A stretch of DNA of 64,000 nt from positions 240,783 through 304,782 of the forward strand of contig NZ_KB908057.1 in assembly GCF_000382325.1 (NCBI RefSeq), read 5' to 3'. The translations under genes were made by a program, and so were the position numbers. This stretch comes from Woodsholea maritima DSM 17123 (GTDB lineage: Bacteria; Pseudomonadota; Alphaproteobacteria; Caulobacterales; Maricaulaceae). Positions 1-64,000 of the stretch are shown in pieces. A model generated the notes under the pieces. That model saw only the letters and a list, made by a program, of their open reading frames with translations, had not been told where the DNA came from and did not search any database. Positions within the stretch are counted from its first letter, which is position 1; each line of letters begins with the position of its first letter.

Positions 1-1614
1 ACCAAGGATGAAATTCTAGAGCTTTATCTGACCCTTGCCCCCTATGGCGGCAATCTGGAGGGGGTGCGCGCGGCCAGCTGGGCCTATTTCGGGCAGGAGC
101 CTAATGATCTGCCCTTAGAAGACATTGCGCTGTTGATTGCCCTGCCGCAATCGCCTGAAGCGCGCCGTCCAGATTTGCGCCCCGCCAATGCGCAGCTGGC
201 CCGCTCGCGCGTGCTTGAGCGCTTGGCGAGCGCGGGTCTGGCCTCGCCGTCTGCGGCGCTGGATGCGCGCGATGATCCTGCGCCCACGCGCCGGGTCTTC
301 CCGGCCAAGGCCTGGCATGGGGCGGAGTTTGTGCGTGGATATCAATTGGACCAGCATCAGCGCGGGCAAGATCGCGTCTCCACCCTGGATGCGCGTCTGC
401 AGGCGAGTGTTGAGAGCGTGATCGCGAACGCCCTGCCGCGTGGGGATCAGGATGTGCAGATCGCGGTGATGGTGGTGGAAACCCGCACACGTGCGGTGCG
501 GGCTTTGATCGGGTCTGCAGGCCGGGATCGGCCGGGGGGCTGGATTGATCTCACCCATCGTCAACGCTCGCCCGGTTCGACATTGAAGCCCTTCATCTAT
601 GGTCTGGCCTTCGATGATGGCCTGGCGGCGGGCAATACAAGGATTGCCGATCTGCCACGCCGCTTTGCGGGCTATCGCCCGGATAATTTCGACCGACGCT
701 TTCGCGGTGATGTCACCATCGCTGAGGCCTTGCAGCATTCGCTAAACGTGCCTGCGGTCAGCGTTTTAGAAGGCGTCGGCGCGCACCGCTTCAATACCGT
801 GCTGAGCTTTGCGGGCGCGGGTGCGCAGCGCTTGACCGGGGCGGGTGAAGATTCCGGTCTGGCGGTGGCGCTGGGCGGGGCGGGGATGACGGCACGTGAT
901 CTAAGCGTGCTTTATGCGGCGCTGGGCGAGGGCGGTGAGGCCAAGCCCCTACGCTGGTTAGAGCATGAAGCCGGACCTGAACACGGCTATGCGGTATTAA
1001 GCGGCGAAAGTGCCGGTGAGATTTTGGATATCTTACGCGCCGCGCCGCATCCTGCGGGGCGCATGCCTGCGCATTTGGCGCAAAATGCGCCCGACATCGC
1101 CTTTAAAACCGGGACATCTTATGGCTATCGCGATGCCTGGGCCGCCGGTGTCGCGGGCGGCTATAGCGTTGTGGTCTGGGCGGGGCGCGCCGATGGCGCC
1201 CCAAGGCCCGGCATTACCGGGCGTGAAGGGGCATTGCCCATCCTGTTTGAGGTGTTTGACGCCGTCGCGCGCTTTGATCCGACGGGCTTCAGCCGGGCAC
1301 AAAGTGCTAGCCCAGAGCAAGACTGGACACCGCGCAGCCTGCAACGCTTTCAGGCCGATCCCGCCCCGCATATCCTCTTCCCCCCCGATGGGGCCGAGGT
1401 GTGGCTGGACCGCGCCGATCGCAGTTACGTCCTCTCCGCTCAGGCCCAAGGCCGCGTGCGCTGGTATGTCGATGGCGCCCCGATTGCGGGCAATGGTTTG
1501 GGCGATGCGATCTGGCAGCCGGTGGGGCCGGGCTTCTATACCCTGGAAGTGGTGGATGAGGCCGGGCGCAGCGCGCGCTCGCGCATCCGTCTGAAAGGGC
1601 GCGGCGGGTCTTAA
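1..1614 (+). CDS. pbpC: Penicillin-binding protein 1C, 5'-truncated by window
   Basis: Bifunctional murein synthase of the PBP1C type, acting in the periplasm. The frame is open from base 1, so the membrane anchor and most of the GT51 glycosyltransferase domain lie upstream; what remains starts in its last conserved part (LAPYGGNLEGVRAAS). The transpeptidase domain follows with the acylated serine in STLK (577-588), SLN (739-747) and KTGTS (1105-1119), all intact. About 95 C-terminal residues form a beta-rich tail like the BiPBP_C domain that is typical of PBP1C and absent from PBP1A/1B; this, with the sequence style, decides the call. In other proteobacteria pbpC follows a large alpha-2-macroglobulin gene, which would be outside the window. 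Just after the stop lies a 12-bp palindrome (1622-1633). No frameshift is seen. Confidence 0.9.
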   Translation, partial: TKDEILELYLTLAPYGGNLEGVRAASWAYFGQEPNDLPLEDIALLIALPQSPEARRPDLRPANAQLARSRVLERLASAGLASPSAALDARDDPAPTRRVFPAKAWHGAEFVRGYQLDQHQRGQDRVSTLDARLQASVESVIANALPRGDQDVQIAVMVVETRTRAVRALIGSAGRDRPGGWIDLTHRQRSPGSTLKPFIYGLAFDDGLAAGNTRIADLPRRFAGYRPDNFDRRFRGDVTIAEALQHSLNVPAVSVLEGVGAHRFNTVLSFAGAGAQRLTGAGEDSGLAVALGGAGMTARDLSVLYAALGEGGEAKPLRWLEHEAGPEHGYAVLSGESAGEILDILRAAPHPAGRMPAHLAQNAPDIAFKTGTSYGYRDAWAAGVAGGYSVVVWAGRADGAPRPGITGREGALPILFEVFDAVARFDPTGFSRAQSASPEQDWTPRSLQRFQADPAPHILFPPDGAEVWLDRADRSYVLSAQAQGRVRWYVDGAPIAGNGLGDAIWQPVGPGFYTLEVVDEAGRSARSRIRLKGRGGS

Positions 1615-1697
1615 ATCATCTTTGACCGGTCAATTTTATCTCGCCAAGCGCGCCCGATTTTTCTACAAACTGACTTGAAGATCTGTGGGAGGAAAAG

Positions 1698-2252
1698 ATG
1701 GCTGTAACCATGATGCTGGCGCTAGGTTTAGCGATGTCTGGCCCCGATTATGCGCTGGAAAGCGTCCCGGTGGAGGGCTATCGCAGCGCATTTACTGTGG
1801 AGATCGCCGCGCCCATCGAAGAGGTGTTCGAGGCTGCTACCGGCGATGTCACCGCCTGGTGGGATCATAGCTTTGCCACTGATCCGGCCCAGATTGTCAT
1901 TGAGGCCCATCCCGGCGGGCATTTCTATGAAGTGTTTGAAGCGGGTAAAACCGATGGGGCGATCCACGCCGATGTGATCTATGTCCAGCGCCCAACCTTG
2001 TTACGCCTTCATGGGCCGTTGGGGCTGTCGGGGCGGTCTTATGATCTGGTCAGCACTTGGCAGCTCGCGCCGGGGCAGAGCGATGGTGTCACGCAGTTCA
2101 CCGTCAATCTGTCCATGCATGGCGAAATCAATGAAGACACCGCCGGTGTGGTGACCCAGGTCTGGCATCATTTCATCGCCGAGCGCTTGAAAGTTTATGT
2201 CGAGGCGGGGTGCCATTTAGACATGGATGCGCCCTGTATGGCTTTTGACTAA
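1698..2252 (+). CDS. SRPBCC (START-like) domain protein, exported or membrane-anchored
   Basis: A 184-residue protein whose middle (residues ~30-165) reads like an SRPBCC/AHSA1-type ligand-binding fold: an opening strand FTVEIAAPIEEVFEAATG, then a WWDH segment, a GGHFYEVFE hairpin and a long C-terminal helix (TQVWHHFIAERLKVYVEAG). These features are characteristic of START-like proteins that bind a hydrophobic ligand in a helix-grip pocket. The first ~15 residues are hydrophobic and could be a weak signal peptide. The start is supported by a strong GGGAGGAAAAG ribosome site directly before the ATG. It is followed by the convergent cob operon, so it is probably a single-gene transcript. The ligand and role cannot be deduced. 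Confidence 0.7.
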   Translation: MAVTMMLALGLAMSGPDYALESVPVEGYRSAFTVEIAAPIEEVFEAATGDVTAWWDHSFATDPAQIVIEAHPGGHFYEVFEAGKTDGAIHADVIYVQRPTLLRLHGPLGLSGRSYDLVSTWQLAPGQSDGVTQFTVNLSMHGEINEDTAGVVTQVWHHFIAERLKVYVEAGCHLDMDAPCMAFD

Positions 2253-2261
2253 GCTTCAGGG

Positions 2262-2783
2262 CTAAGCTTTAGTTTTCAAAACCAAAGGCAAGCCTGCGGC
2301 GATAAATTCCACATGGTCGCAGGCCCCGGCCAGGGCTTGGTTGGCGCGTCCTTGATGATCACGGAAAGTGCGCCCCAAGGGTGTTTCGGGAACCAGGCCC
2401 AGCCCCACTTCATTGGAAATGAAGATGATCGCGCTTTGCCGGTGAGGAAGGCTTTGGCATAGGCGGGCCATCTCCGCCTCCACATCGTGGTCCTTGAACA
2501 TCAAATTCGAGAGCCACAAGGTCACGCAATCCACCACAATGACCCGGCCCGGATGATCCAGTCCCGCCAGCGCGTCGGTTAAATCCAAAGGGCATTCCAG
2601 AAGATCCCAATCGAGCCCGCGTTCGGCTTGGTGGCGGGCAATGCGCTGGGCCATTTCTTCATCATGGGCTTCGGCGGTGGCGATGAAAATCTTGTCGCGA
2701 TAGGCGGCGGCGAGGGTGAGCCCGCGCGCACTTTTGCCGGAACGTGCACCGCCTAAGATCAGCATATGATGGGGTGAGGTCAT
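2262..2783 (-). CDS. cobU: Adenosylcobinamide kinase / guanylyltransferase
   Basis: CobU (CobP) phosphorylates adenosylcobinamide and then transfers GMP to give AdoCbi-GDP, the activated corrin used by CobS. The N-terminus carries the P-loop GGARSGKS, and the C-terminal half has the family block GLVPETPLGRTFRD followed by a GRANQ segment; both are intact. The start is placed at the ATG at 2783, which forms an ATGA overlap with the cobC stop, giving 173 residues as usual for the family; an upstream in-frame start (2807) would add eight residues inside cobC. It is the last gene of the cobT-cobS-cobC-cobU transcript. No obvious terminator follows before the convergent SRPBCC gene, nine bases away. 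Confidence 0.93.
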   Translation of the reverse strand: MTSPHHMLILGGARSGKSARGLTLAAAYRDKIFIATAEAHDEEMAQRIARHQAERGLDWDLLECPLDLTDALAGLDHPGRVIVVDCVTLWLSNLMFKDHDVEAEMARLCQSLPHRQSAIIFISNEVGLGLVPETPLGRTFRDHQGRANQALAGACDHVEFIAAGLPLVLKTKA

Positions 2784-3307
2784 AAGGCGGCTCCGATCTT
2801 GATCCATTGGCCATAGGGCACCGGCCGGGCAAAGGCGTCCTCAAAGCTTAAACCCGAAAATGCCATCCACAGCGCCCTTACCGGGCCAGCATGGGTGACG
2901 ATCAAGCTGGATTGCGGGGCGCACAGCTCTTGATAAGCCGCCAAGACGCGGGCTTGAAGGTCGCGAAATGTTTCTCCACCCGGGGGCGCCTGGGTCTGGG
3001 GACTATCTGCCCACGGATCGCTATCGCGCCGGTCGATATGGTCCCAGCGTTGACCTTCCCAGCGCCCAAAGGACAATTCTTGCCAGCGCGCATCACTCTG
3101 TAGGGGTAAGGCGAGCCGTTGAGACAAGGCATCAGCCATGACGTAGCAGCGCGTTAGAGGACTGGTGATGATCTGGCTGAGACCTTCAGGGGCTGTGTCA
3201 CTGGCGCGTGCGCTCAGGCGTGGGGTCTCTGGCCCCGCGGGTAGATCCAGCTGGCCATAGCAGAGCCCCTTTACGCCGCTCAACGGGGCATGGCGCATCA
3301 CCCACAT
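2780..3307 (-). CDS. cobC: Histidine phosphatase, probable alpha-ribazole phosphatase
   Basis: Small branch-1 histidine phosphatase (175 residues). The catalytic loop reads MRHAP, with the phosphorylated His in place but Ala where most family members have Gly. The second conserved arginine (TSPLTRC), the acidic ELSFGRWEG segment and the second histidine (VTHAGPVRALW) are present. In cobalamin synthesis this family removes the 5'-phosphate from alpha-ribazole phosphate or from adenosylcobalamin phosphate. The assignment to this step rests on position, between cobS (3 bases upstream) and cobU (4-base overlap), because the family is functionally broad. The ATG at 3307 follows directly on the cobS stop. 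Confidence 0.82.
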   Translation of the reverse strand: MWVMRHAPLSGVKGLCYGQLDLPAGPETPRLSARASDTAPEGLSQIITSPLTRCYVMADALSQRLALPLQSDARWQELSFGRWEGQRWDHIDRRDSDPWADSPQTQAPPGGETFRDLQARVLAAYQELCAPQSSLIVTHAGPVRALWMAFSGLSFEDAFARPVPYGQWIKIGAAL

Positions 3308-3310
3308 CGC

Positions 3311-4063
3311 TTAGATCACCGCCGCCAAGGTGATCAGAGCCGCCATCTCGCCGACCTGCTCCACCGCGCCCAGCCCATCGCCGGTATAGCCGCCCAGCTT
3401 GCGTTGAAAAAGTCCGATCATGACCCATCCGGCCAGATGCGCCATCAGGCAGGCGAGAAGGCCATAGAGCCCCAGGAAGCTGGCGAAGGCGAGCCCGCTG
3501 ATCACAGCAAAGATCCATATATGACGGGCAATATCATCGGCCACCGGCTTGGCGAGCCCCTCAGCGCGGGCATAGGTGAAAAAGCGGAGGATGCTGGGGA
3601 TGATCATGCGTGCGCTGGCGTGGGTCACGATCAGCGCGACCCAGCCTAAGGCGGGCGGCAGGCTGGCCAGCGCACCAATACGGATAATCAGGCTGAGCCC
3701 CAGGGCCAGCGCGCCATAGGTGCCGACCCGGCTATCGCGCATAATCTCCAGCGCGCGCGCTTTAGTGACGCCGCCGCCCAGACCATCCCAACTATCGGCC
3801 AGACCATCTTCATGGAAACCACCGGTCAAGAGGATCGCGCAAGCGACAGCCAGGCTCGCCGCGACAAAACCGGGAAGGACCAGATGCGCCAGCCAAAACA
3901 CCGCCCCGGCGATCAAACCGACACTGGCCCCGACCCAGGGGAAATACCGCACGCAGGCGTTTAAATCGCTCGCCTGATGCCCGACCCAGGACGGCACGGG
4001 AATGCGGGTTAAAAATTGCACCGCATAAAGATAAAGGCGAAGCTCGCTTCTCATCAGGCTCAT
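3311..4063 (-). CDS. cobS: Adenosylcobinamide-GDP ribazoletransferase
   Basis: CobS (CobV) joins AdoCbi-GDP with alpha-ribazole or its phosphate in the inner membrane, the last assembly step of cobalamin. The protein is hydrophobic, with about six membrane segments. It shows the three family signatures: GGFHEDGLADSWDG (acidic, metal-binding), RDSRVGTYG, and GGYTGDGLGA near the C-terminus. The ATG at 4063 is preferred because AAAGG lies nine bases before it; a GTG at 4072 sits too close to that site. It lies between cobT (26 bases upstream) and cobC in one probable transcript. Confidence 0.92.
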   Translation of the reverse strand: MSLMRSELRLYLYAVQFLTRIPVPSWVGHQASDLNACVRYFPWVGASVGLIAGAVFWLAHLVLPGFVAASLAVACAILLTGGFHEDGLADSWDGLGGGVTKARALEIMRDSRVGTYGALALGLSLIIRIGALASLPPALGWVALIVTHASARMIIPSILRFFTYARAEGLAKPVADDIARHIWIFAVISGLAFASFLGLYGLLACLMAHLAGWVMIGLFQRKLGGYTGDGLGAVEQVGEMAALITLAAVI

Positions 4064-4089
4064 TATGGGCACCTTTCTCTGTGTTGGCC

Positions 4090-5142
4090 TCAGGCCGTCG
4101 GCGCGCTGGCCCCATCGACGCTGGCCGCTTCAAACGTCGCCATATCTTTGAGCATAGCCACGCTGGCCCGCAAGAGCGGTAAGGCCAGTAATCCCCCCGT
4201 ACCCTCGCCCAGGCGAAGGCCCAGATCCAGCAAGGGCTGGGCGTTGAGCGCGCTCAACATGGCGCGATGGCCTGGCTCCGCGGAGTGATGGGCGAAGACG
4301 CAAAATCTGTGCGCATCCGGGCGGGCTGTTAACGCGATCAAGGCCGCTGCACTGGCGATAAAGCCATCAATGATGACGATCATCCCGGCGCTGGCCCCGC
4401 CGATAATGGCCCCCGCCATCATGGCGATCTCAAACCCGCCAAAGGCTTGCAAAGCCTCTATCGGCGTTTGAACATCGGGACGGCGCGCGCGGCAGGCGAT
4501 CAGAATTTCGCGCTTGGCTTTTAAACCATGATCATCCAGGCCGGCGCCGCGCCCGGTGAGCTGATCCAGGCTCTCACCGGTCAGGACATGCGCGATCAGG
4601 CTGGCGCTGGCGGTATTGCCAATACCCATTTCGCCGAGCAGCAAGGTTTTGACACCTTTGGCGGCGAGACCTTGTGCGAGCTGGGCTCCGGCTGTGAGGG
4701 CGCGCTGGGCTTCATCCGCGCTCATGGCGTCTTCATGAAGGCCATTGCGGGTGCCGGGTCTGATCTTGGCGTTGATCAAGTCTGGATGCGGATCAAAATC
4801 ATGGGCGACCCCGGCATCGACAACGCTGAGGCCACACCCATGGGTGCGTGCAAAGACATTGGCCGCCGCTCCGCCCTTGAGGAAATTCATGACCATCTGC
4901 ATCGTCACGCTTTGCGGCCAGGCCGAAACGCCGCTCTCGACCAGGCCATGATCACCGGCAAAAATCAACAGATGGGCCGGATCGACTTCAGGGCTTAAGC
5001 TCGCCTGAACCAGGCCGATTTGCCGGGCGAGGGCTTCAATCTGGCCTAGAGAGCCGGACGGCTTGGTCTTGATGGCCAAGGCATGATCCAGGCGCGCGGC
5101 AAGATCCGCGTTGGGGGGGGTGATCGGTAAACTATCCAGCAT
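4090..5142 (-). CDS. cobT: Nicotinate-nucleotide:dimethylbenzimidazole phosphoribosyltransferase
   Basis: CobT (CobU in Pseudomonas naming) makes alpha-ribazole 5'-phosphate from nicotinate mononucleotide and dimethylbenzimidazole, in the cytoplasm. At 350 residues it has normal length. Family blocks seen are IFAGDHGLVESGVSAWPQ with the FLKGGAA motif, LLGEMGIGNT (phosphate and nucleotide binding), and the C-terminal RLGEGTGG, where the catalytic-base glutamate of the family lies. The ATG is preceded by GAGGGACTT. It heads the cob transcript and is preceded by a structured leader with a terminator-like hairpin (5211-5330), so expression may be attenuated there. No corrin-ring genes are in the window, so the cluster alone covers only lower-ligand attachment. 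Confidence 0.95.
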   Translation of the reverse strand: MLDSLPITPPNADLAARLDHALAIKTKPSGSLGQIEALARQIGLVQASLSPEVDPAHLLIFAGDHGLVESGVSAWPQSVTMQMVMNFLKGGAAANVFARTHGCGLSVVDAGVAHDFDPHPDLINAKIRPGTRNGLHEDAMSADEAQRALTAGAQLAQGLAAKGVKTLLLGEMGIGNTASASLIAHVLTGESLDQLTGRGAGLDDHGLKAKREILIACRARRPDVQTPIEALQAFGGFEIAMMAGAIIGGASAGMIVIIDGFIASAAALIALTARPDAHRFCVFAHHSAEPGHRAMLSALNAQPLLDLGLRLGEGTGGLLALPLLRASVAMLKDMATFEAASVDGASAPTA

Positions 5143-5210
5143 AAGTCCCTCATAAGTTAGAGAGGGTCATACAAGCAGGTGGAGGAAATGCCCAAGTCTA
5201 TATTTGCAGC

Positions 5211-5251
5211 AAAAAAGACGCCGCCTGCGATGAGGGTGCAGGCGACGCGTC
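5211..5251 (-). terminator. Intrinsic terminator-like hairpin in cobT leader
   Basis: On the minus strand GACGC plus CGCCTGC (two-base bulge between them) pairs with GCAGGCG plus GCGTC, giving 12 base pairs with a 9-base loop, followed at once by TTTTTT. It ends about 68 bases before the cobT start and no minus-strand gene lies upstream, so it can only act on the cobT leader transcript, as an attenuator. Confidence 0.7.
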
Positions 5252-5258
5252 AAGATGA

Positions 5259-5330
5259 GGCGCTCAATGCCGGGTCGAGCGCCGGTGCAAACGCTCACAC
5301 ATGACACAGAATCAGGCTGTGCATATGTGA
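5259..5330 (-). promoter_or_regulatory. Two further stem-loops in the cobT leader (candidate cis-regulatory RNA)
   Basis: Reading towards cobT, the first hairpin (5295-5330) pairs TCACAT with ATGTGTGA (one bulge) around an inner CACAG/CTGTG stem. The second (5259-5283) is GGCGCTC/GAGCGCC with an 11-base loop. Both lie just ahead of the terminator-like hairpin at 5211-5251. This order (folded domain, then a conditional terminator) is what a riboswitch or protein-controlled attenuator looks like. I could not find the B12-box consensus of the cobalamin riboswitch, so the ligand is unknown and the element is an inference from pairing alone. Confidence 0.4.
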
Positions 5331-5362
5331 AGGCTTCTTTTAAGGGTTTGTGTCTTGCAAAC

Positions 5363-5380
5363 CTGTGAGCCAGATCACAG
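5363..5380. promoter_or_regulatory. Perfect CRP-type operator upstream of the TIR gene
   Basis: CTGTGAGCCAGATCACAG matches the consensus TGTGA-N6-TCACA exactly and the symmetry extends one base further on each side. Its centre is 64 bases before the chosen start of the TIR gene. A CRP-family regulator with the recognition-helix motif RETVSR is encoded at the other end of the same locus (9693-10397), so autonomous regulation is plausible. No convincing -10 element could be assigned. Confidence 0.65.
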
Positions 5381-5435
5381 TGCTTGTCTCAATAGCGCAT
5401 GTTGTGAAACAGTATGCAGGGCCATGGGGGTGGAC

Positions 5436-7256
5436 ATGACACAATATCGCGCATTCATCAGCTACAACCACAAAGACCGCACATTTGTGCGATGGCTTTT
5501 GGAGCGCTTAGAGCGTTATCGCCTGCCAAAATCCTCGCGCGGTGAGGGGCAGAATGTGGACGAAGACGGGCGCATGGGCCGGATCTTTTGCGATCGCGAA
5601 GAATTTGTTGCATCCGGGAATTTAAGTGAGGCCGTGCAAGCTGCACTGGGTCAATCACAAGCCTTGATCGTTGTCTGCTCTAAGACATCGCGCCAATCAA
5701 AATGGGTCAATGCCGAGATTGCGATGTTTCGCAGCCTTCATCCTGACCGCCCCATTTTCTGCGCTATCGTGCCCGATGCCCGAGATGAAGACGACGTCTT
5801 TCCTTATACCCTTTTGCAGGAAGAAGGGCACGAACCTCTCGCCGCTGATTTCCGAAAGGGTAAAGATGGGAAACGCTTAGCCCTCCTCAAACTGGTCGCT
5901 GGCCTCGTTAGTGTCCCCCTAGATGGGCTGGTGCAACGTGAAGCCCAACGCCGACAGCGCCGCGTGACCTTCGTCACGCTCTTTTTTGCAGTGATCGCGT
6001 TTATGATGGCTGGATTGGCGGTTCAGGCGATCACGGCGCGCCAAACCGCAGAGCGCCAGCGTTTTGAAGCGGTTAAAGCGCGCCGGGATGCGGAGGATTT
6101 AGTGGGCTTTATGTTGGGGGAGCTGCGCGAGCAGTTGGAGCCTGTCGGGCGCTTGGATGCCTTAAGCGGTGTTGGGTATAAAGTCCTGGATTATTATGAA
6201 GGTATAAGTCAAAGCCATCTTGATGATGAGCAATTAGCGTTTTTCGCAAACGCGCTCAGGCTTTCTGGGGAAACAGCGTATCGGGCCAGCGATCTCACCT
6301 CCGCTCAGCGCCAATTCGAAGCGGCCAGCGAAGTGACGGCTGAACAATTGCGCCGTGCTCCCGGGGATGGAGCCAAAATCTATAATCACGCGCAAAGCGT
6401 GTTCTGGTTAACAATTATAGATCGCCAAGAAGGGCGGATGGCCGAAACTTTAGAGGGCTTCCAGCGCTATTATGATATGGCGGTTGAGTTGGTCGCGCTT
6501 GACCCAGAGCGCCTCGACTGGCGCATGGAGCTCGCTTATGGCGCATCTAATCTGGGCACAACTTATTATGACATGGGCGATTTTTCCCTGGCTAATTCGT
6601 ATTTCGAAACAGGGGGTGAGGAATTCAGTCTGATCGCAGCAAGTTATTTGCGTCATAGTGAAAGCGAAGCCTTCGCCAGTGCTCTACGCGAGCTGGCAGA
6701 TAATTATGCGTGGCAATCTGATGCACAAAAAGGGTTGGGCGATTATGATGTCGCCATTGAGATGCGCTGTCGTCAATTGTCTATCTATGAAGATCTCAAT
6801 GAGAATACTGCGAATATTGATTGGCGCGTTAAGCGCAATCAGTTGAGCGCAACCTTGTCTTTGGCCGTGGCGCTTATTGAAACTGAACGTCACAGGCAGG
6901 CGCTTTCCCTGTTGCATCAGGCGCAAAGTCTTGTGGATCAGCTTTATGAGCATGAACCCGGGAACGCGCTATGGGGTATTTTGATTTATAGCCATCAATT
7001 GCGCATTTTAGAGAGTGAAGTTGCGCTGGGGCGTCGTGCACAGGCCCAGACGGCATTGGAGCGTTTGGACTTTTTAAAGCGGTCTTTGGTTCTACCCTCC
7101 GAAAGCTCTCCTGATATGATACGGCGCCTGGCTCAGGAAGGTCAGATCCGGCAAAATCTAACCCATCTTATGAGCCAAGTTAATGTTGAGCCTTTAGCTT
7201 CAGGAAACTATTTTGAGCAAGATATTGACGTGTGCCAAAGTGTTACACAGGAGTAA
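5436..7256 (+). CDS. TIR domain - transmembrane - helical repeat protein
   Basis: A 606-residue membrane protein. Residues ~3-115 form a bacterial TIR domain: box 1 RAFISYNHKD, then IFCDREEF, then SQALIVVCSKTSRQSKW-VNAE. Glu94 in WVNAE sits where NAD-cleaving TIR domains carry the catalytic glutamate. A single membrane helix follows at ~177-198, then a charged coiled segment and a long alpha-helical C-terminal part (~240-560) with paired helices resembling degenerate TPRs. TIR domains act as protein scaffolds or as NADases in immunity; which applies here is unknown. Two ATGs compete (5424, 5436); 5436 is chosen for the GGGGGTGG before it. A perfect CRP-type site lies upstream, and the next gene starts four bases after the stop, so it opens a three-gene operon. 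Confidence 0.85.
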   Translation: MTQYRAFISYNHKDRTFVRWLLERLERYRLPKSSRGEGQNVDEDGRMGRIFCDREEFVASGNLSEAVQAALGQSQALIVVCSKTSRQSKWVNAEIAMFRSLHPDRPIFCAIVPDARDEDDVFPYTLLQEEGHEPLAADFRKGKDGKRLALLKLVAGLVSVPLDGLVQREAQRRQRRVTFVTLFFAVIAFMMAGLAVQAITARQTAERQRFEAVKARRDAEDLVGFMLGELREQLEPVGRLDALSGVGYKVLDYYEGISQSHLDDEQLAFFANALRLSGETAYRASDLTSAQRQFEAASEVTAEQLRRAPGDGAKIYNHAQSVFWLTIIDRQEGRMAETLEGFQRYYDMAVELVALDPERLDWRMELAYGASNLGTTYYDMGDFSLANSYFETGGEEFSLIAASYLRHSESEAFASALRELADNYAWQSDAQKGLGDYDVAIEMRCRQLSIYEDLNENTANIDWRVKRNQLSATLSLAVALIETERHRQALSLLHQAQSLVDQLYEHEPGNALWGILIYSHQLRILESEVALGRRAQAQTALERLDFLKRSLVLPSESSPDMIRRLAQEGQIRQNLTHLMSQVNVEPLASGNYFEQDIDVCQSVTQE

Positions 7257-7259
7257 ATT

Positions 7260-7901
7260 ATGGCTCAGGACTTTCTTGATCACGCGAATGCCGAGTCTGA
7301 TCTTTTAGATTCTAATCCTAATGTGACTTTAGAGAATACGCAGATCGTTTTGATTACGATGATTGAGGGTGAGTTTTCAGTTCACTCGATTGACAGTATT
7401 GATAATCCTGATGCTGCCCTCCCAAATGGTTTGTTCAGTTTGGAAACCATTAATGAAATCAACGCTGCCTTTGATGCCCTCGTGAATGTCTTTGTGCCTC
7501 AAACGATTGATCCGCTTGAGGAATTTTCAGAGTTTTTGGCTGCGGGGCTTCAAGACTTTAATATTGCCCCACCCGTTGAGATGGCGAGCCCGCTTGATCT
7601 CATCATCTATCGTCCGACTAAGATCGTGTTCCACTTACATTATGCGAGCTGGTATTTCGCTGAAGCTCGCGTTCGCTTGAAAGAGGGTACTCCGATTGGT
7701 GTGTTTTCTGACCTGGAATGGGTGGGGACAAGCCAGAAAACCTTCTCGGTAATTGATAGTTGCTCAGATGCCACCAAGCCGGGCGAAAGTGTTGAGCATC
7801 CCTATGCTATGTATGTGGTGGTTGCGCAGATGGGGGGGATTGAGCCCCAAGAAACCGTCATGATTATTGACCCAAAAGTAGAAAATAACGGGGGCGGTTA
7901 A
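7260..7901 (+). CDS. Uncharacterised protein between TIR and cyclase genes
   Basis: I do not recognise this 213-residue protein. It is acidic, has no signal peptide or membrane helix, and splits into two parts: residues ~1-95 with predicted helices around LETINEINAAFDALVNVF, and ~110-205 with alternating hydrophobic patterns typical of beta strands (KIVFHLHYASWYFAEARVRL, then PYAMYVVVAQMGG). It ends in IIDPKVENNGGG, a glycine-rich tail. The start lies four bases after the TIR stop, with GGAG just upstream inside the TIR gene, so it is very probably co-translated with it. It may be the sensor or substrate of the locus, but that is only a guess from position. Confidence 0.75.
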   Translation: MAQDFLDHANAESDLLDSNPNVTLENTQIVLITMIEGEFSVHSIDSIDNPDAALPNGLFSLETINEINAAFDALVNVFVPQTIDPLEEFSEFLAAGLQDFNIAPPVEMASPLDLIIYRPTKIVFHLHYASWYFAEARVRLKEGTPIGVFSDLEWVGTSQKTFSVIDSCSDATKPGESVEHPYAMYVVVAQMGGIEPQETVMIIDPKVENNGGG

Positions 7902-7927
7902 ACCTCTTCCCTTTAGGCTGATAGATA

Positions 7928-9709
7928 ATGTTATCTTTGGAAGATATAGACTTACTTCTTCGACGAGGTGACATTTGTTCTGCCTATGATGCATGTCGTG
8001 ACGCGTTAAATGAGATGAATGAAGACTGGCGATTTGCCCATCGCTCTATTCTTTGTCTCATTCGTTCAGGCGCGCTGGAGCGGGCCTTTTTAGAATTCTC
8101 AGCACTTAATGAGGATTTGAAGAACGCTCACGAAGATATGCTGGTTTTGAACGGGCGGTTGTTAAAGGCGGTGGCGTTAGAAAGCGCGCCGCCGCACCGC
8201 GCGCGTTTGGCTCGCTTGGCCAGTCACGCCTATGGCCGCGTTTTTCAACGCACGGGTGGACTTTATCCTGGCGTTAATCAGGCCAGCTTATTGGCGCTCG
8301 CAGGCGATTATGATCAGGCAAAAGGCCTCGCCGGTCATTTATTGGCTCATGGGTTTGAAGAGCCGGATTATAATCCAGAACGATATTATTACTGGGCGAG
8401 TTTAGCTGAATGCTATGGTCTGTTGGGCGATGAGCCGGCCTTTTGCCGCGCCTTGCATCGTTCGATTGATGTCGACCCGACCCATTATGGCGCGCGCGCG
8501 GTGACACTTAATCAGCTTGAGTGGGCGTTACAGGAGCATCCCCTGCTTTTACGCCATCTTGATGCCTGCCGGGGACCGGCTTGCCTTCATTTCGCAGGCT
8601 CAATTTTTCCTGATCTAGGTGTGGGTGCGCTCGATGAGCATGCGCGCGCAAAGATCTATGACGATGTTCGTGCATGGGTGCGCCAGTATAATATCGGCTT
8701 TGCCTATGGGGCGCTGGCGGCGGGCGCGGATATGTTGATCGTCGAAGCTTTGCTGGCTGAGGGCTGCGAAGTATCGCTGGTTTTGCCTGCTCCCACAGGG
8801 GTGTTTTACGATTATTCCGTTGCCCCTTATGGCGAATATTGGGTCAAACGCTTTGAAGCCCTGATCCGTCAGGTCGAATCGATCCGTTGGATGCATGAAG
8901 GCCGTGAAGGTTTGAGCGCTGCAGGCATTGCCTATGCCAATGAAGTCGCAATGGGATTGACGCATTTGCGAGCCCAGGCCTTAGGCGTTAAGGCTCGACA
9001 ATTGATTTTGAGCCGTGATCGCTCTGATGAGCAGTCCTTCTCTTATTTGTGTCATGCGCGCTGGACGCAAACCGCTATGGCGAGCCAGGTTTGGCCTTTG
9101 AAGATTGATCCCGCGTCAACGCCAGCGCTTCCCCCCGCGCCGCTTCCGCGCCCGCACTCCGCATTACGCGCTATGATTTTTGGCGATGTACGCGGCTATA
9201 GCCAGCTCAGTGATGATCAAATCCCGTTATTTGTTGAGGGGATATGGCAGGCGTTGGTGATGTGTTATCGCGATTTGACCCATCCGCCGCGTTTTGAAAA
9301 TAGCTGGGGCGATGGATTGTTTTTAGTCTTTGAGGACGTCGAAGATGCTGCGCAAGCGGCAATGGCCCTTCAGGCCTGTTTTCGCGATCTCGATTTAGCT
9401 CAGCTTGGTTTGCCAGAACATTTAGCTTTGCGTTTAGGGGTGCATTATGGGCCTGTGCATGAGTTGGAAGACCCCGTTTTGGGACGTAAAAATGTGTTTG
9501 GCGCTCAAGTGGTTACCGCGGCACGCATTGAACCTTTAACCCCGCCGGGGGCCATTTATGTCAGTGAAGCCTTCGCTGCGACCTTAACGCTTTTAGGTCA
9601 AGGCCAGTATCGTTGTGCTTATATTGGGCGCAATATTCTTCAAGGGCACGGTGATATGGGGCTTTATACCCTTCGCCCGGCGTTCAATAGCGTCAGTCGA
9701 TTGAATTAG
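7928..9709 (+). CDS. TRAFs-binding / SLOG-like / class III nucleotide cyclase fusion
   Basis: A 593-residue soluble protein with three parts. Residues ~70-210 are helical and match the MAP3K TRAFs-binding/TPR type (GGLYPGVNQASLLALAGD, then YYYWASLAECYGLLGD). Residues ~218-375 form a Rossmann-like SLOG/LOG-type domain (HFAGSIFPD, AYGALAAGADMLIVEALL). Residues ~413-585 form a class III cyclase: the metal aspartates are kept (Asp420 in FGDVRGYS, Asp462 in WGDG) and Arg533 is kept (AARIEP). However, the base-selecting Lys position is Asn458 and the usual Asn of the VN.AAR motif is Val529, so the product nucleotide is uncertain and full activity is not assured. It ends the TIR operon and overlaps the convergent CRP-family gene by 17 bases. 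Confidence 0.85.
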   Translation: MLSLEDIDLLLRRGDICSAYDACRDALNEMNEDWRFAHRSILCLIRSGALERAFLEFSALNEDLKNAHEDMLVLNGRLLKAVALESAPPHRARLARLASHAYGRVFQRTGGLYPGVNQASLLALAGDYDQAKGLAGHLLAHGFEEPDYNPERYYYWASLAECYGLLGDEPAFCRALHRSIDVDPTHYGARAVTLNQLEWALQEHPLLLRHLDACRGPACLHFAGSIFPDLGVGALDEHARAKIYDDVRAWVRQYNIGFAYGALAAGADMLIVEALLAEGCEVSLVLPAPTGVFYDYSVAPYGEYWVKRFEALIRQVESIRWMHEGREGLSAAGIAYANEVAMGLTHLRAQALGVKARQLILSRDRSDEQSFSYLCHARWTQTAMASQVWPLKIDPASTPALPPAPLPRPHSALRAMIFGDVRGYSQLSDDQIPLFVEGIWQALVMCYRDLTHPPRFENSWGDGLFLVFEDVEDAAQAAMALQACFRDLDLAQLGLPEHLALRLGVHYGPVHELEDPVLGRKNVFGAQVVTAARIEPLTPPGAIYVSEAFAATLTLLGQGQYRCAYIGRNILQGHGDMGLYTLRPAFNSVSRLN

Positions 9710-10397
9710 GATTGGTTTGCCCGGCCCATAAAGCATCGGGCGAGATTAAGATCATTCTCTTACCCTCGCGCCTAATCAGGCCATGGCGCTCTAGCGCATT
9801 GACGGTTCGTGACACGGTCTCACGCGTGGAGTGTACGCGTTTGGCAAGGTCCGTCATAGAGGGGCTGGATGTGATCACGAGGTGGTTATTGTCTTGATTA
9901 GGTGAATAATTGGCTTCACGAAGAAGTTCTGCAAAGACACGTCCCGTCGCGGATAATGCAGATAATTCATACATCCGGGTTGTGGTGCGCGCCACCCGAC
10001 GTGCCAAAAGTCGGTTGAGCCATAAAGCAAAATGACCTTCAGTTTCAACATAGTGTAAAAAAACGGCTGAAGGCAGGCGTAGGACTTTTAATTGTGTTTG
10101 GGCCTTTACATAATTTGCCCGGGGTTGATCATTCAGGGCCGCCATTTCACCAAAAATGTCCCCCGCTTTTAGATCATCGATCCAGATTTCATCTCCCCCG
10201 CGTGAGTAAATAATTGCGCGGGCTTTGCCAGATAAAATGAAGAAGACGCCATCATTTTTATCGTCTTGCTGTAAGGCCAATTCGCCAGGTTTTATCTTCT
10301 GAAGGCTGGATGCATTTACTAAAGCGTTCAAAAAAAGAGGGCTAGAGGCAAGGTCAGGAAAGGCCTGACTTAGCTCATTGGACAAGGGTGCATTCAT
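9693..10397 (-). CDS. CRP/FNR-family transcription regulator with cyclic-nucleotide pocket
   Basis: A 234-residue regulator. Residues ~20-125 are a cyclic-nucleotide-binding beta roll with a phosphate-binding cassette FGEMAALNDQPRA: Glu84 and Arg93 are the two residues that hold the ribose-phosphate in CRP and protein kinase A, which argues for true cNMP binding rather than an FNR-like sensor. No N-terminal FNR cysteines are present. Residues ~175-225 are a winged helix with RETVSR, close to the RETVGR of CRP that reads TGTGA. A consensus CRP site stands before the TIR gene in this locus. The 3' end overlaps the cyclase gene tail to tail by 17 bases. The ATG at 10397 is the only good start; GGGGGAA precedes it. 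Confidence 0.9.
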   Translation of the reverse strand: MNAPLSNELSQAFPDLASSPLFLNALVNASSLQKIKPGELALQQDDKNDGVFFILSGKARAIIYSRGGDEIWIDDLKAGDIFGEMAALNDQPRANYVKAQTQLKVLRLPSAVFLHYVETEGHFALWLNRLLARRVARTTTRMYELSALSATGRVFAELLREANYSPNQDNNHLVITSSPSMTDLAKRVHSTRETVSRTVNALERHGLIRREGKRMILISPDALWAGQTNPNSID

Positions 10398-10491
10398 TTT
10401 TTCCCCCGGCGCGAACCTTGCTCACGCATAACATGGTTAAGAATCAAATATATCGAAGTTAAACGCGCAGGGGAATGTGTTTGGCTTTAGA

Positions 10492-10863
10492 TTAGTGTTG
10501 TTCGGCCGCGTCAGAAAACCAGTTGAGGGCCTCGACGAGGGTCTCGAACCGCTCACAGCTATGTCCGCTGCGGCGAAAGCCTATGCAAACCAGACTAGCC
10601 GGAGCGCGCTGGGTTTTGCGATAGACGATGGCGATTTGAAAGGCAGGTAGGTTTTCACCGACTTCGATATATTTTTCCATAATCGCGTCAGGCGCTTCGA
10701 GATATTCACACAGGCTGATGTCTAACAACAAACGGCGTAAATCGCTGGCTTCAAGGCGCGGCTTAATCGCACGCACGGCCGCTTCAACTTCGTCCATGGA
10801 TTTTTGTCCGCGCGCGGTGATGTAGATCGCGTTGTGATCGTCAAGCTTGTCGAGATGAAGCAT
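10492..10863 (-). CDS. STAS/SpoIIAA-like protein
   Basis: A 123-residue cytoplasmic protein with an alternating strand/helix pattern like SpoIIAA-like (STAS superfamily) proteins: an opening hairpin (NAIYITARGQKSMDEVEAAV), a central strand LRRLLLDISLCEY that in STAS proteins leads to the ligand or phosphorylation loop, and AFQIAIVYRKT. A phosphorylatable serine in the usual position is not obvious. It lies upstream of the CRP-family gene on the same strand with a 94-base gap, and may be co-transcribed with it; the link to the TIR locus is only by position. Confidence 0.65.
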   Translation of the reverse strand: MLHLDKLDDHNAIYITARGQKSMDEVEAAVRAIKPRLEASDLRRLLLDISLCEYLEAPDAIMEKYIEVGENLPAFQIAIVYRKTQRAPASLVCIGFRRSGHSCERFETLVEALNWFSDAAEQH

Positions 10864-11022
10864 GCCTGTCCCTTTAGGCGGACACGAAAATTGTAGCCCA
10901 CTACGCTAGGCCAACAGGCTTAAGAAGCGGTTGTACATCACGACATCCGCTTTTTTGCGTTGATTTACGAGTTTAAAATTTAATGCGCATACACTGAATG
11001 CATACCTATCTAGGAGGGTGCG

Positions 11023-12627
11023 TTGGCTATACTGCGATGTTTGATGATGGGGGGGATTGTACTGGTGCTTGGGGCGTGTTCACCATCTTTGGCGGAACGC
11101 CAGAATGATCCAGAAACCCTATCGCGCGGTGAGTTAGAGCCGCTCAGCCTTGATCCGCTGAAAATGGCGACACAGTGGGAGTTTGAACTGGGCCATGATC
11201 TGTATTCGGGCCTGTTCGCCTTTGATGCGCGTGCCGAAGTTGTTCCGGACCTCGTCAAAAGTTGGAGCGTCAGTGATGATGGTTTGACCTGGCGGTTTGA
11301 ATTGGAAGAGAGCTTTTGGTCTGATGGTACGCCGGTGACGGCGGATGATTATGTCTATGCGTTTCACCGCGCGTTTCGCGATACCGGCTCGAGTGCGTTA
11401 AGCCCGGTGTTTCCTTCCTTGATGAATGTCGGTGAGGTGGCGAGCGGTATTTTGGAACCTGAAGCCCTGGGTGTCGAAGCTGAAAGCCCTTCAGTGCTAA
11501 TCCTGCGATTGAGCGAGCCCACGCCATTTGTGCCCAGTATTTTGGCTCAGCCAGCGTTCTTTCCCATTCCGCGCCATGTGGTTGAGCAATATGGCGATGG
11601 ATGGTTACGCAGCGGTATCCATCAAAGCAGTGGGGCCTATCGTTTGGTCGAATGGCGCCACGGGGACCGCATCGTTCTGGAAAAAAATCCCGGCTATGTT
11701 CACAGTCAGGATGTGTGTATGGCGCATCTGATTTATCGCTTTACTCCTGAGGGGCAGAATCCCTCGCATTTAGCGCTTTCAGGCGAGGTCGATCTTATTA
11801 CGCATTTGCCTCATGTCGCTTTAGAGCCCCTGTTGGAGCGCCATCCTAACACGGTACGTCAAAGCCCCTCTTTCAACATGTTATATGTGGTGTTGAACAC
11901 CCGTATGGCCCCCTTTGATAATCGCACGGTCCGCCAAGCCTTATCTATGGCGCTGGATCGTGATGCCTTTATGGATGTCGGCGGCGAGGCCGGGGATCAA
12001 CCCGCCTATAGCTTGGTGCCCCGAGATCTGGAGAATTATGATCCCCCGCAATTGCCCGCCTGGACGGGGCAGTCTTTAAGCTATCGCCGCGCCCAGGCGC
12101 GCGAATTGCTCGAAGCGGCAGGCTATGGGCGTGATAACCCTTTGCGTTTCACCTTTGCGCGTCCTGAAGCCAATAGTGAATTAGATGACGAAACTGACCT
12201 TTTAAAGCAATGGCAAGCCATCGCGCCTTGGATTGAGGTTGAAGATATCCGTCTACCTTTGACCGTTTTTTATGAAGAGATTTTCCAGGGGCGCTATCAT
12301 GCTCAGACGATTGATTGGGGTGCAGGCGGCGCAGATCCGGGTAACTATCTCTATATGCTCTATCATGCGGACGGTGAGCCGGATTTGTCAGGGTGGAATA
12401 ATCTGGAGTTCCAAGCCTTGGCGGATCGCGCAATCCAAACCCAAAGCGTTGAGCAATATATGGATCTGGCCGCGCAAAGTGAAGCTGTTGTTTTAAGGGA
12501 AGTCCCCGTTATTCCGGTTTTGCGCATCAGTAATGCCAGCTTTGTGCGCCCTGAAATTACAGGCTGGGTCGATAATACCTTTAACTTTCACCCCAGCCGC
12601 TATCTGTGCGTGGGTGAACGCCCCTAG
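11023..12627 (+). CDS. Peptide ABC transporter substrate-binding lipoprotein (OppA-like)
   Basis: A 534-residue SBP_bac_5-family protein that captures peptides or related solutes in the periplasm. The N-terminus is a lipoprotein signal (hydrophobic core, lipobox LGAC at the cleavage site), so it is probably anchored to a membrane. Family landmarks: LDPLKMATQWEFELGHDLYSGL, WSDGTPVTADDYVYAFHR, and NTRMAPFDNRTVRQALSMALDR. The TTG start is chosen because AGGAGGG lies at the right distance and no ATG is nearer than eight codons in. No permease or ATPase genes adjoin, so it is an orphan binding protein or serves a distant transporter. The last bases overlap a possible small convergent gene. Confidence 0.88.
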   Translation: MAILRCLMMGGIVLVLGACSPSLAERQNDPETLSRGELEPLSLDPLKMATQWEFELGHDLYSGLFAFDARAEVVPDLVKSWSVSDDGLTWRFELEESFWSDGTPVTADDYVYAFHRAFRDTGSSALSPVFPSLMNVGEVASGILEPEALGVEAESPSVLILRLSEPTPFVPSILAQPAFFPIPRHVVEQYGDGWLRSGIHQSSGAYRLVEWRHGDRIVLEKNPGYVHSQDVCMAHLIYRFTPEGQNPSHLALSGEVDLITHLPHVALEPLLERHPNTVRQSPSFNMLYVVLNTRMAPFDNRTVRQALSMALDRDAFMDVGGEAGDQPAYSLVPRDLENYDPPQLPAWTGQSLSYRRAQARELLEAAGYGRDNPLRFTFARPEANSELDDETDLLKQWQAIAPWIEVEDIRLPLTVFYEEIFQGRYHAQTIDWGAGGADPGNYLYMLYHADGEPDLSGWNNLEFQALADRAIQTQSVEQYMDLAAQSEAVVLREVPVIPVLRISNASFVRPEITGWVDNTFNFHPSRYLCVGERP

Positions 12628-12806
12628 ATCCAGCACCACCAGCCGGTGCACACATGAAAGACGAGCTGCATCACCAGATCGGCCAGCCCGGTGAGAATCA
12701 ATACCGGGATTGCCAACGGCAGGGTCGCCAAAAGAATGCCGGTCAAAGTCGGGCGCGGTGGGGCGATATCATGGCCCATGACGGTATGTTTTGACGCTGC
12801 GCGCAT
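12624..12806 (-). CDS. Small hydrophobic protein, possible
   Basis: A 60-residue frame with a polar N-terminus and one or two membrane-spanning stretches (GILLATLPLAIPVLILTGLADLVMQLVF), ending in CTGWWCWI. AGGA lies ten bases before the ATG at 12806. It fills the gap between the binding-protein gene and the FemAB-like gene and touches the stop of the former. The composition (proline, two long hydrophobic runs, terminal Trp/Cys) looks like a real small membrane protein rather than a shadow, but no family is recognised. Confidence 0.45.
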   Translation of the reverse strand: MRAASKHTVMGHDIAPPRPTLTGILLATLPLAIPVLILTGLADLVMQLVFHVCTGWWCWI

Positions 12807-12877
12807 CGGTGATTGTCCTGTAGTGTATAATGACGCTCTAACACCGTGTTAACGCAAATTCCCTTAACGCTCAGTTC

Positions 12878-13795
12878 ATGGATGTGATCTGGACCCCACA
12901 GCGTTCCCTTTGGGATAAAGCTTTCGCCTCAGCGCCTTACCCGGTTCAACAAGACTGGGCCTATGGCGATGCTATGATGGCATTGGGCGGTAATGTTTTG
13001 CGTGCCCAGGTCAAGAAAGATCGTAAAACTCTGGCTCTGGCGCAGTTTACTGTGCGCCGGTTTGGTGGGGTGGTTTCCAGTGCGGTCTGTTCATTGGGAC
13101 CGGTTTTTCTCGGTGAGTTTTCTCAAGATGAAAAGCGCGAAATTTATCAAGCCTTGCGTCAGGCCCTGCCTTTGGCGCGTCCGCGTGCTTTGATTTTTAC
13201 GCCCGCCTGTGGCCAGCCCGGTGAGGGTGCCTTAAAGGGTATGAAGCGGGTGATGACCGGCTATTCCAGCGTCATCATGGATGTGTCCCCCATGATGGAG
13301 GAGATCCGTAAGGCTGCTCACGTCAAATGGCGCAACCGTTTGAAAGTCGCTGAGAAATCAGATCTGATTGTGGAGCCTATGGGTTCTAAGCCTTCCCAGT
13401 ATACTTGGTTGTTGACCAAGGAAGAAGGCCAGCGCAAAGCCAAGGGTTATAAAGCCACGCCGTCTGAGTTGGTGGTTGAGTATCAAAAATCCAAGGGCGC
13501 ACGCGAAGGTGTGATCAGCTTTCAGGCGCGGGAAGGCGCGGATGTGATTGCGGGCATGCTGTTTCTGCTTCATGGTCAAGGTGCGACCTATCATGTCGGA
13601 TGGGGTAATGATCGCGCGCGCCGCTTAAGTGCGCATAATTATATTCTGTTTCGCGCGATTGAGGCTTTGAAGGCCAAGGGCGTTACGGCACTGGACCTGG
13701 GCGGGGTGGAAACTCATAAGGCACCGGGACTTGCGCGCTTTAAAATCGGCACCGGCGGGCGGGTTGTGACCTATCCTGGAACGTATTTGTCATAA
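12878..13795 (+). CDS. FemAB-like / GNAT-fold aminoacyltransferase family protein
   Basis: A 305-residue cytoplasmic protein of the FemAB-like group, with two tandem GNAT-type folds. Typical parts are the N-terminal PYPVQQDWAYGDAMMALGG, a central helix with basic residues (RKAAHVKWRNRLKVAEKS) and a C-terminal VGWGNDRARRLSAHNYILF followed by LDLGGVE. In Gram-positive bacteria FemAB enzymes add amino acids to lipid II from aminoacyl-tRNA; alphaproteobacterial members are uncharacterised and may modify a lipid or envelope component. It is a single gene with its own short upstream gap. Confidence 0.72.
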   Translation: MDVIWTPQRSLWDKAFASAPYPVQQDWAYGDAMMALGGNVLRAQVKKDRKTLALAQFTVRRFGGVVSSAVCSLGPVFLGEFSQDEKREIYQALRQALPLARPRALIFTPACGQPGEGALKGMKRVMTGYSSVIMDVSPMMEEIRKAAHVKWRNRLKVAEKSDLIVEPMGSKPSQYTWLLTKEEGQRKAKGYKATPSELVVEYQKSKGAREGVISFQAREGADVIAGMLFLLHGQGATYHVGWGNDRARRLSAHNYILFRAIEALKAKGVTALDLGGVETHKAPGLARFKIGTGGRVVTYPGTYLS

Positions 13796-13894
13796 AGTCA
13801 TTGCCATTGAATTGATTCAGTTAGAGTTTTGGAAAGTCGCCATTAACCGTTTTTCCCTTAAGCCTTGTATGAAATGTCCAAGGGGAGAGGGACT

Positions 13895-15862
13895 GTGGCG
13901 CGCTCACGCTTAACCATAAGGGCTCGGTTCACGAGCCTAATAGCTGCTGTGGCAGTCTCGTTGCTGGCGTTTGGCGCGGTGGCGTGGTTTGCCCAGAACC
14001 ATCTCGATCAGGCCTGGCAGGCGCGCAGTGAAGCCTTGGCGAGCGCGTCCAGTGTGGAGCGTTTGCGCGCGGCTGATCTGGAGCTGGGTCAAATCCTGGA
14101 ACGCTTTATCCTGCAGGGTGATTTGAACCTGATTGTGCAAAGTGATGAGGTCGTCTCACGTGCTGAGCGTTATGTCCTGGATGCACCGAACGCCGTGCGG
14201 GTCGATCTGGATGAAGTTTTTGCCCAGGTGCGCCGCCTTCAGCGTCGTCTGAATGACATTGCCACGCGGGCCTCGCGCAATGGGTTAAGCGAAGATGCCG
14301 GCCTAAAAGGGGAATTGCGCGCGGCCGTCCATGAGGTTGAGGCCAGCTTAGAGCGCTTGGGTGAGCGTAGCGGCGATGGTCGTGAGATCGCACCTTTGCA
14401 GGTTCAGCTTCTACTGCTACGCCGCCATGAGAAAGATTATATGCTGCGCGGGCGCGAACAATATTTGACACGCTTTAATGATCAAGTCACTCAATTTGAA
14501 GCGCAATTGAATGCCAGCGGTTTGACGCGTGAAGAGACCAGCCCGATTTTGACCAGTCTTCATGTCTATCAGGATCGGTTTTCAACCTGGGCGCAAAGCG
14601 ATCAGATTTTACGGGTCTGGACAGGCGATTATCGCACGCAATCGGCGGCGATTAATACCCGCCTGGATGAGTTGAGCGTAAGTGTATCTGAAGCCGCTGA
14701 TCAGGCTTTGGCGCGTTTTCGTGCCGATAAAGCCAAAGTCCAATGGCTGCAAGGCGTGTTATTGCTGGCGATTTTGGCGATGGCCTTTGTTGGGGCCTGG
14801 ATCATGGCGCGCGGAATTCGCAAACCCATCGCCGCTTTGGCGGCTGCGATGACTGAGATTTCAAAAGACAATCTCGATATCACCGTGCCTGATATCCAAG
14901 CCAGGGATGAGCTGGGTGCGATGGCCAAAACCGCGCGGGCCTTTTTAGAGGCGCGCCGGGAACGCAAAATGGCGCGTGATCGCGAGCGCGAGGAAAGTGA
15001 GTTCCAATCCCTACGTCAGAACAAAATTGAAAGTCTGGTGGGGGAGTTCCGCGCTCAGGTCAATGCTGCTATCGACGGCGTGGTGGCGGATATTGAGACG
15101 CTACGCCGCGATTCTGGGGCGCTCAATCATTTGGCCACGGGCGCGGCCGCGCAATCGCAGCAGGTGGGCACAGCGGCCAGGCAGGCTTCGGACAGTGTGC
15201 GCCAAGTGGCCGGGGCCTCTGAAGCGTTAAGTCAGTCTATTGACCAAATTGGCGATCAATCGCGCAAAGCCCTGGACGCTTCGCGTCAAGCCCGTATCCA
15301 TTCAGATGCTGCCGCGCCCAAGATGGACGCGATGCGCGAAGCTGCGCGCCTGATCGGGCATGTCGTTGAGCTGATCAATGATATTTCAGAGCAAACCAAT
15401 CTGTTGGCGTTGAACGCGACGATTGAGGCGGCGCGCGCGGGGGACGCCGGTAAAGGCTTTGCCGTGGTTGCCAGTGAGGTCAAAGCGCTGGCCGATCAAA
15501 CCGCGTCCGCGATCAATGACATTCAGGCCCAGGTTGTGACCATCCGCCAGTCGACCCAAGACGTTGATGAGGTGGTAAGAGAGATCTCAGGGCTGGCCGA
15601 ACGCTCGGACCAATTCTCCCTTGCTATTGTGGGCGCGGTTGATAAACAGACCTCCGCCACCAATGAAATCAGTTCCAGCGCCGCCAATGCAGCAGAGCAT
15701 GCCGAGCAGGTCTTTACGACAATTTCAGGACTGGCTGATGTGATCCGTCAGACCCAAGGCATGGCCGAAGGTACGGACCAGACGGCAAATCGCTTACAAA
15801 GTGCGGCTCAAGAGCTGGAACGCGCGATTGATCACTTCCTGGAAGGCGTTGCTGCGGCATAA
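13895..15862 (+). CDS. Methyl-accepting chemotaxis protein
   Basis: A 655-residue chemoreceptor. A first membrane helix ([18 protein letters not shown]) is followed by a ~265-residue periplasmic helical sensor, a second membrane helix ([18 protein letters not shown]), a HAMP domain ([18 protein letters not shown] onward) and the signalling domain with the hairpin tip [18 protein letters not shown]. The tip binds CheA/CheW. The GTG at 13895 is preferred to the ATG at 13874 because GGGGAGAGG sits four bases before it. No che genes adjoin. The sensor looks like a helical-bundle type, but its ligand cannot be told. Confidence 0.92.
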
Positions 15863-15887
15863 CCGCACAAGTTTTAAGGCCAAATGC

Positions 15888-15953
15888 CACTTATTCGCCT
15901 TATTTCATGCACGAAAAAACAATAAGATAACTGTGGACATCTGGCGATAAGTG
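15888..15953. promoter_or_regulatory. Interrupted inverted repeat upstream of ccoN
   Basis: CACTTATTCGCC (15888-15899) and GGCGATAAGTG (15943-15953) are complementary except for one extra T, 43 bases apart, about 90 bases before the ccoN start. It could be a pair of operator half-sites or a leader stem for the oxidase operon. It is not an FNR/FixK box. Confidence 0.3.
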
Positions 15954-16040
15954 CTGATCGCGTCAAATCGCCATAGTGCTTTTAGGGATATTCCTCTTTA
16001 AGCCTGTTGCCATCACGCTTGGCTAATCCGGGGATATAGG

Positions 16041-17702
16041 ATGGCAGCTTTTATGCAATCAAAACGCACGGGCTTTGATGCCAGTGCTCTGGCCGTGGGC
16101 GCAATCTGCGTCTTAGGTCTTCTTTGGTCCATTGTGACCGCTGCGCATGGGGCTGATGCTCTTATGCGCGGTCAAGCCTGGCTCATCGCAGCGGGCTTTA
16201 TCGTAGGTCTTATCATGCTTGTCGGCCATTATGGCGATGGCGGGCTTAAAGAAAATCCACGTGAATATAGTGAAACGATCGTCAAATACGGTACGATCGC
16301 CTCGATGTTCTGGGCTGTGGCTGGGCTTCTGGTCGGGGTGATTATCGCCGCGCAGATTTCCTTCCCGAATTTCTTGTATTTCCCAGACTTTCCTTTCACC
16401 AATTTTGGTCGCTTGCGCCCGTTACACACCTCGGCGGTGATTTTCGCCTTCGGGGGTAACGTCCTGCTGGCCACCTCCTTCTATGTGGTACAGCGCACCT
16501 GCCGCACCCGTCTGGTGGGCGGTGTCTGGAGCTGGTTTGTCTTTTGGGGCTATCAATTCTTTATCGTGATCGCCGCAACGGGCTATCTGATCGGGATTAC
16601 CCAATCGAAAGAATATGCCGAGCCTGAATGGTATGCCGATATCTGGTTGACCCTGGTGTGGGTGGTATATTTGCTGGTGTTCTTGGCGACGCTCGCCAAA
16701 CGTAAAGAGCCCCATATCTATGTCGCGAACTGGTTCTATCTGGCCTTCATCGTGACGATTGCACTCTTACACGTGGTCAACAATCTGGCCGTGCCGGTCA
16801 GCTTCTTTGGTTCTCGCAGTTATTCGGCCTTTGCCGGTGTGCAAGATGCGCTGACCCAGTGGTGGTATGGCCACAATGCGGTGGGCTTCTTCCTGACCGC
16901 GGGCTTCCTGGCCATCATGTACTACTTCATTCCCAAACGTGCAGAGCGCCCGGTTTTCTCTTACCGTCTCTCCATCGTGCACTTTTGGTCTTTGATCTTC
17001 ATCTATATCTGGGCCGGTCCGCACCACCTGCACTATACGGCTCTGCCGGAATGGGCGCAGACCCTGGGCATGACCTTCTCTATTATGTTGTGGATGCCGT
17101 CCTGGGGCGGGATGATCAATGGTCTGATGACCCTGTCTGGGGCCTGGGACAAGCTGCGCACCGATCCTGTGATCCGGATGCTGGTGGTCTCTGTGGCTTT
17201 CTACGGCATGTCCACCTTTGAAGGTCCGGTGATGAGTATTCGCGCCGTGAACTCTCTCTCGCACTATACCGACTGGACGATTGGTCACGTGCACTCTGGT
17301 GCGCTCGGCTGGGTGGGGTTCATTTCTTTCGGGGCGATTTACTGCCTGGTGCCTTGGTTGTGGAAGCGCAAGGGCATGTTCTCACGCGCTTTGATCGAGT
17401 GGCACTTCTGGCTCGCGACCTTGGGGATCCTCTTCTACATCTGCGCGATGTGGGTCTCTGGTATCCTGCAAGGCCTGTGGTGGAAAACCTATAATGATCT
17501 CGGTTTCCTCGAATACTCTTTCGTCGATACCGTCGAGGCTATGCATCCTTTCTATATCATCCGGATGCTGGGTGGGGTGCTCTACCTCGCTGGGGCTCTG
17601 ATCATGGTCTACAATGTCTACAAAACCATTCGTGGTGAGGTGAAGGCGAGCGAAGATGTCGCTCATCATCAACCTGCCGCGATCGATCAACCCGCAGAAT
17701 AG
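16041..17702 (+). CDS. ccoN: cbb3-type cytochrome c oxidase subunit I
   Basis: Catalytic haem-copper subunit of the high-affinity cbb3 oxidase, in the inner membrane; it reduces oxygen and pumps protons. At 553 residues with about 14 membrane helices it is typical. Histidine-bearing helices are present, including [14 protein letters not shown] (low-spin haem ligand helix), [16 protein letters not shown] (Cu-B region), the paired histidines in [11 protein letters not shown], and HVHSGALGW near the C-terminus. It heads ccoNOQP and the stop of ccoN is nine bases from ccoO. The complete cluster suggests life at low oxygen. Confidence 0.97.
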
Positions 17703-17711
17703 GGGGGAGAG

Positions 17712-18470
17712 ATGAGCTTCAAGAGCTTTATTGATAATTTCCACTCCAAGGTTATCGAGAAAAATTCCATGGTGTTGACGGCGGGCATTCTGGCCGTCGT
17801 CTCCATCGGGGGGATTATCGAGATTGCACCTTTGTTTTATCTCGATTCCACCATTGAAGAGGTTGAGGGCGTGCGTCCTTACTCTCCGCTCGAATTGATG
17901 GGCCGTGACATCTACATCCGTGAGGGATGCTATAATTGTCACTCTCAGATGATCCGTCCGCTTCGCGATGAGGTGGAGCGCTATGGTCATTATTCTCTGG
18001 CGGCAGAGAGCATGTATGACCACCCCTTCCAGTGGGGCTCTAAGCGTACCGGGCCAGACCTGGCGCGTCTGGGCGGCAAGTATTCAGATGAATGGCACCG
18101 TGACCATATGCGTGATCCACGCTCGGTCGTGCCTGAATCCGTTATGCCGCCCTATGCCCGCTTGGAACACAATCCTTTGGAGTTCGAAGGCGTTGTTGGT
18201 CCACGCATGGCGGCGCTTCGGGTTGTGGGTGTGCCCTATAGCGATGAGATGATTGCAGAGGCTGAGGCCGATTTGCGCGGTCAGCTCGATCCATATTCTG
18301 ATCGTTATGAGGTTCTGGGCGAGCGTTATCACGGGGCACCGCTTCGCGATTTCGACGGTAATCCAGACGTGATCTCAGAGCTCGACGCCTTGATCGCTTA
18401 TATGCAGATCCTGGGCACGATGGTGGATTTCTCCACCTATGAGCCTGAAGCGGCAGAAAACTTGAGGTAA
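17712..18470 (+). CDS. ccoO: cbb3-type oxidase monohaem subunit II
   Basis: Membrane-anchored monohaem cytochrome c that passes electrons to CcoN. It has one N-terminal membrane helix ([20 protein letters not shown]) and one CxxCH haem site in [14 protein letters not shown], the family signature. At 252 residues it is slightly longer than some homologues, with an insertion of acidic residues near [19 protein letters not shown]. It follows ccoN with GGGGGAGAG as ribosome site. Confidence 0.96.
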
Positions 18471-18475
18471 GCGCG

Positions 18476-18685
18476 ATGTATCAGATCTTATCCAGTTTTG
18501 CCCAAACCTGGGGCTTATTGTCCTTTATCTTCATGTTCGCTGCGGTGCTGGCTTATGCCTTGTGGCCGAAGAATAAAGGCAAGTTTGCTCAAGCTGCGGC
18601 CATGCCGTTGCATGATGAGGGTCCTTTAACCGAGGACGCGCAATTGGAGACCCAAGGTCTCCGTCAGGAGCCAAGCCATGGCTGA
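18476..18685 (+). CDS. ccoQ: cbb3-type oxidase subunit IV
   Basis: A 69-residue single-helix subunit (LLSFIFMFAAVLAYALWPKNK) that stabilises the cbb3 complex and its interaction with CcoP. The helix ending in YALWPKNK is the family mark. It starts five bases after ccoO and its end overlaps ccoP by eight bases, so translation of the two is coupled. Confidence 0.93.
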   Translation: MYQILSSFAQTWGLLSFIFMFAAVLAYALWPKNKGKFAQAAAMPLHDEGPLTEDAQLETQGLRQEPSHG

Positions 18686-19613
18686 TAATCACGACGAAAG
18701 CCGCGAACGCGATGACCACTCTGGTGTTGAAACCACCGGTCATGAGTGGGATGGCATTAAAGAGCTGGATAATCCTTTGCCGCGCTGGTGGTTGTGGATT
18801 CTCTATGCCTCTGTAGTCTGGGCCGTAGTCTATATGGTCTTTATGCCGGCCATTCCGGGGCTTCCTGGCTTGGGCGACCATACCCGCGGTATCACAGACA
18901 ACTCCGAACGGCGCAATGTGGCTGAGGCCGTAGCCGAACTGGAAGCCTCACGCGCGGGCTATTTTGAGCAATTGCAACAGGCCGGTTCCATCGACGCTAT
19001 TGAAAGTGATCCAGATCTTCTGGGCTTTGCCATGGCGGCGGGGCGTTCAGCCTTTGGCGATAATTGTGCCACCTGTCACGGGGCCGGGGCGCAAGGCTTT
19101 GTCGGCTACCCCAACCTCAATGACGATGTCTGGCTGTGGGGCGGGACGTTTGAGGATATTCAGCACACTTTGCGGGTGGGTATTCGTTCCGAACACCGTG
19201 ATACGCGCTATTCGCAAATGCCCGCCTTTGGCCGTGATGAATTATTGAGCCGTGAAGAGATCAACCAGGTCACCGATTACGTCCTGACCCTGTCTGGGCG
19301 TGAGCCTGAGACCCTGGCCTCTGCTGAGGCGGGTGCTGAGATCTTTGTCAATCAATGTTCAGCCTGCCACATGGAAGACGGTACAGGTGACCGTTTTCAA
19401 GGCGCGCCCAACCTTACCGATGCTGACTGGCTGTATGGGGGTGAGCGTGCGCAAATCATCAATACCATCTGGCGTGGCCCCTATGGGGTGATGCCAAGCT
19501 GGGAAGGGCGCCTGGATGATCAAACGATCACAGCCCTTGCCGCTTATGTGTACTTCCTGGGCGGGGGTGAAAGCGATGCGTTCATCGAAGCCGCACAATT
19601 GAACCAGGACTAA
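18678..19613 (+). CDS. ccoP: cbb3-type oxidase dihaem subunit III
   Basis: Membrane-anchored dihaem cytochrome c, the entry point for electrons from soluble or bc1-bound cytochromes. After an N-terminal helix (NPLPRWWLWILYASVVWAVV, a CcoP hallmark) there are two haem domains, with CATCH (in DNCATCHGAG) and CSACH (in NQCSACHMEDG), and later methionines that serve as axial ligands. The 311 residues are normal. It ends ccoNOQP; the assembly genes begin 64 bases later. Confidence 0.97.
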   Translation: MADNHDESRERDDHSGVETTGHEWDGIKELDNPLPRWWLWILYASVVWAVVYMVFMPAIPGLPGLGDHTRGITDNSERRNVAEAVAELEASRAGYFEQLQQAGSIDAIESDPDLLGFAMAAGRSAFGDNCATCHGAGAQGFVGYPNLNDDVWLWGGTFEDIQHTLRVGIRSEHRDTRYSQMPAFGRDELLSREEINQVTDYVLTLSGREPETLASAEAGAEIFVNQCSACHMEDGTGDRFQGAPNLTDADWLYGGERAQIINTIWRGPYGVMPSWEGRLDDQTITALAAYVYFLGGGESDAFIEAAQLNQD

Positions 19614-19677
19614 AGGGTGAAGGCTCTGAGCGGGCTTGCGTTCAGAGCCAACCTTTCAAGGCTAAGGCCCAAAAACC

Positions 19678-21156
19678 ATGACACCATCAACATCTCCTCA
19701 GGCGGCAACGGATCAACACCAATCCGATGCGGTCGCGGTCAATGACGCCTCAACGCGTGAGCTTTATGCCAAGCGCCAGCAAATCTATCCCAAGCGCGCA
19801 AAGGGTAAATTTCGCCTTATCAAATGGGTGTTTATGGCCTTTGCGCTGGCTGCGTATTACCTTTTGCCTTTCATTCGCTGGGATCGTGGCCCGGATGCCT
19901 CTAACCAGGCCGTTCTGGTCGATTTCGCCCATCAGCGCTTTTATTTCTTCTTTATCGAGCTGTGGCCGCAGGAATTATATTTCGTCACTGGCCTATTGAT
20001 CATCGCCGCGCTGGCCTTGTTTCTGGCGACGGCCCTCTTTGGGCGGGTCTGGTGCGGCTATGCCTGCCCACAGACCGTCTGGACGGATTTATTTATTGCT
20101 GTGGAGCGCTTCTTTGAAGGCGATCGCAATAAACGCATGATGCGCGATAAAGCCCCGTGGAGCTTTGATAAGGCCTGGCGCAAAATCTCCAAACATATCG
20201 TATGGATCTTTATCGCCATGGCGACGGGCGGGGCTTGGATCTTATACTTCCACGATGCCTTTGATGTGGTTCATAATTTCTTTACCGGCCAGGCGGCGCT
20301 GACCTCCTATATCTTCTTCGCCATGCTGACCTTCACCACCTATACCCTGGCCGGCACGATGAGGGAGCAGGTCTGCACCTATATGTGCCCCTGGCCGCGC
20401 ATTCAGGCCGCGATGACGGACCGCGAAGCCTTGAACGTCACCTATCGGGTGGACCGGGGTGAACCGCGCGGGCCGCATAAAAAAGGCGAAAGCTGGGATG
20501 ATCGCGGCGATTGTATTGATTGTAAGCAATGCGTCGCCGTCTGCCCCATGGGCATTGATATCCGCAATGGTTCGCAGCTGGAATGCATCCATTGTGCGCT
20601 ATGTATTGATGCGTGTGATGATATTATGGACAAGGTGGGCCGCCCGCGTGGGCTGATCACCTATGAAACCGATGATAATGTGGACCGGTTCCAGCGCGGT
20701 GAAAAACCCCGCTATCGTTTCATCCGCAGCCGGACGGTGTTTTATGCCAGCGTGCTAACGGTGATCTGCGCTATTATGGCCTATGGTCTGATGACCCGCA
20801 CAACGCTAGAGTTGAATGCTTCACGCGATCGCAATCCCAATTACGTCCGTTTGTCAGATGGCTCGGTGCGCAATGGCTATACGCTTAAAGTGATCAATAA
20901 AAGCGCGCGCTATGTAAACCTAGACATCCATGTCGAGGGTGACCCGGCGATTGAAATGCGCATTATCGGTCATGAGGGTGAGGGGCTGAGCCTGCCGGTT
21001 GAGCCTGATCGTACGCGTAACTTCAAGGTCTTCCTGGCCTTGCCGCCTGAGGCCATTGATGGGCCGTCTGAGAGTTTCACCTTTGTTGTGAGCGATCCGG
21101 AAACCGGCGAAACCGCAACAACGCGCAGTGTCTTACTAACTGGAGCGCCCCGATGA
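19678..21156 (+). CDS. ccoG: cbb3 oxidase maturation protein, cupric reductase-like ferredoxin
   Basis: CcoG (FixG/RdxA) is a membrane iron-sulfur protein that in other bacteria reduces Cu(II) for delivery to the cbb3 oxidase. Here 492 residues: N-terminal membrane helices, the cysteine block GRVWCGYACPQTVWTD, two 4Fe-4S motifs (CIDCKQCVAVCP and CIHCALCIDACD), and a C-terminal immunoglobulin-like periplasmic domain. The ATG at 19678 follows a 64-base gap after ccoP, short enough for read-through. The stop overlaps ccoH by four bases. Confidence 0.95.
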   Translation: MTPSTSPQAATDQHQSDAVAVNDASTRELYAKRQQIYPKRAKGKFRLIKWVFMAFALAAYYLLPFIRWDRGPDASNQAVLVDFAHQRFYFFFIELWPQELYFVTGLLIIAALALFLATALFGRVWCGYACPQTVWTDLFIAVERFFEGDRNKRMMRDKAPWSFDKAWRKISKHIVWIFIAMATGGAWILYFHDAFDVVHNFFTGQAALTSYIFFAMLTFTTYTLAGTMREQVCTYMCPWPRIQAAMTDREALNVTYRVDRGEPRGPHKKGESWDDRGDCIDCKQCVAVCPMGIDIRNGSQLECIHCALCIDACDDIMDKVGRPRGLITYETDDNVDRFQRGEKPRYRFIRSRTVFYASVLTVICAIMAYGLMTRTTLELNASRDRNPNYVRLSDGSVRNGYTLKVINKSARYVNLDIHVEGDPAIEMRIIGHEGEGLSLPVEPDRTRNFKVFLALPPEAIDGPSESFTFVVSDPETGETATTRSVLLTGAPR

Positions 21157-21614
21157 TTAAGGAAGTCAAAGGCTATCATGTTCTGATTGTGATCATGTGC
21201 TTTTTTGGGGTGACGATTGCGGTCAATGCGACCTTCGTCACCTTGGCGCTAAAGACGTTCAGTGGTGAAGATGTTGAGCGCTCTTACCTGCAAGGGGTAG
21301 ATTATAACGATGTGCTGGCGCGTCGGCGCGCCCAGGCAGAACTGGGGTGGCGCGCGGAATTTGAAGTTTCGGGCAGTGAGATCCTAATCGCGGTGCAAGA
21401 TCGCGAGGGCCATCCCGTTGAAGGGCTGATGTTGCAAGGGCGTTTGCGTCATCCCACGAATAGCCATCATGATCAGGCACTGAGCTTTCAACCTGCGGGC
21501 CAGGGGCTCTACAGCGCCGCATTCGATCCCAGCCTGGTGGGCAGTTGGCGGCTCGTGGCTCATAGCGCAGATGAGGCCCCCTTCGAACTGGAGCATGCCC
21601 TTTGGCTGAACTAG
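21153..21614 (+). CDS. ccoH: cbb3 oxidase assembly protein FixH family
   Basis: A 153-residue protein with one N-terminal membrane helix (HVLIVIMCFFGVTIAVNATFV) and a small beta-rich periplasmic domain, matching FixH/CcoH, which is needed for a stable cbb3 complex and works close to the copper route. The start is fixed by an ATGA overlap with ccoG. It is overlapped at the end by the TTG start of ccoI. Confidence 0.93.
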   Translation: MIKEVKGYHVLIVIMCFFGVTIAVNATFVTLALKTFSGEDVERSYLQGVDYNDVLARRRAQAELGWRAEFEVSGSEILIAVQDREGHPVEGLMLQGRLRHPTNSHHDQALSFQPAGQGLYSAAFDPSLVGSWRLVAHSADEAPFELEHALWLN

Positions 21615-23797
21615 CCCTCCATCACGATTGGGATCTCGATCAGGATCCTACGGCCTTTGTGCGCGCGAGCGGTCAATTAAAGGCTTTAGATCTGGCGGTG
21701 GAAGGCGCGCATTGTGCGCGCTGTATCGCCAAGATCGAAAATGGCTTGAAGGATCAGCCGGGCTTGAAATCAGCCCGGCTTAATCTGTCGACGGGCCGCC
21801 TGGCGATCCTGTTTAGCGGGGACGATGTGCGCGCGCGCGATTATGTGCGCGCCTTGCGCACTTTGGGCTATCCGGCCAGCCCCTATGCGCCGGAAACTGA
21901 AACCAGCGCGGTCAGTCAAGAAGAAAAGCGCCTGTTGCGCGCCATGGCGGTGGCGGGCTTTGCCACGGCCAATGTCATGCTGCTCTCGGTCTCGGTCTGG
22001 TCGGGCGCGGGCGAGATGGGCGAGGCCACGCAAACCCTTTTCCATTGGATTTCGGCGCTGATTGTGCTGCCGACGGTGGCCTATTCGGGACGGCCTTTCT
22101 TTGGCTCGGCGATCCGCGCTTTAAAGGCCAAGCATGTCAATATGGATGTCCCGATCAGCCTGGCGGTATTCCTGGCGTGCGGGCTATCGCTTTATGAAAC
22201 CGTGATCGGCAAGGGTCATACCTATTTTGATGCCGCCGCGATGTTGTTGTTTTTTCTGCTGATCGGGCGCTATCTCGATAGCCGCCTGCGCGCACGTGCT
22301 GGGCAGTCGGCGCGCCATCTCGCCGCGATGCAGGCCGCTGTGGCGCATCGGGTGGAAAGCGATGGAGTAATCTCTGCCATTGCGGCGCGCGATGTTATTC
22401 CCGGTGATGTCTTGCTGGTGGCCTCAGGCGATAAAGTGCCTGTGGACGGCCAATTGCTGGATCCGGGCGCAGAGCTGGATACCAGCCTCGTGACAGGCGA
22501 AACCGTGCCGCGCCAAGCCCAAACGGGTGAGGCGCTTTATTCGGGCATGGTCAATCTCTCCCATCCGTTCAAGATGACCGCGACGGCCGCGCGCGAAGAT
22601 TCGCTATTGGCCGAGATTACGCGTCTGGTTGAGGCGGGCGAGCAGAGCCGTTCGCGCTATGTGCGTTTGGCCGATCGTGCGGCCAATCTGTATGTGCCGA
22701 TCGTGCATACTCTGGCCGCCCTTACTCTGGTCGGTTGGCTGGTCCTCACCCAAGATCCGCGCGCCGCAATCCTCAACGCCATTGCCGTGTTATTGATCAC
22801 CTGTCCGTGTGCGCTGGCGCTGGCGGTGCCTGCGGTTCAGGTGGTGGCCAGTGGGCGCTTGTTTAAATCCGGCATCCTCATCAAGTCGGGTGATGCGTTG
22901 GAGCGTTTGGCCAAGGCCGATTACGCGGTGTTTGATAAAACCGGCACGCTGACACGCGGCAAGCCGCGTCTCATCAATACCGAAGCTCTGCCGCCCGATG
23001 CGCTGGAGCTGGCGGCCAAGCTGGCGCGCACCTCACGCCATCCTTTGTCTCGCGCCATCGCCGATGCCGCTGGGATGGGCGATACGGCTGACCATCTTGA
23101 AGAGATTGCGGGCGGGGGCCTGAAAGGTCAGATCAAGGGCGTGGCCGTGGCCTTCGGCTCCGCGAGTTGGATGGGGGTTGAAGAGGCCTCTTCAAAAGAC
23201 AATGAAGGCTTCACCCAGGAAGCTTGGCTACGCTATGGCCATGAAGCGCCTGTACGGTTTCAGTTTAGCGATGCTCTGCGCGATGATGCCCAAACCGCCC
23301 TGGAGGGCCTACGCCAACGCGATTTCACCTTGGAATTACTCTCTGGTGATCGTCCCCATGCCGCAGAAGCCATTGCCGATCATTTGGGCTTGGAGCGCTG
23401 GAAAGGCGGGCTGAAACCGCAAGATAAAATCGCGCGTATCGAGGCCCTGATCAATGAAGGCTATAAGCCGGTCATGGTCGGGGATGGCATCAATGATGCC
23501 CCGGCCCTGGCGGCGGCCTATGTTTCAATTTCCATGGGCTCCGCTTCGGAGGTTAGCCGCTCTGCCGCCGATCTGGTGATCCAGGGTGATCATCTCGCCC
23601 GCATTCCAGAAGCGGTGGACATTGCACGCGCGTCACAATCACGCATTCTGGAAAACTTCGCGCTGGCCGCGCTGTATAATATGATTGCGATCCCATTGGC
23701 CGTGTTCGGCTTTGTGACGCCCTTGGTAGCGGCGATCGCGATGTCGGCCTCGTCCATTTTGGTGACGCTTAACGCCTTACGATTGGCACGCAAATGA
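21602..23797 (+). CDS. ccoI: cbb3-associated copper-exporting P1B ATPase
   Basis: CcoI (FixI) moves copper across the inner membrane for the CcoN active site. The 731 residues hold an N-terminal HMA domain with the metal site CARC (EGAHCARCIAK), eight membrane helices, the CPC metal motif in ITCPCALALAVP, the phosphorylation loop DKTGTLTRG, and the hinge GDGINDAPAL. The TTG at 21602 lies within the end of ccoH (13-base overlap); there is no in-frame ATG before the HMA domain, so the TTG is accepted. Confidence 0.94.
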   Translation: MAELALHHDWDLDQDPTAFVRASGQLKALDLAVEGAHCARCIAKIENGLKDQPGLKSARLNLSTGRLAILFSGDDVRARDYVRALRTLGYPASPYAPETETSAVSQEEKRLLRAMAVAGFATANVMLLSVSVWSGAGEMGEATQTLFHWISALIVLPTVAYSGRPFFGSAIRALKAKHVNMDVPISLAVFLACGLSLYETVIGKGHTYFDAAAMLLFFLLIGRYLDSRLRARAGQSARHLAAMQAAVAHRVESDGVISAIAARDVIPGDVLLVASGDKVPVDGQLLDPGAELDTSLVTGETVPRQAQTGEALYSGMVNLSHPFKMTATAAREDSLLAEITRLVEAGEQSRSRYVRLADRAANLYVPIVHTLAALTLVGWLVLTQDPRAAILNAIAVLLITCPCALALAVPAVQVVASGRLFKSGILIKSGDALERLAKADYAVFDKTGTLTRGKPRLINTEALPPDALELAAKLARTSRHPLSRAIADAAGMGDTADHLEEIAGGGLKGQIKGVAVAFGSASWMGVEEASSKDNEGFTQEAWLRYGHEAPVRFQFSDALRDDAQTALEGLRQRDFTLELLSGDRPHAAEAIADHLGLERWKGGLKPQDKIARIEALINEGYKPVMVGDGINDAPALAAAYVSISMGSASEVSRSAADLVIQGDHLARIPEAVDIARASQSRILENFALAALYNMIAIPLAVFGFVTPLVAAIAMSASSILVTLNALRLARK

Positions 23798-23982
23798 CGG
23801 CTTTATTATGGTTGATGCCTGCGGCTCTGGCCTTGGGCGTAGCAGGTCTGATCGGGTTTTTCTGGTCGGTGAAATCGGGCCAGTTTGACGATCTTGAAGG
23901 GGCCGCTCAGCGCATCCTCATCGAAGAGGACGCGCCGATTGTTGAAGAGCCGCTCGACGAGGGCTCAAGGCAGTCTTCTTAA
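23794..23982 (+). CDS. ccoS: cbb3 oxidase maturation protein CcoS
   Basis: A 62-residue membrane protein with one helix (LWLMPAALALGVAGLIGFFW) followed by KSGQFDDLEGAAQRIL, the conserved CcoS signature. CcoS is needed for cofactor insertion into CcoN. It overlaps ccoI by four bases (ATGA) and ends the oxidase cluster, meeting the convergent DUF2189 gene with a four-base overlap. Confidence 0.95.
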   Translation: MTALLWLMPAALALGVAGLIGFFWSVKSGQFDDLEGAAQRILIEEDAPIVEEPLDEGSRQSS

Positions 23983-24758
23983 GCTTTAATTGCGCTGGCG
24001 CTGGGTTCCGGGCGGGGCGCGAAGTCTTTATAGGCGCGCCAGCTGGCATGGGCGATCCAGGGGAAGGTTACGGCCAAACCCACCAGAAAAAACGCAATTC
24101 CCACAATCGTCATGAAGGCGATCAACCAAGCCCAGGTCAGCATCACAAACGGATTTTTGATCACCGCTTTGACACTGGCGACTAAGGCCGTGATGGCATC
24201 GACATCCTGATCGACCAGCATGGGGAAGGAAATCGCCGATACGCTGAACGCCACTACGGCCAAGCCAAAGCCAATCAGTGTGCCAAACCCCATTAACGCT
24301 AAGCCCTTGGGCGAGTTGATGGCGAAAGCGAAAAAATCACTCAGCGACATGATTTCAGCCGGGGCGAGCGCGACATAAAGAAATTGCGCCATACGCGCCC
24401 AGGTCAGGAAGAAGATTAATAGCAAAACGCTCAGAAGCGCCAATTGGCTGAGGCGTGAGCCAGAAATGCGCCAAAAATCAAGAAGGCGCGGTGTTTCCCC
24501 GGCATCAATCATCTCGCTGATGCGATAGACGCCAATGGCAAAGACCGGCGCGATCAGGGCAAAGCCCGCTAAAGCCACCGGCGCAGCGCTCGCCATGTGG
24601 ATCGCGGCCAGGCCTGCCACGATCATAGTTCCAATCAGCGCAAAAACCAGCCCATAGCCAATGCTGACCAACGGCGCGCGCTTTAAATCCTGCCATCCCG
24701 CTTTCAACCATGCCCAGGGGGCATCGCGCCGGATGGGTGATAATTCAACCATACTCAT
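23979..24758 (-). CDS. DUF2189 family integral membrane protein
   Basis: A 259-residue membrane protein with about six helices, opening with DAPWAWLKAGWQDLKRAPLVSIGYGLVFALIG, which fits the DUF2189 family (trp-rich amphipathic start, then a run of membrane segments) found widely next to cytochrome oxidase genes in proteobacteria. Its function is unknown. It is convergent with ccoS (four-base overlap), and the neighbourhood supports, but does not prove, a respiratory link. GAGGAGATGAG just upstream supports the ATG at 24758. Confidence 0.85.
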   Translation of the reverse strand: MSMVELSPIRRDAPWAWLKAGWQDLKRAPLVSIGYGLVFALIGTMIVAGLAAIHMASAAPVALAGFALIAPVFAIGVYRISEMIDAGETPRLLDFWRISGSRLSQLALLSVLLLIFFLTWARMAQFLYVALAPAEIMSLSDFFAFAINSPKGLALMGFGTLIGFGLAVVAFSVSAISFPMLVDQDVDAITALVASVKAVIKNPFVMLTWAWLIAFMTIVGIAFFLVGLAVTFPWIAHASWRAYKDFAPRPEPSASAIKA

Positions 24759-24864
24759 CTCCTCGCGTCCTGGCGTTGGGCTTTGCCCTATCCGCCACGA
24801 TCATAACGGTATTGGAGCACGGTTTTATAAAAACCCCAAATATTTTATGGCCAAACTTTGAGCG

Positions 24865-24898
24865 GGAAGGCGTCGAGATTTAAACAAACTCGCCTTCC
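24865..24898 (-). other. Stem-loop at the 3' end of the thr operon
   Basis: GGAAGGCG pairs with CGCCTTCC around an 18-base loop that contains the thrC stop codon. No U-run follows, so it is more likely a 3'-stabilising hairpin, or chance, than an intrinsic terminator. Confidence 0.3.
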
Positions 24899-26169
24899 AG
24901 CGCGTCGAGTAACGCTTCCAAGCGGGGCTCTAAGGCGGCGGCATGGGCCGAACGCTCTAACACAGCGGCGAGCGCCGGGCTGGGGTCGATGCGGGTTTTC
25001 AAGATCGGCTCAACCACATCAGAAAATTTATAGGGGTGCGCCGTGGCGGCAATGATCCAGACGCCGTCCCTTTCGTTCGCGCTGAGCTGGCGATAGGTCT
25101 CTATTCCCGTGGCTCCATGGGGGCACCAGATATAGCCGGTGTCCTGATACTCACGCGCCAGGGCCGCTTTGATGGTCTCATCATCAACGCGGGTGACGGG
25201 TGCGCGCGCTTCGCCTTCTAAAGCCTGCAAGCGCGGGAAATTATTCGGTGCGCCGACATCCATGGCATTGGCCAAGGTGGCGATCGAAGCGCGCGGCGTG
25301 AAGGGGGCCCCCTCACTCCAGTCTTTCAAGGTCGCATTGGCATTGGTGGCGATATGGATCTCGCCGATGGGAAAGCCCATGGCGCGTGCATAATGGGCGG
25401 CGACGCTATTACCCAGATTGCCGGTTGGGATGATGAAGCCCGGCTTGACGCCATGGCGATGGTAAGCCTCCAACGCGGCGCGCGCCCAATAAACGGTTTG
25501 CGGCAGTAAGCGCGCGATATTGATCGAATTGGCCGAGGTGAGATGAAAGCGCGCCTTGGCTTCGGGGTCGTTAAACGCAGCTTTGACAAGCGCTTGGCAG
25601 GCGTCGAAATCGCCATGCACCCGATAGGTGCGCGCCGGGGTGCGCCAGCATGACAGCTGACGGGCCTGGAAATCAGACACCCGGCCATCGGGATAAAGAA
25701 TGACGGTTTGCACATGGGGCTGGCCTTCACCGGCACAGCCCACCGCCCCGCCGGTATCGCCCGATGTCGCCGCCAGTACAGTGAGGATTTCACCGGTGCT
25801 CGCTAAGGCATTGAGACAGCCCATCAAGAAGCGCGCGCCATAATCCTTGAACGCGCCGGTCGGACCATGAAACAGCTCCAGCGCGTAAAGGCTCTGTTGG
25901 CCCTCATCGGGCCGGGTCAGGGGGGCGGGAAAATTGAAAGCCGTTTCGCAAATCGTGTTGAGATGAGGCTCCAGCGCGTCTCCCGCAAAGAAGGGCGCTA
26001 AAAGGGTCTTGGCGAGGCTTACCAGATCAATATCAGGCGGGAAATCATCCCGATTGAACTTCGGCAGGTGCGCCGGGCGGTATAAGGCCCCTTTCGCCGA
26101 AAGGCCGGTGCGAATGGCCGCGCTGGCGCTGATCGCGCCTTCATCGGTATTGATGGGAAGAAAGTCCAT
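24880..26169 (-). CDS. thrC: Threonine synthase
   Basis: PLP enzyme that converts O-phosphohomoserine to threonine in the cytoplasm. The 429 residues are of the long, proteobacterial class. The PLP lysine is in HGPTGAFKDYGARF, and the phosphate-binding ATSGDTGGA and the PTGNLGNSVAA loop are present. The opening residues MDFLPINTDEG resemble the family start, except that the usual YxSTRG motif reads LPINTDEG. It is the last gene of the thrA-thrB-thrC transcript, 13 bases after thrB. Confidence 0.94.
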   Translation of the reverse strand: MDFLPINTDEGAISASAAIRTGLSAKGALYRPAHLPKFNRDDFPPDIDLVSLAKTLLAPFFAGDALEPHLNTICETAFNFPAPLTRPDEGQQSLYALELFHGPTGAFKDYGARFLMGCLNALASTGEILTVLAATSGDTGGAVGCAGEGQPHVQTVILYPDGRVSDFQARQLSCWRTPARTYRVHGDFDACQALVKAAFNDPEAKARFHLTSANSINIARLLPQTVYWARAALEAYHRHGVKPGFIIPTGNLGNSVAAHYARAMGFPIGEIHIATNANATLKDWSEGAPFTPRASIATLANAMDVGAPNNFPRLQALEGEARAPVTRVDDETIKAALAREYQDTGYIWCPHGATGIETYRQLSANERDGVWIIAATAHPYKFSDVVEPILKTRIDPSPALAAVLERSAHAAALEPRLEALLDALEGEFV

Positions 26170-26182
26170 GATCCGTCTCGCC

Positions 26183-27127
26183 CTAATCTTTAATCTCGAC
26201 GCTAACGCCGGGGGAATTTATGGGCGCATCATAGCGGGTCGCGTCAAGTCCATTTTGGGCAAAAGCCTCGGCCATCGCGGCGGCGACCGCGTCTTTTTGG
26301 TCCTCAAGACACCAGGCAAACATGGACGGCCCAGCACCGGAGAAGGATGCGCCCAGGGCCCCGGCGTCCAGGGCGGCGGCTTTGATGGCATTAAATCCGG
26401 GCAGAAGGGGTGCGCGTTGCGGCTCTACGAAAATATCTTCCAGGCCCGCCTCGATCAGCTCCAGATCATTCAGCGCCAGTCCAGCCGTGAAGGCGGCAAT
26501 CCGGCGGGCATGCTCGACCACGATTTTATGGGGCCGTTTGGGGGCCAGTAAGGCGCGCGCGGCTTGGGTTTCGATTTTATGATCGGGATGGAAGAGGATG
26601 CAGGAAATCCCCGACGGGGTGGGCAAAGGCTTGACGATGGCGGGCTCTAATTGGGCGGCCATCACGATACCGCCATGAAGGCTTGCCATCACATTATCCC
26701 AAGGCGGGGGATTGGCCGAGACGGCCTCGCCGATCAGCGCAAAGGGTAACAACGCCTCCAGGGGGAGGGGCTCATCCAACAGAGCATTGGTGGCGGCCAC
26801 ACCCGCCACGGCGCTGGCCGCCGATCCACCCATGCCCGCACTCATCGGCACGCCCTTATCAATGTCCAGGCGGACTGAGAATTTGGCCCCCACATGATCA
26901 AGGAGGGCGCCCGCCGCGGCGAGGGCAGTATTTTTCTCGCGCGCTTTAGGCAGGATCGAGACCCGTCCGCTGACCGCGCCCAGCTCTACCGGCGTGCCTG
27001 TGGTCTCGGTCAGCCGGGTGGCGGTGACGGTATCGAAACAGGCGGCGAAGGCTTGGCCGAGGACATCATAGCCCACACCAATATTGCCTAAACTTGCGGG
27101 GGCTTTTGCGATTGCGATGCGGGCCAT
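26183..27127 (-). CDS. thrB: Homoserine kinase, GHMP type
   Basis: Phosphorylates homoserine, feeding thrC. The 314 residues are of the GHMP kinase superfamily, with the ATP loop PMSAGMGGSAASA and the C-terminal FSGAGPSMFAW. Most alphaproteobacteria I know of use an unrelated, aminoglycoside-phosphotransferase-like homoserine kinase; the GHMP form is the one in the thrABC operon of enterobacteria, so transfer of the whole operon is possible. One oddity: the loop usually read as HxDNV is PPWDNV here. It starts 24 bases after the thrA stop. Confidence 0.93.
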   Translation of the reverse strand: MARIAIAKAPASLGNIGVGYDVLGQAFAACFDTVTATRLTETTGTPVELGAVSGRVSILPKAREKNTALAAAGALLDHVGAKFSVRLDIDKGVPMSAGMGGSAASAVAGVAATNALLDEPLPLEALLPFALIGEAVSANPPPWDNVMASLHGGIVMAAQLEPAIVKPLPTPSGISCILFHPDHKIETQAARALLAPKRPHKIVVEHARRIAAFTAGLALNDLELIEAGLEDIFVEPQRAPLLPGFNAIKAAALDAGALGASFSGAGPSMFAWCLEDQKDAVAAAMAEAFAQNGLDATRYDAPINSPGVSVEIKD

Positions 27128-27151
27128 GATCTTATGTCCTCTGTTTATGCG

Positions 27152-28978
27152 TTACTCAGCCGGTCGGGCCAAAGCCTGGGGGTGCGCGTTTTGGTGAGCC
27201 TCGTGAAACGCGTCTGACAGCATGGGGCGTTTGGGGGCTTCGGTATGAATGCCCGATTGTTGGCGCACGATTGTGCGGTAAATATCCATGATGTCGGCAA
27301 AAACCGAAGCCGCGGTCGGCCAGCGCCCGGCCCCTTTGCCAAAGACGGTGTGAACTTGACCGGTGCGTTCGGTAACCAGGAAGGCATTTTGCTCATTTTT
27401 CGCGGCGGCCAGGGGATGGTCCTGCGGCAGAGACAGGATTTCCACTTTCGCGGTGATCGAACCATCAGGGTTTAAGGCCGCCGTGCCGACCTGCTTTAAG
27501 ACTTCACCGCGCGCCAGGGCAGCTTGGGCCAGCTCCGGCGTAATATCGGCCAAGGATTGCTTGGGGATACGGTTGGGGGCGACATCACGGCCAAAGGCCC
27601 GGCGAATGATCAGAGACAGCTTATCCGCCGCGTCATGGCCATCGACATCGGTACTAGGGTCGGCTTCGGCAAAGCCCAGCTCTTGCGCTTTTTTCAAGGC
27701 CGCATCAAAACTCCACCCTTCACTCAGGCGGGCCAAGAGATAATTGCCGGTGCCATTCATCACGCCTTCGACCTGACGCACACCGCTTTCCACGGCCAGA
27801 CGGTCCAGCGCCTCGATAATCGGTGTGCCCCCGCCTACAGCGGCGGAGAAATGTAGGGCCAGGCCTTTATCATAGGCTTTGGGGATCAGGCGGTCATAAT
27901 GCTTGGCCAAGGCGGCTTTATTCGCCGTTACGATGTGGGCGTTTTCATGAAGGCCGCGCTCAATAATATCGGCAGGCCAGTCCGCGCCGCCGACCAGCTC
28001 CACGATGATATCCGGCTGATTAGCAAGTGCGGTATCGAGATCCTTGGTAAAAACAATGCCTTCAGGGGCGGTTGCTTGATGGGCCTCAACATTACGCACC
28101 AGAACAGGGCCGAGCTTGAACAGGTCCGGGCGATCGAGCAAGTGTTGCAGCGTGCCTTCACCCACCGCGCCGCGGCCCAATAGGGCGACTTTCAATTGCG
28201 GATCTTTGGCGCGCGGGCCTTCTTCGATCGCGGTATCGGCAACACGGGTTGCATAGCATTTACCCGGTGAGGCCACTTCGATGACAACGCCTTTGGCTTT
28301 GGCTTCCAGAATGGCTTTTTCCTGGATCAAACCGGCAGAGACTTTGACCGCTTCGTCATAATCGAGCGCATCAAAGCGGGCCGCATCGGCATATTTGTTC
28401 GGATCGCGCGCATAGACGCCGTCAACATCCTTGATCAAGCGCACCCGGTCTGCGCCAATTTCATGGGCAAAGAAGACCGCGGTCAGATCTGTGCCGCCCC
28501 GACCCAGGGTGACAACGCCATTTTGACCCTCGGCAATAAAGCCAGGGGCCACCAAAACCTCATTGGTGGTCAGACGGGCCGCCACCGCGTCTGCATCAAT
28601 GCCGGTCAGATTGGCGTCCAGGGCATCGCCCTCAGCGGTCAAACCGATTTCATGGGGGTCTAAAACACTGGTGCGAATACCTACATTCGCTAGAGCCAAC
28701 GCCATCAGGGCCGAGGATTTCAGCTCACCCACACGCACCAGACGTGCGCTCAGATCCGCGGGCGGGGTGACGCCCACCTGATCGGCCAGGCCAAATAAAG
28801 CATCTGTCTCACCGGCCAGAGCCGAAACCACGGCGACGACTTTTTCGCCATTGCGCACATGGCGATAAATCTCATGCGCGGCTGCGTCATAATCTTCGAT
28901 CTTGGTGAGGACAGAGCTTCCGAATTTGAGAACGCATATCGGGGCGCGGCAGGGGATCTTGTTATTGGGCTTGGCCAT
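27152..28978 (-). CDS. thrA: Short bifunctional aspartate kinase - homoserine dehydrogenase without ACT domain
   Basis: A 608-residue fusion that catalyses the first and third steps from aspartate to homoserine. Residues ~14-245 are an amino-acid-kinase fold (KFGSSVLTK where the norm is KFGGTSV; GRGGTDLTA; DVDGVYARDP). Residues ~263-600 are homoserine dehydrogenase: the NAD loop LLGRGAVGEGTL, TANKAALAKH, the substrate loop EGVMNGTGNYLL and DVDGHDAADKL. Enterobacterial ThrA is about 820 residues because two ACT modules sit between the halves; here they are absent and the linker is about 15 residues. Feedback by threonine at the protein level is therefore doubtful, and the attenuator upstream may carry the control. 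GGAG stands eight bases before the ATG. Confidence 0.9.
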   Translation of the reverse strand: MAKPNNKIPCRAPICVLKFGSSVLTKIEDYDAAAHEIYRHVRNGEKVVAVVSALAGETDALFGLADQVGVTPPADLSARLVRVGELKSSALMALALANVGIRTSVLDPHEIGLTAEGDALDANLTGIDADAVAARLTTNEVLVAPGFIAEGQNGVVTLGRGGTDLTAVFFAHEIGADRVRLIKDVDGVYARDPNKYADAARFDALDYDEAVKVSAGLIQEKAILEAKAKGVVIEVASPGKCYATRVADTAIEEGPRAKDPQLKVALLGRGAVGEGTLQHLLDRPDLFKLGPVLVRNVEAHQATAPEGIVFTKDLDTALANQPDIIVELVGGADWPADIIERGLHENAHIVTANKAALAKHYDRLIPKAYDKGLALHFSAAVGGGTPIIEALDRLAVESGVRQVEGVMNGTGNYLLARLSEGWSFDAALKKAQELGFAEADPSTDVDGHDAADKLSLIIRRAFGRDVAPNRIPKQSLADITPELAQAALARGEVLKQVGTAALNPDGSITAKVEILSLPQDHPLAAAKNEQNAFLVTERTGQVHTVFGKGAGRWPTAASVFADIMDIYRTIVRQQSGIHTEAPKRPMLSDAFHEAHQNAHPQALARPAE

Positions 28979-29019
28979 GGCGGTGGCTCCTTTTGGGGTT
29001 TGGGTCGGTTTTGAACATG

Positions 29020-29050
29020 AAAAAACCCGCTGCGCGGTGTGCGGAGCGGG
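29020..29050 (-). terminator. Threonine-operon attenuator terminator
   Basis: On the minus strand CCCGCT pairs with AGCGGG, with three more pairs (CGC/GCG) inside past a C-C mismatch, followed by TTTTTT. It lies between the leader peptide stop (29080) and the thrA start (28978). The 5' arm can instead pair with the leader frame (see 29043-29101), as in classical attenuation. Confidence 0.85.
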
Positions 29051-29101
29051 GTGAGAGAACTTTGGGGTTTTACTTCGTGTTAGCCCAAGTCACGCCGCTC
29101 C
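29043..29101 (-). promoter_or_regulatory. Antiterminator pairing of the thr attenuator
   Basis: The minus-strand segment GGAGCGGCGTG (29091-29101), inside the last codons of the leader peptide, pairs with CACCCCGCTCC (29043-29053), the 5' arm of the terminator, in 10 of 11 positions. A ribosome halted at the threonine codons leaves this strand free to form the antiterminator; a ribosome that runs on covers it. A separate hairpin, ATGGGTA/TACCCAT (29102-29121), lies just before and may be the pause stem. Confidence 0.75.
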
Positions 29102-29163
29102 ATGGGTAAGGGGGTACCCATAGTCGAGGGGGTGGTGGAGGTGGTAATGACTGTCTGGCGCAT
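29080..29163 (-). CDS. thrL: Threonine-rich leader peptide of the thr operon
   Basis: A 27-residue frame, MRQTVITTSTTPSTMGTP followed by LPMERRDLG, with seven threonines and one isoleucine, the two amino acids that depend on this pathway. It ends 101 bases before thrA, ahead of a terminator hairpin, and its final codons contain the antiterminator strand, which is the arrangement of enterobacterial thrL. The start is uncertain: the ATG at 29163 lacks a clear ribosome site, and an in-frame ATG at 29226 would give 48 residues with GGAG about 13 bases upstream. Either way the threonine cluster and the attenuation logic are unchanged. Confidence 0.8.
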   Translation of the reverse strand: MRQTVITTSTTPSTMGTPLPMERRDLG

Positions 29164-29226
29164 AGGCGTCAACGCCCACCCAAGACCGGTGGGGAGACTT
29201 GCCAGGACCGGATTGTATCGGTTCAT

Positions 29227-29664
29227 GCCAGTGCCACTCCAAACGTCGAGGCGGAAAGTTTCAGATTTCGCGCCCGATGCGAAACTATCCGCATGAGGGC
29301 CAAATCCAACGCCGTCCACCGCGTTGCTGCTGTCGCTAACATCGCGGTACTTCGCCCTTTGGTCAAACGAAAAATCTAGGGCTTGGGGGCAAAAAACGGA
29401 TATAAGCATATGTTTATATGATTAAGCCGTTGATTTAAATCGCTTAAAAAAATGCAGCTGGCAAGTAAGAATTTTTGACTTGCCAAGCGCAATCTTTTGC
29501 CTTTAGCCTAGCGCCAAAGCTGGGATTGCACGCTTTGTGCGCAAGGATCAGCTATGAAAGAGTAAAAAAAACGGCGATAGTCGCCAAAGACGATAGTCGC
29601 CAAAGACGATAACTGATGATCCGGGAAACATAACGGATCGTTTTGATTGGAAACCGCGTTCTCT
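29227..29664. other. Divergent control region between the two attenuator leaders
   Basis: No gene is seen in these 438 bases. A weak minus-strand promoter for the thr operon may be TTGACC (29361-29366) with GATGTT 17 bases on. TGGCAAGT and ACTTGCCA (29457-29483) form a perfect 8-bp inverted repeat around an 11-base spacer, a possible operator or stem. A 16-bp tandem repeat lies at 29575-29611. The rest is AT-rich around 29400-29470. Confidence 0.4.
29575..29611. repeat. Short tandem repeat of a 16-bp unit
   Basis: The unit CGATAGTCGCCAAAGA occurs twice in full and once as CGATA. Each unit contains GCGA-TAG-TCGC, a tiny hairpin, so the array could give two small stems in the leader RNA of the downstream operon or bind a protein twice. 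Confidence 0.7.
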
Positions 29665-29790
29665 ATGACCACACTGACCCAAAAGTTCTACGCCATTGAG
29701 ATTGCGAAACGCGCCGTGCGTTTCGTCACTCTCGCCTGCGCGTGGCTCAATATGGTCATTCGTGGACACAAGGGAGCGGTAGCCGGATAA
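29665..29790 (+). CDS. Leader peptide of a second attenuator (41 aa)
   Basis: A 41-codon frame starting MTTLTQKFYAIEIAK and ending GHKGAVAG, 89 bases before the ACT-like gene. About ten residues are Val, Leu or Ile, notably a VRFVTL stretch and NMVIR close to the end, which suggests sensing of branched-chain amino acids; the enrichment is modest. The case for a leader is structural: the codons AAG-GGA-GCG-GTA contain GGGAGCGG (29772-29779), exactly complementary to the 5' arm of the terminator that follows. The true start could be a later in-frame GTG or ATG. No good ribosome site is seen. Confidence 0.55.
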   Translation: MTTLTQKFYAIEIAKRAVRFVTLACAWLNMVIRGHKGAVAG

Positions 29791-29824
29791 AGCCTCGATC
29801 ATCAGATCACAGCTAGACCCCAGA

Positions 29825-29860
29825 CCCCCGCTCCCAAACCGGAAGCGGGGGTTTTCTTTT
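29825..29860 (+). terminator. Attenuator terminator before the ACT-like / LeuA-like pair
   Basis: CCCCCGCT pairs perfectly with AGCGGGGG around an 11-base loop, followed by TTTTCTTTT. It stands 20 bases before the ATG of the next gene. CCGCTCCC (29828-29835) overlapping the 5' arm can alternatively pair with GGGAGCGG (29772-29779) in the leader frame. Confidence 0.85.
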
Positions 29861-29879
29861 GCGCCAAAGGAGACCTGAC

Positions 29880-30305
29880 ATGACTTGCATTGTAAATCCG
29901 GCCAATTTGCCAGCGATTGCCCTTAATGCCGCCGTCATTAAGGTCCAAGGCATGGGCTATTATCCGCCCAAGATGAGCGCCAAACCGGTGCCGGGCGAAA
30001 CACCTTTCAGCTTTGAGAGCGGGTTCGTGGAAATTGAATTTATCCCAGATGAGGGCACAGCCAGCGCCTTGATCGAACGGGTCGAAGCCGCCGGTTATGT
30101 GGTTCACGATGTGGAATGGCCCTCTTTAGGGGAACAAAACCAAGCCTCTTTGGGTTTATTCGTCACACAGACACCTTCCCCTGCGATCGCGAGAGAGATG
30201 AACCTCCACACCCAAGACTTGGCCGAGTTGATCCGTGCGCATAGCGCGGTGATATCGGTGCGCCTGATGCGTGAAACCCGTCATCGAGAAGGCTCGAGGC
30301 TATGA
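29880..30305 (+). CDS. Small protein with possible ACT-like fold
   Basis: A 141-residue protein of unknown family. From residue ~40 the order strand-helix-strand-strand-helix-strand can be read: FVEIEF, then GTASALIERVEAAGY, VVHDVEW, ASLGLFVTQT, a helix up to AELIRAHSAV, and ISVRLMR. This is the ferredoxin-like topology of ACT domains, which bind amino acids, and a glycine stands at the usual strand-helix turn (PDEGTAS). The assignment is inference from pattern only. AGGAG lies nine bases before the ATG. The stop overlaps the LeuA-like gene by four bases, and the pair is controlled by the attenuator upstream, so it could be an amino-acid-sensing partner. Confidence 0.6.
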   Translation: MTCIVNPANLPAIALNAAVIKVQGMGYYPPKMSAKPVPGETPFSFESGFVEIEFIPDEGTASALIERVEAAGYVVHDVEWPSLGEQNQASLGLFVTQTPSPAIAREMNLHTQDLAELIRAHSAVISVRLMRETRHREGSRL

Positions 30306-31171
30306 CGCGCACGATTGATATTCTAGACCTGACCTTGGGCCAGCGTTTGACGCAAGGCCAGGATGAAAGCCGTGATTTGATCGCGCTGGCCCGCCAGATC
30401 GTGGGGCTGGGCGTGGATGGAGTGGATCTGGGCCATATCAGTGCGGCTTCGCACAGCTATGATCAGGCGCGTGAGGTATTGCCCTATCTCAGTGCCCTTA
30501 CGCTGAGTGTTCAAGCGCCCTGTCGGCGCAGTGAAATCGCGCTGGGCGCGGAAATGCTGCGCCGGCATAGCGGACAAAAACGCCTGCATATCTATGCGGA
30601 TATGAGCCCGCAATCGCCTGCGCGTCAGGCCGGGCGGGCTTTGACCCATTTGCTCGATGATCTCTATCAAGGCGTCACTGAGGCGCGTGATCAGGGTGTT
30701 GAGGTTCACTTTACCGCGCGCAATGCTCTGCGTACGGAGCGCGGTGTCTTGATTGAAGCCTTCACCGTTGCGGTTCAGGGCGGGGCAAGTATTTTAAGCG
30801 CAGCCGATACCAGCGGTTATGGTACGCCGGATGAAACCTTAGGGCTTTTCCGTCAGTTAAAAGCCAAGGTGGTGCGCAACCGCGCGATCACTTTGGGCGC
30901 GCAATCGCATAATATGCTGGGCCTTGCCGTCGCCAACAGCCTGGCTGCGGTTCAAGGCGGGGCCACACAGATTGCCACCAGCTGGGGCCCTCAGCCCGGC
31001 CGCCATAGCGTGTGTAGTCTGGATGATTTGATGATGGCTTTAAGTGTGCGTCATGACGCATTGAACATCCGCACACGCCTGGACCGTGCGCGGGTGTTGG
31101 CGATGCCTTTGGCGTCTGATTGTGAGGATGTGGCTTTGCGTCCCCCACAGGCCTGGGCCGTGGGGGAATAG
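30302..31171 (+). CDS. LeuA/HMGL-like TIM-barrel protein with degraded active site
   Basis: A 289-residue protein related to isopropylmalate/homocitrate synthases, limited to the TIM barrel. Homology is clear in ADTSGYGTPDET and SHNMLGLAVANSLAAV, but the catalytic signature is lost: the TTLRDGEQ strand reads LTLGQRLTQ, so the Arg and the metal-binding Asp are missing; and the HCHND motif reads AQSHNM, so the first His and the Asp are missing. The C-terminal LeuA regulatory domain is absent. It is probably a pseudoenzyme or has a changed reaction. It overlaps the ACT-like gene (ATGA) and both lie behind an attenuator. The frame is intact and codon use is like its neighbours, so this is not a decaying pseudogene. 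Confidence 0.75.
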   Translation: MTRTIDILDLTLGQRLTQGQDESRDLIALARQIVGLGVDGVDLGHISAASHSYDQAREVLPYLSALTLSVQAPCRRSEIALGAEMLRRHSGQKRLHIYADMSPQSPARQAGRALTHLLDDLYQGVTEARDQGVEVHFTARNALRTERGVLIEAFTVAVQGGASILSAADTSGYGTPDETLGLFRQLKAKVVRNRAITLGAQSHNMLGLAVANSLAAVQGGATQIATSWGPQPGRHSVCSLDDLMMALSVRHDALNIRTRLDRARVLAMPLASDCEDVALRPPQAWAVGE

Positions 31172-31905
31172 GGGGCTATAAAAACGCACGCGCCGTATAG
31201 TGAGAATTGGAATAATAACCTGTCATCCCGGCCTTGAGCCGGGATCTATGGGCCTAGGGGGCAACCACGATAGATCCCGGCTCGCGACTTTGAGTGCGCT
31301 ACCGCCTTTCGGCTACTTGAGCGCTAACGCTACTCCGCGATGACACTATGAGGATGCTTTGAGTGTAAGCGTCTGTGTCGTCATGCCCCCTCAGTCAGCT
31401 TCGCTGACAGCTCCCCCGTAAACAGGGGAGCACACCCCTCTGTCATGCCAGACGTGATCTGGCATCCATGCCGTAAGCAAGCAGTATATTCGGATCGACC
31501 AGAACCAAGCTCACTCCGTCCGGCATGGACCCCAAATCAAGTTTGGGGTGACAGTTTTTCAAGACATCCTTGCTTCGTGTGCGCTTGCGCTCTCTTATGG
31601 AGCGATGGACCCCGGATCACGTCCGGGGCCGCGTTGTGCCTAGAACGCGTGCTGGGTTTTCGGACAAGCGGCGTGCTCATGTTGGCGAAAGCCGATGGTT
31701 TTGAATAGCAAGCTGTGATCCCGGACGAACGATAGCGCTCAAGTAGCCGATAGGCGGTAGCGCACTAAAATGTGAGATCCGGGATCTATAAACCTTGCCA
31801 GCAATCTCAACAGGTCCCGGCTCAAGGCCGGGATGACAATGGGAGTATGCAAGGAGTGTGACCTGTTTGGGGGCGGGCTTTTAACCCTCGCCTGCGTGAA
31901 TTGAC
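31172..31905. repeat. Island of REP-like palindromes bounded by a 23-bp inverted repeat
   Basis: No credible gene lies here. The island is framed by an exact 23-bp inverted repeat (31222-31244 and 31815-31837). Inside are a 34-bp inverted pair with one mismatch (31293-31326 and 31733-31766) and several self-complementary units of one style: TGCCAGA-TCTGGCA (31445-31465), CCCCAAA-TTTGGGG (about 31530-31549) and CCCCGGA-TCCGGGG (about 31610-31629), each around a five-base centre. These look like intergenic palindromic repeats. An 87-codon frame at 31445-31708 only follows these repeats. Confidence 0.8.
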
Positions 31906-32727
31906 CTAGTCCTCTAAAATCTGGATCTCGAACAGGCGGGCCCAGTTTTTACCCGTGACAAACAGGCGGTTTTGCGCCGCGTCATAGGCAATGCCGTTTA
32001 GCACCGCATCCCCATCATCCCCAGCCCCGGCATAGGCTTTAAGGCCGCGAAGGCTGATCAGCCCCTTTACGACGCCAGTTTCCGGATCAATGCGGGCAAT
32101 AAATTCGGTCTGCCAGATATTGGCCAGGATCTCGCCATTGACCCATTCTAATTCATTGAGATAACCCAAAGGGTCACCCGCATATGTGACCGGGATGCGG
32201 CGGATCTCCTCAAAAGTTTCGGGGTTTAAAACCCGGATCTCGGGTGTGCCATCACTCATATAGAGGTGCGTGTCATCGCGGGTGATGCCCCAGCCTTCGC
32301 CGGGGTAGTCAAACTCCCCCAAGGGTGAAAAATTATCCTGATCGAGCACAAAGGCCTTTTGCGAGCGCCAGGTAAGGGCGATCAACTTACCTTGCCAATC
32401 GACCAGGCCTTCCCCGAAAAATTCGTCGGCGATGGCGTGGCGGCGCATGACTTCCCCCGTTTCTAACTGGGTTTTGCGCACGCTCGATTGGCCATGCATG
32501 CCGGTGCTTTCATAAAGAAAACCGTCATGAAAAAGAAGGCCTTGGGTAAAGGCACCGGGGTCATGGGGATAGGCGGCGATAACATTGATGCCATAGACGG
32601 GGGGCTGTGGGATATCGCTTGTCTGGGCCGTTTGTGCGCCGTCGCCGGTCTCTTGCGCCCATGCGCCTGCAAATCCACAACTGCAAAGAATTGCAGCCAA
32701 ACTGAAGGCTTTCAGCAGAGCACGCAT
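31906..32727 (-). CDS. Glutaminyl-peptide cyclotransferase (beta-propeller type)
   Basis: A 273-residue exported protein of the plant/bacterial glutamine cyclotransferase family, a five-bladed beta propeller that turns N-terminal glutamine into pyroglutamate. A signal peptide (LLKAFSLAAILCSCGFAGAWA) precedes the mature part, so it acts in the periplasm. Family blocks: HDPGAFTQGLLF with the following YESTGMHGQSSVR, GWGITRDDTHLYMSDGT, YLNELEWVNGEILANIW and LNGIAYD. The ATG at 32727 is preferred over 32790 since GGGGTGG precedes it and the signal peptide then begins at once. It is a single gene. Confidence 0.9.
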   Translation of the reverse strand: MRALLKAFSLAAILCSCGFAGAWAQETGDGAQTAQTSDIPQPPVYGINVIAAYPHDPGAFTQGLLFHDGFLYESTGMHGQSSVRKTQLETGEVMRRHAIADEFFGEGLVDWQGKLIALTWRSQKAFVLDQDNFSPLGEFDYPGEGWGITRDDTHLYMSDGTPEIRVLNPETFEEIRRIPVTYAGDPLGYLNELEWVNGEILANIWQTEFIARIDPETGVVKGLISLRGLKAYAGAGDDGDAVLNGIAYDAAQNRLFVTGKNWARLFEIQILED

Positions 32728-32895
32728 TGTCACCACCCCTTGGCTATCGCAGGCTAGCGCTATTATGTGGTGTAAGCGATGGCCTTGCAACGCGGCTAAA
32801 CTTGTAACGGCTGTCTTTTTCCCATCCGCAAAATGGTCTAGAGAGCGTTAGACCTCCGACCTTTATTCTTATCTCACCGGCTTGATGATCACACA

Positions 32896-35508
32896 ATGAA
32901 ACCGTTTCCAAAGAAATACAAACATACCGACGCAGAAACCCAATGGCAGGCCCGCTGGGCCGAAGATGATGCGTTTAAATGGTCGCCTGATGCGCCGGCT
33001 GAAACGGATTATGTGATTGATACCCCGCCGCCGACCGTGTCCGGAACCTTGCATGTGGGCCATGTCTATTCCTATACCCAGGCCGATATCATGGCGCGTT
33101 ATATGCGCATGAGCGGGCGCAATGTGCTCTATCCCATCGGTTGGGACGATAATGGTCTGCCGACGGAACGCTTAGTGGAAAAGGTCAAAAAGGTCCGCGG
33201 CGGAAATATGTCGCGCGAGGAATTCGTGGCCCTGTGTAAAGAGGTCATCCCCCCTTACGAGGATGAGTTCCGCAATCTGTTCTCTCGCTTGGCCTTGAGT
33301 GTGGATTGGAGCCGGGAATATCAAACGATTTCCGATGAAAGCCGTAAGGTCTCGCAGCTCTCCTTCCTTGATCTCTATCGTAAAGGCCTGTTGGAGCGCC
33401 GTTTGGAGCCCACCTTGTGGGATCCGGCCGACCGCACAGCCATCGCCCAGGCCGAGGTTGAAGAGATTGAACGCGAAGGCAAGCTCAATCAGATCCCGTT
33501 TGAGATCGAGGGCGGCGAGCTGGAGCCTGCGATCATTGCAACCTCGCGCCCTGAGCTGATCGGGGCCTGTGGCGGTTTGATGATCCACCCTGAGCATCCG
33601 CGCGCCAAAGAACTGGTCGGCAAAAATGCGATCTCGCCCCTCTATGGTGTGCCGATCCCGATCTATGCCGAAGATACGGTCGACCCTGAAAAAGGCACCG
33701 GCATTGTGATGTGCTGTACCTTTGGCGATGTCACCGACATTCAATGGTATCGCAAGCACAAATTGCCCCTGCGCGTGGTGATCGATGAAGCTGGTAAGAT
33801 GAAATCCGATCTGGCGATTGGCTCAGAGGGATGGCCTTCTAAGGATGTTGAAGCGGCTCAAGCCATCATCACCCAGCTGGCGGGCTTGAAAGCGGAAAAA
33901 GCCAAAGAGGCGATTTTAGAGATCTTGAAAGAGCGCGGCCTGATCCTGAAGCAAGATGTCACACACCAAGTGGTGCCGGTGGCCGAACGCTCTGGCGCGC
34001 CACTGGAAATCATTGTGACCCCGCAATGGTTTATCAAAACGCTCGATTATAAAGACCAGATCCTGGAAAAAGCGCGCGAGATCACCTGGCGCCCTGAGTA
34101 TATGCGCCAGCGCCTGGAAAGCTGGGTTGAAGGCCTGAAATGGGATTGGGGCATTTCGCGCCAACGCCATTTTGGTGTGTCCATTCCGGTGTGGTATTCA
34201 AAACGCCCGGGCGAAGAAGGCAAGATCATTGTTCCGAGCCCGGATCAATTGCCGGTCGACCCCACTTCTGATCTTCCTGAAGGCTATAGCGCCGATGACG
34301 TCATTGGGGAAAAGGATGTGTTGGACACCTGGGCGACCAGCTCGGTTTCCCCGCAATTGGTGACCCGCACGGTGAGTGAAGATCTGGGTAAGGATTATGA
34401 GACGCACAAACGCCTGTTCCCGATGGCGATGCGTCCGCAAGCTCATGAAATCATTCGCACATGGGCCTTCTATACCATTGTGAAGGCCCTCCATCATGGC
34501 CAAAGCGTGCCGTGGAATAATATCTCCATCTCGGGCTGGTGTTTGGCGTCAGACGGCTCGAAAATGTCCAAATCCAAGGGCAATGTGATCGACCCGATCA
34601 AATTGCTGGATGAATATGGCTCTGACGTGGTGCGCTATTGGACCGGGACCTCGCGTCTGGGCCATGATACCGCCTTGTCGCCCAATACCTTGGCTCAGGG
34701 TAAGCGCCTGGTGACCAAGCTGTGGAATGCTATCAAGCTGGCCCATATGGCTTGGGAGCAGGTACCAGAAGGCGCTTTGGCTCAACCGAGCACGGTGAAG
34801 GCTGATTTTGCGGCTGGCCTGATCTCCCATCCGATGGATCAGTGGATGCTAGGCCATTTGTCAGAGACGGTTGCCAAAGCCACTGAGGCCTTTGAGAAAT
34901 ATGAATATGCGCAGGCCCTGCGCCATGTTGAAGATTTCTTCTGGCGTATCCATTGCGACAATTATCTGGAGATTGTGAAACGCCGGACCCGGTTTGAAGG
35001 GGTACCCGATGCGGAGCAAACTTCGGCGCTTTATGCGCTCTTCCATGCCAGCGCGACGATCACGAAATTGTTTGCGCCCTTCATGCCCTTTGTCACCGAA
35101 ACCTTGCATGATGTGCTGTGGGGTGAGGGCGATAATGCCATCGCGACCATTCATGCGCGCGGCAGCTGGCCTAAGGCTGAGGACTTTATCGCACCTGACA
35201 CGTTCCGACGCGAGGGCGATAATTTCGTCTCCATCCTGGCGGCAGGGCGCAAGGTGAAGTCAGAGCTTCAAGTCTCGATGAAGGCTCCGGTCGAGGTCAT
35301 GGAGGTCGCCGGCCTTCGCGATTCTGACCCGAATGAAAGCTTGGCGCGGGTCATGGGCGATACTGCGCTTGATATGGAAGCGGTGATGAGTACGCAGACC
35401 ATCGTTTGGGCGCATCCCTTAAGTGAGGGCCTGCCCCGCGCGGCCTCGCCGGACAATGACTTTGAAGTGGCGCTGAAAATGGCTCCTCAAGAGCCAAAAA
35501 GCGAATAA
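32896..35508 (+). CDS. valS: Valyl-tRNA synthetase, Rickettsia/archaeal type
   Basis: Charges tRNA-Val. The 870-residue class I synthetase has HVGH (residues 53-56) for HIGH and KMSKS (556-560). Several blocks, YPIGWDDNGLPTERLVEK, VMCCTFGDVTDIQW and LRPQAHEIIRTWAFYT, match the archaeal-like ValRS known from Rickettsia rather than the usual proteobacterial enzyme of about 950 residues. The C-terminal coiled-coil domain of the common bacterial form appears to be missing. A strong terminator (35517-35550) follows. This is the only valS seen here; whether it is the only one in the genome cannot be told. Confidence 0.93.
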   Translation: MKPFPKKYKHTDAETQWQARWAEDDAFKWSPDAPAETDYVIDTPPPTVSGTLHVGHVYSYTQADIMARYMRMSGRNVLYPIGWDDNGLPTERLVEKVKKVRGGNMSREEFVALCKEVIPPYEDEFRNLFSRLALSVDWSREYQTISDESRKVSQLSFLDLYRKGLLERRLEPTLWDPADRTAIAQAEVEEIEREGKLNQIPFEIEGGELEPAIIATSRPELIGACGGLMIHPEHPRAKELVGKNAISPLYGVPIPIYAEDTVDPEKGTGIVMCCTFGDVTDIQWYRKHKLPLRVVIDEAGKMKSDLAIGSEGWPSKDVEAAQAIITQLAGLKAEKAKEAILEILKERGLILKQDVTHQVVPVAERSGAPLEIIVTPQWFIKTLDYKDQILEKAREITWRPEYMRQRLESWVEGLKWDWGISRQRHFGVSIPVWYSKRPGEEGKIIVPSPDQLPVDPTSDLPEGYSADDVIGEKDVLDTWATSSVSPQLVTRTVSEDLGKDYETHKRLFPMAMRPQAHEIIRTWAFYTIVKALHHGQSVPWNNISISGWCLASDGSKMSKSKGNVIDPIKLLDEYGSDVVRYWTGTSRLGHDTALSPNTLAQGKRLVTKLWNAIKLAHMAWEQVPEGALAQPSTVKADFAAGLISHPMDQWMLGHLSETVAKATEAFEKYEYAQALRHVEDFFWRIHCDNYLEIVKRRTRFEGVPDAEQTSALYALFHASATITKLFAPFMPFVTETLHDVLWGEGDNAIATIHARGSWPKAEDFIAPDTFRREGDNFVSILAAGRKVKSELQVSMKAPVEVMEVAGLRDSDPNESLARVMGDTALDMEAVMSTQTIVWAHPLSEGLPRAASPDNDFEVALKMAPQEPKSE

Positions 35509-35516
35509 ACGCTTTT

Positions 35517-35550
35517 AAAACCCCGTCTTATTTTTAAGGCGGGGTTTTAT
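35517..35550 (+). terminator. Intrinsic terminator after valS
   Basis: ACCCCGTCTT pairs with AAGGCGGGGT (one G-U pair) around an ATTTTT loop, followed by TTTTATTTG. Confidence 0.9.
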
Positions 35551-35694
35551 TTGTCAAAATCACACTCTAGTATTCATGCATGAGGTGGGGGTCTTAAACG
35601 CTGAACGCGGCTAATCTTACAGCAGCTTCATTTGTTATTGTATCACCTCTCCCCTAGGGTGCTGGGAATATCGTTGAACGTGAAGGTCTTACTC

Positions 35695-38580
35695 ATGCAG
35701 GTAAAGTCGGCTAAGCTTTTATCATCTTTGTTGATTTTGGTTCTTGTCTCGGCATGTAATCCAAAAACCGTCAATAATGGCCGTGATGGCGCGCAGGATG
35801 ATTTGCACGCGCGTGCGGCGGCGGCTGATTTTGCCCACGAATATAGCGATATTCCTGTTGATGAGGCCGTGCGCTATGGCAAGCTGGAAAACGGTCTTCG
35901 CTATGCCATTCTGTATAACGATACGCCCAGTGCCACCGCTGCGGTGCGTATGAGCTTTAATATGGGCTCTCTGGCGGAGCGTGAAGATCAGCGCGGTATC
36001 GCGCATTTTATCGAGCATATGGCCTTTAATGGCTCGACCCATATTGCGGAAGGCGAGCTTATTCCCTTGTTGGAGCGCTATGGCCTGGCCTTTGGGGCGG
36101 ATTCGAACGCCTACACCTCGTTTGATGCGGTCGGCTATCAGCTTGACCTGCCGCGCGTCGATGATGAGGTTGTCGATACCAGTTTGATGATCATGCGCGA
36201 AACGGCATCCGAGTTGAATTTGGACGCTGAAGCGATTGAGCGTGAGCGCGGCGTGATTTTAAGTGAAGAGCGTGCGCGTAATACGCCGATCCAGCGCTTC
36301 TTCAAACATTATACCCGTTTTATAATGCCCGATACAATTGTGGCGGATCGTTTCCCGATTGGTGAAACCGAGATTATTCGCACGGCACCGCGCGACGCCT
36401 TTGTGGATTATTACACCGATTACTATACCCCTGAGCGCGCCTTCCTGGTCGTTGTGGGTGAGATTGATGTCGATGCGGTTGAAGCCAAGATCCGCGAGCA
36501 TTTTGCAAGCTGGCAACAACCAGACAATGCGCCCGGCGATCCTGATATTGGCAGCTACACCGCACCCAATGTTGCACAATTTGACTATGTCTATGATCCT
36601 GACGTCTTCACAATCGTAACGGTTGATATTCCAACCGAAGGTCAAAAAGAGCTGGATACTTTGGCCTATGCCCGTAAGGACACGCTACGGTATTTGGGCA
36701 ATGCGATGCTGCAACGTCGCTTGCAGTCGCATATCAATGCCGGTCAGTCGGCTTTGGTTCAGGTCCAGATTGAGCGTGATAATCACTACAATCTGATGAC
36801 GTCAACGGGGCTTTTGGCCGTAACCTCACCGGATCGCTGGCGTGAAGGACTGGGCGAAGTTGAGCAAGAGATCCGGCGCGCGGTGGAATATGGCTTCACC
36901 CAAGCCGAGCTTGATGAGCAATGGGCGAATTTACTGCAAGGCTGGCGCAATGCAGCGGCCCAGGCCGGAACGCGCCCCACACCGGGATTAGCAGATCAGA
37001 TTACCGATGATTGGCTCAATGATGAAGTCTTCGTCCATCCCCAATATGTCTATGATCGTTTAAGCCAAGACCGTGTAAGCTTGGCAGAGGTTCAAACCTT
37101 CTTCCAAGCCATGTGGAAGGCCGGCCCGCCACAAGTCATGCTGGCAACGCCCTTGGAAGAAAGCGATGGGGCCAATGCGGTGCGTGATGCCTGGCTGGCC
37201 TCAAACGCGCAAAAGGTTGAGCCTTTGAGCGATAATGGGCCGTTGGAATTTGCCTATACAGATTTCGGAACCCCGGGTGATGTCGTCGCTGAGGCACATA
37301 TCGAGGATTTAGGCTTTGAAACCCTGCGCTTTGCCAATGGGGTGAAGCTGAATATCAAAACCACCGATTTTGAAGACAATATTGTGCGCGTACGGGTTAA
37401 TTTCGGGGCCGGTGTGCTGACCCCGCAACCTGTACCGGCTGCAAGCCGTATTTTGGGTTCTGTCTTTACCTCTGGCGGCTTGAAGCAGCATTCCAGCGAT
37501 GAATTACAACGCATTTTGGCCGGTAAGGCGGTGAATGTGGATTTGGGTGTGGCCACCGACACCTTCTTCCTACAAGGCGTTGCCTCGCCAGAAGATTTCA
37601 ATTTGCAAATGCAATTGATGGCGGCCTATCTGAGCGAGCCGGGCTGGCGGGTTGAGGCGCTGAGCCAATTCCGCGCGGTCGCCGATGAAGTGCGTCGCGG
37701 CCAAAGTGCCCAGGCGGTTCAGGTCGCCATCAATAAAGTCAGCCGTATGCTGCGTGAAGGTGATACGCGCTGGGGCTTCCCGACCGCAGAGGAAGTGTCT
37801 AATTATTCCATGGATCATGGCCGTGAGATGCTCGAGCCCGCCTTGATGTCGGCTCCGATTGAGATCACGATTGTCGGCGATATCACCCGCGATCAGGCGG
37901 TTGAGGCGGTACGTGCCACCTTCGGCGCGCTGGATGCGCGCGATGAGACCTGGCCCAGCGATGATGAAAATCGCGTGTTGAACTTCCCTGAACCTACCGC
38001 TGAGCCCATCGTGGTGCCTTTCAATGGTCAGGCCTATCAGGGCATGGTCAATGCCTATTGGAAAACCACCGATAGCAGGGATGCGCGCACGGGCCGGGTT
38101 CTGGATATGCTGCGTGCGGTTTTGGATCAAAAATCGGTTGAGGTTCTGCGCGAGGAGCTGGGTAAGACCTATTCGGCCATCGTCTCGAATTCAGAATCCC
38201 AAGTCTTCCCAGACTATGGATATTTTTGGATCGGGGTGGATGTCTCAGTTGAGGATGTCGAGGCGACCTATGGTGCCATTGATGCCATGGTTGAGGCGGT
38301 ACGCGAGGGCGATGTCAGCGAGGATGACTTCCTGCGCGCACGCACACCCATCTTGGAAGAGCTGGAGGAATTGCGCGAAGACAACCGCTATTGGCTGGCC
38401 GGGCTGAACCAGGCCCAGATGATGCCGGAGACTTTGGACCGCTTGCGCTCCTTAGAGGCCGATTACAGATCGATTACCCGCGAAGAGGTGATTGCGGCGG
38501 CGCGTCAATATCTCGCGCCTGAAAACGCGTATCGCGTGTCGATCTTACCGCAAAGTGTCGTGGACGCGGACGTGCAATAG
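35695..38580 (+). CDS. M16 family zinc metallopeptidase, lipoprotein
   Basis: A ~961-residue periplasmic insulinase-family peptidase with two M16 halves. The inverted zinc motif HFIEHMAFNG (HxxEH) is near the N-terminus, followed by the third zinc ligand region ERGVILSEE about 75 residues later, so the first half is catalytic. The second half (from ~500, GVKLNIKTTDFED) lacks the motif, as usual. The N-terminus is a lipoprotein signal ending in LVSAC. ATG at 35695 is chosen; a GTG at 35680 is possible. Family members in other proteobacteria (PqqL-like) degrade peptides. It is not in an operon with the next gene, 121 bases away. Confidence 0.9.
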   Translation: MQVKSAKLLSSLLILVLVSACNPKTVNNGRDGAQDDLHARAAAADFAHEYSDIPVDEAVRYGKLENGLRYAILYNDTPSATAAVRMSFNMGSLAEREDQRGIAHFIEHMAFNGSTHIAEGELIPLLERYGLAFGADSNAYTSFDAVGYQLDLPRVDDEVVDTSLMIMRETASELNLDAEAIERERGVILSEERARNTPIQRFFKHYTRFIMPDTIVADRFPIGETEIIRTAPRDAFVDYYTDYYTPERAFLVVVGEIDVDAVEAKIREHFASWQQPDNAPGDPDIGSYTAPNVAQFDYVYDPDVFTIVTVDIPTEGQKELDTLAYARKDTLRYLGNAMLQRRLQSHINAGQSALVQVQIERDNHYNLMTSTGLLAVTSPDRWREGLGEVEQEIRRAVEYGFTQAELDEQWANLLQGWRNAAAQAGTRPTPGLADQITDDWLNDEVFVHPQYVYDRLSQDRVSLAEVQTFFQAMWKAGPPQVMLATPLEESDGANAVRDAWLASNAQKVEPLSDNGPLEFAYTDFGTPGDVVAEAHIEDLGFETLRFANGVKLNIKTTDFEDNIVRVRVNFGAGVLTPQPVPAASRILGSVFTSGGLKQHSSDELQRILAGKAVNVDLGVATDTFFLQGVASPEDFNLQMQLMAAYLSEPGWRVEALSQFRAVADEVRRGQSAQAVQVAINKVSRMLREGDTRWGFPTAEEVSNYSMDHGREMLEPALMSAPIEITIVGDITRDQAVEAVRATFGALDARDETWPSDDENRVLNFPEPTAEPIVVPFNGQAYQGMVNAYWKTTDSRDARTGRVLDMLRAVLDQKSVEVLREELGKTYSAIVSNSESQVFPDYGYFWIGVDVSVEDVEATYGAIDAMVEAVREGDVSEDDFLRARTPILEELEELREDNRYWLAGLNQAQMMPETLDRLRSLEADYRSITREEVIAAARQYLAPENAYRVSILPQSVVDADVQ

Positions 38581-38701
38581 CAACCGTTTGACAGGCTGGC
38601 CCGTTAGGGCTTTACGATGCGCCCAAATAAGCGTTCATAGTCGCGCGCGCGTGTGAGGGTTCGCACGCGCGCTAAATTGTCAGACCCATGAGGGGGAAAG
38701 T

Positions 38702-40006
38702 ATGCGCGGATTATCCTATCTGGCCCTGTGCACCACGGCCTTGGCCGGCCTCGCCTTGCAGGCGTGTTCATCTGAAACCGGATCTAGTGTCGGCCCTGTA
38801 TCATCCTTGGACGCGGCCCGTCAGTGTCAAAGCGATACGCATTTGGCCTATCTTCAGCCCTTGGCGATGCAAGAGGGTGAAGACGAGGCCGCCTATTTCG
38901 CGCGGGTTCAAGAGGCTGCCGGTCAGTATAGTGAAAATCTGGGTGCAGATTTTGCTGCTAGTTTTGATGCGCCAGAGCGCACTGATGGCCAAAGCGATGC
39001 TGACTATAATGCTGCGTTGAGCGAAGCCTTCCTGGCGGCGAATGCCGAGGCCGATTGTATCTACACCACGCCGTCGGGTCTGCAGATCCGCGTGGATGAA
39101 AACGGTCCTGAAGATGCGCCTTCCCCCAATGAGGACGATCTGGTGACCGTCTACTATCAAGGCGTCACCTTGGATGGTGAGATCTTTGATTCGGCTTACC
39201 TGCGTGAAGCGACCGAAACCTTCCCCTCAAACCGCGTCATCGAAGGCTGGGTCGAAGCCCTGGGTGACATGCGCAAGGGCGATAAGTGGACGCTGTATGT
39301 CCCGCCGCATCTGGCCTATGGCGAAAATGGTGCCGGTGATGTTATCGCGCCAAATGAAGCTTTGATTTTCAACGTCGAAATGGTTGATGTTGCGGCACCG
39401 CCACCGCCACCGCCACCACCCGCGAAGATCGACCTTTCGCCCATCGTTGAAGAGGCACGCACCTGCGGCGCCTCTGAAGCTGAAACGCTGGAGTTTACCT
39501 CTATTCCCCGCGAAGAGGGCCAGACCATTTCTGACTATAACCTGGCCAATGGTGAAGCCTATATGGCCGCCGTCGGGTCTTTGGCGTGTGTGTTCGAACT
39601 GCCCTCAGGTCTGCGTTTCCGTATCCTAAATGCGGTGACAGAGGGCGATGAGCGCCCTGCGGTCGGTGAAGTGATCGCGGCCCATTATGAAGGCCGTTTG
39701 GTGGATGGCACGGTGTTTGATTCCTCCTATGAGGCTGGTCAGCCGATCGTATATCCCTCTAACGGTTTCATCCCAGGCTGGAATGAAGCGTTGAGCCATA
39801 TGCGTGTAGGTGAGACGTGGGAGATTTATGTCCCGACCACTCTGGCTTATGGCAATTCTCAACGCGGTGAGTTCATCACCCCGAACTCGACCTTGGTGTT
39901 CAAGATGGAGCTGGTGGGCCTGCCGCGCCGTCAGCCGGTGGAAGAACCGCAAGCCGAAGTTGAAACGGAAAATCTGGAAGAGCCAGCCGGGGAGGGTGAG
40001 CACTAA
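38702..40006 (+). CDS. Tandem two-domain FKBP-type peptidyl-prolyl isomerase lipoprotein
   Basis: A 434-residue protein with a lipobox (LALQACSS), then two FKBP domains (about residues 130-225 and 300-405), joined by an APPPPPPPPAK linker. Both carry the FKBP core: VTVYYQGVTLDGEIFDSAY and IAAHYEGRLVDGTVFDSSY, then GWVEALGDMRKGDKW and GWNEALSHMRVGETW, then YVPPHLAYGENG and YVPTTLAYGNSQ. Each domain is preceded by a ~60-residue helical part with a cysteine pair (C...ADCIY; TCG...LACVF), so the gene is an internal duplication. It probably helps fold envelope proteins. The argE start is only four bases after its stop. Confidence 0.92.
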   Translation: MRGLSYLALCTTALAGLALQACSSETGSSVGPVSSLDAARQCQSDTHLAYLQPLAMQEGEDEAAYFARVQEAAGQYSENLGADFAASFDAPERTDGQSDADYNAALSEAFLAANAEADCIYTTPSGLQIRVDENGPEDAPSPNEDDLVTVYYQGVTLDGEIFDSAYLREATETFPSNRVIEGWVEALGDMRKGDKWTLYVPPHLAYGENGAGDVIAPNEALIFNVEMVDVAAPPPPPPPPAKIDLSPIVEEARTCGASEAETLEFTSIPREEGQTISDYNLANGEAYMAAVGSLACVFELPSGLRFRILNAVTEGDERPAVGEVIAAHYEGRLVDGTVFDSSYEAGQPIVYPSNGFIPGWNEALSHMRVGETWEIYVPTTLAYGNSQRGEFITPNSTLVFKMELVGLPRRQPVEEPQAEVETENLEEPAGEGEH

Positions 40007-40009
40007 TCC

Positions 40010-41161
40010 ATGACAATGACGGCAGTGGAGATGCTGGCGCGTTTGGTGGGCTTTGATACCACCTCACGCGTCTCTAACCTGGCTTTGATTGACTGGGTCG
40101 AGGCCTATTTGGCCGATCTCGGGGCGATGACCCAAAGGGTGGTTAGCCCCGATGGGCAAAAAGCCAATCTCCACGCCATGATCGGTCCTCAAGTCGATGG
40201 CGGTGTGGTCCTGTCGGGCCACACCGATGTCGTGCCCGTCGATGGCCAGGCCTGGGATAGTGATCCCTTTGTGGTCACGCAAAAAGACGGCCGTCTTTAT
40301 GGGCGTGGCACGTGCGATATGAAGGGCTTTATCGCCTGTGGGTTGGCGGCCGCGCCGGATTTTGCCAAAGCCAATCTCAAACGCCCCGTCCATTTTGCTC
40401 TATCCTATGATGAGGAAGTCGGCTGTATCGGGGCCCCGGCCTTGATCGAAGCGATCACGCAGGGCGGTCCACGCCCTTCGGCGGTGATTGTGGGCGAACC
40501 GACGATGATGCAAGTCGTTTCGGGGCATAAAGGGCTTTATTCGTTCAAAGTGACGGTGCGCGGCTTTGAGGCCCATTCCAGCTTGGTCGAAAGCGGGGCC
40601 TGTGCGGTGACCTATGCGGCCGAGTTGATGCATTGGATTGTGCAAGAAGCCAAAGCCATGAAGGCCAAAGCCCCCGCTGACAGTGCCTTTTCTCCGCCTT
40701 ATGGCACGGTGACCATCGGTCAGGTTCATGGCGGATCGGCGATCAATATTTTGGCCAAAGAGGCCTGGTTTGAAAGCTTGATGCGCCCTGCACCCTGGGA
40801 TGATGGTCCGGACATGGGCGCGCGTTTTCGCGCCTTCGCGGCGGAGATTGAAGCCGAGATGCGCCGCTATGCCCCTTCGGCCTCGATCACGATTGAGCAA
40901 ATCTCTGATGTGCCGCCTTTGCGTCCTGAAGCCGATGGCGTGGCGGAGGCTCTGGCGCGTGCCCTGACAGGCGATAACAGTCCGCGCGTTGTGCCCTATG
41001 GCACTGAAGGCGGCCAGTTTCAGCAAGGTGGGCTTTCTACGGTGATCTGTGGGCCAGGCTCCATTGACCAGGCGCACCAGCCCAATGAATTTGTGGCTTT
41101 ATCACAGATTGAAGCCTGCGTTGGTTTTATGAAAAAACTGGAAAATCGTCTGTCACAGTGA
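40010..41161 (+). CDS. argE: Acetylornithine deacetylase
   Basis: M20-family metal enzyme that releases ornithine from N-acetylornithine in arginine synthesis. At 383 residues it shows the metal-site blocks [10 protein letters not shown] (His, Asp), [16 protein letters not shown] (bridging Asp) and [10 protein letters not shown] (Glu-Glu), and the C-terminal GTEGGQFQ with a distal [15 protein letters not shown] histidine. These fit ArgE better than DapE. The start, four bases after the FKBP stop, is supported by GGGGAGGG inside the upstream gene; the link to FKBP has no obvious metabolic meaning. Confidence 0.88.
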
Positions 41162-41201
41162 AGGATGTCCTCTAAAGTCTAAAAGACGAGGGAGGATCTT
41201 C

Positions 41202-42584
41202 ATGTCAGATATAAATCTACCCCAGCCCCACGCCACCCGGCGCGGTGTGCTGCAAGCGGGCTTAATGGGCAGCGCCGCCATAGGGCTGAGCACGGGCGCA
41301 CGCGCCCAGGGCAATAATCCAAATACCCAAGGCCGGATGATCGACTATGCCGCGCCGCGCCTGGATAAGGTCCGCGTCGGGGTGATTGGCACCGGGCGCC
41401 GGGGCGCGACCCATTTGCGCCTGTTGGCCAATATTGATGGGGTCGAGATCAAGGCGATCTGTGATGTGGTACCGGCCGCGATTGCCAGCGCGCAAACCAT
41501 CCTGCGCGACAATGGCGCGCCTGAAGCGGCCGTTCATACCGGCTCGGATGAGGCGTATCGCGAGCTGTTGGCTCGTGATGATATTGATGCGGTCTTTGTG
41601 ATCACGCCCTGGCGCTGGCACCATCCCATGGCCAAGGCCGCTATGGTGGCCGGTAAGCACGCCTTCGTTGAAGTGCCGGTGGCTTTGAGTGTTGAGGAGT
41701 GCTGGGACCTGGTTGAGACCTCGGAAGCCACGGGCCAGCATTGTATGATGCTGGAAAATGTCTGCTATGGCCGTGATGAGCTGATGGCGCTCAACATGGT
41801 GCGCCAGAATGTGCTGGGTGAGCTTCTCCATGGCGAGGCCGCCTATATCCACGAGCTGCGCTGGCAGATGAAGGACACTGAAGAGGGCACGGGCCTGTGG
41901 CGTACCGGCTGGCATGCGCGGCGCAATGCCAATCTTTATCCGACCCATGGCCTAGGCCCGGTCTCACAATATATGGGCATCAATCGCGGTGATCGTTTTG
42001 ATTATATGACCTCTATGGCCTCACCGGCCTTGGGGCGTCAGCTTTATGCGCAACGTGAATTCCCTGCCGATCATGAGCGCAATCAGATGCGCTATATCTG
42101 CGGGGATATGAATACCTCGTTGATCAAAACCGTGCGCGGCCGCACGATCATGGTTCAGCATGATACCACGACGCCGCGCCCCTATAGCCGTCACAATCTG
42201 ATCCAGGGCACGGGCGGGGTGTTTGCGGGCTTCCCCAATCGGATCGCCTTGGAAGCCTCTGGCGATTTCCACCATTGGGACCAGGATATGGAGCCCTATT
42301 ATGCTCAATATGATCACCCGCTATGGACGCAAGTCTCTGGCCTGGCCGCGCAGCATGGCGGCCATGGCGGCATGGATTATGTGATGCTGTGGCGTTTGGT
42401 TTATTGCCTGCGCAATGGCTTACCTCTTGATCAAAACGTCTATGACGCAGCGGCCTGGTCGGTGATCAATCCGCTGTCAGAAGCCTCACTGGAAGATCGC
42501 TCCAACTCGAAAGATATTCCAGACTTCACCCGTGGGGCCTGGCAGTCCGCCGGGGAAATGATGGCGGATGTCTATGCCGGATAA
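41202..42584 (+). CDS. Tat-exported Gfo/Idh/MocA oxidoreductase, GH109-like
   Basis: A 460-residue protein with a twin-arginine signal ([18 protein letters not shown], cut after GARAQ), so it acts folded in the periplasm. The NAD-binding fold begins [12 protein letters not shown]. Long blocks are like the glycoside hydrolase family 109 alpha-N-acetylgalactosaminidases: [51 protein letters not shown] and [10 protein letters not shown]109 enzymes use tightly bound NAD for glycoside cleavage. The substrate here is unknown. A symmetric terminator follows. Confidence 0.88.
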
Positions 42585-42593
42585 GGCATTAAT

Positions 42594-42626
42594 AAAAAGC
42601 CCCGCTCAGCTGAGCGGGGCTTTTTT
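42594..42626. terminator. Bidirectional terminator between GH109 and sqdB genes
   Basis: AGCCCCGCTCA pairs with TGAGCGGGGCT, flanked by A-run and T-run on opposite sides, serving both convergent genes. Confidence 0.9.
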
Positions 42627-42644
42627 GGAAGCATGGCGAAGGCC

Positions 42645-43838
42645 TTAGGCCTGCGCACCCTCTTGGGCGGCGGCGCGGTCCTTATTCCAGTAAGAGACGG
42701 ACTTGACTTTAGAGCGGTCACAGCGATCGGCATATTTCTTGGCAATCTCGGTGACTTCTTCCATCAGGCCTTTTTCAAGGGTGATGGGCTTTAGGCCCAG
42801 CGACAAGAAGGTCTCATTTTCCACATGAAGATCGTTCTCATCGGCTTCATTGCGCGGATTAGGCAGCAAGGCCACCTCAACACCGGTGATGTCGGCAATC
42901 ATTTTCGCTAGATCGCGCACCCGGTGGGTTTCGGTCATCTGGTTGAGAATGCGGACTTTTTCACCGGTTTGTGGTGGGTTCTCGATGGCGAGCTGAATGC
43001 AGCGCACCGTGTCTTGAATATGGATGAAGGCGCGGGTCTGACCGCCGGTGCCATGCACGGTCAGTGGGAAGTCCACGGCGGCCTGCATCAAGAAGCGGTT
43101 GAGAACCGTGCCGTAATCGCCATCATAATCAAAGCGATTGATCAGACGCTCATCTTTACGGGTTTCGGCCGTCTGGGTGCCCCAAACAATACCCTGGTGC
43201 AGATCGGTGATCTTAACCTTGTCATTCTTATTATAGAAATGGAAGAACAGCTGATCCTGGGTCTTCGTCATGTGATAGATCGAGCCTGGATTGGCCGGAT
43301 ACAAGATCTCTTGATCCTTTAACCCATCAGAGGTTTCGACCTTTACTTTGAGATAGCCTTCAGGGATTTTCATCCCGGCAGTGCCATAGCCATAAACGCC
43401 CATCGTACCCAGGTGAACCAGGTGAATGTCGAGGCCCGTTTCGACAATCGCGGCCAGCACATCATTGGTGGCGTTGAGGTTATTATCGACCGTATAGCGT
43501 TTGTGGCGCGCGCTTTTCATCGAATAGGGCGCGGCGCGCTGTTCGGCAAAATGGACGATGGTGTCGGGCTTTTCCGCCAGCAACAGATCGACTAATTCCT
43601 GATAATCTTTACCAATATTCATATTGATAAAGCGGATCGTCTTGCCTGTGATCTCATGCCAGGCGGCCAAGCGCTCGCCGATGGGCCGGATCGGCGTCAG
43701 GCTGTCGACTTCCAATTCGACATCAATTTTGCGGCGCGACAGATTGTCGACCACCAAAACTTCATGATCGAGATTGGAGAGATGCAGCGCCGTGGGCCAA
43801 CCGCAAAAACCATCACCGCCGAGTACTATAACTTTCAT
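42645..43838 (-). CDS. sqdB: UDP-sulfoquinovose synthase
   Basis: Extended-type short-chain dehydrogenase that makes UDP-sulfoquinovose, the head-group donor for the sulfolipid SQDG, from UDP-glucose and sulfite. The 397 residues start with the NAD loop VLGGDGFCGWPTALHLS, characteristic of SQD1/SqdB. The catalytic Thr-Tyr-Lys set is visible as HLGTMGVYGYG and YHMTK, and FAEQRAAPYSM is the family's substrate loop. No sqdC, sqdD or sqdX lies beside it, so a glycosyltransferase partner must be elsewhere if the pathway is complete. The gene stands alone between two terminator-bounded plus-strand units. Confidence 0.9.
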   Translation of the reverse strand: MKVIVLGGDGFCGWPTALHLSNLDHEVLVVDNLSRRKIDVELEVDSLTPIRPIGERLAAWHEITGKTIRFINMNIGKDYQELVDLLLAEKPDTIVHFAEQRAAPYSMKSARHKRYTVDNNLNATNDVLAAIVETGLDIHLVHLGTMGVYGYGTAGMKIPEGYLKVKVETSDGLKDQEILYPANPGSIYHMTKTQDQLFFHFYNKNDKVKITDLHQGIVWGTQTAETRKDERLINRFDYDGDYGTVLNRFLMQAAVDFPLTVHGTGGQTRAFIHIQDTVRCIQLAIENPPQTGEKVRILNQMTETHRVRDLAKMIADITGVEVALLPNPRNEADENDLHVENETFLSLGLKPITLEKGLMEEVTEIAKKYADRCDRSKVKSVSYWNKDRAAAQEGAQA

Positions 43839-44089
43839 GGAAGCGTCCCCAGTTTGTCACGCTTTGTGTAAAGAATTCTTCGCGTTCTGACAGGACACGA
43901 TAACAGATGCAAGTCTGTCAAAGAAAGAATACTGCTGAAGAACACCTGATAATTGGCGTAAGGGCTGGATCTTGCGCCTAGACCTGGCGATCAAGGCGCG
44001 CTAAACCGCGCGAGAGATAATACCAATTTTGGGCTTTGTCCTTATATTCCAAGGGATGAGGCAAGGCATTACAAGACAGGAGCGCTTTC

Positions 44090-45100
44090 ATGGCCCTACG
44101 CGTTGCGATTAATGGTTTTGGTCGGATTGGACGTTTGGCTCTGCGCGCGGTGCTCGAGCACAAGCGCTGGGACGAAGTCGAAATTGTTGCGATCAACGAT
44201 TCTGCGACGCCGGAAACGAATGCGCACCTTTTGACCTATGATTCTGTCCATGGGCGTTACCCGGGCACCATCGAAACCGGTGATGACTGGATTGATGCGG
44301 GCTTTGGTAAGATCCAGAAAGTCTCTAACCGCGATCCCAAGCAATTGCCATGGAAAGATCTCGGCATTGATATCGTGATGGAATGCACCGGCGCGTTCAA
44401 TTCCAAAGAGCAATCTATGGCCCATATCGAGGCCGGTGCAAAACGCGTTCTGGTCTCTGCGCCTGCGAAAAATGCCGATAAAACCATCGTCTATGGCGTC
44501 AATCATGACCAATTGAGCGCTGAGGACATTATCGTGTCGAACGCATCATGCACCACCAATGGCTTGGCCCCGGTGGCCAAGGTCCTCCATGATCTGGTGG
44601 GGATTGAGCGCGGTCACATGACCACCGTGCATGCCTATACCGGTGATCAGCCGACTTTGGACCGCAACCATAAAGACCTGCACCGTGCGCGCGGCGCGGC
44701 GATCTCGATCATTCCGACCACGACGGGGGCCGCGAAGGCCGTGGGTGAGGTTCTGCCCGCCTTGAAGGGTAAGCTGGATGGGGCGTCTTTGCGCGTTCCG
44801 ACCCCGAATGTCTCGGTGATTGATCTTGTCTTCACCCCGGGCCGTGAAACCACCGCCGATGAGGTCAATGCCGCCTTGAAGGCCGCTTCAGAAGGCCCAA
44901 TGAAGGGCGTTTTGGGCTGTGACACCCTGCCGCTGGTCTCGATTGATTATAATCACGATCCGCGCTCGTCGATTGTCGCTTTGGATAAAACCAATGTCAT
45001 CGAAGGCAAGCTGGTGCGCGTCATGACCTGGTATGACAATGAGTGGGGCTTCTCTTGCCGTATGGTCGATACCGCCAAGGAAATGGGCAAGTTTCTGTAA
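44090..45100 (+). CDS. gap: Glyceraldehyde-3-phosphate dehydrogenase
   Basis: Class I GAPDH (336 residues) of glycolysis/gluconeogenesis. NAD loop INGFGRIGR, catalytic cysteine in SNASCTTNGLAP, the HAYTGDQ histidine region and the C-terminal WYDNEWGFSCRM are all present. It is the first of gap-pgk-fba; pgk follows after 33 bases. CAGGAG lies seven bases before the ATG. No Rossmann residue clearly fixes NAD against NADP use. Confidence 0.97.
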   Translation: MALRVAINGFGRIGRLALRAVLEHKRWDEVEIVAINDSATPETNAHLLTYDSVHGRYPGTIETGDDWIDAGFGKIQKVSNRDPKQLPWKDLGIDIVMECTGAFNSKEQSMAHIEAGAKRVLVSAPAKNADKTIVYGVNHDQLSAEDIIVSNASCTTNGLAPVAKVLHDLVGIERGHMTTVHAYTGDQPTLDRNHKDLHRARGAAISIIPTTTGAAKAVGEVLPALKGKLDGASLRVPTPNVSVIDLVFTPGRETTADEVNAALKAASEGPMKGVLGCDTLPLVSIDYNHDPRSSIVALDKTNVIEGKLVRVMTWYDNEWGFSCRMVDTAKEMGKFL

Positions 45101-45133
45101 GTTTTAAAACCTGACCGGGGAGGGAAGCCTGTC

Positions 45134-46321
45134 ATGATCCGTCGTATGGAAGATCTGAATGTTGCCGGGCAACGCGTCCTGGTTCGGGTTGATTTTAATG
45201 TGCCGATGAAAGACGGGGTCGTCAGTGACGATACCCGTCTGCGCGCGGCCTTGCCCACGATTGAGGCCTTGCGCGCGCAAAAAGCCAAAGTTATTCTGTG
45301 TGCGCACTTTGATCGTCCCAAGGGCGAGCGCGTGCCTGAGATGTCTTTGCGCCCCGTCGTTGCGCCTTTGGCCGATCTTTTGGGCGTGCGCGTGGGCTTT
45401 GCCGAAGATTGCATCGGCGATGTCGCGCAAAAGGCCATTGCGGGCATGAGCCCTGGCGATGTGCTGTTGCTGGAAAATACCCGCTTTCATAAGGGCGAAG
45501 AGAAAAACGACCCCGAGTTTGCCGCTGAATTGGCCAAGCTCGCCGATATTTACATCAATGATGCCTTCTCGGCGGCGCACCGCGCCCATGCCTCCACCGA
45601 AGGCGTTGCGCGCCTTCTGCCCTCTGGGGCGGGGATCGCCTTACAGCGCGAGATTGATCATGTCACAGCGGCGCTGGAAAGCCCGAACCATCCGGTTCTG
45701 GCCATTGTGGGCGGGGCGAAGGTTTCCACCAAGCTCGATTTGTTGAAAAACCTGGTCAAAAAAGTTGATCGCCTGTTCGTGGGCGGTGGCATGGCCAATA
45801 CCTTCCTGGCGGCCAAAGGCACAGAGATTGGGGCCAGCCTGTGCGAAAAAGATCTTCTGGGCACGGCGCGCGAGATTTTGGACATTGCGGGCGCAGAGCG
45901 TTGCGAAATTTTGCTGCCTGTGGATGGCGTCGTTGCGCGCGAGTTCAAAGCCCATGCCGCCCATCGCACCAGTGATCTTACCGATATCAAAGCCGATGAG
46001 ATGATCCTTGATTGTGGCAATGCCACCGTGGACATGCTGGCCGATGCAATGTCAACGGCACGCACTTTGGTGTGGAATGGGCCTTTGGGCGCGTTTGAAA
46101 TCGCCCCCTTTGATACCGCGACGGTTGAGGCGGCGCGTTTCGCCGCTGAGCGCTGCTCTAATCACGGTTTGGTCGCCGTGGCCGGCGGCGGGGATACGGT
46201 GGCTGCGCTTAATCACGCCAAGGCCGCCGACGATTTTACCTTCATTTCAACGGCCGGCGGGGCCTTCCTGGAATGGTTGGAGGGTAAGCCTCTGCCAGGA
46301 ATTGAAGCTTTGAAAGCTTAA
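45134..46321 (+). CDS. pgk: Phosphoglycerate kinase
   Basis: A 395-residue two-domain kinase that makes ATP and 3-phosphoglycerate. Substrate site VRVDFNVPMKDG, the basic patch CAHFDRPKGER, ENTRFHKGEE, hinge and nucleotide parts NDAFSAAHRAHAS and VAGGGDTVAAL are typical. GGGGAGGG stands nine bases before the ATG. It belongs to the gap-pgk transcript; fba follows after 144 bases, with a weak stem (CAGGGC/GCCCTG, about 46329-46350) but no U-run between. Confidence 0.97.
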   Translation: MIRRMEDLNVAGQRVLVRVDFNVPMKDGVVSDDTRLRAALPTIEALRAQKAKVILCAHFDRPKGERVPEMSLRPVVAPLADLLGVRVGFAEDCIGDVAQKAIAGMSPGDVLLLENTRFHKGEEKNDPEFAAELAKLADIYINDAFSAAHRAHASTEGVARLLPSGAGIALQREIDHVTAALESPNHPVLAIVGGAKVSTKLDLLKNLVKKVDRLFVGGGMANTFLAAKGTEIGASLCEKDLLGTAREILDIAGAERCEILLPVDGVVAREFKAHAAHRTSDLTDIKADEMILDCGNATVDMLADAMSTARTLVWNGPLGAFEIAPFDTATVEAARFAAERCSNHGLVAVAGGGDTVAALNHAKAADDFTFISTAGGAFLEWLEGKPLPGIEALKA

Positions 46322-46465
46322 TTTTCGATCAGGGCTAGACTTCTGGCCCTGTTCTCGTCAAATCTGTCGCCCCAAGGGGTGACCCTTTCGCATGGGCAGC
46401 ATATAACGCCCGCACTTTTGCATACTTCTTGATACGCTCGACACCTAAGGGATAGGGGACAAGTC

Positions 46466-47506
46466 ATGGATATTGATGAGCTTTACGAAACCGCAGTGCG
46501 CATGGTGGCACCGGGCCAAGGTATTTTGGCCGCCGATGAATCAACGCGCACCATCACCAAGCGGTTTGAGACCATTGGCTTGGAATCAACCGCTGACAGT
46601 CGCCGCGATTGGCGCGAAATGTTGTTCCGTACCGAGCATGCGATGAACAACCGGATCTCTGGCGTCATCTTGTATGATGAAACCCTGCGCCAGAACGCCG
46701 CTGATGGCACGCCTTTGGTGGATCTGATCAAAGCTTCTGGCGCGGTGCCCGGCATTAAGGTTGATCTGGGCGCAAAGTCTTTGGCCGGGACCGATGGCCA
46801 AGAAACCATCACCGAAGGCCTGGATGGTCTGCGCGATCGTTTGGCGGAATATTATCAGCTGGGCGCACGCTTTGCCAAATGGCGCGCCGTGATCGAAGTG
46901 GGTCGCAATGGCGATGAGTCTGTGCCCTCACAATACTGCATCAACACCAATGTTCACGCCTTGGCGCGCTATGCGATGTTGTGCCAGGAAAACAATATCG
47001 TGCCGATCGTTGAGCCTGAAGTTTTGATGGATGGCGATCATGATATTGATCGCTGCTATGAAGTGACGGAGTTCACTTTGAAGCGCCTGTATCAAGAGCT
47101 GTTCGAGCAAGGCGTCGTTCTGGAAGGCACGATCTTGAAGCCGAACATGGTCATCGCGGGCAAGCTGTGCCAAGAGCAAGCCACCCGCGAAGAAGTCGCT
47201 GAGCTGACCGTTCAATGCTTGATGAGCACCGTTCCAGCCGCCGTTCCTGGGATTGCCTTCTTGTCAGGCGGCCAGTCAGACGAAGATGCGACTGCGCACC
47301 TTAATATCATCAATGAAGGTTTCGACCTGCCATGGCCGGTGACCTTCTCTTACGGGCGCGCTTTGCAAGCCGCTCCGTTGAAGGCTTGGGGCGGCAAGGC
47401 AGAAAATGTCGCTGCCGGTCAGGCCGCCTTCAATCACCGCGCTGAGATGAACGGTCTTGCCGCACTGGGTGAGTGGAAAGCCGATCTGGAAGACAAAGCC
47501 GCGTAA
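46466..47506 (+). CDS. fba: Class I fructose-bisphosphate aldolase
   Basis: A 346-residue class I (Schiff-base) aldolase of the eukaryote-like type. The Schiff-base lysine is in LEGTILKPNMV, with GILAADESTRTI at the N-terminus, WRAVIEVG and AFLSGGQSDEDAT also matching. It needs no metal. Together with gap and pgk it gives the triose segment of glycolysis and gluconeogenesis. GGGGAC lies before the ATG. A strong symmetric terminator closes the unit. Confidence 0.96.
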   Translation: MDIDELYETAVRMVAPGQGILAADESTRTITKRFETIGLESTADSRRDWREMLFRTEHAMNNRISGVILYDETLRQNAADGTPLVDLIKASGAVPGIKVDLGAKSLAGTDGQETITEGLDGLRDRLAEYYQLGARFAKWRAVIEVGRNGDESVPSQYCINTNVHALARYAMLCQENNIVPIVEPEVLMDGDHDIDRCYEVTEFTLKRLYQELFEQGVVLEGTILKPNMVIAGKLCQEQATREEVAELTVQCLMSTVPAAVPGIAFLSGGQSDEDATAHLNIINEGFDLPWPVTFSYGRALQAAPLKAWGGKAENVAAGQAAFNHRAEMNGLAALGEWKADLEDKAA

Positions 47507-47528
47507 GCGCTTTTTTCCGGATTAAAAC

Positions 47529-47564
47529 AAAAGCCCCGCATCCAGTCTGGATGCGGGGCTTTTT
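47529..47564. terminator. Bidirectional terminator after fba
   Basis: AGCCCCGCATCC pairs with GGATGCGGGGCT around AGTCT, with AAAACAAA before and TTTTTATTA after, serving fba and the convergent lipoprotein gene. Confidence 0.92.
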
Positions 47565-47565
47565 A

Positions 47566-48018
47566 TTAGCGCGCCGTCTCACTAATAGCTAAGCGTGCGG
47601 TGATGTCAGAGATCGCATCATTCTCGTGAATGCCGACCCAGATTTTATAAAGGCCATTGTCCGGGGCGGCGATACTGGCTTGAGGGTCAAGCAGGAAGTA
47701 ATCATCATTACACACGAATTGACCGCCCGGCGTTTCGACCATGAGGGTCATATCCGCATCGCCATCAAAAGCGCGGAAAATCAGGACCGCGGCTTTGGTT
47801 TTGTTATAGGCCAAGGTGAGGGTGGGTTTGTGGGGGCCAAGCCCCAGGCAATCGGCATTATGGGAAATCTCGGCCAAAGCGGTGTCGGCTTTCACCTGGA
47901 TATTGAGCGTATGGGGTGTGGGTTCAAACCCGCCGTCTAAATAGAGATCGGCCTTTTCACCGCAGGCGCTCAGGCAGAGGCCAAGCGTTGGAATAAGGGC
48001 CCAGCTAAACTGTTTCAT
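47566..48018 (-). CDS. Lipoprotein with one cysteine-paired PPC-like domain
   Basis: A 150-residue lipoprotein (signal MKQFSWALIPTLGLCLSAC). The rest is one copy of the beta-rich domain shared with the next three genes, but the most divergent: TPHTLNIQVKADT, a first cysteine in NADCLGLGP, MTLMVETPGGQFVCNDDYF with the second cysteine, and YKIWVGIHENDAISDIT-ARLAISE. It resembles pre-peptidase C-terminal (PPC) jelly rolls. The ATG at 48018 is chosen for GGGAGA seven bases upstream and because the signal then starts at once. The function is unknown. Confidence 0.75.
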   Translation of the reverse strand: MKQFSWALIPTLGLCLSACGEKADLYLDGGFEPTPHTLNIQVKADTALAEISHNADCLGLGPHKPTLTLAYNKTKAAVLIFRAFDGDADMTLMVETPGGQFVCNDDYFLLDPQASIAAPDNGLYKIWVGIHENDAISDITARLAISETAR

Positions 48019-48192
48019 GGAAGTCTCCCAGCGTTGAACATCATTATCCATAGGGCGGTATTCGATTGCGACCTGCCCCATGTCCCACTCCGAGTGCAAA
48101 AAAGACCTTATTGATTGAAGGGGCAATGGATAAGTGTTGCGGGTGCGAAGTGACTTGAGCGCTTAACGAGTAAGAGGCTCAAATAATAAATA

Positions 48193-48226
48193 AAATTAAA
48201 AGGGAGGCGTATAATACGCCCCCCTT
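48193..48226 (-). terminator. Terminator after the second PPC-like gene
   Basis: On the minus strand GGCGTA pairs with TACGCC inside a G/C-rich extension (GGGG with CCCT), followed by TTTTAATTTTA. Confidence 0.7.
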
Positions 48227-48246
48227 TGTCCGCATCAATTTACGGT

Positions 48247-48705
48247 TTATTCCTCGATCGGGGTCTCGGTTTCGGTGAAGTAAAGGCTCGCCTGATATTG
48301 GCTATCTTCTTCATACGTCCCAACCCAGATGACATAGCGACCTGCGCCCATAGGTTCGTGCAGGAACGGATTGAGACCGTCAAAGTCATCTACGCACACC
48401 CATTCACCATTAGGGCCGTGTACGACCAAGGTGGTGTCTTCTTCAGAGTGAACACCAATGCGCAGGGCATCACCGTCGTAATCCACACGGTAATCGGGGG
48501 TGCTGGAAATGGTGCCAACGCAATCATCGTGGACTTCAGACGCGTCGATATTGCCGCCTGCAACGACATTGATCGTATGCGGAGCAGAAAAGCCAGCGCT
48601 GAGATTTGCTTCGCCATTGCGCGGGGTGGCATTGGTGTTTTGTGCGAAGCTGACTGAGGTTAAAGTGGCAAAAGCAACGCCAAGAGCAAGAATTGATTTC
48701 AACAT
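48247..48705 (-). CDS. Secreted single-domain PPC-like protein
   Basis: A 152-residue exported protein: signal peptide MLKSILALGVAFATLTSVSFA, then one domain with SAGFSAPHTINVVAGG, cysteine one in DDCVGTISS, PDYRVDYDGDALRIGV, DTTLVVHGPNGEW-VCVDDFDGLNP with cysteine two, and YVIWVGTYEED. The two cysteines probably form a disulfide; the acidic DDFDG loop could bind calcium. It belongs to the same paralogous group as its neighbours at 47566, 49129 and 49704. The ATG at 48705 follows GGAAA. It ends with VEE-type acidic tail residues. Confidence 0.75.
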   Translation of the reverse strand: MLKSILALGVAFATLTSVSFAQNTNATPRNGEANLSAGFSAPHTINVVAGGNIDASEVHDDCVGTISSTPDYRVDYDGDALRIGVHSEEDTTLVVHGPNGEWVCVDDFDGLNPFLHEPMGAGRYVIWVGTYEEDSQYQASLYFTETETPIEE

Positions 48706-49128
48706 TGTAATTTCCATTTTTTTTGCGCGACGCTGGTGTCGCAAAGGTCCTGCGAGACGCAGGGCGAAATTGGGATCCCCTGAGCATGGCAGGCTCAGGG
48801 GATGATCAAGCTTGACCGCGGGGAGGTGAAAAGGTCCTGCGCTTGATGCAAGGGGATTTAGGGGTTGCGCTGGGTAAGTTCAATTTTAAAATTCAGGTAA
48901 ATATTTTTTATCTAAATGAAAATATTGTAAAAATTACTTATAATTTGATATAAAATATTGAATCATCAACATAAATTGAAGGGCGTATTAAATAACTTCA
49001 CTTTGTCCAGGCATAAGACTTTTATAAACCGCGCAATAAAGTTCGGACAAAGGTGGCGTCATAAAAAGAGATAATAAAAAAGGCGGGTCATTGACCCGCC
49101 TTTTTCAAATGATCAGTGGGCTGATCGC
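48706..49128. other. AT-rich intergenic region with nested inverted repeats
   Basis: No gene is seen. Bases ~48880-48980 are markedly AT-rich compared with surroundings. CACTTTGTCC (48999-49008) pairs with GGACAAAGGTG (49045-49054, one bulge), and inside it ACTTT (49018-49022) pairs with AAAGT (49038-49042), so a ~55-base stem-loop is possible on either strand. The terminator of the next gene lies at 49075-49105. Confidence 0.5.
49075..49105 (-). terminator. Terminator after the third PPC-like gene
   Basis: On the minus strand AGGCGGGTC pairs with GACCCGCCT around a three-base loop, followed by TTTTTATTAT. Confidence 0.9.
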
Positions 49129-49587
49129 TTACTGAGGTGTAGAATACTCAGTGATGTAAAGGGTCGCGTCAGAGGTGCCACCGCCATAGGTGCCAACCCA
49201 GATGTCATATTGACCTGCGCCATAGCTGCCACCCAGGAAAGGGTTCAGGCCATCAACGTCATCAACGCAATGCCAGTTGCCGTCTGGGCCGTTGACGACC
49301 AAGGTGGTGTCATCGCTAGAGCGTACACCGATATAGATGGTGTCGCCTTCAAAATGCAGACGGAAATCGGGGGCGTTGGCGATTGAGCCAGAGCAAGATG
49401 AGTTGATAGACGAGGCATCCAGAGAGCCGCCGGCTACCAGGTGAACTTCGTGCGGATCAGGCAGGAAGCCAGAGCTCAGGTGAGCTTCACCGAAAGCCGG
49501 AGCGGCGGTGAAGTCTTGAGCGATAGCACCAGAGGCAAAAGCAACGGCGCTAACGCCAGCGATCAAAGCAAATTTCAACATGGTCAT
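49129..49587 (-). CDS. Secreted single-domain PPC-like protein
   Basis: A 152-residue exported protein of the same group: signal peptide (LKFALIAGVSAVAFASGAIAQ), then SSGFLPDPHEVHLVAGGSLDA, cysteine one in SSCSGSIAN, DTTLVVNGPDGNWHCVDDVDG with cysteine two, and YDIWVGTYGGGTSDATLYITE. It is closest to the third repeat of the three-domain neighbour, so recent duplication is likely. AAGGACA directly before the ATG at 49587 supports the start. No enzyme motif is seen; a binding or structural role in the periplasm or outside the cell is possible. Confidence 0.78.
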   Translation of the reverse strand: MTMLKFALIAGVSAVAFASGAIAQDFTAAPAFGEAHLSSGFLPDPHEVHLVAGGSLDASSINSSCSGSIANAPDFRLHFEGDTIYIGVRSSDDTTLVVNGPDGNWHCVDDVDGLNPFLGGSYGAGQYDIWVGTYGGGTSDATLYITEYSTPQ

Positions 49588-49703
49588 TGTCCTTTAGTCT
49601 ATACGGCCCCCCAGCGGAACCGCTCGCGCATAGACCCATCCGTTATCGTCCCAAGGGGGATGGGTAGGGTTTGCCCTTGCCGTATGACAAGGGCAATCTT
49701 GGT

Positions 49704-51002
49704 TTAGTCAAGCTCAGTAAAGACGACAGTTGCAGGGATACCGCTGCCCCCGCCATAGGTGCCGACCCAGATATCATATTGGCCAGAGCCATTCAGGCGC
49801 AGCAGGGGATTAAGCCCATTGCCGCTGTCATCATCACAATGCCAATTACCGTTGGGATCATTGACAATCAAGGTGATGTCATCGCGCGCTTCGGCTTTGA
49901 TGGTGATATCACCGCCATCCCATTGCAGACGCACATCAGGGGCGTTGGCAATATTGCCGCGGCAATTGGACCCGACACCGCTGGCCGAATGCGTACCGCC
50001 TGCGGTCACACGCACTTCACGCGGATCGGGTGTGAAGCCTGCACGCAGACGCGTCGTGCCAAAGGCAGGGCCTTCGGTGAAATCCGGCGTCCAACCGGTT
50101 GGCGTGGATGAGCTATTGCTTGACGACAGCTCAGAGATTTCCAAAGTCGCAGAGGCCGTATCATCTCCATAAGTGCCAACCCAGATGTCATAGGTGCCGC
50201 TGGAAGGAGAGCTGAGATGGATTTGCGGATCCAGGCTGCCCGCACTGTCATCATCACAATGCCATGTGCCATTGGGGTCATTTACAACCAAGGTCGTGTC
50301 AGACGAAGAGCGCGAGCGAATATAAAGTGGCAAAGAGCCTGCATCATAGTCCAGGCGTAGATCAGGATTGCGTGCGATTTTACCGCGGCAAGAGCTTTCA
50401 ACCTGGTTCGCATCAATCGTTCCACCGGCGGTCAGGCTGGTGGTGTGCGGATCGGGTGAGAAGCCAGAATTGAGACTGATCGTGCCATAGGTCGGATTGC
50501 CGAACAGATCGACCACGTCACCGCCAGTGCTGTTATCGCCATAGCCAGAACTCGACAGCTCAGAAACCGCCAGAGTGGCTTCGCTATACCCGCCGCCATA
50601 GGTGCCGACCCAGATCGCATATTCGCCAGAGCGTGGATTGTCGAACACCACTTCAGGGTTCAGGCCATCACTGTCATCATTACACGACCACCGCCCATCG
50701 GGGCCATGAACCACCAAGGTGATGTCATCATTGGAGCGTGCGCGGATATAGAGATCGCTGCTGCCTGAGCGATAATCGACCACATAATCCGGGGCGTCTG
50801 AGATTTCACCACGGCAGCTGGCACCCATTTTAGAGTTTGGCGTGATCGAACCACCGGCCGTGATAGAGATGGAATGCGGATCCGGCACAAAGCCCGCGCG
50901 CAAGTTCGTTGAGCCATAATTTGGGCTCGCATTGGGGTCTTGCGCCATCGCGCCCCCCGCAATCACTAAACCCAAGGCTGAAGAAAGCAGAAATCGTGTC
51001 AT
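49704..51002 (-). CDS. Secreted protein with three PPC-like domains
   Basis: A 432-residue exported protein (signal MTRFLLSSALGLVIAGGAMAQ) built from three copies of the family domain, about residues 25-150, 165-290 and 305-430, joined by serine/glycine/threonine-rich linkers. Each has SGFxPDPH-like opening, CRG (ASCRGEIS, SSCRGKIA, SNCRGNIA), a DxTLVV strand, WSC/WHC plus CNDDSDG or CDDDSxG, and IWVGTYG. So each copy has one cysteine pair and an acidic loop. The intact frame across three similar repeats makes assembly error unlikely. No catalytic domain is attached, unlike most PPC domains, which sit on secreted proteases. Confidence 0.8.
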   Translation of the reverse strand: MTRFLLSSALGLVIAGGAMAQDPNASPNYGSTNLRAGFVPDPHSISITAGGSITPNSKMGASCRGEISDAPDYVVDYRSGSSDLYIRARSNDDITLVVHGPDGRWSCNDDSDGLNPEVVFDNPRSGEYAIWVGTYGGGYSEATLAVSELSSSGYGDNSTGGDVVDLFGNPTYGTISLNSGFSPDPHTTSLTAGGTIDANQVESSCRGKIARNPDLRLDYDAGSLPLYIRSRSSSDTTLVVNDPNGTWHCDDDSAGSLDPQIHLSSPSSGTYDIWVGTYGDDTASATLEISELSSSNSSSTPTGWTPDFTEGPAFGTTRLRAGFTPDPREVRVTAGGTHSASGVGSNCRGNIANAPDVRLQWDGGDITIKAEARDDITLIVNDPNGNWHCDDDSGNGLNPLLRLNGSGQYDIWVGTYGGGSGIPATVVFTELD

Positions 51003-51323
51003 AATAGCCCCCCATAGGCTGAATTGGTCGTCTTCAGGCGATGTTCAAAGCGAAGCCTCGCTTCTTGAATTTGATCTTTAACGCATAGCGATGAATGGAC
51101 TGTGAACTTTCGAGTTAGCCTGTGTTTAAGTTGGCTTGAGCATTGAGCTTTTGGTTGGCGCACTCGATGTTAATGGGTCTGCATCTCCACGCCATACAAA
51201 CGCGCTGGTCTCCTTTGGTCGAAGGCGAATGTCGATAACTATAGTTAACATACCCATTCGCTTAATTGATGGCCAGTGGATTAAGGGCTAGGCGGGCAAA
51301 AAAAAACGCGCTAGGGCGAAGGG
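51003..51323. other. Divergent intergenic region before thiE
   Basis: These 321 bases separate the three-domain secreted protein gene (minus) from thiE (plus) and should hold both promoters. The only structure I see is AACTATAGTT (about 51237-51246), a 10-base palindrome. No gene or riboswitch-like TPP element is apparent before thiE. Confidence 0.4.
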
Positions 51324-51938
51324 ATGAAGACACAGCTTTATCTTTTGACACCGCCAAAAATCACCCCTGATTTTGTTGAGACCTTGGATAAGGTATTGGC
51401 AAGCGGGGATGTCTCTGCTTTGCAGATCCGCTTGAAGGATCATAGCGCAGATGAGTTCGATCCGCTCATCCCGCCTTTGGTCGGCGCAGCGCGCCGTCAT
51501 CAGGTGAGTGTGATCATCAATGATGACCCACACTTGGCATTGAAATATAAGGCTGATGGGGTCCATATCGGCCAGGAAGACGCCTCCTATGCACAGGCGC
51601 GCCGGATTTTAGGCCCGAAAGCCATTATTGGCGTGACCTGCCATGATAGCCGCCATCTGGCGATGCTGGCGGGTGAACAAGGGGCCGATTATGTTGCTTT
51701 CGGGGCCTTTTATCCGACGGCCACAAAAACGCCCAAGGCTAAGGCCAGTCTGGATCTCTTATCGTGGTGGACGGATTTGTTTGAGGTGCCATGCGTAGCC
51801 ATTGGTGGAATAACCAGCGAGAATGTGGGGCCTCTTGTGGAGGCCGGGGCGGATTTGGTCGCGGTATCATCTGGGGTCTGGGATCATCCAGATGGACCTT
51901 TGGCCGCCGTGGCGGCCTTTCGCGCGCAGCTCTCATAA
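51324..51938 (+). CDS. thiE: Thiamine phosphate synthase family protein
   Basis: A 204-residue TIM barrel of the ThiE/TenI family that joins the pyrimidine and thiazole halves of thiamine. Signatures seen: LQIRLKDHS (phosphate and pyrimidine region), VIINDDPHLALKYKADGVHIGQED, GVTCHDSRHLAMLAGEQGADYVAFGAFYPTATK and IGGITSENV. These include residues ThiE needs, but the gene stands without other thi genes, so a TenI-like or salvage role is possible. It shares its last A with the ATG of the next gene (TAATG). Confidence 0.85.
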   Translation: MKTQLYLLTPPKITPDFVETLDKVLASGDVSALQIRLKDHSADEFDPLIPPLVGAARRHQVSVIINDDPHLALKYKADGVHIGQEDASYAQARRILGPKAIIGVTCHDSRHLAMLAGEQGADYVAFGAFYPTATKTPKAKASLDLLSWWTDLFEVPCVAIGGITSENVGPLVEAGADLVAVSSGVWDHPDGPLAAVAAFRAQLS

Positions 51939-53122
51939 TGATCATTTTTCCCTTTATGGCGGCTTTAAGCCTGGCTCAACCTGTTGAGGGCCCTGTCACT
52001 GTGCGTCAAGCCGAGGCGCAAAGCCCGCCAGCGGCTGAAATTCGCGGCCAGATTGCCTTGCCCCAAGGGGTTGAAGACGCACCGGCCTTGCCGCGCGGTC
52101 TGGCCCGTGAGGCGCAAGAGGATCGTTCTGGTGTCCCGATGGAAGGTCAGGTCTTGTCGGCTGAAGCCATGATGCTGGCGGTGCGGGCTTATCAAAATGG
52201 TGATTTTACCGGGGCCTTACTGCATGCGGAACGTGCGGCGGCGGCCGGTGATGCGCGCGGCGCGACGTTAGCCGGGCATATTTATCTGCATGGTTTAGGC
52301 CGAGACGCGTCAGATGACGAAGCCGCAGTGCGCTGGTTGACCCGTGCCGGTCAAGCCGGTGAGGGCGATGCGCTTGTGATTTTGGCGCGGATGGCTGAGG
52401 CTGAACGTGGGGGCCTAAGTGTCTGGCAGGCGCGCGACTTTCTTTCTCAAGCCGCAGAAAGCGGTGATGCCCAGGCCGCCTTTGATTATGGTGTCTACTT
52501 GAAAGATCAAGGCGATCCGGCCCGCGCAGGCGAAGTGTTGGACTGGTTGCGAATGGCCGCTGAAGCTGGGGTTGAGCCGGCCTATGGCGAGCTTGCCTAT
52601 ACCCTGGATCAATGGCCTCATGGCCCGCAGGATCCCGCGCAAGCTTTGATCTGGTATCAGCGCGCGGGCGATGCGGGCGATGGCTTTGGGGCTTTGCAAG
52701 CGGGCTTGATGCTGCTTGAAGCGGATCCGCAATCCTCAGAGGGGATCCGCTATATGCGCCTGGGCGCAGAATTGGGTCTGCCTGCGGCGATGGGCCAATA
52801 TGGCTTGTTGCTTTATCAAGGGCGCGCCGGTCAGGCTGGCGATCCGCGTGGGGCGGCCTATTGGTTCGAGCAAGGGGCCAAGGGCGGCGATAGCGAAAGC
52901 CAGTTCCTCTACGCCTATGCTCTGGCCTCTGGCGATGGGGTCGTGCGCGATATGCGCGAGGCGTATTTGTGGGTCGTGCGCGCCGGTCTGCCGCGCGATG
53001 ATGTGATCAGCGATGATCCTCAGCGTGACCGGTTGGAAGCGATGATCGAAGCGGCGCTTCCACCGAATATTCTTCCCGATTTGGAAGCCGAAGCGATCGC
53101 AGGCGCGCCGCGTCTTCAATAG
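51938..53122 (+). CDS. Exported Sel1-like repeat protein
   Basis: A 394-residue protein: short signal peptide (MIIFPFMAALSLAQP), a proline/glutamine-rich stretch, then from ~residue 80 a series of Sel1-like repeats of 36 residues with AxxxGDxxGxxxLGxxYxxG patterns (GDARGATLAGHIYLHGLG; GDPRGAAYWFEQGAKGGDS). Sel1 repeats form a superhelix that binds proteins. The start is set at the ATG overlapping the thiE stop by one base, since a longer frame would run back through thiE. The role may be in envelope signalling. Confidence 0.85.
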   Translation: MIIFPFMAALSLAQPVEGPVTVRQAEAQSPPAAEIRGQIALPQGVEDAPALPRGLAREAQEDRSGVPMEGQVLSAEAMMLAVRAYQNGDFTGALLHAERAAAAGDARGATLAGHIYLHGLGRDASDDEAAVRWLTRAGQAGEGDALVILARMAEAERGGLSVWQARDFLSQAAESGDAQAAFDYGVYLKDQGDPARAGEVLDWLRMAAEAGVEPAYGELAYTLDQWPHGPQDPAQALIWYQRAGDAGDGFGALQAGLMLLEADPQSSEGIRYMRLGAELGLPAAMGQYGLLLYQGRAGQAGDPRGAAYWFEQGAKGGDSESQFLYAYALASGDGVVRDMREAYLWVVRAGLPRDDVISDDPQRDRLEAMIEAALPPNILPDLEAEAIAGAPRLQ

Positions 53123-53257
53123 GGGTATTGCTCCTACGCGGTTAATACAGGCTCCCAAGCTTGCCTAGTCTAGGTGAGACTGTTAAAGACGCGCGACCTT
53201 GTGCCCGCCGATTGTGCGGGCCGTTTCTTCATAGTCTTCGTATTGGAAGTCGTTCAC

Positions 53258-53824
53258 ATGAAAATCAACGGCAATGAAATTAAACCTGGTAACGTGATCA
53301 AGCACCAAGACATGTTATGGGTTGCTGTGAAAACCGAAGCGGTAAAGCCTGGTAAAGGCGGTGCTTTTGCTCAGGTTGAATTGAAAAACGTCCTCGATGG
53401 GCGCAAGCTCAATGAACGTTTCCGCGCCGCCGATAAGGTTGAACGCGTGCGTCTTGAGCAAAAAGACTTCCAATATCTTTACCCCGAAGGCGAGATGCTG
53501 GTGTTCATGGACACTGAAAACTACGAGCAGATCTCGCTGCAGACCGATTTCGTCGGTGAAGAGCGTGCCGCTTTCTTGAAGGATGGCATGACCGTGACTT
53601 TGGAAATCTACGAAGACAAACCCATTGGCATCGAATTGCCCAACCATGTTGAGGTTGAGATCTTGGAGACCGAGCCGGTCGTCAAAGGTCAAACCGCTGC
53701 CAATTCCTATAAACCTGCCATCGTCGAAGGCAATATCCGCACCAGCGTTCCGCCTTTCGTAGGCGTGGGCGAGCGGATCATTATCGCCACCGAAGATGCC
53801 ACTTACGTACGCCGGGCGGACTAA
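53258..53824 (+). CDS. efp: Elongation factor P
   Basis: EF-P relieves ribosomes stalled on polyproline. 188 residues, exactly the usual length, with three beta-barrel domains. The tip loop reads [11 protein letters not shown], with a lysine at the position that EpmA beta-lysylates in enterobacteria; epmA/epmB are not in the window. The C-terminal [13 protein letters not shown] is typical. The ATG at 53258 begins [13 protein letters not shown], the normal family start; upstream in-frame codons are ignored. The FKBP protein in this window has an eight-proline run, a possible client. Confidence 0.96.
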
Positions 53825-53829
53825 GACGC

Positions 53830-54624
53830 GTGTCACAAACAGCATTAATGACGGTTATGATCGCTGCAGCCCGCAAGGCGGGCCGCAGCCTGACGCGTGA
53901 TTTCGGCGAGATTGAACATCTCCAGGTCTCGAAAAAAGGCCCGGCTGATTTCGTCTCCAATGCCGATCACAAGGCTGAACAGATCGTGTTCGATGAATTG
54001 TCCAAGGCCCGTCCGGGCTATGGCTTTTTGATGGAAGAACGCGGTGTGGTCGAAGGCAGCGATAAATCCCACCGCTGGATCGTTGATCCTTTGGACGGCA
54101 CGCTGAACTTCTTACATGGTCAGCCGCATTTTGCCGTGTCCATCGGTTTGGAGCGCGAGGGCGAGATGGTCGCCGGTGTGGTCTATGATGTCGGTAAGGA
54201 TGAGCTGTTCCACGCTGAAAAGGGCCGAGGCTGCTTCGTCAATGATCGACGTCTGCGCGTCTCTGGGCGTCGCCATTTCCACGATATGGTCATTGGCACA
54301 GGTACGCCTTTCTTTGGCAAATCCGGCCATGCGCAATTCTTGAAAGAACTGCACCAGGTGATGCCCCATTGCGCAGGCATCCGGCGCAATGGCTCGGCCG
54401 CTTTGGATCTGGCCTGGGTCGCTGCAGGGCGCTTTGACGGCTTCTGGGAGCGTAATCTCAAGCCTTGGGATATTGCTGCGGGCATCGTTTTGGTGCGTGA
54501 AGCGGGCGGTCATATCACCGCGATTGAAGAAGACACCAATGTGCTGGAAACCGGCAATATTATCGCGGGCAATGAATATGCGCGTGATGAATTGATCGAG
54601 CGCATTCCCTCATTGCAAGCTTAA
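53830..54624 (+). CDS. suhB: Inositol monophosphatase family protein
   Basis: A 264-residue Mg-dependent phosphatase of the IMPase family. Metal site WIVDPLDGTLNFLHG is complete, with the preceding Glu pair in LMEERGVV and the distal KPWDIAAGIVLVREAGG. In proteobacteria this gene often follows efp, as here, and SuhB also joins rRNA antitermination complexes. The start is a GTG at 53830, five bases after efp; an ATG at 53848 is possible. A terminator follows. Confidence 0.93.
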   Translation: MSQTALMTVMIAAARKAGRSLTRDFGEIEHLQVSKKGPADFVSNADHKAEQIVFDELSKARPGYGFLMEERGVVEGSDKSHRWIVDPLDGTLNFLHGQPHFAVSIGLEREGEMVAGVVYDVGKDELFHAEKGRGCFVNDRRLRVSGRRHFHDMVIGTGTPFFGKSGHAQFLKELHQVMPHCAGIRRNGSAALDLAWVAAGRFDGFWERNLKPWDIAAGIVLVREAGGHITAIEEDTNVLETGNIIAGNEYARDELIERIPSLQA

Positions 54625-54926
54625 TGCAACCTCTGGGGGCGCATAAATGCGCCCCTTCTTGGTCTGGTCAAAGAACCTAGATCTAAAATTTTCCACACGT
54701 GGCTGTGGGAAACCAAAAGAACTTTATGTAAAATAAGGTTTTAATTTCTCGCTGAACGTGTATACTCAAAATTAAGGATTGCGTGACGTGTTCGCGCATG
54801 CCGCGAGTTTTGGGTGCGGGTCCGAGAACAATCGCAAAAAAGATAGCAAGCGCGCCTCGGTAACCCTTTGAAATCCCGTAGTTGAAGGGCGCCGCTGTGG
54901 CGTTGGGCAAAGCCTCTCGTGATCAA
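54625..54926. other. AT-rich intergenic region after suhB, with its terminator
   Basis: GGGGCGCA pairs with TGCGCCCC (about 54636-54655), followed by TTCTT, and probably ends efp-suhB. The remaining ~260 bases before the ORF6N gene are AT-rich around 54690-54770 and contain an imperfect inverted pair TTTTCCACA / TGTGGGAAA. No gene or tRNA is seen. Confidence 0.5.
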
Positions 54927-55667
54927 ATGCCGCCGATCCGCATTTTATCTCTCCGGGGAGAATATGTGGCGTTGGATGGCGATTTAAGCGCTGTTTTGAT
55001 GGCAAGCCCGCGTATTTTACGTGTGCCTATTCGTCATACGCCGCGAAAAAGCGCCTATCGCTATGCGTTTGAGCTGACCCCGCATGAGCTTGATGCTTTG
55101 CGTGGCCATCCCGATTTTTCCGATTATCGCGCGCTGGCGCGTGCGCCCTGGGCGTTTACCGAGCGCGGGGTGATCCTGACGGCGTCCGCTTTGGGGACCG
55201 ATCAGGCGCGCTATGGGATTGAGCATGCGGTCGAGGCGTTCATCCGGGCTCAAAAAGCGCGTGAAGGCGGGGATGTTTTGCCCGCGCCCAAGGTCGGGCC
55301 CTATGAGGGCCCGGTGCGCACACCGCATCTGCAAAACGCCATTGAACGCGTGCTCTCCAGCCTGATGGAGCCGGAGGTGTCGCAAGCTGTAAAGCAGGAG
55401 ACCGAGGCGTTGCTTTTGTCCGCGACCGCGCATTTAAAAGCGCGCCTGGCCCAAGCCGGGCTGGAAAATGAAAAGACGGCGGCAGAAATCTCTAAAATCC
55501 TGGCCCAGGTTGAAACCGAAAAAGCCGCCTCCGCCAAGGCTCATGCCGAAGCCGAACGCGAGCGTTTGGGCGTCTTGAAAGAGAAGCTTGCCCTGATCGG
55601 CATGCTGTCGCGTTATCTTGATCATGGCGATGAGACTTTTATGACCCAGCTCTTGCAAGATCATTGA
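54927..55667 (+). CDS. ORF6N-domain DNA-binding protein
   Basis: A 246-residue protein. The N-terminal part fits the ORF6N domain of phage antirepressors: RGEYVALDGDLSAVLMASPRILRV aligns with the usual VVLDxDLAxLYGVxTxxLNxxV, then YAFELTPHELDALRG with FxFQLTxEExxxLRSQ, then APWAFTERGVILTASAL with YAFTExGVAMLSSVL. The C-terminal ~110 residues are charged helices, likely a coiled coil (ENEKTAAEISKILAQVETEK). Start is uncertain: ATG 54927 begins right at the domain; GTG 54897 with GAAGGG upstream is an alternative. No phage gene adjoins, so it is a domesticated or solitary copy, next to the ExbB/OmpA pair. Confidence 0.78.
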   Translation: MPPIRILSLRGEYVALDGDLSAVLMASPRILRVPIRHTPRKSAYRYAFELTPHELDALRGHPDFSDYRALARAPWAFTERGVILTASALGTDQARYGIEHAVEAFIRAQKAREGGDVLPAPKVGPYEGPVRTPHLQNAIERVLSSLMEPEVSQAVKQETEALLLSATAHLKARLAQAGLENEKTAAEISKILAQVETEKAASAKAHAEAERERLGVLKEKLALIGMLSRYLDHGDETFMTQLLQDH

Positions 55668-55786
55668 AGACACCCCCTTATGCACTGATATCGCCTAAAA
55701 ACGGACATGAAGCTTGCGTTCCTTTGTCATCCAAGGGATTTAATGTGAGTAAGATGCTTCGTTTTGAGCGTTAGGGAGGGGAGAGC

Positions 55787-56833
55787 ATGGCACGCGCGGA
55801 TGACCAATCGCTTCATATGGGGGCGCGGGGCCCAGCCCGTCAGGCTCGCTTTACCGGTCCTGGACAATATCTCCTGTGGATGATGGTCTTTTTAAGTGTG
55901 GTGATCGCGGTCGCTGCGCTGCTACATCGCCCCTTGCAAGAGGCCTTTATGGCCAATCCCGCGATCAACGGCTTGATCCTGGGCGTATTGCTGGTGGGTA
56001 TCCTTTATACCTTCCAGCAGGCGAGCGCGATTGGCCCTTCGGCCAAATGGCTCAAAAAACTCCATAGCGCGCAAGATCCTGGCCAGCTGCCCACCCCGCC
56101 CGCTTTGATCGCGCCCATGGCGGCGCTGATCGGTGATGTGGCCGAGGGCCGTGCGCGGATTTCTGCGTCTTCGGGCCGGGTGGTGCTCGATTCGGTAGCG
56201 GCGCGGATGGCAGAGTCTGGGGCCTTCACGCGCTATTTTGGTCGCCTTCTGATCTTTCTGGGCTTGCTGGGCACGTTTTATGGCCTGTTAAGCGTGGTTT
56301 CTGATGTTGGGGCGGCGGTTAGCGCGGTCAGCCAGACCGCGTCTGGCGATGGCGATGCAATGCAGCTCATGGCCGCCATCGAAGGACCAATCGAGGGCAT
56401 GGGTACGGCCTTTGCTTCCTCGCTCTTTGGTCTGGCGGGCTCACTGGTGATTGGCTTTTTGGAATTGCAGGCCAGCCGCGCCCAGAACCGCTTCTATAAT
56501 GAAATCGAAGAATGGCTCTCGTCCATCTCACGCCTGTCGGCGGCGGGGCCCCGTCAAGGCGGCGGGGATGATGAGGATGGCGGGGCCATCAATGGCGCAT
56601 ATCTCGGCGCGCTGCTCGAGCAAAATGCCGAAACCGTTGATAAGCTGTCGCATACTTTAGAGCGTCATGCCCGTCAGATGGAAAGCATGCTGGGCCGGGT
56701 GGCGGATGATGCCGCCGAAGGCCAGCGTGAAGCCGCGCGTATGCTGCGTGATGAGATCAAGGTGCTGATCCGGGCTCTGGAAGCCCAAGCGCGCATCAAT
56801 CGTGAACGCCGCGACGGGGAGGGCGATCGGTGA
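55787..56833 (+). CDS. MotA/TolQ/ExbB-type proton channel protein
   Basis: A 348-residue inner-membrane protein with about four membrane helices: two near the N-terminus (LLWMMVFLSVVIAVAALL; AINGLILGVLLVGILYTF) and the MotA/ExbB pair RLLIFLGLLGTFYGLLSVVS and GMGTAFASSLFGLAGSLVIGFLEL, the conserved core of proton-driven motors. A ~120-residue C-terminal helical part follows. The next gene, overlapping by four bases, is a MotB/OmpA-like protein, so the two form a peptidoglycan-anchored motor-like complex. Pairs of this kind are common in alphaproteobacteria and the power-consuming partner is unknown. Confidence 0.87.
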   Translation: MARADDQSLHMGARGPARQARFTGPGQYLLWMMVFLSVVIAVAALLHRPLQEAFMANPAINGLILGVLLVGILYTFQQASAIGPSAKWLKKLHSAQDPGQLPTPPALIAPMAALIGDVAEGRARISASSGRVVLDSVAARMAESGAFTRYFGRLLIFLGLLGTFYGLLSVVSDVGAAVSAVSQTASGDGDAMQLMAAIEGPIEGMGTAFASSLFGLAGSLVIGFLELQASRAQNRFYNEIEEWLSSISRLSAAGPRQGGGDDEDGGAINGAYLGALLEQNAETVDKLSHTLERHARQMESMLGRVADDAAEGQREAARMLRDEIKVLIRALEAQARINRERRDGEGDR

Positions 56834-57846
56834 GCCTTCCTGCGCACTTACGTATCCGTGATGGGGAAGGCGGCGAGCATTGGCCGGGCTTTGTCGATGC
56901 GCTGGCCACCTTATTGCTGGTCATCATCTTTCTGCTCGCCGTCTTTGTCGTCGGGCAATATTCGCTCTCAAAGGCTTTGACGGGCCGGGATGAGCAATTG
57001 GCCGATTTGAATGCGCGCTTAAGCGAGTTGGCTGAGCAACTCAATATCGCCGAGAGTGAGAACGCTTCACTGACCTTGCGCATTGGCTCTTTGACCGAGC
57101 AGAATGAAAACCTGAGCGCGGCGAATGCGCAATTGACCCAGACACTTGATGCCGCGCAATCGCGACTGGCTGAAGTCTCTGAAGAGCTGGCGGATGAGCG
57201 TGAGCTCTCACGTGAAGCCCAGATCTCCATGGCGCTTTTGAACCAGCAAATGCTGGGTCTGCGTCAAGAGCTTGCCACGCTCAATGCCGCGCTGGAGGCC
57301 TCAGAAGCGCGTGAGGCGGAGCTGGAGAGCCAGATTGTCAATCTGGGCCAGCGCCTTAATGCCGCCTTGGCCAGTCAGGTGGCGCGCCTGGCGCAATATC
57401 GTTCAGAGTTTTTTGGCCGCCTGGTTGAAATCCTGGGTAATCGCTCTGGCGTGCGCGTGGTGGGGGACCGTTTTGTCTTCGAAACCGATGTGTTGTTCGA
57501 TTCGGGCTCGGCTGAATTGTCGGAGGCCGGTAAGGAAAGCCTGCGCCCGATTGCAGCGGCCATTGTGCAATTGACCGATGAAATTCCAGACGATCTTGAT
57601 TGGATTTTACGCGTTGATGGTCATACCGATCCGACACCGATCGGGCCGACGGCGCGCTATGCTTCGAACTGGGAATTATCCACGGCGCGCGCCTTATCGG
57701 TGATTAACTGGTTCGAAGCGTTGGGGGTTCCTTCTGATCGCTTGATGGCGGCGGGTCTGGGCTCCAACCATCCGATTGCCGAAGGGCGTACGGCCCTGGC
57801 CAATGCGCGTAATCGCCGGATCGAGTTGAAATTAACCTCGCGGTAA
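56830..57846 (+). CDS. OmpA/MotB-like peptidoglycan-binding protein
   Basis: A 338-residue protein with one membrane helix near the N-terminus (VDALATLLLVIIFLLAVFVV, with the acidic residue before the helix as in MotB), a ~150-residue coiled coil in the periplasm, and a C-terminal OmpA domain (VLFDSGSAELSEAGKESL; DGHTDPTPIG; ARALSVINWF; LANARNRRIELKL) that binds peptidoglycan. It starts within an ATGA-like overlap (GTGAGC) with the MotA/ExbB-type gene, with GTG as start. It is a stator-like partner of that channel. Confidence 0.9.
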   Translation: MSLPAHLRIRDGEGGEHWPGFVDALATLLLVIIFLLAVFVVGQYSLSKALTGRDEQLADLNARLSELAEQLNIAESENASLTLRIGSLTEQNENLSAANAQLTQTLDAAQSRLAEVSEELADERELSREAQISMALLNQQMLGLRQELATLNAALEASEAREAELESQIVNLGQRLNAALASQVARLAQYRSEFFGRLVEILGNRSGVRVVGDRFVFETDVLFDSGSAELSEAGKESLRPIAAAIVQLTDEIPDDLDWILRVDGHTDPTPIGPTARYASNWELSTARALSVINWFEALGVPSDRLMAAGLGSNHPIAEGRTALANARNRRIELKLTSR

Positions 57847-57978
57847 ATGTTTTGCGTATCAAAGCGCAGTCGAGCCCTTGCAAGACTGTCATGAAACGTA
57901 TATAAGCCGCGCTCCTGTTCATTGCGGGAGGGGCAAATGCCCTATCCTGCCTAGCTTGTAGACGCCGGAGCGGCCACT

Positions 57979-58200
57979 ATGAAAAACGATATCCACCCGG
58001 ATTATCACTTCATCGAAGTTGTGATGACCGACGGTAGCAAATTCAAAACCCGCTCTACCTACGGCAAAGAGGGTGATGTTTTGAACTTGGACATTGATCC
58101 CAAGTCTCACCCAGCATGGACTGGCGGGAACCAGACCCTGAGTGATCGTGGTGGTCGTGTATCTCGCTTTAAAGACAAATTCAAAGGCTTTGGCGTTTAA
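57979..58200 (+). CDS. rpmE: 50S ribosomal protein L31, cysteine-free form
   Basis: A 73-residue ribosomal protein beginning [19 protein letters not shown], with the C-terminal [21 protein letters not shown]. It lacks the four zinc-binding cysteines of the C+ form, so it does not depend on zinc. It is followed by a strong terminator and opens the cell-cycle gene block typical of alphaproteobacteria. Confidence 0.96.
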
Positions 58201-58250
58201 CGCGTCTTCCCCTCAAGGCGCTGCCCGACCCGCACCGCTGAAGTCTTTAA

Positions 58251-58290
58251 GAAGACGCCCGCAGTTCCCCTCAACTGCGGGCGTTCTCTA
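58251..58290 (+). terminator. Terminator after rpmE
   Basis: ACGCCCGCAGTT pairs perfectly with AACTGCGGGCGT around a six-base loop, followed by TCTCTATTCT. Confidence 0.85.
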
Positions 58291-58317
58291 TTCTGGGCAT
58301 GTTTGATCATGGCCCAT

Positions 58318-58352
58318 AAAAAACCCCCGGTCCTTTGGACCGGGGGTTTTTT
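58318..58352. terminator. Symmetric terminator between rpmE and rcdA
   Basis: ACCCCCGGTCC pairs with GGACCGGGGGT around TTT, flanked by AAAAAA and TTTTTT; it stops both strands and is the terminator of rcdA. Confidence 0.92.
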
Positions 58353-58404
58353 AGATGTTAAAGGGCGGTGTGCTGAAACGCCCTTAAATCACTTGGTCTG
58401 GCGT

Positions 58405-58947
58405 TTAAGCGTGGCCTGGGCGCGTGAAGGCGCTCTCCAGGGCTGACCATTGGCTCGCCAGCGGGTTTTCTTCCTGGGCTGGCGCATCGGGCGCGATTTT
58501 GAACAGGCTGTCATCCATGCGGCTCAAGCGCTCATAGAGGGTGCGTGAACGCTCCACCAGATCATTGAGGCGTGGAGGGCAGGGATCATCCCCGGCTGGC
58601 CAATTAATCGGCGTCGCCTTCAATACCGGCAGGCGGTATTTCTCATGAGAGACCTCTTCGGGGTTCATCTCATCCTCGCCGACGGCGCGCTGGGTTAAAA
58701 GCCAAGAGGCGGCCTGCATCAAGCGCGTGGTCAGCGCCATAGATTCGGCGGCATAGCCCAAAGCACCCGTGCGCCCCAAGCGTTTGGCATCATCGCGCCC
58801 CGGACCATCGAGATAGGCTGCGGTTTCTTCCACCAGATCCATGCCTTCGCGAAACAGTTTGCGAAACATCTCTGAGGTCGCAAATTCACTGACGCGAGCA
58901 TGGCGCGTCTTGGGCGAAGCGACAAGCGAGGTTGGAAATTGGGTCAT
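58405..58947 (-). CDS. rcdA: DUF1465 protein, RcdA-like protease adaptor
   Basis: A 180-residue helical protein of the DUF1465 family. The core MFRKLFREGMDLVEETAAYLDGPGRDDAKRL and YAAESMALTTRLMQAASWLLTQRA is the family signature. The Caulobacter member, RcdA, is an adaptor that brings CtrA and other proteins to ClpXP during the G1-S step. Its disordered C-terminus is matched here by a polar tail. It stands divergent from the quinone oxidoreductase side and near DUF1192 and trcR, as in other alphaproteobacteria, which supports a cell-cycle role. Confidence 0.82.
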   Translation of the reverse strand: MTQFPTSLVASPKTRHARVSEFATSEMFRKLFREGMDLVEETAAYLDGPGRDDAKRLGRTGALGYAAESMALTTRLMQAASWLLTQRAVGEDEMNPEEVSHEKYRLPVLKATPINWPAGDDPCPPRLNDLVERSRTLYERLSRMDDSLFKIAPDAPAQEENPLASQWSALESAFTRPGHA

Positions 58948-59073
58948 AGCAGCACACTCATTCTATAGGCGTTGGTTGTTGTCTCATCTGGCGCACCTCA
59001 TCGGGGAACCGGTTTGGTCCCAGAGGTAAGCAAGCGGGGGGCCAACTCCACGTCATTGATGCCAGCGGGGTGT

Positions 59074-59268
59074 TTACGCCCTCTTAAACACGGCTTCCGC
59101 CGCGCTTTGACTGGCCTTCTTCTTCAAGATCATAGCCTGCGTGCGTTCAATTTCAGCGTTCAGTAAGTCGAGCCGCTCTTCCAGGGCCGCGACCGACCAT
59201 TGCGAGAGGTCCGCGTGTGCCGAAAGCGCATCCATCTTGGGTTTGGGCGCATCATCATGAAACACCAT
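59074..59268 (-). CDS. DUF1192 family small protein
   Basis: A 64-residue protein: acidic start (MVFHDDAPKPK) then LSQWSVAALEERLDLLNAEIERTQAMILKKKASQSAAEAVF, the DUF1192 pattern of one long helix. Function is unknown; it is probably a short coiled coil. The ATG at 59268 is chosen for AAGGAGGTG seven bases before it; the longer in-frame start at 59322 has none. It keeps the conserved place between rcdA and the quinone oxidoreductase gene. Confidence 0.85.
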   Translation of the reverse strand: MVFHDDAPKPKMDALSAHADLSQWSVAALEERLDLLNAEIERTQAMILKKKASQSAAEAVFKRA

Positions 59269-59361
59269 GCATTCACCTCCTTGTACCAGCATAGGGTAAA
59301 TCCCAAATAGGTTAGCATACACCGCCCCTCCTTACCTTTTCTAGCGCAAAGGGCCGCATTG

Positions 59362-60348
59362 ATGAAGACAGAACGCTATACCCGGATCGTCACGGCGCGT
59401 GAACCCGGTGGGATTGAAGTCATTGAACTTGAGGACCGTATTTTACCCGAACCCGAGGCCGATGAGGTTTTGATCCGGGTTGAGGCCGCCGGCGTTAATC
59501 GCCCAGACCTGATGGAGCGTCAGGGCCTTTATCCGCCGCCCCCTGGGGCACCGGAGGGCTTTGGCTTGGAGGTTTCTGGGCGTATCGCCTATTTGGGCTC
59601 TAACGTTCAAGGGCTTGAGCTTGGGGATGAGGTCGTCGCGCTGGTCGCGGGCGGGGGCTATGCCGATTTGGCACGCGCGCATAAATCTTGTGTTCTTCGC
59701 GCACCTAAGGGGATCAGCCTTCGTGATGCGGCGGGTCTTCCAGAAACCACCTTCACCGTGTGGGCCAATGTCTTTATGCGCGGGGGCTTAAAGCCCGGTG
59801 AGACTTTCCTCATTCATGGCGGCACCAGCGGCATTGGCACGACGGCGATACAGATGGCCAAGGCCTGGGGCGCGAAAGTTTATGCGACCGCTGGTGATGA
59901 CATCAAAGTCGCGCGCTGTAAGGATCTGGGCGCGGACGAAGCGTTTAATTATCGCGATCAGCCCTGGGATCAGTTGATCCGCGAGCTGGGCGGTGTTGAT
60001 GTGATCCTGGATATGGTCGGCGGTGATTATGTGGCGCGTAATCTGTCTATTCTGCGCGATGAAGGCCGCTTGGTGCATATCGCCTTCCAGAAGGGCTCCC
60101 GGGTGGAGCTGGATCTGATGCGCGTGATGATGAAGCGCTTGACGATCACGGGGTCAACCTTGCGCGCGCGCTCGCCGGTCGAAAAAGGCGCGATTGCCCA
60201 AGGCGTGTATGACCATGTCTGGCCCTGGGTGGAAAATGGCCAGGTGCGTCCGCTGATCAGCCAGACCTTTGACTTGGAAGATGCAGAACTGGCCCATGGG
60301 GAGATGGAGCGCGACAGTCATTATGGCAAAGTGCTGTTAATCCCTTAG
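59362..60348 (+). CDS. Zinc-free quinone oxidoreductase (MDR superfamily)
   Basis: A 328-residue NAD(P)H-dependent oxidoreductase. Family blocks: VNRPDLMERQGLYPPPPGAPEGFGLE, the GDEVVALVAGGGYADL segment, GLPETTFTVWANVF, and the nucleotide loop LIHGGTSGIGTTAIQMAKAWG. No zinc cysteines are seen, so it is a quinone reductase (PIG3-like) rather than an alcohol dehydrogenase. The ATG at 59362 is preferred to the TTG just before it. The gene is divergent from DUF1192. Physiological quinone substrate is not known. Confidence 0.88.
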   Translation: MKTERYTRIVTAREPGGIEVIELEDRILPEPEADEVLIRVEAAGVNRPDLMERQGLYPPPPGAPEGFGLEVSGRIAYLGSNVQGLELGDEVVALVAGGGYADLARAHKSCVLRAPKGISLRDAAGLPETTFTVWANVFMRGGLKPGETFLIHGGTSGIGTTAIQMAKAWGAKVYATAGDDIKVARCKDLGADEAFNYRDQPWDQLIRELGGVDVILDMVGGDYVARNLSILRDEGRLVHIAFQKGSRVELDLMRVMMKRLTITGSTLRARSPVEKGAIAQGVYDHVWPWVENGQVRPLISQTFDLEDAELAHGEMERDSHYGKVLLIP

Positions 60349-60427
60349 GGCTTTTGATGCGCGGTCCCCAAACCAGACACCGGTTTGGGCACACGCGTGG
60401 GGTTCTGGGCGTCTATGCGTGTGGGCT

Positions 60428-60456
60428 TTTACATTGGTGCAAAGCAGCGATATAAT
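60428..60456 (+). promoter_or_regulatory. Strong sigma-70-type promoter upstream of trcR
   Basis: TTTACA (60428-60433) and TATAAT (60451-60456) are 17 bases apart, five of six and six of six matches to consensus. Transcription should start near 60463, about 105 bases before trcR and 80 bases before an intrinsic terminator. Confidence 0.7.
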
Positions 60457-60462
60457 GGCCCT

Positions 60463-60544
60463 ACCAAAACCTGATCAGAATCGGTTCTTAATACCCTCTG
60501 ATCCGGTCGGACGCCCAGCCTGGCAGCCGTGCCAGGCTTTTTTT
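60463..60544 (+). ncRNA. Candidate ~80-nt small RNA or terminated leader before trcR
   Basis: The stretch between the promoter above and the terminator at 60517-60544 would give an RNA of about 82 bases. It has a first stem GATCAG/CTGATC (60473-60503) with a 19-base loop, then the terminator stem. No leader reading frame with a ribosome site is seen. It may be an independent small RNA, or a leader whose read-through feeds trcR. No known RNA family (SRP, tmRNA, 6S) is recognised. Confidence 0.5.
60517..60544 (+). terminator. Intrinsic terminator 24 bases before trcR
   Basis: AGCCTGGCA pairs perfectly with TGCCAGGCT around GCCG, followed by seven Ts. It is stronger than most gene-end terminators in the window, yet lies just before a gene start. 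Confidence 0.9.
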
Positions 60545-60567
60545 ATATGTGTTGAGGAGCATAGGCC

Positions 60568-61266
60568 ATGGCCGATATTTTGATGCCGAAGGCAACAGCT
60601 GTCTGGCTGGTGGACAATACCGCCCTGTCATTCGACCAGATTGCCGAATTCTGCGGGCTTCACCCGTTGGAAGTCAAAGGGATTGCGGACGGAGATGTGG
60701 CTGGCGGTGTACGCGGCGCGGACCCGATTTCTAACGGCCAGCTGAGCCGGGATGAGATTGCGCGCGCCGAAGCAAGCTCGACCTATCGTATGAAGGCCGT
60801 CAAGCCAAAATACGCAGAATTGCAAGAAACTCAAAAGCGTAAAGGCCCGCGCTATACGCCTTTGTCGCGCCGTCAGAACCGCCCAGATGCCATAGCCTGG
60901 CTGGTGCGTAATCACCCTGAATTGTCTGAAGGCCAGATTTCCAAGCTGATCGGGACCACTAAGTCCACAATCGAAGCGGTGCGCGATCGTACCCACTGGA
61001 ACTCGCCCAATATCAAGCCGACCGATCCGGTCTCTTTGGGGCTGTGCTCTCAGATCGAACTGGATGAGCAGGTCAAGAAAGCCTCTGCGCGCCGGGCGCA
61101 GATGGAAAAAGACGGTCAGGTTGAGAAGGCCGAAGACATGCTCAAGCCGGTTGAGGAGACCGTCGTGTCGAGCCCAACCACTTTGGATGAGCTGTTCGGT
61201 CAGCCCAGCGGGCAAAAAACTGCCAAGCCCAGCTATGATGATGACGATGAGGATGACCGCTATTAA
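60568..61266 (+). CDS. trcR: DUF1013 protein, cell-cycle transcription regulator TrcR
   Basis: A 232-residue cytoplasmic protein of the DUF1013 family, named TrcR after its role as a cell-cycle regulator in alphaproteobacteria. The N-terminal part PKATAVWLVDNTALSFDQIAEFCGLHPLEV looks like a helix-turn-helix, and a second one (RQNRPDAIAWLVRNHPELSEGQISKLIGTTKSTIEAVRD) follows at ~115-150. The C-terminus is acidic (DDDDEDDRY). GAGGAG stands ten bases before the ATG. A strong terminator lies just upstream, so its own expression depends on read-through or on a promoter within 24 bases. Confidence 0.88.
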   Translation: MADILMPKATAVWLVDNTALSFDQIAEFCGLHPLEVKGIADGDVAGGVRGADPISNGQLSRDEIARAEASSTYRMKAVKPKYAELQETQKRKGPRYTPLSRRQNRPDAIAWLVRNHPELSEGQISKLIGTTKSTIEAVRDRTHWNSPNIKPTDPVSLGLCSQIELDEQVKKASARRAQMEKDGQVEKAEDMLKPVEETVVSSPTTLDELFGQPSGQKTAKPSYDDDDEDDRY

Positions 61267-61295
61267 GCGATGTCAACGCCTTATAGGTATTGAAA

Positions 61296-61328
61296 GTAAA
61301 AAGCCCGGATCAAGGATCCGGGCTTTTG
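61296..61328. terminator. Bidirectional terminator between trcR and SDR gene
   Basis: AGCCCGGATC pairs with GATCCGGGCT around AAG, flanked by AAAAA and TTTTG. Confidence 0.9.
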
Positions 61329-61329
61329 T

Positions 61330-62154
61330 TTAATTGGTGCCCGGTTCATCCGGGCTGGGTGTGGTGTAATTGAGGGCCATACGCCCGCCATCGGCATAGA
61401 TGCATTCGCCGGTGATATAGCTGGCTTCGCGTCCGGCCAGGAACCAGGCGATGGAGGCGATTTCATCGGGATCGCCTAAACGGCCCAGCGGCGTGCGCGA
61501 CATGATCTTGGCCATCGCCGATTTATCATCCAGCACGGCGCGTAAGATATCGGTATTGATCGAGCCTGGCCCGATGGCATTCACCCGCACCCCATAGGGA
61601 GCCATGGACAGCGCCATGGCCTTGGTCATCTGATTGAGCGCGCCTTTGGAGGCCGAATAGGCGAGCTGATTAGGGATCGACATCACGGCATTGACCGAAG
61701 ACATATTGATGATGGCATAGCGTTTGCGCGCATCATCGGGGCGTTCTTCATCGGCCTCGATCTGCTCGACCATTTGCTTGGCGACCGCGCGGGCGACCAG
61801 GAAAGCCCCGCGCAAGTTTACGCCCATCACCTTGTCAAAATCCGCGATGTCCAAGTTCAAGATATCGCCCGAGGCAATGACGGCGGCATTATTGATCAAG
61901 ATATCGACCCGGCCAAAGGCTGAGCGCGTTTCGGCCATCAGATTATTGACCGCCAGCTTGTCAGAGACATCGCAATCGACAAACAAGGCCCGCTCGCGGC
62001 TGCCGCCCAGATCGTGGGCCAGGGTTTCACCCGCCTCGCTATCAATATCAGCAATGACGACTTTCAGGCCCTCTTCGATGAAGCGCCGTGCGCAGGCCGC
62101 ACCAATGCCTTTGGCTCCACCGGTAACGATAGCGACGCGATCAGAAGCTGCCAT
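61330..62154 (-). CDS. Short-chain dehydrogenase/reductase
   Basis: A 274-residue classical SDR. NAD(P) loop VTGGAKGIGAACARR, NNAA motif (ILINNAAVIASG), catalytic Ser in NMSSVNAVMS and YSASK. Asp at the end of the second strand (VVIADIDSE) favours NAD over NADP. The substrate is not clear; the closest styles are glucose/ribitol-type and beta-hydroxy dehydrogenases. The ATG at 62154 is preferred to 62202 since AAGGA precedes it and the NAD loop then follows at a normal distance. Confidence 0.9.
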   Translation of the reverse strand: MAASDRVAIVTGGAKGIGAACARRFIEEGLKVVIADIDSEAGETLAHDLGGSRERALFVDCDVSDKLAVNNLMAETRSAFGRVDILINNAAVIASGDILNLDIADFDKVMGVNLRGAFLVARAVAKQMVEQIEADEERPDDARKRYAIINMSSVNAVMSIPNQLAYSASKGALNQMTKAMALSMAPYGVRVNAIGPGSINTDILRAVLDDKSAMAKIMSRTPLGRLGDPDEIASIAWFLAGREASYITGECIYADGGRMALNYTTPSPDEPGTN

Positions 62155-62238
62155 GGAGTATGATCCTTTAACGCGAGGGGAGGAGGTGCCCAGGGGTCTC
62201 ACAGACCCGAAGCGGCGAGGATGAGCGTTTTATCCGTC

Positions 62239-62271
62239 AAAAACAAGGGCTCGTCGAAGCGAGCCCTTGTA
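62239..62271 (-). terminator. Terminator after the TPR gene
   Basis: On the minus strand ACAAGGGCTCG pairs with CGAGCCCTTGT around a short loop, followed by TTTTTGACGG. Confidence 0.88.
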
Positions 62272-62297
62272 TAGATATCCCTTGTCCGCCGTCAAGC

Positions 62298-63161
62298 TTA
62301 GAGGCCTTGGATCCGGCGATAGTCTTGCGAGATTTGAAGATCCTCTGGATCGGCTTCATAAGCCCGCGCATAGAGTTGGTGGGCTTCTTCGGTGCGCCCG
62401 ATTTGTTCTAAGGCCGCCGCTTTGGAGTGAATAATAGCCGCTGACTGCGGATCGGCATCCAGCGCCGCATCGCAGATGGACAGCCCCTCAGAGGCGCGTT
62501 GATCCTTCACTAGGGCCCAGCACAGCGCATTCAGGCTGTCGGCGGCATCGGGCTCAATCGCGACGGCTTCTTGGGCGTCAGTGACGGCGCGCCCGGTCAG
62601 GCCCGCCTCAATCAGGGCGGCGGAGCGACCAATCCAGCCGGGCGCGTAATTCGGCTCCAAGCGCACAGCCTGATCAAAGGCGGCCACGGCTTCAGGGCCC
62701 TCTTCCAGCTCCAGATGGGCAGAGCCCAGCATCAAATACAGGAAGGCATCATGGGGCACTTGGCGCGCGGCGATTTGCAAATCGCCCAGCGCATCTTCAT
62801 AGCGGCCCAATTGCATATAGGCCGCGCCGCGATTGCGCCGCACCAGCACATTCTCGCTATTGCCATCATGATCGGCGATCAAGGCCAGAACCTGATTATA
62901 AGCCATAAGCGCGTCTTGGGCATCACCCTTGACCAGATAGGCCGCGCCCAGGCGCGCGCGCAGCTCGGCTTCCTGCGTCCATTCATATTGGCGCTGGGTC
63001 AAGCAGGCGCGAAAAGCGGCAATCGCACCTTCGGCCTCTTCTTGCGACAAAGCCTCATAGCCTTGCGGGCACAGCTGGGCGCGGGTCTCAGCATTTTGCG
63101 CCCAGCCGGGGGCGGTTATCACAGCGCAGGCGAGGCCGAGCGCCGCTAAAAAACGTAACAT
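62298..63161 (-). CDS. Exported TPR protein
   Basis: A 287-residue protein with a signal peptide (MLRFLAALGLACAVITAPGWAQ) and about six TPRs from residue ~30 to the end, for example ARLGAAYLVKGDAQDALMAYNQVL, RNRGAAYMQLGRYEDALGDLQIA and MLGSAHLELEEGPEAVAAFDQAV. It is a periplasmic scaffold of unknown partner. GGAGGGGG seven bases upstream of the ATG at 63161 settles the start; a longer frame (63230) has no signal at its front. Confidence 0.88.
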   Translation of the reverse strand: MLRFLAALGLACAVITAPGWAQNAETRAQLCPQGYEALSQEEAEGAIAAFRACLTQRQYEWTQEAELRARLGAAYLVKGDAQDALMAYNQVLALIADHDGNSENVLVRRNRGAAYMQLGRYEDALGDLQIAARQVPHDAFLYLMLGSAHLELEEGPEAVAAFDQAVRLEPNYAPGWIGRSAALIEAGLTGRAVTDAQEAVAIEPDAADSLNALCWALVKDQRASEGLSICDAALDADPQSAAIIHSKAAALEQIGRTEEAHQLYARAYEADPEDLQISQDYRRIQGL

Positions 63162-63335
63162 AAGCACCCCCTCCTTCGAGGGTTTAAAGTTATTCAGGCA
63201 TAAGGTGGTATGAGATGGCGAAAAACTCAATGGGGATTTGATAAAAGGGTGTCAAAACTGTCATCAAACCTTTGTGTGGAGGGCGTGCCACTCGCAAAAC
63301 CGTCTTATATGCCCCTCTATAACGCATGAGGCATT

Positions 63336-63365
63336 AAAAAAGGGGCCATCTGATGACAGCCCCTC
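63336..63365 (-). terminator. Terminator after the DUF465 gene
   Basis: On the minus strand AGGGGC pairs with GCCCCT around a 12-base loop, followed by TTTTTT. Confidence 0.75.
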
Positions 63366-63397
63366 GTTGATTTTATGATGCTTGGTGGGAAGGATCG

Positions 63398-63568
63398 TCA
63401 GGCGCGATGTCGCAGAGCCTCGATCTCTTCCTTAATTCGCAATTTCTGTTTTTTGAGCTTCGAGAGTTGAAGGGTATCGGCAGCGGGGTGTTTGAGTTCT
63501 TCTGAGATCGCGGTTTCCAGACGGGCGTGCTTGGCATCGAGTTCACGAATACGCGCTTCAGCAGGCAT
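63398..63568 (-). CDS. DUF465 (YdcH-like) small protein
   Basis: A 56-residue helical protein: MPAEARIRELDAKHARLETAISEELKHP, then LQLSKLKKQKLRIKEEIEALRH. This is the DUF465/YdcH pattern, a short antiparallel coiled coil. Function is unknown. The ATG at 63568 follows GGGAG and gives the usual length; the longer frame to 63631 is not needed. It is divergent from ubiX. Confidence 0.88.
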   Translation of the reverse strand: MPAEARIRELDAKHARLETAISEELKHPAADTLQLSKLKKQKLRIKEEIEALRHRA

Positions 63569-63661
63569 GTAATTCTCCCTTACTGCTATAACGACTACCT
63601 CATTGAACCATCCTATATAGGAATGGATCAACTCACTTTTAATGGCAAAGGTGTCCGAATT

Positions 63662-64000
63662 ATGAAAGAAGCGCAGCGTTTGATCATTGGGGTGTCCGGG
63701 GCGTCGGGGGTGGTCTATGGCCTACGCGCATTCGAGGCGCTGCGCGAAATTGGTGTGGAAACTCATGGGGTTGTTTCAAAGGCGGCGGAGATGACCCTGC
63801 GCTATGAGACCGGTCATTCACCCAGTGAATTTAGCAAGTATGCGGATTATTTATATAAAATGCCCGATGTGGGGGCGCCTATCGCATCGGGCTCATTTAA
63901 AACCCTCGGTATGCTGATTGCTCCATGTTCCGTACGCACCATGTCCGAGATCGCCAGCGGTGTGACGTCCTCCCTGCTGACGCGTGCAGCAGATGTGGTG
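63662..64000 (+). CDS. ubiX: Flavin prenyltransferase UbiX, 3'-truncated by window
   Basis: UbiX prenylates FMN to make the cofactor of the decarboxylase UbiD in ubiquinone synthesis. The first 113 residues are in the window: LIIGVSGASGVVYGLRAFEAL (FMN-binding start), IASGSFKTLGMLIAPCSVRTMSEIASG (the conserved APCSVRT-type block), and the frame is still open at the edge. The ATG at 63662 begins directly before the family's first strand. In other alphaproteobacteria DUF465 and ubiX also neighbour each other. Confidence 0.93.
   Translation, partial: MKEAQRLIIGVSGASGVVYGLRAFEALREIGVETHGVVSKAAEMTLRYETGHSPSEFSKYADYLYKMPDVGAPIASGSFKTLGMLIAPCSVRTMSEIASGVTSSLLTRAADVV

What the first reader, a model, noticed from the sequence alone, without database searches (positions are those of the whole stretch)
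5363..10863. Self-contained TIR / nucleotide-cyclase / CRP-type regulator locus
Seen: one operon codes a membrane TIR-repeat protein, an unknown protein and a TRAFs-binding/SLOG-like/cyclase fusion; a CRP-family gene with an intact cNMP phosphate-binding cassette overlaps the operon tail to tail; a perfect CRP operator stands before the TIR gene. Known: TIR domains can be NADase effectors and cyclic nucleotides can trigger them in anti-phage systems such as Pycsar. Inference: cyclase, CRP-type sensor and TIR form one circuit in which a cyclic nucleotide induces, or is sensed to control, a TIR effector. I know of no described system with this exact set.
Basis: partly seen in the sequence, partly recalled or inferred. 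Interest (0 to 1): 0.85.

Follow-up and report, generated by a model that had tools for sequence, protein, structure and literature searches.

The report
Conserved TIR–cyclase–CRP signalling locus
This is a conserved bacterial gene set in which an enzyme that should make a cyclic nucleotide and a regulator that should sense it have kept or lost their key residues together, with the regulator's binding sites before and inside a gene for an immune-type TIR protein; the wiring looks real, but what it responds to is untested.

Summary
In detail: TIR-TM-TPR gene (5436-7256), small gene (7260-7901), TPR-S/SLOG-like/cyclase fusion (7928-9709), convergent CRP gene (9693-10397), perfect operator (5364-5379). 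The gene at 10492-10863 is not part of it. The set recurs in Maricaulis, Kordiimonas and (CRP divergent) Caulobacter. In 61 genomes intact cyclase metal residues always accompany an intact CRP phosphate cassette (32) and loss accompanies loss (29); the trees support only one to three independent switches. In one lineage the degenerate cyclase protein is fused to the CRP. Operators lie upstream of TIR in 13/13 window and Maricaulis loci, and a codon-embedded second operator lies inside 26 TIR genes. The "unknown" gene is a conserved partner with a C-terminal Asp-Pro motif and a model resembling self-cleaving SO1698. Cyclase and CRP are thus very probably one pathway acting on the TIR operon. 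It is neither Pycsar nor Thoeris. Defence is unproven: 18/19 Maricaulis species carry the locus, in one chromosomal context where examined, and CRP sites elsewhere suggest it is not self-contained. Parts of this kind were probably listed by Burroughs and Aravind 2020 (not readable here).

The parts
5364..5379 (.). CRP-type operator TGTGA-N6-TCACA upstream of the TIR gene (centre about 64 bp before ATG 5436)
   Evidence: Exact match; exact YGTGAN6TCACR site within 500 bp upstream of TIR in 13/13 window + Maricaulis loci, against 2.4% of random 520-bp windows; also in some Kordiimonas-type loci
5436..7256 (+). TIR-TM-TPR protein, 606 aa; TIR domain residues 7-141, putative catalytic Glu94, TM 177-195, TPR region behind it
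   Evidence: Pfam TIR_2/ThsB_TIR over cut-off; Glu94 kept in all 50 sequences in which the position is present
5963..5978 (.). Second, intragenic CRP-type operator CGTGACCTTCGTCACG, embedded in codons R-V-T-F-V-T at the TIR/TM boundary
   Evidence: Exact YGTGAN6TCACR at the same place and in the same frame in 26 TIR genes; log10 product of codon-choice probabilities -37.8, not corrected for relatedness, median 0.042 per gene; also in Kordiimonadaceae-type loci
7260..7901 (+). Middle 'DP-tail' protein, 213 aa; C-terminal beta-sandwich, conserved Thr199 and Asp204-Pro205, nine residues after Asp204 (codons 7869-7874)
   Evidence: A protein with Asp-Pro near its C-terminus lies between TIR and cyclase genes in 70/80 loci with room for a gene, background 47/810; relatives match PF20301 pNTSase1; model matches SO1698 aspartic peptidase, Foldseek E 3e-5, model pLDDT 62
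7928..9709 (+). TPR-S (residues 20-122) / alpha-beta SLOG-like (215-391) / class III cyclase (411-585) fusion, 593 aa; metal-binding Asp420 and Asp462
   Evidence: Pfam; AlphaFold pLDDT 90.6; Foldseek to Rv1900c and other cyclases; Asp420, Asp462 invariant in 37 aligned sequences
9693..10397 (-). CRP-family regulator, 234 aa: cNMP-binding domain with Glu84/Arg93, C-helix Thr-Thr, recognition helix RETVSR
   Evidence: Pfam; PDB relatives include E. coli CAP and Vfr; alignments

Best explanation
The locus is a sensor-to-transcription circuit built round a TIR protein. The TPR-S/SLOG-like part of the third protein receives an intracellular cue (inferred; perhaps the NAD+-derived product of the TIR enzyme itself) and gates its class III cyclase. 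The cyclase makes a cyclic nucleotide, which is the ligand of the neighbouring CRP protein (supported by their shared evolution). The CRP then binds the conserved operators upstream of and inside the TIR gene and changes transcription of the TIR-middle gene-cyclase operon, giving feedback on a potentially toxic NADase, and probably also acts on a few other genes (sites shown, binding inferred). The paired upstream and intragenic sites are more easily read as repression, looping or roadblock control than as simple activation (inference). The middle protein is a conserved partner with a possibly self-cleaving Asp-Pro tail (inference). Where the cyclase has decayed, the CRP no longer reads a nucleotide and is probably driven by direct contact with, or fusion to, the sensor protein (inference).
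For: Quartet conserved across Maricaulis, Kordiimonas, Caulobacter and others. Cyclase Asp420/Asp462 and CRP Glu84/Arg93 agree in 61/61 genomes, 32 intact and 29 lost, and in all 98 rows of a larger, partly redundant set. CRP-cyclase tandem without TIR in Zavarzinia-type loci, both intact. CRP fused to TPR-S/SLOG-like with dead cyclase in six f5 genomes. Only class III cyclase and only cNMP-binding/HTH_Crp protein found in this genome. Operators conserved upstream (13/13) and inside TIR (26 genes). DP-tail gene in 70/80 loci. TIR catalytic Glu conserved. CRP recognition helix RETVSR, the CAP-type pattern that reads TGTGA (established knowledge of CAP), in the window and most relatives.
Against: The shared loss reflects only one (forced by starred branches in two trees) to three (best tree of another) independent switches, so it has no statistical force by the independent-pairs test. 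The canonical cyclase transition-state Asn is V/A/T/S in this family and the base-specifying Lys is N/D/E in most members, so activity and product are unproven. TIR-to-cyclase signalling is inference only. No promoter match was found near the operator and the operator lies from -72 to -455 from the TIR start, so activation versus repression is open. Caulobacter-type loci lack this operator pattern.
Confidence: 0.6

Rival explanations
1. Housekeeping or stress signalling rather than immunity: the CRP is the genome's cyclic-nucleotide regulator with a small regulon, and the TIR protein is one regulated output or a metabolic NADase. (This and the next rival are about purpose and could hold together with the wiring above.)
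For: 18/19 Maricaulis species carry the locus, with conserved chromosomal flanks in the 12 loci compared; 8 of 18 relaxed operator sites in this genome are between genes, including before a response regulator followed by acetyl-CoA synthetase, a histidine kinase, an outer-membrane protein and a glycosyltransferase.
Against: Patchy outside Maricaulis (41/119 genomes of the family, 67/398 of the order, 26/385 of the class); a TIR with ThsB-like profile, variable middle proteins and an occasional added trypsin-like protease look like conflict-system parts; the dispersed sites are untested and their total is not far above chance (about 12 expected against 18).
Confidence: 0.35
2. Anti-phage defence with abortive outcome: infection is sensed, cyclic nucleotide rises, CRP switches the TIR operon up and NAD+ is depleted.
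For: TIR catalytic Glu conserved; analogy with Thoeris, Pycsar and conflict systems (PMC7159879 describes cNMP cyclases and CRP-like factors in such systems).
Against: No defence-system match beyond TIR and generic cNMP-binding hits; near-core in Maricaulis; transcription is slow for abortive infection; flanks in the window are ordinary cobalamin and transport genes.
Confidence: 0.4
3. Cyclase and CRP are mere neighbours: shared loss is one ancestral accident, and the CRP senses something else.
For: As few as one independent switch is forced by well-supported branches; 21 intact cyclase homologues have no CRP in the stretch examined.
Against: Fusion of CRP with the degenerate cyclase protein; convergent, divergent and tandem arrangements that all keep the pair; no discordant case in 61; every dead-cyclase row in the trees has a CRP.
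Confidence: 0.12

Closest known systems
TPR-S conflict systems predicted by Burroughs and Aravind 2020 (J Bacteriol; recalled from memory, not held)
   Same: TPR-S domain, pNTSase1-related middle gene and TIR; the recalled abstract speaks of a TPR scaffold thought to sense NAD+-derived signals and of cyclic mononucleotide signalling.
   Different: Whether that paper lists this exact quartet could not be checked.
Pycsar (PycC + cNMP-binding effector such as PycTIR)
   Same: Class III cyclase and TIR in one locus, cNMP-binding domain next door.
   Different: TIR has no cNMP-binding domain; the sensor is a transcription factor; no PycC match to the cyclase.
Thoeris (ThsB TIR + ThsA SIR2-SLOG)
   Same: TIR of ThsB-like profile; a SLOG-like domain as possible receiver.
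   Different: No SIR2; the SLOG-like domain is fused to a cyclase.
Cyclase-CRP pairs such as CyaB/Vfr or Cya/CAP
   Same: A cyclase makes the CRP ligand; CAP-type operator.
   Different: Here both genes are locally paired and the cyclase carries TPR-S/SLOG-like domains and sits in a TIR operon.
SO1698 / DUF1888 self-cleaving protein (PDB 3n55, 3nji)
   Same: Predicted beta-sandwich and an Asp-Pro nine residues from the C-terminus (SO1698: Asp116-Pro117 of about 125, from knowledge).
   Different: No sequence match; cleavage untested.

Membership tests
Pycsar | PycC-type pyrimidine cyclase | tested here: not met
   No PADLOC match for the cyclase protein at E <= 1; product not assayed
Pycsar | Effector with its own cNMP-binding domain | tested here: not met
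   TIR protein has only TIR, TM and TPR; the cNMP-binding domain lies in the CRP
Thoeris | ThsA with SIR2 and SLOG | tested here: not met
   No SIR2 domain in any gene of the locus
Thoeris | ThsB-type TIR | tested here: met
   PF08937 34.3 bits, cut-off 21.2; PADLOC ThsB weak
TPR-S conflict systems | TPR-S domain | tested here: met
   PF20308 38.2 bits, cut-off 27.6
TPR-S conflict systems | pNTSase1 partner gene | tested here: inconclusive
   Window gene 12.6 bits against cut-off 25; same-position relatives reach 46.6 bits, E 4.5e-12, and E 1.7e-44
TPR-S conflict systems | Response to an NAD+-derived signal | not testable with these tools
   Needs biochemistry
CRP/CAP regulators | cNMP-binding domain with phosphate cassette Glu/Arg and CAP-type recognition helix | tested here: met
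   Glu84, Arg93, RETVSR
Class III nucleotide cyclases | Two metal-binding Asp residues and the fold | tested here: met
   Asp420, Asp462; Foldseek to Rv1900c, TM 0.85 over the target
Class III nucleotide cyclases | Canonical base-specifying Lys/Asp and transition-state Asn (not kept in every active member) | tested here: not met
   Asn458, Asn522 and Val529 in the window protein
DUF1888 self-cleaving peptidases | Sequence family membership | tested here: not met
   No Pfam DUF1888 match, no PDB sequence match
DUF1888 self-cleaving peptidases | Fold and C-terminal Asp-Pro | tested here: inconclusive
   Foldseek E 3e-5 on a model of pLDDT 62; Asp-Pro present

The most novel reading that the evidence does not exclude
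A TIR system in which the messenger relay ends in transcription: a TIR-derived or other cue is turned by a TPR-S/SLOG-gated cyclase into a private cyclic nucleotide read by a dedicated CRP that binds one operator before and one codon-embedded operator inside the TIR gene, with a self-cleaving Asp-Pro protein as further output; in daughter lineages the nucleotide step was lost on both sides at once and replaced by direct protein contact or fusion.
Probability: 0.3. Interest if true: 0.85.

Novelty: new variant of a known kind. Interest (0 to 1): 0.62.

Why it matters
Nucleotide messengers in TIR systems are known to trigger effectors directly. A conserved locus in which the messenger seems to act through a transcription factor on the TIR gene itself would link cyclic-nucleotide regulation and TIR biology, and the natural series (intact pair, pair with both sites lost, fused protein) lets one ask how a signalling step is dropped in evolution. 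The uncharacterised middle protein becomes a testable candidate for Asp-Pro self-cleavage.

Tried and rejected
Single-protein scan of genome contigs found nothing; the alignment scan worked. Independent-pairs statistics could not reach significance because there are too few switches. Literature searches did not reach the key 2020 paper. Rejected: the SpoIIAA-like gene as a fifth component (no homologue in relatives); Pfam's label 'predicted novel nucleotide synthetase' for the middle gene as a functional statement (the model gave a beta-sandwich and nothing here supports synthesis); base specificity from residues 458/522 and the CRP C-helix (E458 goes with Leu, D/N/K458 nearly always with Thr, but this follows lineage). 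Promoter scan near the operator was empty. The 98 rows and the 80 loci contain some genomes twice (G handles and named contigs), so the 61-genome figure is the one to quote.

Full report
What is there. Between cobalamin genes and a solute-binding protein the window holds a three-gene operon and a convergent regulator gene. TIR-TM-TPR protein: TIR_2 49.6 bits, TM helix at 177-195, putative catalytic Glu94. Small protein of 213 aa. A 593-aa protein with TPR-S, an alpha/beta domain and a class III cyclase, modelled at pLDDT 90.6, cyclase part closest to Rv1900c. The alpha/beta domain fits SLOG-like topology and remembered motifs, but no sequence search confirms the name. CRP protein with an intact phosphate cassette and a CAP-type recognition helix, closest in the PDB to CRP/FNR regulators, with CAP and Vfr among the matches. 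The operator at 5364-5379 is perfect. The gene at 10492-10863 has no counterpart in relatives.

Recurrence. Cyclase-protein homologues were found in 41/119 genomes of the family, 67/398 of the order and 26/385 of the class (the class search used an alignment, the others a single protein). In 26 family loci TIR, cyclase protein and CRP nearly always stand together. In the order, Caulobacter-type loci keep the set but with the CRP divergent upstream of TIR. Named genomes include Maricaulis, Kordiimonas, Caulobacter, Hellea and Sphingomonas echinoides. Nine loci have TIR next to the cyclase gene without CRP, and these also have no gap gene. In Zavarzinia-type loci CRP and cyclase protein form a tandem without TIR.

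Cyclase and CRP change together. Scoring the two metal Asp of the cyclase and the Glu and Arg of the CRP cassette in 61 genomes gave 32 intact/intact, 29 lost/lost and no mixed case. The dead forms fall in three well-supported clades: one in the window's family, one in f3/f4/f17, and one in f5 where a degenerate CRP (HTH kept) is fused to the N-terminus of the TPR-S/SLOG-like/degenerate cyclase protein. On the trees this takes two to three switches, of which starred branches force one or two, so the pattern is clean but rests on few events. Intact cyclase homologues without CRP exist (21); dead ones in these trees always have a CRP. The simplest reading is that the cyclase's product is the CRP's ligand, and that once it is gone the two proteins act by contact (inference).

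Operators. In the window and 12 Maricaulis loci, 13/13 have an exact YGTGAN6TCACR site within 500 bp upstream of TIR, against 2.4% of random windows; Hellea-type loci have sites about 65 bp before the CRP and cyclase genes instead. A second exact site lies inside the TIR gene at one place in 26 genes, window 5963-5978. Given each gene's amino acids and codon usage the median chance of this is 0.042; the unadjusted log10 product is -37.8, which overstates it because the genes are related. Kordiimonadaceae-type loci have it too, including both TIR genes of one locus. It is absent from Caulobacter-type, Hellea-type, protease-bearing and CRP-less loci. This is hard to explain without CRP binding there, and suggests repression, looping or roadblock control, which is inference.

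How private is the circuit. This genome has one class III cyclase and one protein with both cNMP-binding and HTH_Crp domains at the thresholds used; the other cNMP-binding protein is patatin-like. Of 18 relaxed sites in the genome (about 12 expected at equal base frequencies), 8 lie between genes, counting the window's, some before a response regulator followed by acetyl-CoA synthetase, a histidine kinase and surface proteins. So the CRP may have a small regulon; 'self-contained' is not shown.

The middle gene. It is variable in sequence, but 70/80 loci with room for a gene encode a protein with Asp-Pro near the C-terminus between TIR and cyclase genes (background 47/810 ORFs; some genomes counted twice). 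Relatives match PF20301, and all but one of the PF20301 hits in the order lie at these loci. The window protein's model (pLDDT 62) matches only SO1698 well, E 3e-5, a protein that by my knowledge cleaves itself at an Asp-Pro nine residues from its end. This is a lead, not a membership.

Function. Defence is possible but not shown. The locus is present in 18/19 Maricaulis species, with conserved flanks in the 12 compared, which is unusual for a mobile defence system, and it is patchy elsewhere. A TIR-derived signal acting on TPR-S/SLOG is suggested only by the recalled literature on TPR-S. Some relatives add a membrane trypsin-like protease beside the middle gene, which recalls the nuclease-protease pairs acquired by immune systems (PMC12799240, abstract seen).

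Verdict. The cyclase-CRP-operator wiring is well supported by comparative evidence, the TIR effector step and defence role are inference, and the system is best called a new variant of the TPR-S/TIR conflict-type loci, with the caveat that the key 2020 paper could not be read.

Noticed in passing
window 10492-10863: SpoIIAA-like small protein (E 0.13) beside the CRP gene; not conserved in related loci.
   Followed up: partly
L043-L045, L048, L049, L051, L053, L120: Variant loci carry a membrane-anchored trypsin-like peptidase gene beside the DP-tail gene between TIR and cyclase genes.
   Followed up: partly
L152 12590-16080: Kordiimonas locus with a second TIR gene and DP-tail gene downstream; TIR genes there carry upstream and intragenic operators.
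   Followed up: no
L136 4349-6688: Cytochrome P450 fused to cNMP-binding domains, divergent from a cyclase-protein homologue.
   Followed up: no
G000:C2:90220-90235 (L064 2221): Perfect CRP-type site upstream of a response-regulator gene followed by acetyl-CoA synthetase: possible further CRP target.
   Followed up: partly
L065 77-1819 (G000:C4): Patatin-like protein with an N-terminal cNMP-binding domain, the only other PF00027 protein found in this genome.
   Followed up: partly
L082-L094 and named Caulobacter loci: Caulobacter-type cyclases have Glu at position 458 and their CRPs have Leu where other lineages have Thr in the ligand-binding helix; lineage and specificity cannot be separated.
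   Followed up: partly

Follow-up and report, generated by a model that had tools for sequence, protein, structure and literature searches.

An attenuator-type leader, an IlvM-like gene and a LeuA-like barrel gene of Woodsholea maritima as a probable in-place remnant of an ilv-leu operon

The stretch of Woodsholea maritima DSM 17123 analysed here (the window; 64,000 nucleotides of contig NZ_KB908057.1) contains a leftwards-transcribed thrA gene (27152–28978) with amino-acid kinase and homoserine dehydrogenase domains, and a divergent, rightwards-transcribed group of features beginning with a leader open reading frame (ORF) of 41 aa (29665–29790). The 5′ strand of a putative antiterminator (GGGAGCGG; 29772–29779) lies within the leader frame and is complementary to positions 29828–29835, which fall in a terminator composed of a stem-loop (29825–29851) and a T-rich tract (together 29825–29859). 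A ribosome-binding site (AAGGAG; 29867–29872) precedes the first of two rightwards-transcribed genes, which encodes a 141 aa ACT-like protein resembling IlvM (29880–30305). The second encodes a LeuA-type TIM barrel of 289 aa (30302–31171) that lacks the active-site residues as well as the post-barrel and regulatory domains. The two genes share 4 nt, in agreement with an earlier reading made from the sequence only, which had placed two overlapping genes behind the leader. To the right of the barrel gene is a non-coding stretch (31221–31838) with dispersed palindromic repeats, at the place where relatives carry ilvE, leuC and the remainder of leuA.

The pairing between the leader frame and the 5′ arm of the terminator, also proposed in the sequence-only reading, holds: CCGCTCCC (29828–29835), which lies within that arm, is the exact 8-bp complement of GGGAGCGG. 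When the 3′ arm of the terminator is omitted the 8-bp antiterminator is present in the minimum-energy fold (−24.7 kcal/mol, z −4.6), and the terminator folded alone has −22.7 kcal/mol (z −4.2); when both sequences are present the terminator prevails. The locus thus has the leader ORF and the mutually exclusive antiterminator and terminator of a branched-chain amino-acid (BCAA) ribosome-stalling attenuator. A strict attenuator-terminator pattern occurs at three loci in the genome, the one in the window and two other BCAA leaders (four entries, the operon terminator being matched on both strands; the reversed pattern, as a control, gave none). The window stem-loop is not among the entries of a simple terminator scan, and Rfam has no match at the leader. 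A search with the leader peptide found itself and one match with an E-value of 0.07 in genome G022, opposite an unrelated ORF. The window attenuator is a real attenuator-type leader.

The codon content of the leader, which reads MTTLTQKFYAIEIAKRAVRFVTLACAWLNMVIRGHKGAVAG, differs from that of its counterparts. Leu, Ile and Val account for 6 of the 20 codons preceding the in-frame Gly of GGAGC, compared with 8–13 in the same 20-codon stretch of ten relatives; the genome's other two BCAA leaders have 12 and 10. Six or more of 20 are expected from composition with P 0.23, computed from nine proteins of this genome in which these residues make up 21.1%, and the control-codon run of a BCAA attenuator is absent from the window leader. 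Because the pairing is retained while the Leu/Ile/Val content is at this level, the switch is inherited and its specific Leu/Ile/Val input looks lost.

IlvM is the small subunit of acetolactate synthase. The product of the first gene aligns with IlvM over residues 49–138, its C-terminal two thirds, with the first ~46 residues unmatched; hhalign against a profile of 12 IlvM proteins gives an E-value of 2e-7 at ~22% identity. The profile score of 43.3 is well separated from the best of 200 shuffled sequences (18.0; none of the 200 as good) and from the best of 13 other proteins (19.2), which bears out the previous description of a probable ACT-fold protein. The similarity was detected with the 12-IlvM profile alone; BLASTP against the IlvM of the same genome gave no match, and in Pfam the protein is below detection. 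A single-sequence structure model is poor (pLDDT 36.5). A test for an origin of the N-terminus by fusion with the beginning of ilvC did not establish it: anchored P values were 0.003–0.009 with three IlvC proteins of genus g5 and 0.07–0.87 with the other nine, and there was no profile match.

The product of the second gene matches the Pfam HMGL-like family (PF00682; 1.7e-26), and is an HMGL-like barrel closest to the 2-isopropylmalate synthases. Its matches to bacterial 2-isopropylmalate synthase models (best 4.5e-38) are confined to the first ~265 model residues, the best NCBIfam model scoring 131 bits, far below its curated cut-off of 532; the best match to a solved structure is 3rmj (E-value 8.4e-30). 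The protein ends after the barrel, and the HCS_D2 and LeuA_dimer domains that Pfam finds in the operon LeuA of the same genome are absent. It is about 28–33% identical to 13 LeuA proteins, compared with 55–73% for the two LeuA proteins of this genome against the rest of that set, and it retains 54 of the 139 columns that do not vary among the 13, some of which lie past its end. In the alignment RDGEQ lies opposite GQR with the Arg and Asp deleted, and HCHND lies opposite QSHNM, such that HCH becomes QSH and one of two metal-binding His residues is kept; the sequence-only reading had likewise noted the missing Arg and Asp of the RD strand and the first His and Asp of HCHND. SAED has also lost its Glu, and GERAGN most of its residues. 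For a close relative, the part of the published account drawn on here (PMC11532901) names three metal ligands (Asp90, His288 and His290), two residues in contact with the substrate (Arg89 and Thr257) and four others of the active site (Gln93, Glu227, His388 and Tyr399), and describes the Arg as invariant and essential across the superfamily. By our motif mapping the barrel keeps only Thr257 and His290 of the nine residues named there; His388 and Tyr399 would belong to the missing post-barrel part. Judged from these residues, it is not credible that the barrel catalyses the isopropylmalate synthase reaction in the established way. A single-sequence structure model of the barrel is also poor (pLDDT 42.0).

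Searches for orthologues of the barrel covered five overlapping genome sets, so that the counts are not additive, with thresholds of 1e-36 to 1e-39 set to pass orthologues and stop most LeuA proteins, at which a very fast-evolving orthologue could escape. Apart from the barrel itself they returned three proteins from 119 genomes, all LeuA with frames of 584–617 aa; eight from 137 genomes of the family (at 1e-36), all with frames of 532–618 aa; three from 398 genomes of the order (584–617); and none from 385 genomes of the class or 388 of the phylum. A search for the IlvM-like protein in 61 genomes found one, itself, and scans of genome contigs gave no relative of either protein. The genomes listed include no second one of the same genus, and open-licence PMC papers searched by title and abstract start include none on an inactive LeuA. 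The search for orthologues that had been proposed earlier yielded none in sets of 119 to 398 genomes.

The position of the locus is informative. A search for thrA found the gene in 18 of 40 relatives at 1e-100 (the match in genome G034, locus L032 on C35, has one internal TGA), and 16 loci were fetched, 12 of those 18 chosen by thrA and four from genomes picked by LeuA match. In 10 of the 16, from genera g5, g14 and g15, thrA is divergent from a leader-ilvC-ilvG-ilvM-leuA-ilvE-leuC operon (6 of the 12 chosen by thrA, and all four chosen by LeuA). One locus (L052) has thrABC-ilvD-ilvC-ilvG-ilvM-leuA-ilvE-leuC on a single strand, and the remaining five (L046 and L048–L051) have no ilv or leu genes beside thrA within the stretch fetched. 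The three g10 loci (L046, L048 and L049) still have the thr terminator, with other ORFs occupying the ilv side; the divergent operon at these loci was lost, moved or never present. On the thr side of the window, positions 29020–29180 (minus strand) contain the thrA leader frame with ...MRQTVITTSTTPSTMGTPLPMERRDLG, GGAGCGG and a terminator, a Thr/Ile-codon attenuator, and each of the 10 relatives with the divergent operon likewise has the thr-side terminator ahead of thrA.

At the same site the window has the leader, then the IlvM-like gene and then the barrel gene, an order that matches ilvM followed by leuA in the relatives. Because its IlvM-profile match is far above the controls and it precedes the leuA-like gene, the first gene stands at the place of ilvM. 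The window terminator and its flank are 95–96% identical over 44–46 nt to those of the g14 loci L043–L045, six other relative loci have weaker matches in the terminator region (77–82% over 39–62 nt), and L047 has no match to it; AAGGAGACCT, ahead of ilvC in L043–L045, is the same as the ribosome-binding site region of the window, and the window thrA is nearest to that of g14 (60%). GGAGCGG is common to all 10 relative loci, in which the pairing and the terminator recur at the same site with complementarities of 7–8 bp (6 bp in L047). Because of this recurrence, the predicted pairing and terminator exceed chance. The leader-pairing test suggested in the sequence-only reading thus has a divided outcome, as the pairing is kept in 10 relatives but there precedes ordinary BCAA genes. 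Its larger claim, that regulation of a catalytically dead synthase is conserved, is not supported: the attenuator predates the dead protein and comes from a normal ilvC-ilvG-ilvM-leuA-ilvE-leuC operon, and the run of Leu/Ile/Val codons has been lost from the window leader, which is an ilv-leu operon leader by descent.

The genome has two long LeuA relatives of the barrel, of 532 aa and 526 aa, both at other sites. The gene for the former is within an ilvD-ilvC-ilvG-ilvM-leuA-ilvE-leuC operon, and that for the latter has a Leu leader and is followed by ilvE; operon gene names are our reading of the sequences and their order, with Pfam confirming the two LeuA, IlvM-type ACT and IlvG domains. At both loci (L015 and L016; G000:C2 and C7) the leader is rich in Leu, Ile and Val and has an in-frame GGAGC close to its stop codon. 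In trees the operon LeuA groups with the LeuA of genome G003 (support 99/99 with the barrel included, 99/98 without it), which has the same gene order as the ilvD-containing operon, and the C7 LeuA groups less firmly with the in-place LeuA of g5 (94/91, or 81/90 without the barrel). Both full-length LeuA proteins are on long branches. The tree cannot place the barrel, which has an end branch of 10 changes per column, and its descent from the in-place leuA is therefore argued from synteny and gene order. The LeuA groupings, the gene order shared with G003 and the g14 affinity of thrA would fit, as far as sequences can indicate, a history in which a second, different type of operon arrived and the native one then broke up. 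The dispersed palindromic repeats behind the barrel gene could have served in such a rearrangement; in the window they make up an inverted repeat (31221–31838) with 125-nt arms that are 78% complementary, and the genome has 114 occurrences of TTGAGCCGGGATCTAT with no more than two mismatches, compared with one for the control. A relaxed search of 31172–31905 for remnants of leuA, ilvE and leuC gave a best E-value of 0.04.

We conclude, with a probability of about 0.75, that the pair is the in-place remnant of an ancestral leader-ilvC-ilvG-ilvM-leuA-ilvE-leuC operon, with the barrel still kept as a protein. The reasons are the synteny, the close terminator match to g14, the IlvM match and the presence of a working operon elsewhere in the genome. 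The homology of both genes, the loss of catalytic residues and the erosion of leader codons are observed directly. Points that weigh against this conclusion are the barrel's lack of a tree position, the low codon preference of the IlvM-like gene, the five loci with no ilv genes close to thrA and the collinear arrangement in L052.

Plain decay, with both ORFs as functionless relics that are open by luck, would account for the lack of an orthologue in any set searched and for the eroded leader codons, and the IlvM-like gene has a low synonymous codon preference (0.092, fifth lowest of the 50 ORFs in the window). However, when the two LeuA proteins of this genome were drifted by random substitution to the mean identity of the barrel (insertions and deletions being excluded), only 0/200 and 2/200 runs stayed free of stops. 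The barrel gene has an ordinary codon preference (0.285, 29th lowest of 50). In simulations with 0.2 neutral changes per site 0–1 of 200 runs reached this value, and with 0.3–0.5 changes 0/200 did, such that 0.2–0.3 changes would erase it; the 4-nt overlap and the intact ribosome-binding site also speak against decay. The LeuA-profile score of the barrel was considered as proof of constraint, since in each of three simulations 0/300 sequences reached it when a single LeuA was drifted as far as the barrel's identity to it, but a fairer control starting from the diverged LeuA proteins of this genome reached it in 77/200 and 4/200 runs. Because drift attains equal scores, the score is no proof that the fold is retained, and this result also is compatible with decay. 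On balance decay of both genes seems unlikely, and maintenance of the barrel gene is rather likely from its sequence properties. With an open frame and an ordinary codon preference, the barrel is probably an inactive, re-used protein and not a dead gene.

If the gene is maintained, the barrel might catalyse a new reaction, for which the retained metal-site His and substrate-binding Thr could be cited. The loss of the RD Arg and Asp, the first metal His, the SAED Glu and most of GERAGN, together with the absence of the HCS_D2 region in which we place the general-base His, makes this improbable, and the missing Arg is the one that PMC11532901, in the part used, calls invariant and essential across the superfamily. 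A sensor or regulator under BCAA control, with attenuation conserved for that function, was favoured by the sequence-only reading and draws on the intact pairing and terminator, the IlvM-like ACT protein and the missing catalytic residues. A sensor or regulator role as such is possible on the sequence, but the attenuator came from an ordinary operon, its Leu/Ile/Val content is at chance level, and with no orthologues found no conservation is demonstrable, so that this account of the attenuator is doubtful, if somewhat less so than a new reaction. Least probable is an arrival of the pair from another lineage beside thrA by chance; it would agree with the lack of orthologues among relatives and with the absence of a tree position for the barrel, but the site, the gene order and the near-identical upstream terminator are those of the native g14 operon, and the class and phylum sets also have no orthologue.

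For an in-place remnant, the following course of events may be proposed. An ancestral operon divergent from thrABC would have lost ilvC, ilvG, ilvE, leuC and the 3′ half of leuA from the old site; a complete ilvD-ilvC-ilvG-ilvM-leuA-ilvE-leuC operon now stands elsewhere in the genome, as does a second leuA-ilvE. The leader, terminator, ribosome-binding site, IlvM-derived ACT protein and LeuA barrel domain would have been left behind, and the barrel would have been retained as a protein after losing its metal- and substrate-binding residues. The leader would no longer be specific for Leu, Ile and Val, and default termination with some read-through may keep expression low. Both proteins may act without catalysis, most likely by binding relocated partners, the IlvM-like protein with IlvG and the barrel with LeuA, because IlvM-type proteins partner IlvG-type subunits and LeuA works as a dimer. 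That the old locus has become a regulatory pair of this kind, tuning BCAA synthesis with the former attenuator as a general brake, is a tentative proposal and on present evidence an unlikely one.

If true, one member of the regulatory pair would be a relative of isopropylmalate synthase that serves as a regulator without catalysis. The locus indicates that the control region of an operon can outlive the operon's genes, and offers an example, placed by synteny, in which an enzyme of amino-acid synthesis has given rise to a non-catalytic protein at its original site. If the pair is functional, the transition from an enzyme of central metabolism to a regulator becomes testable; if it is a plain relic, it cautions that a conserved attenuator beside a dead enzyme does not equal conserved regulation of that enzyme.

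Among known systems, the leader most closely resembles the ribosome-stalling attenuators of ilv and leu operons, with which it shares the leader ORF, the antiterminator/terminator switch and the position; an attenuator of this type is described for Caulobacter ilvBN in the part of PMC4117421 used here. The window leader differs in its eroded control-codon run and in the replacement of the operon behind it by two remnants. The first of these shares with IlvM, the acetolactate synthase small subunit (ACT_5), both the place before a leuA-like gene and the aligned residues, but carries ~46 extra N-terminal residues and has only ~22% identity. The second shares the barrel domain with 2-isopropylmalate synthase (LeuA) of the DRE-TIM metallolyase superfamily, but is without its active-site residues, HCS_D2 and LeuA_dimer. 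HisZ, an enzyme-like protein without catalysis, has a fold different from that of the window barrel. The portion of PMC9734150 consulted describes it as a regulatory protein of ATP phosphoribosyltransferase. The likeness is one of analogy alone, in that an enzyme-like protein is kept without its reaction; for the window pair a partner or allostery would be conjectural.
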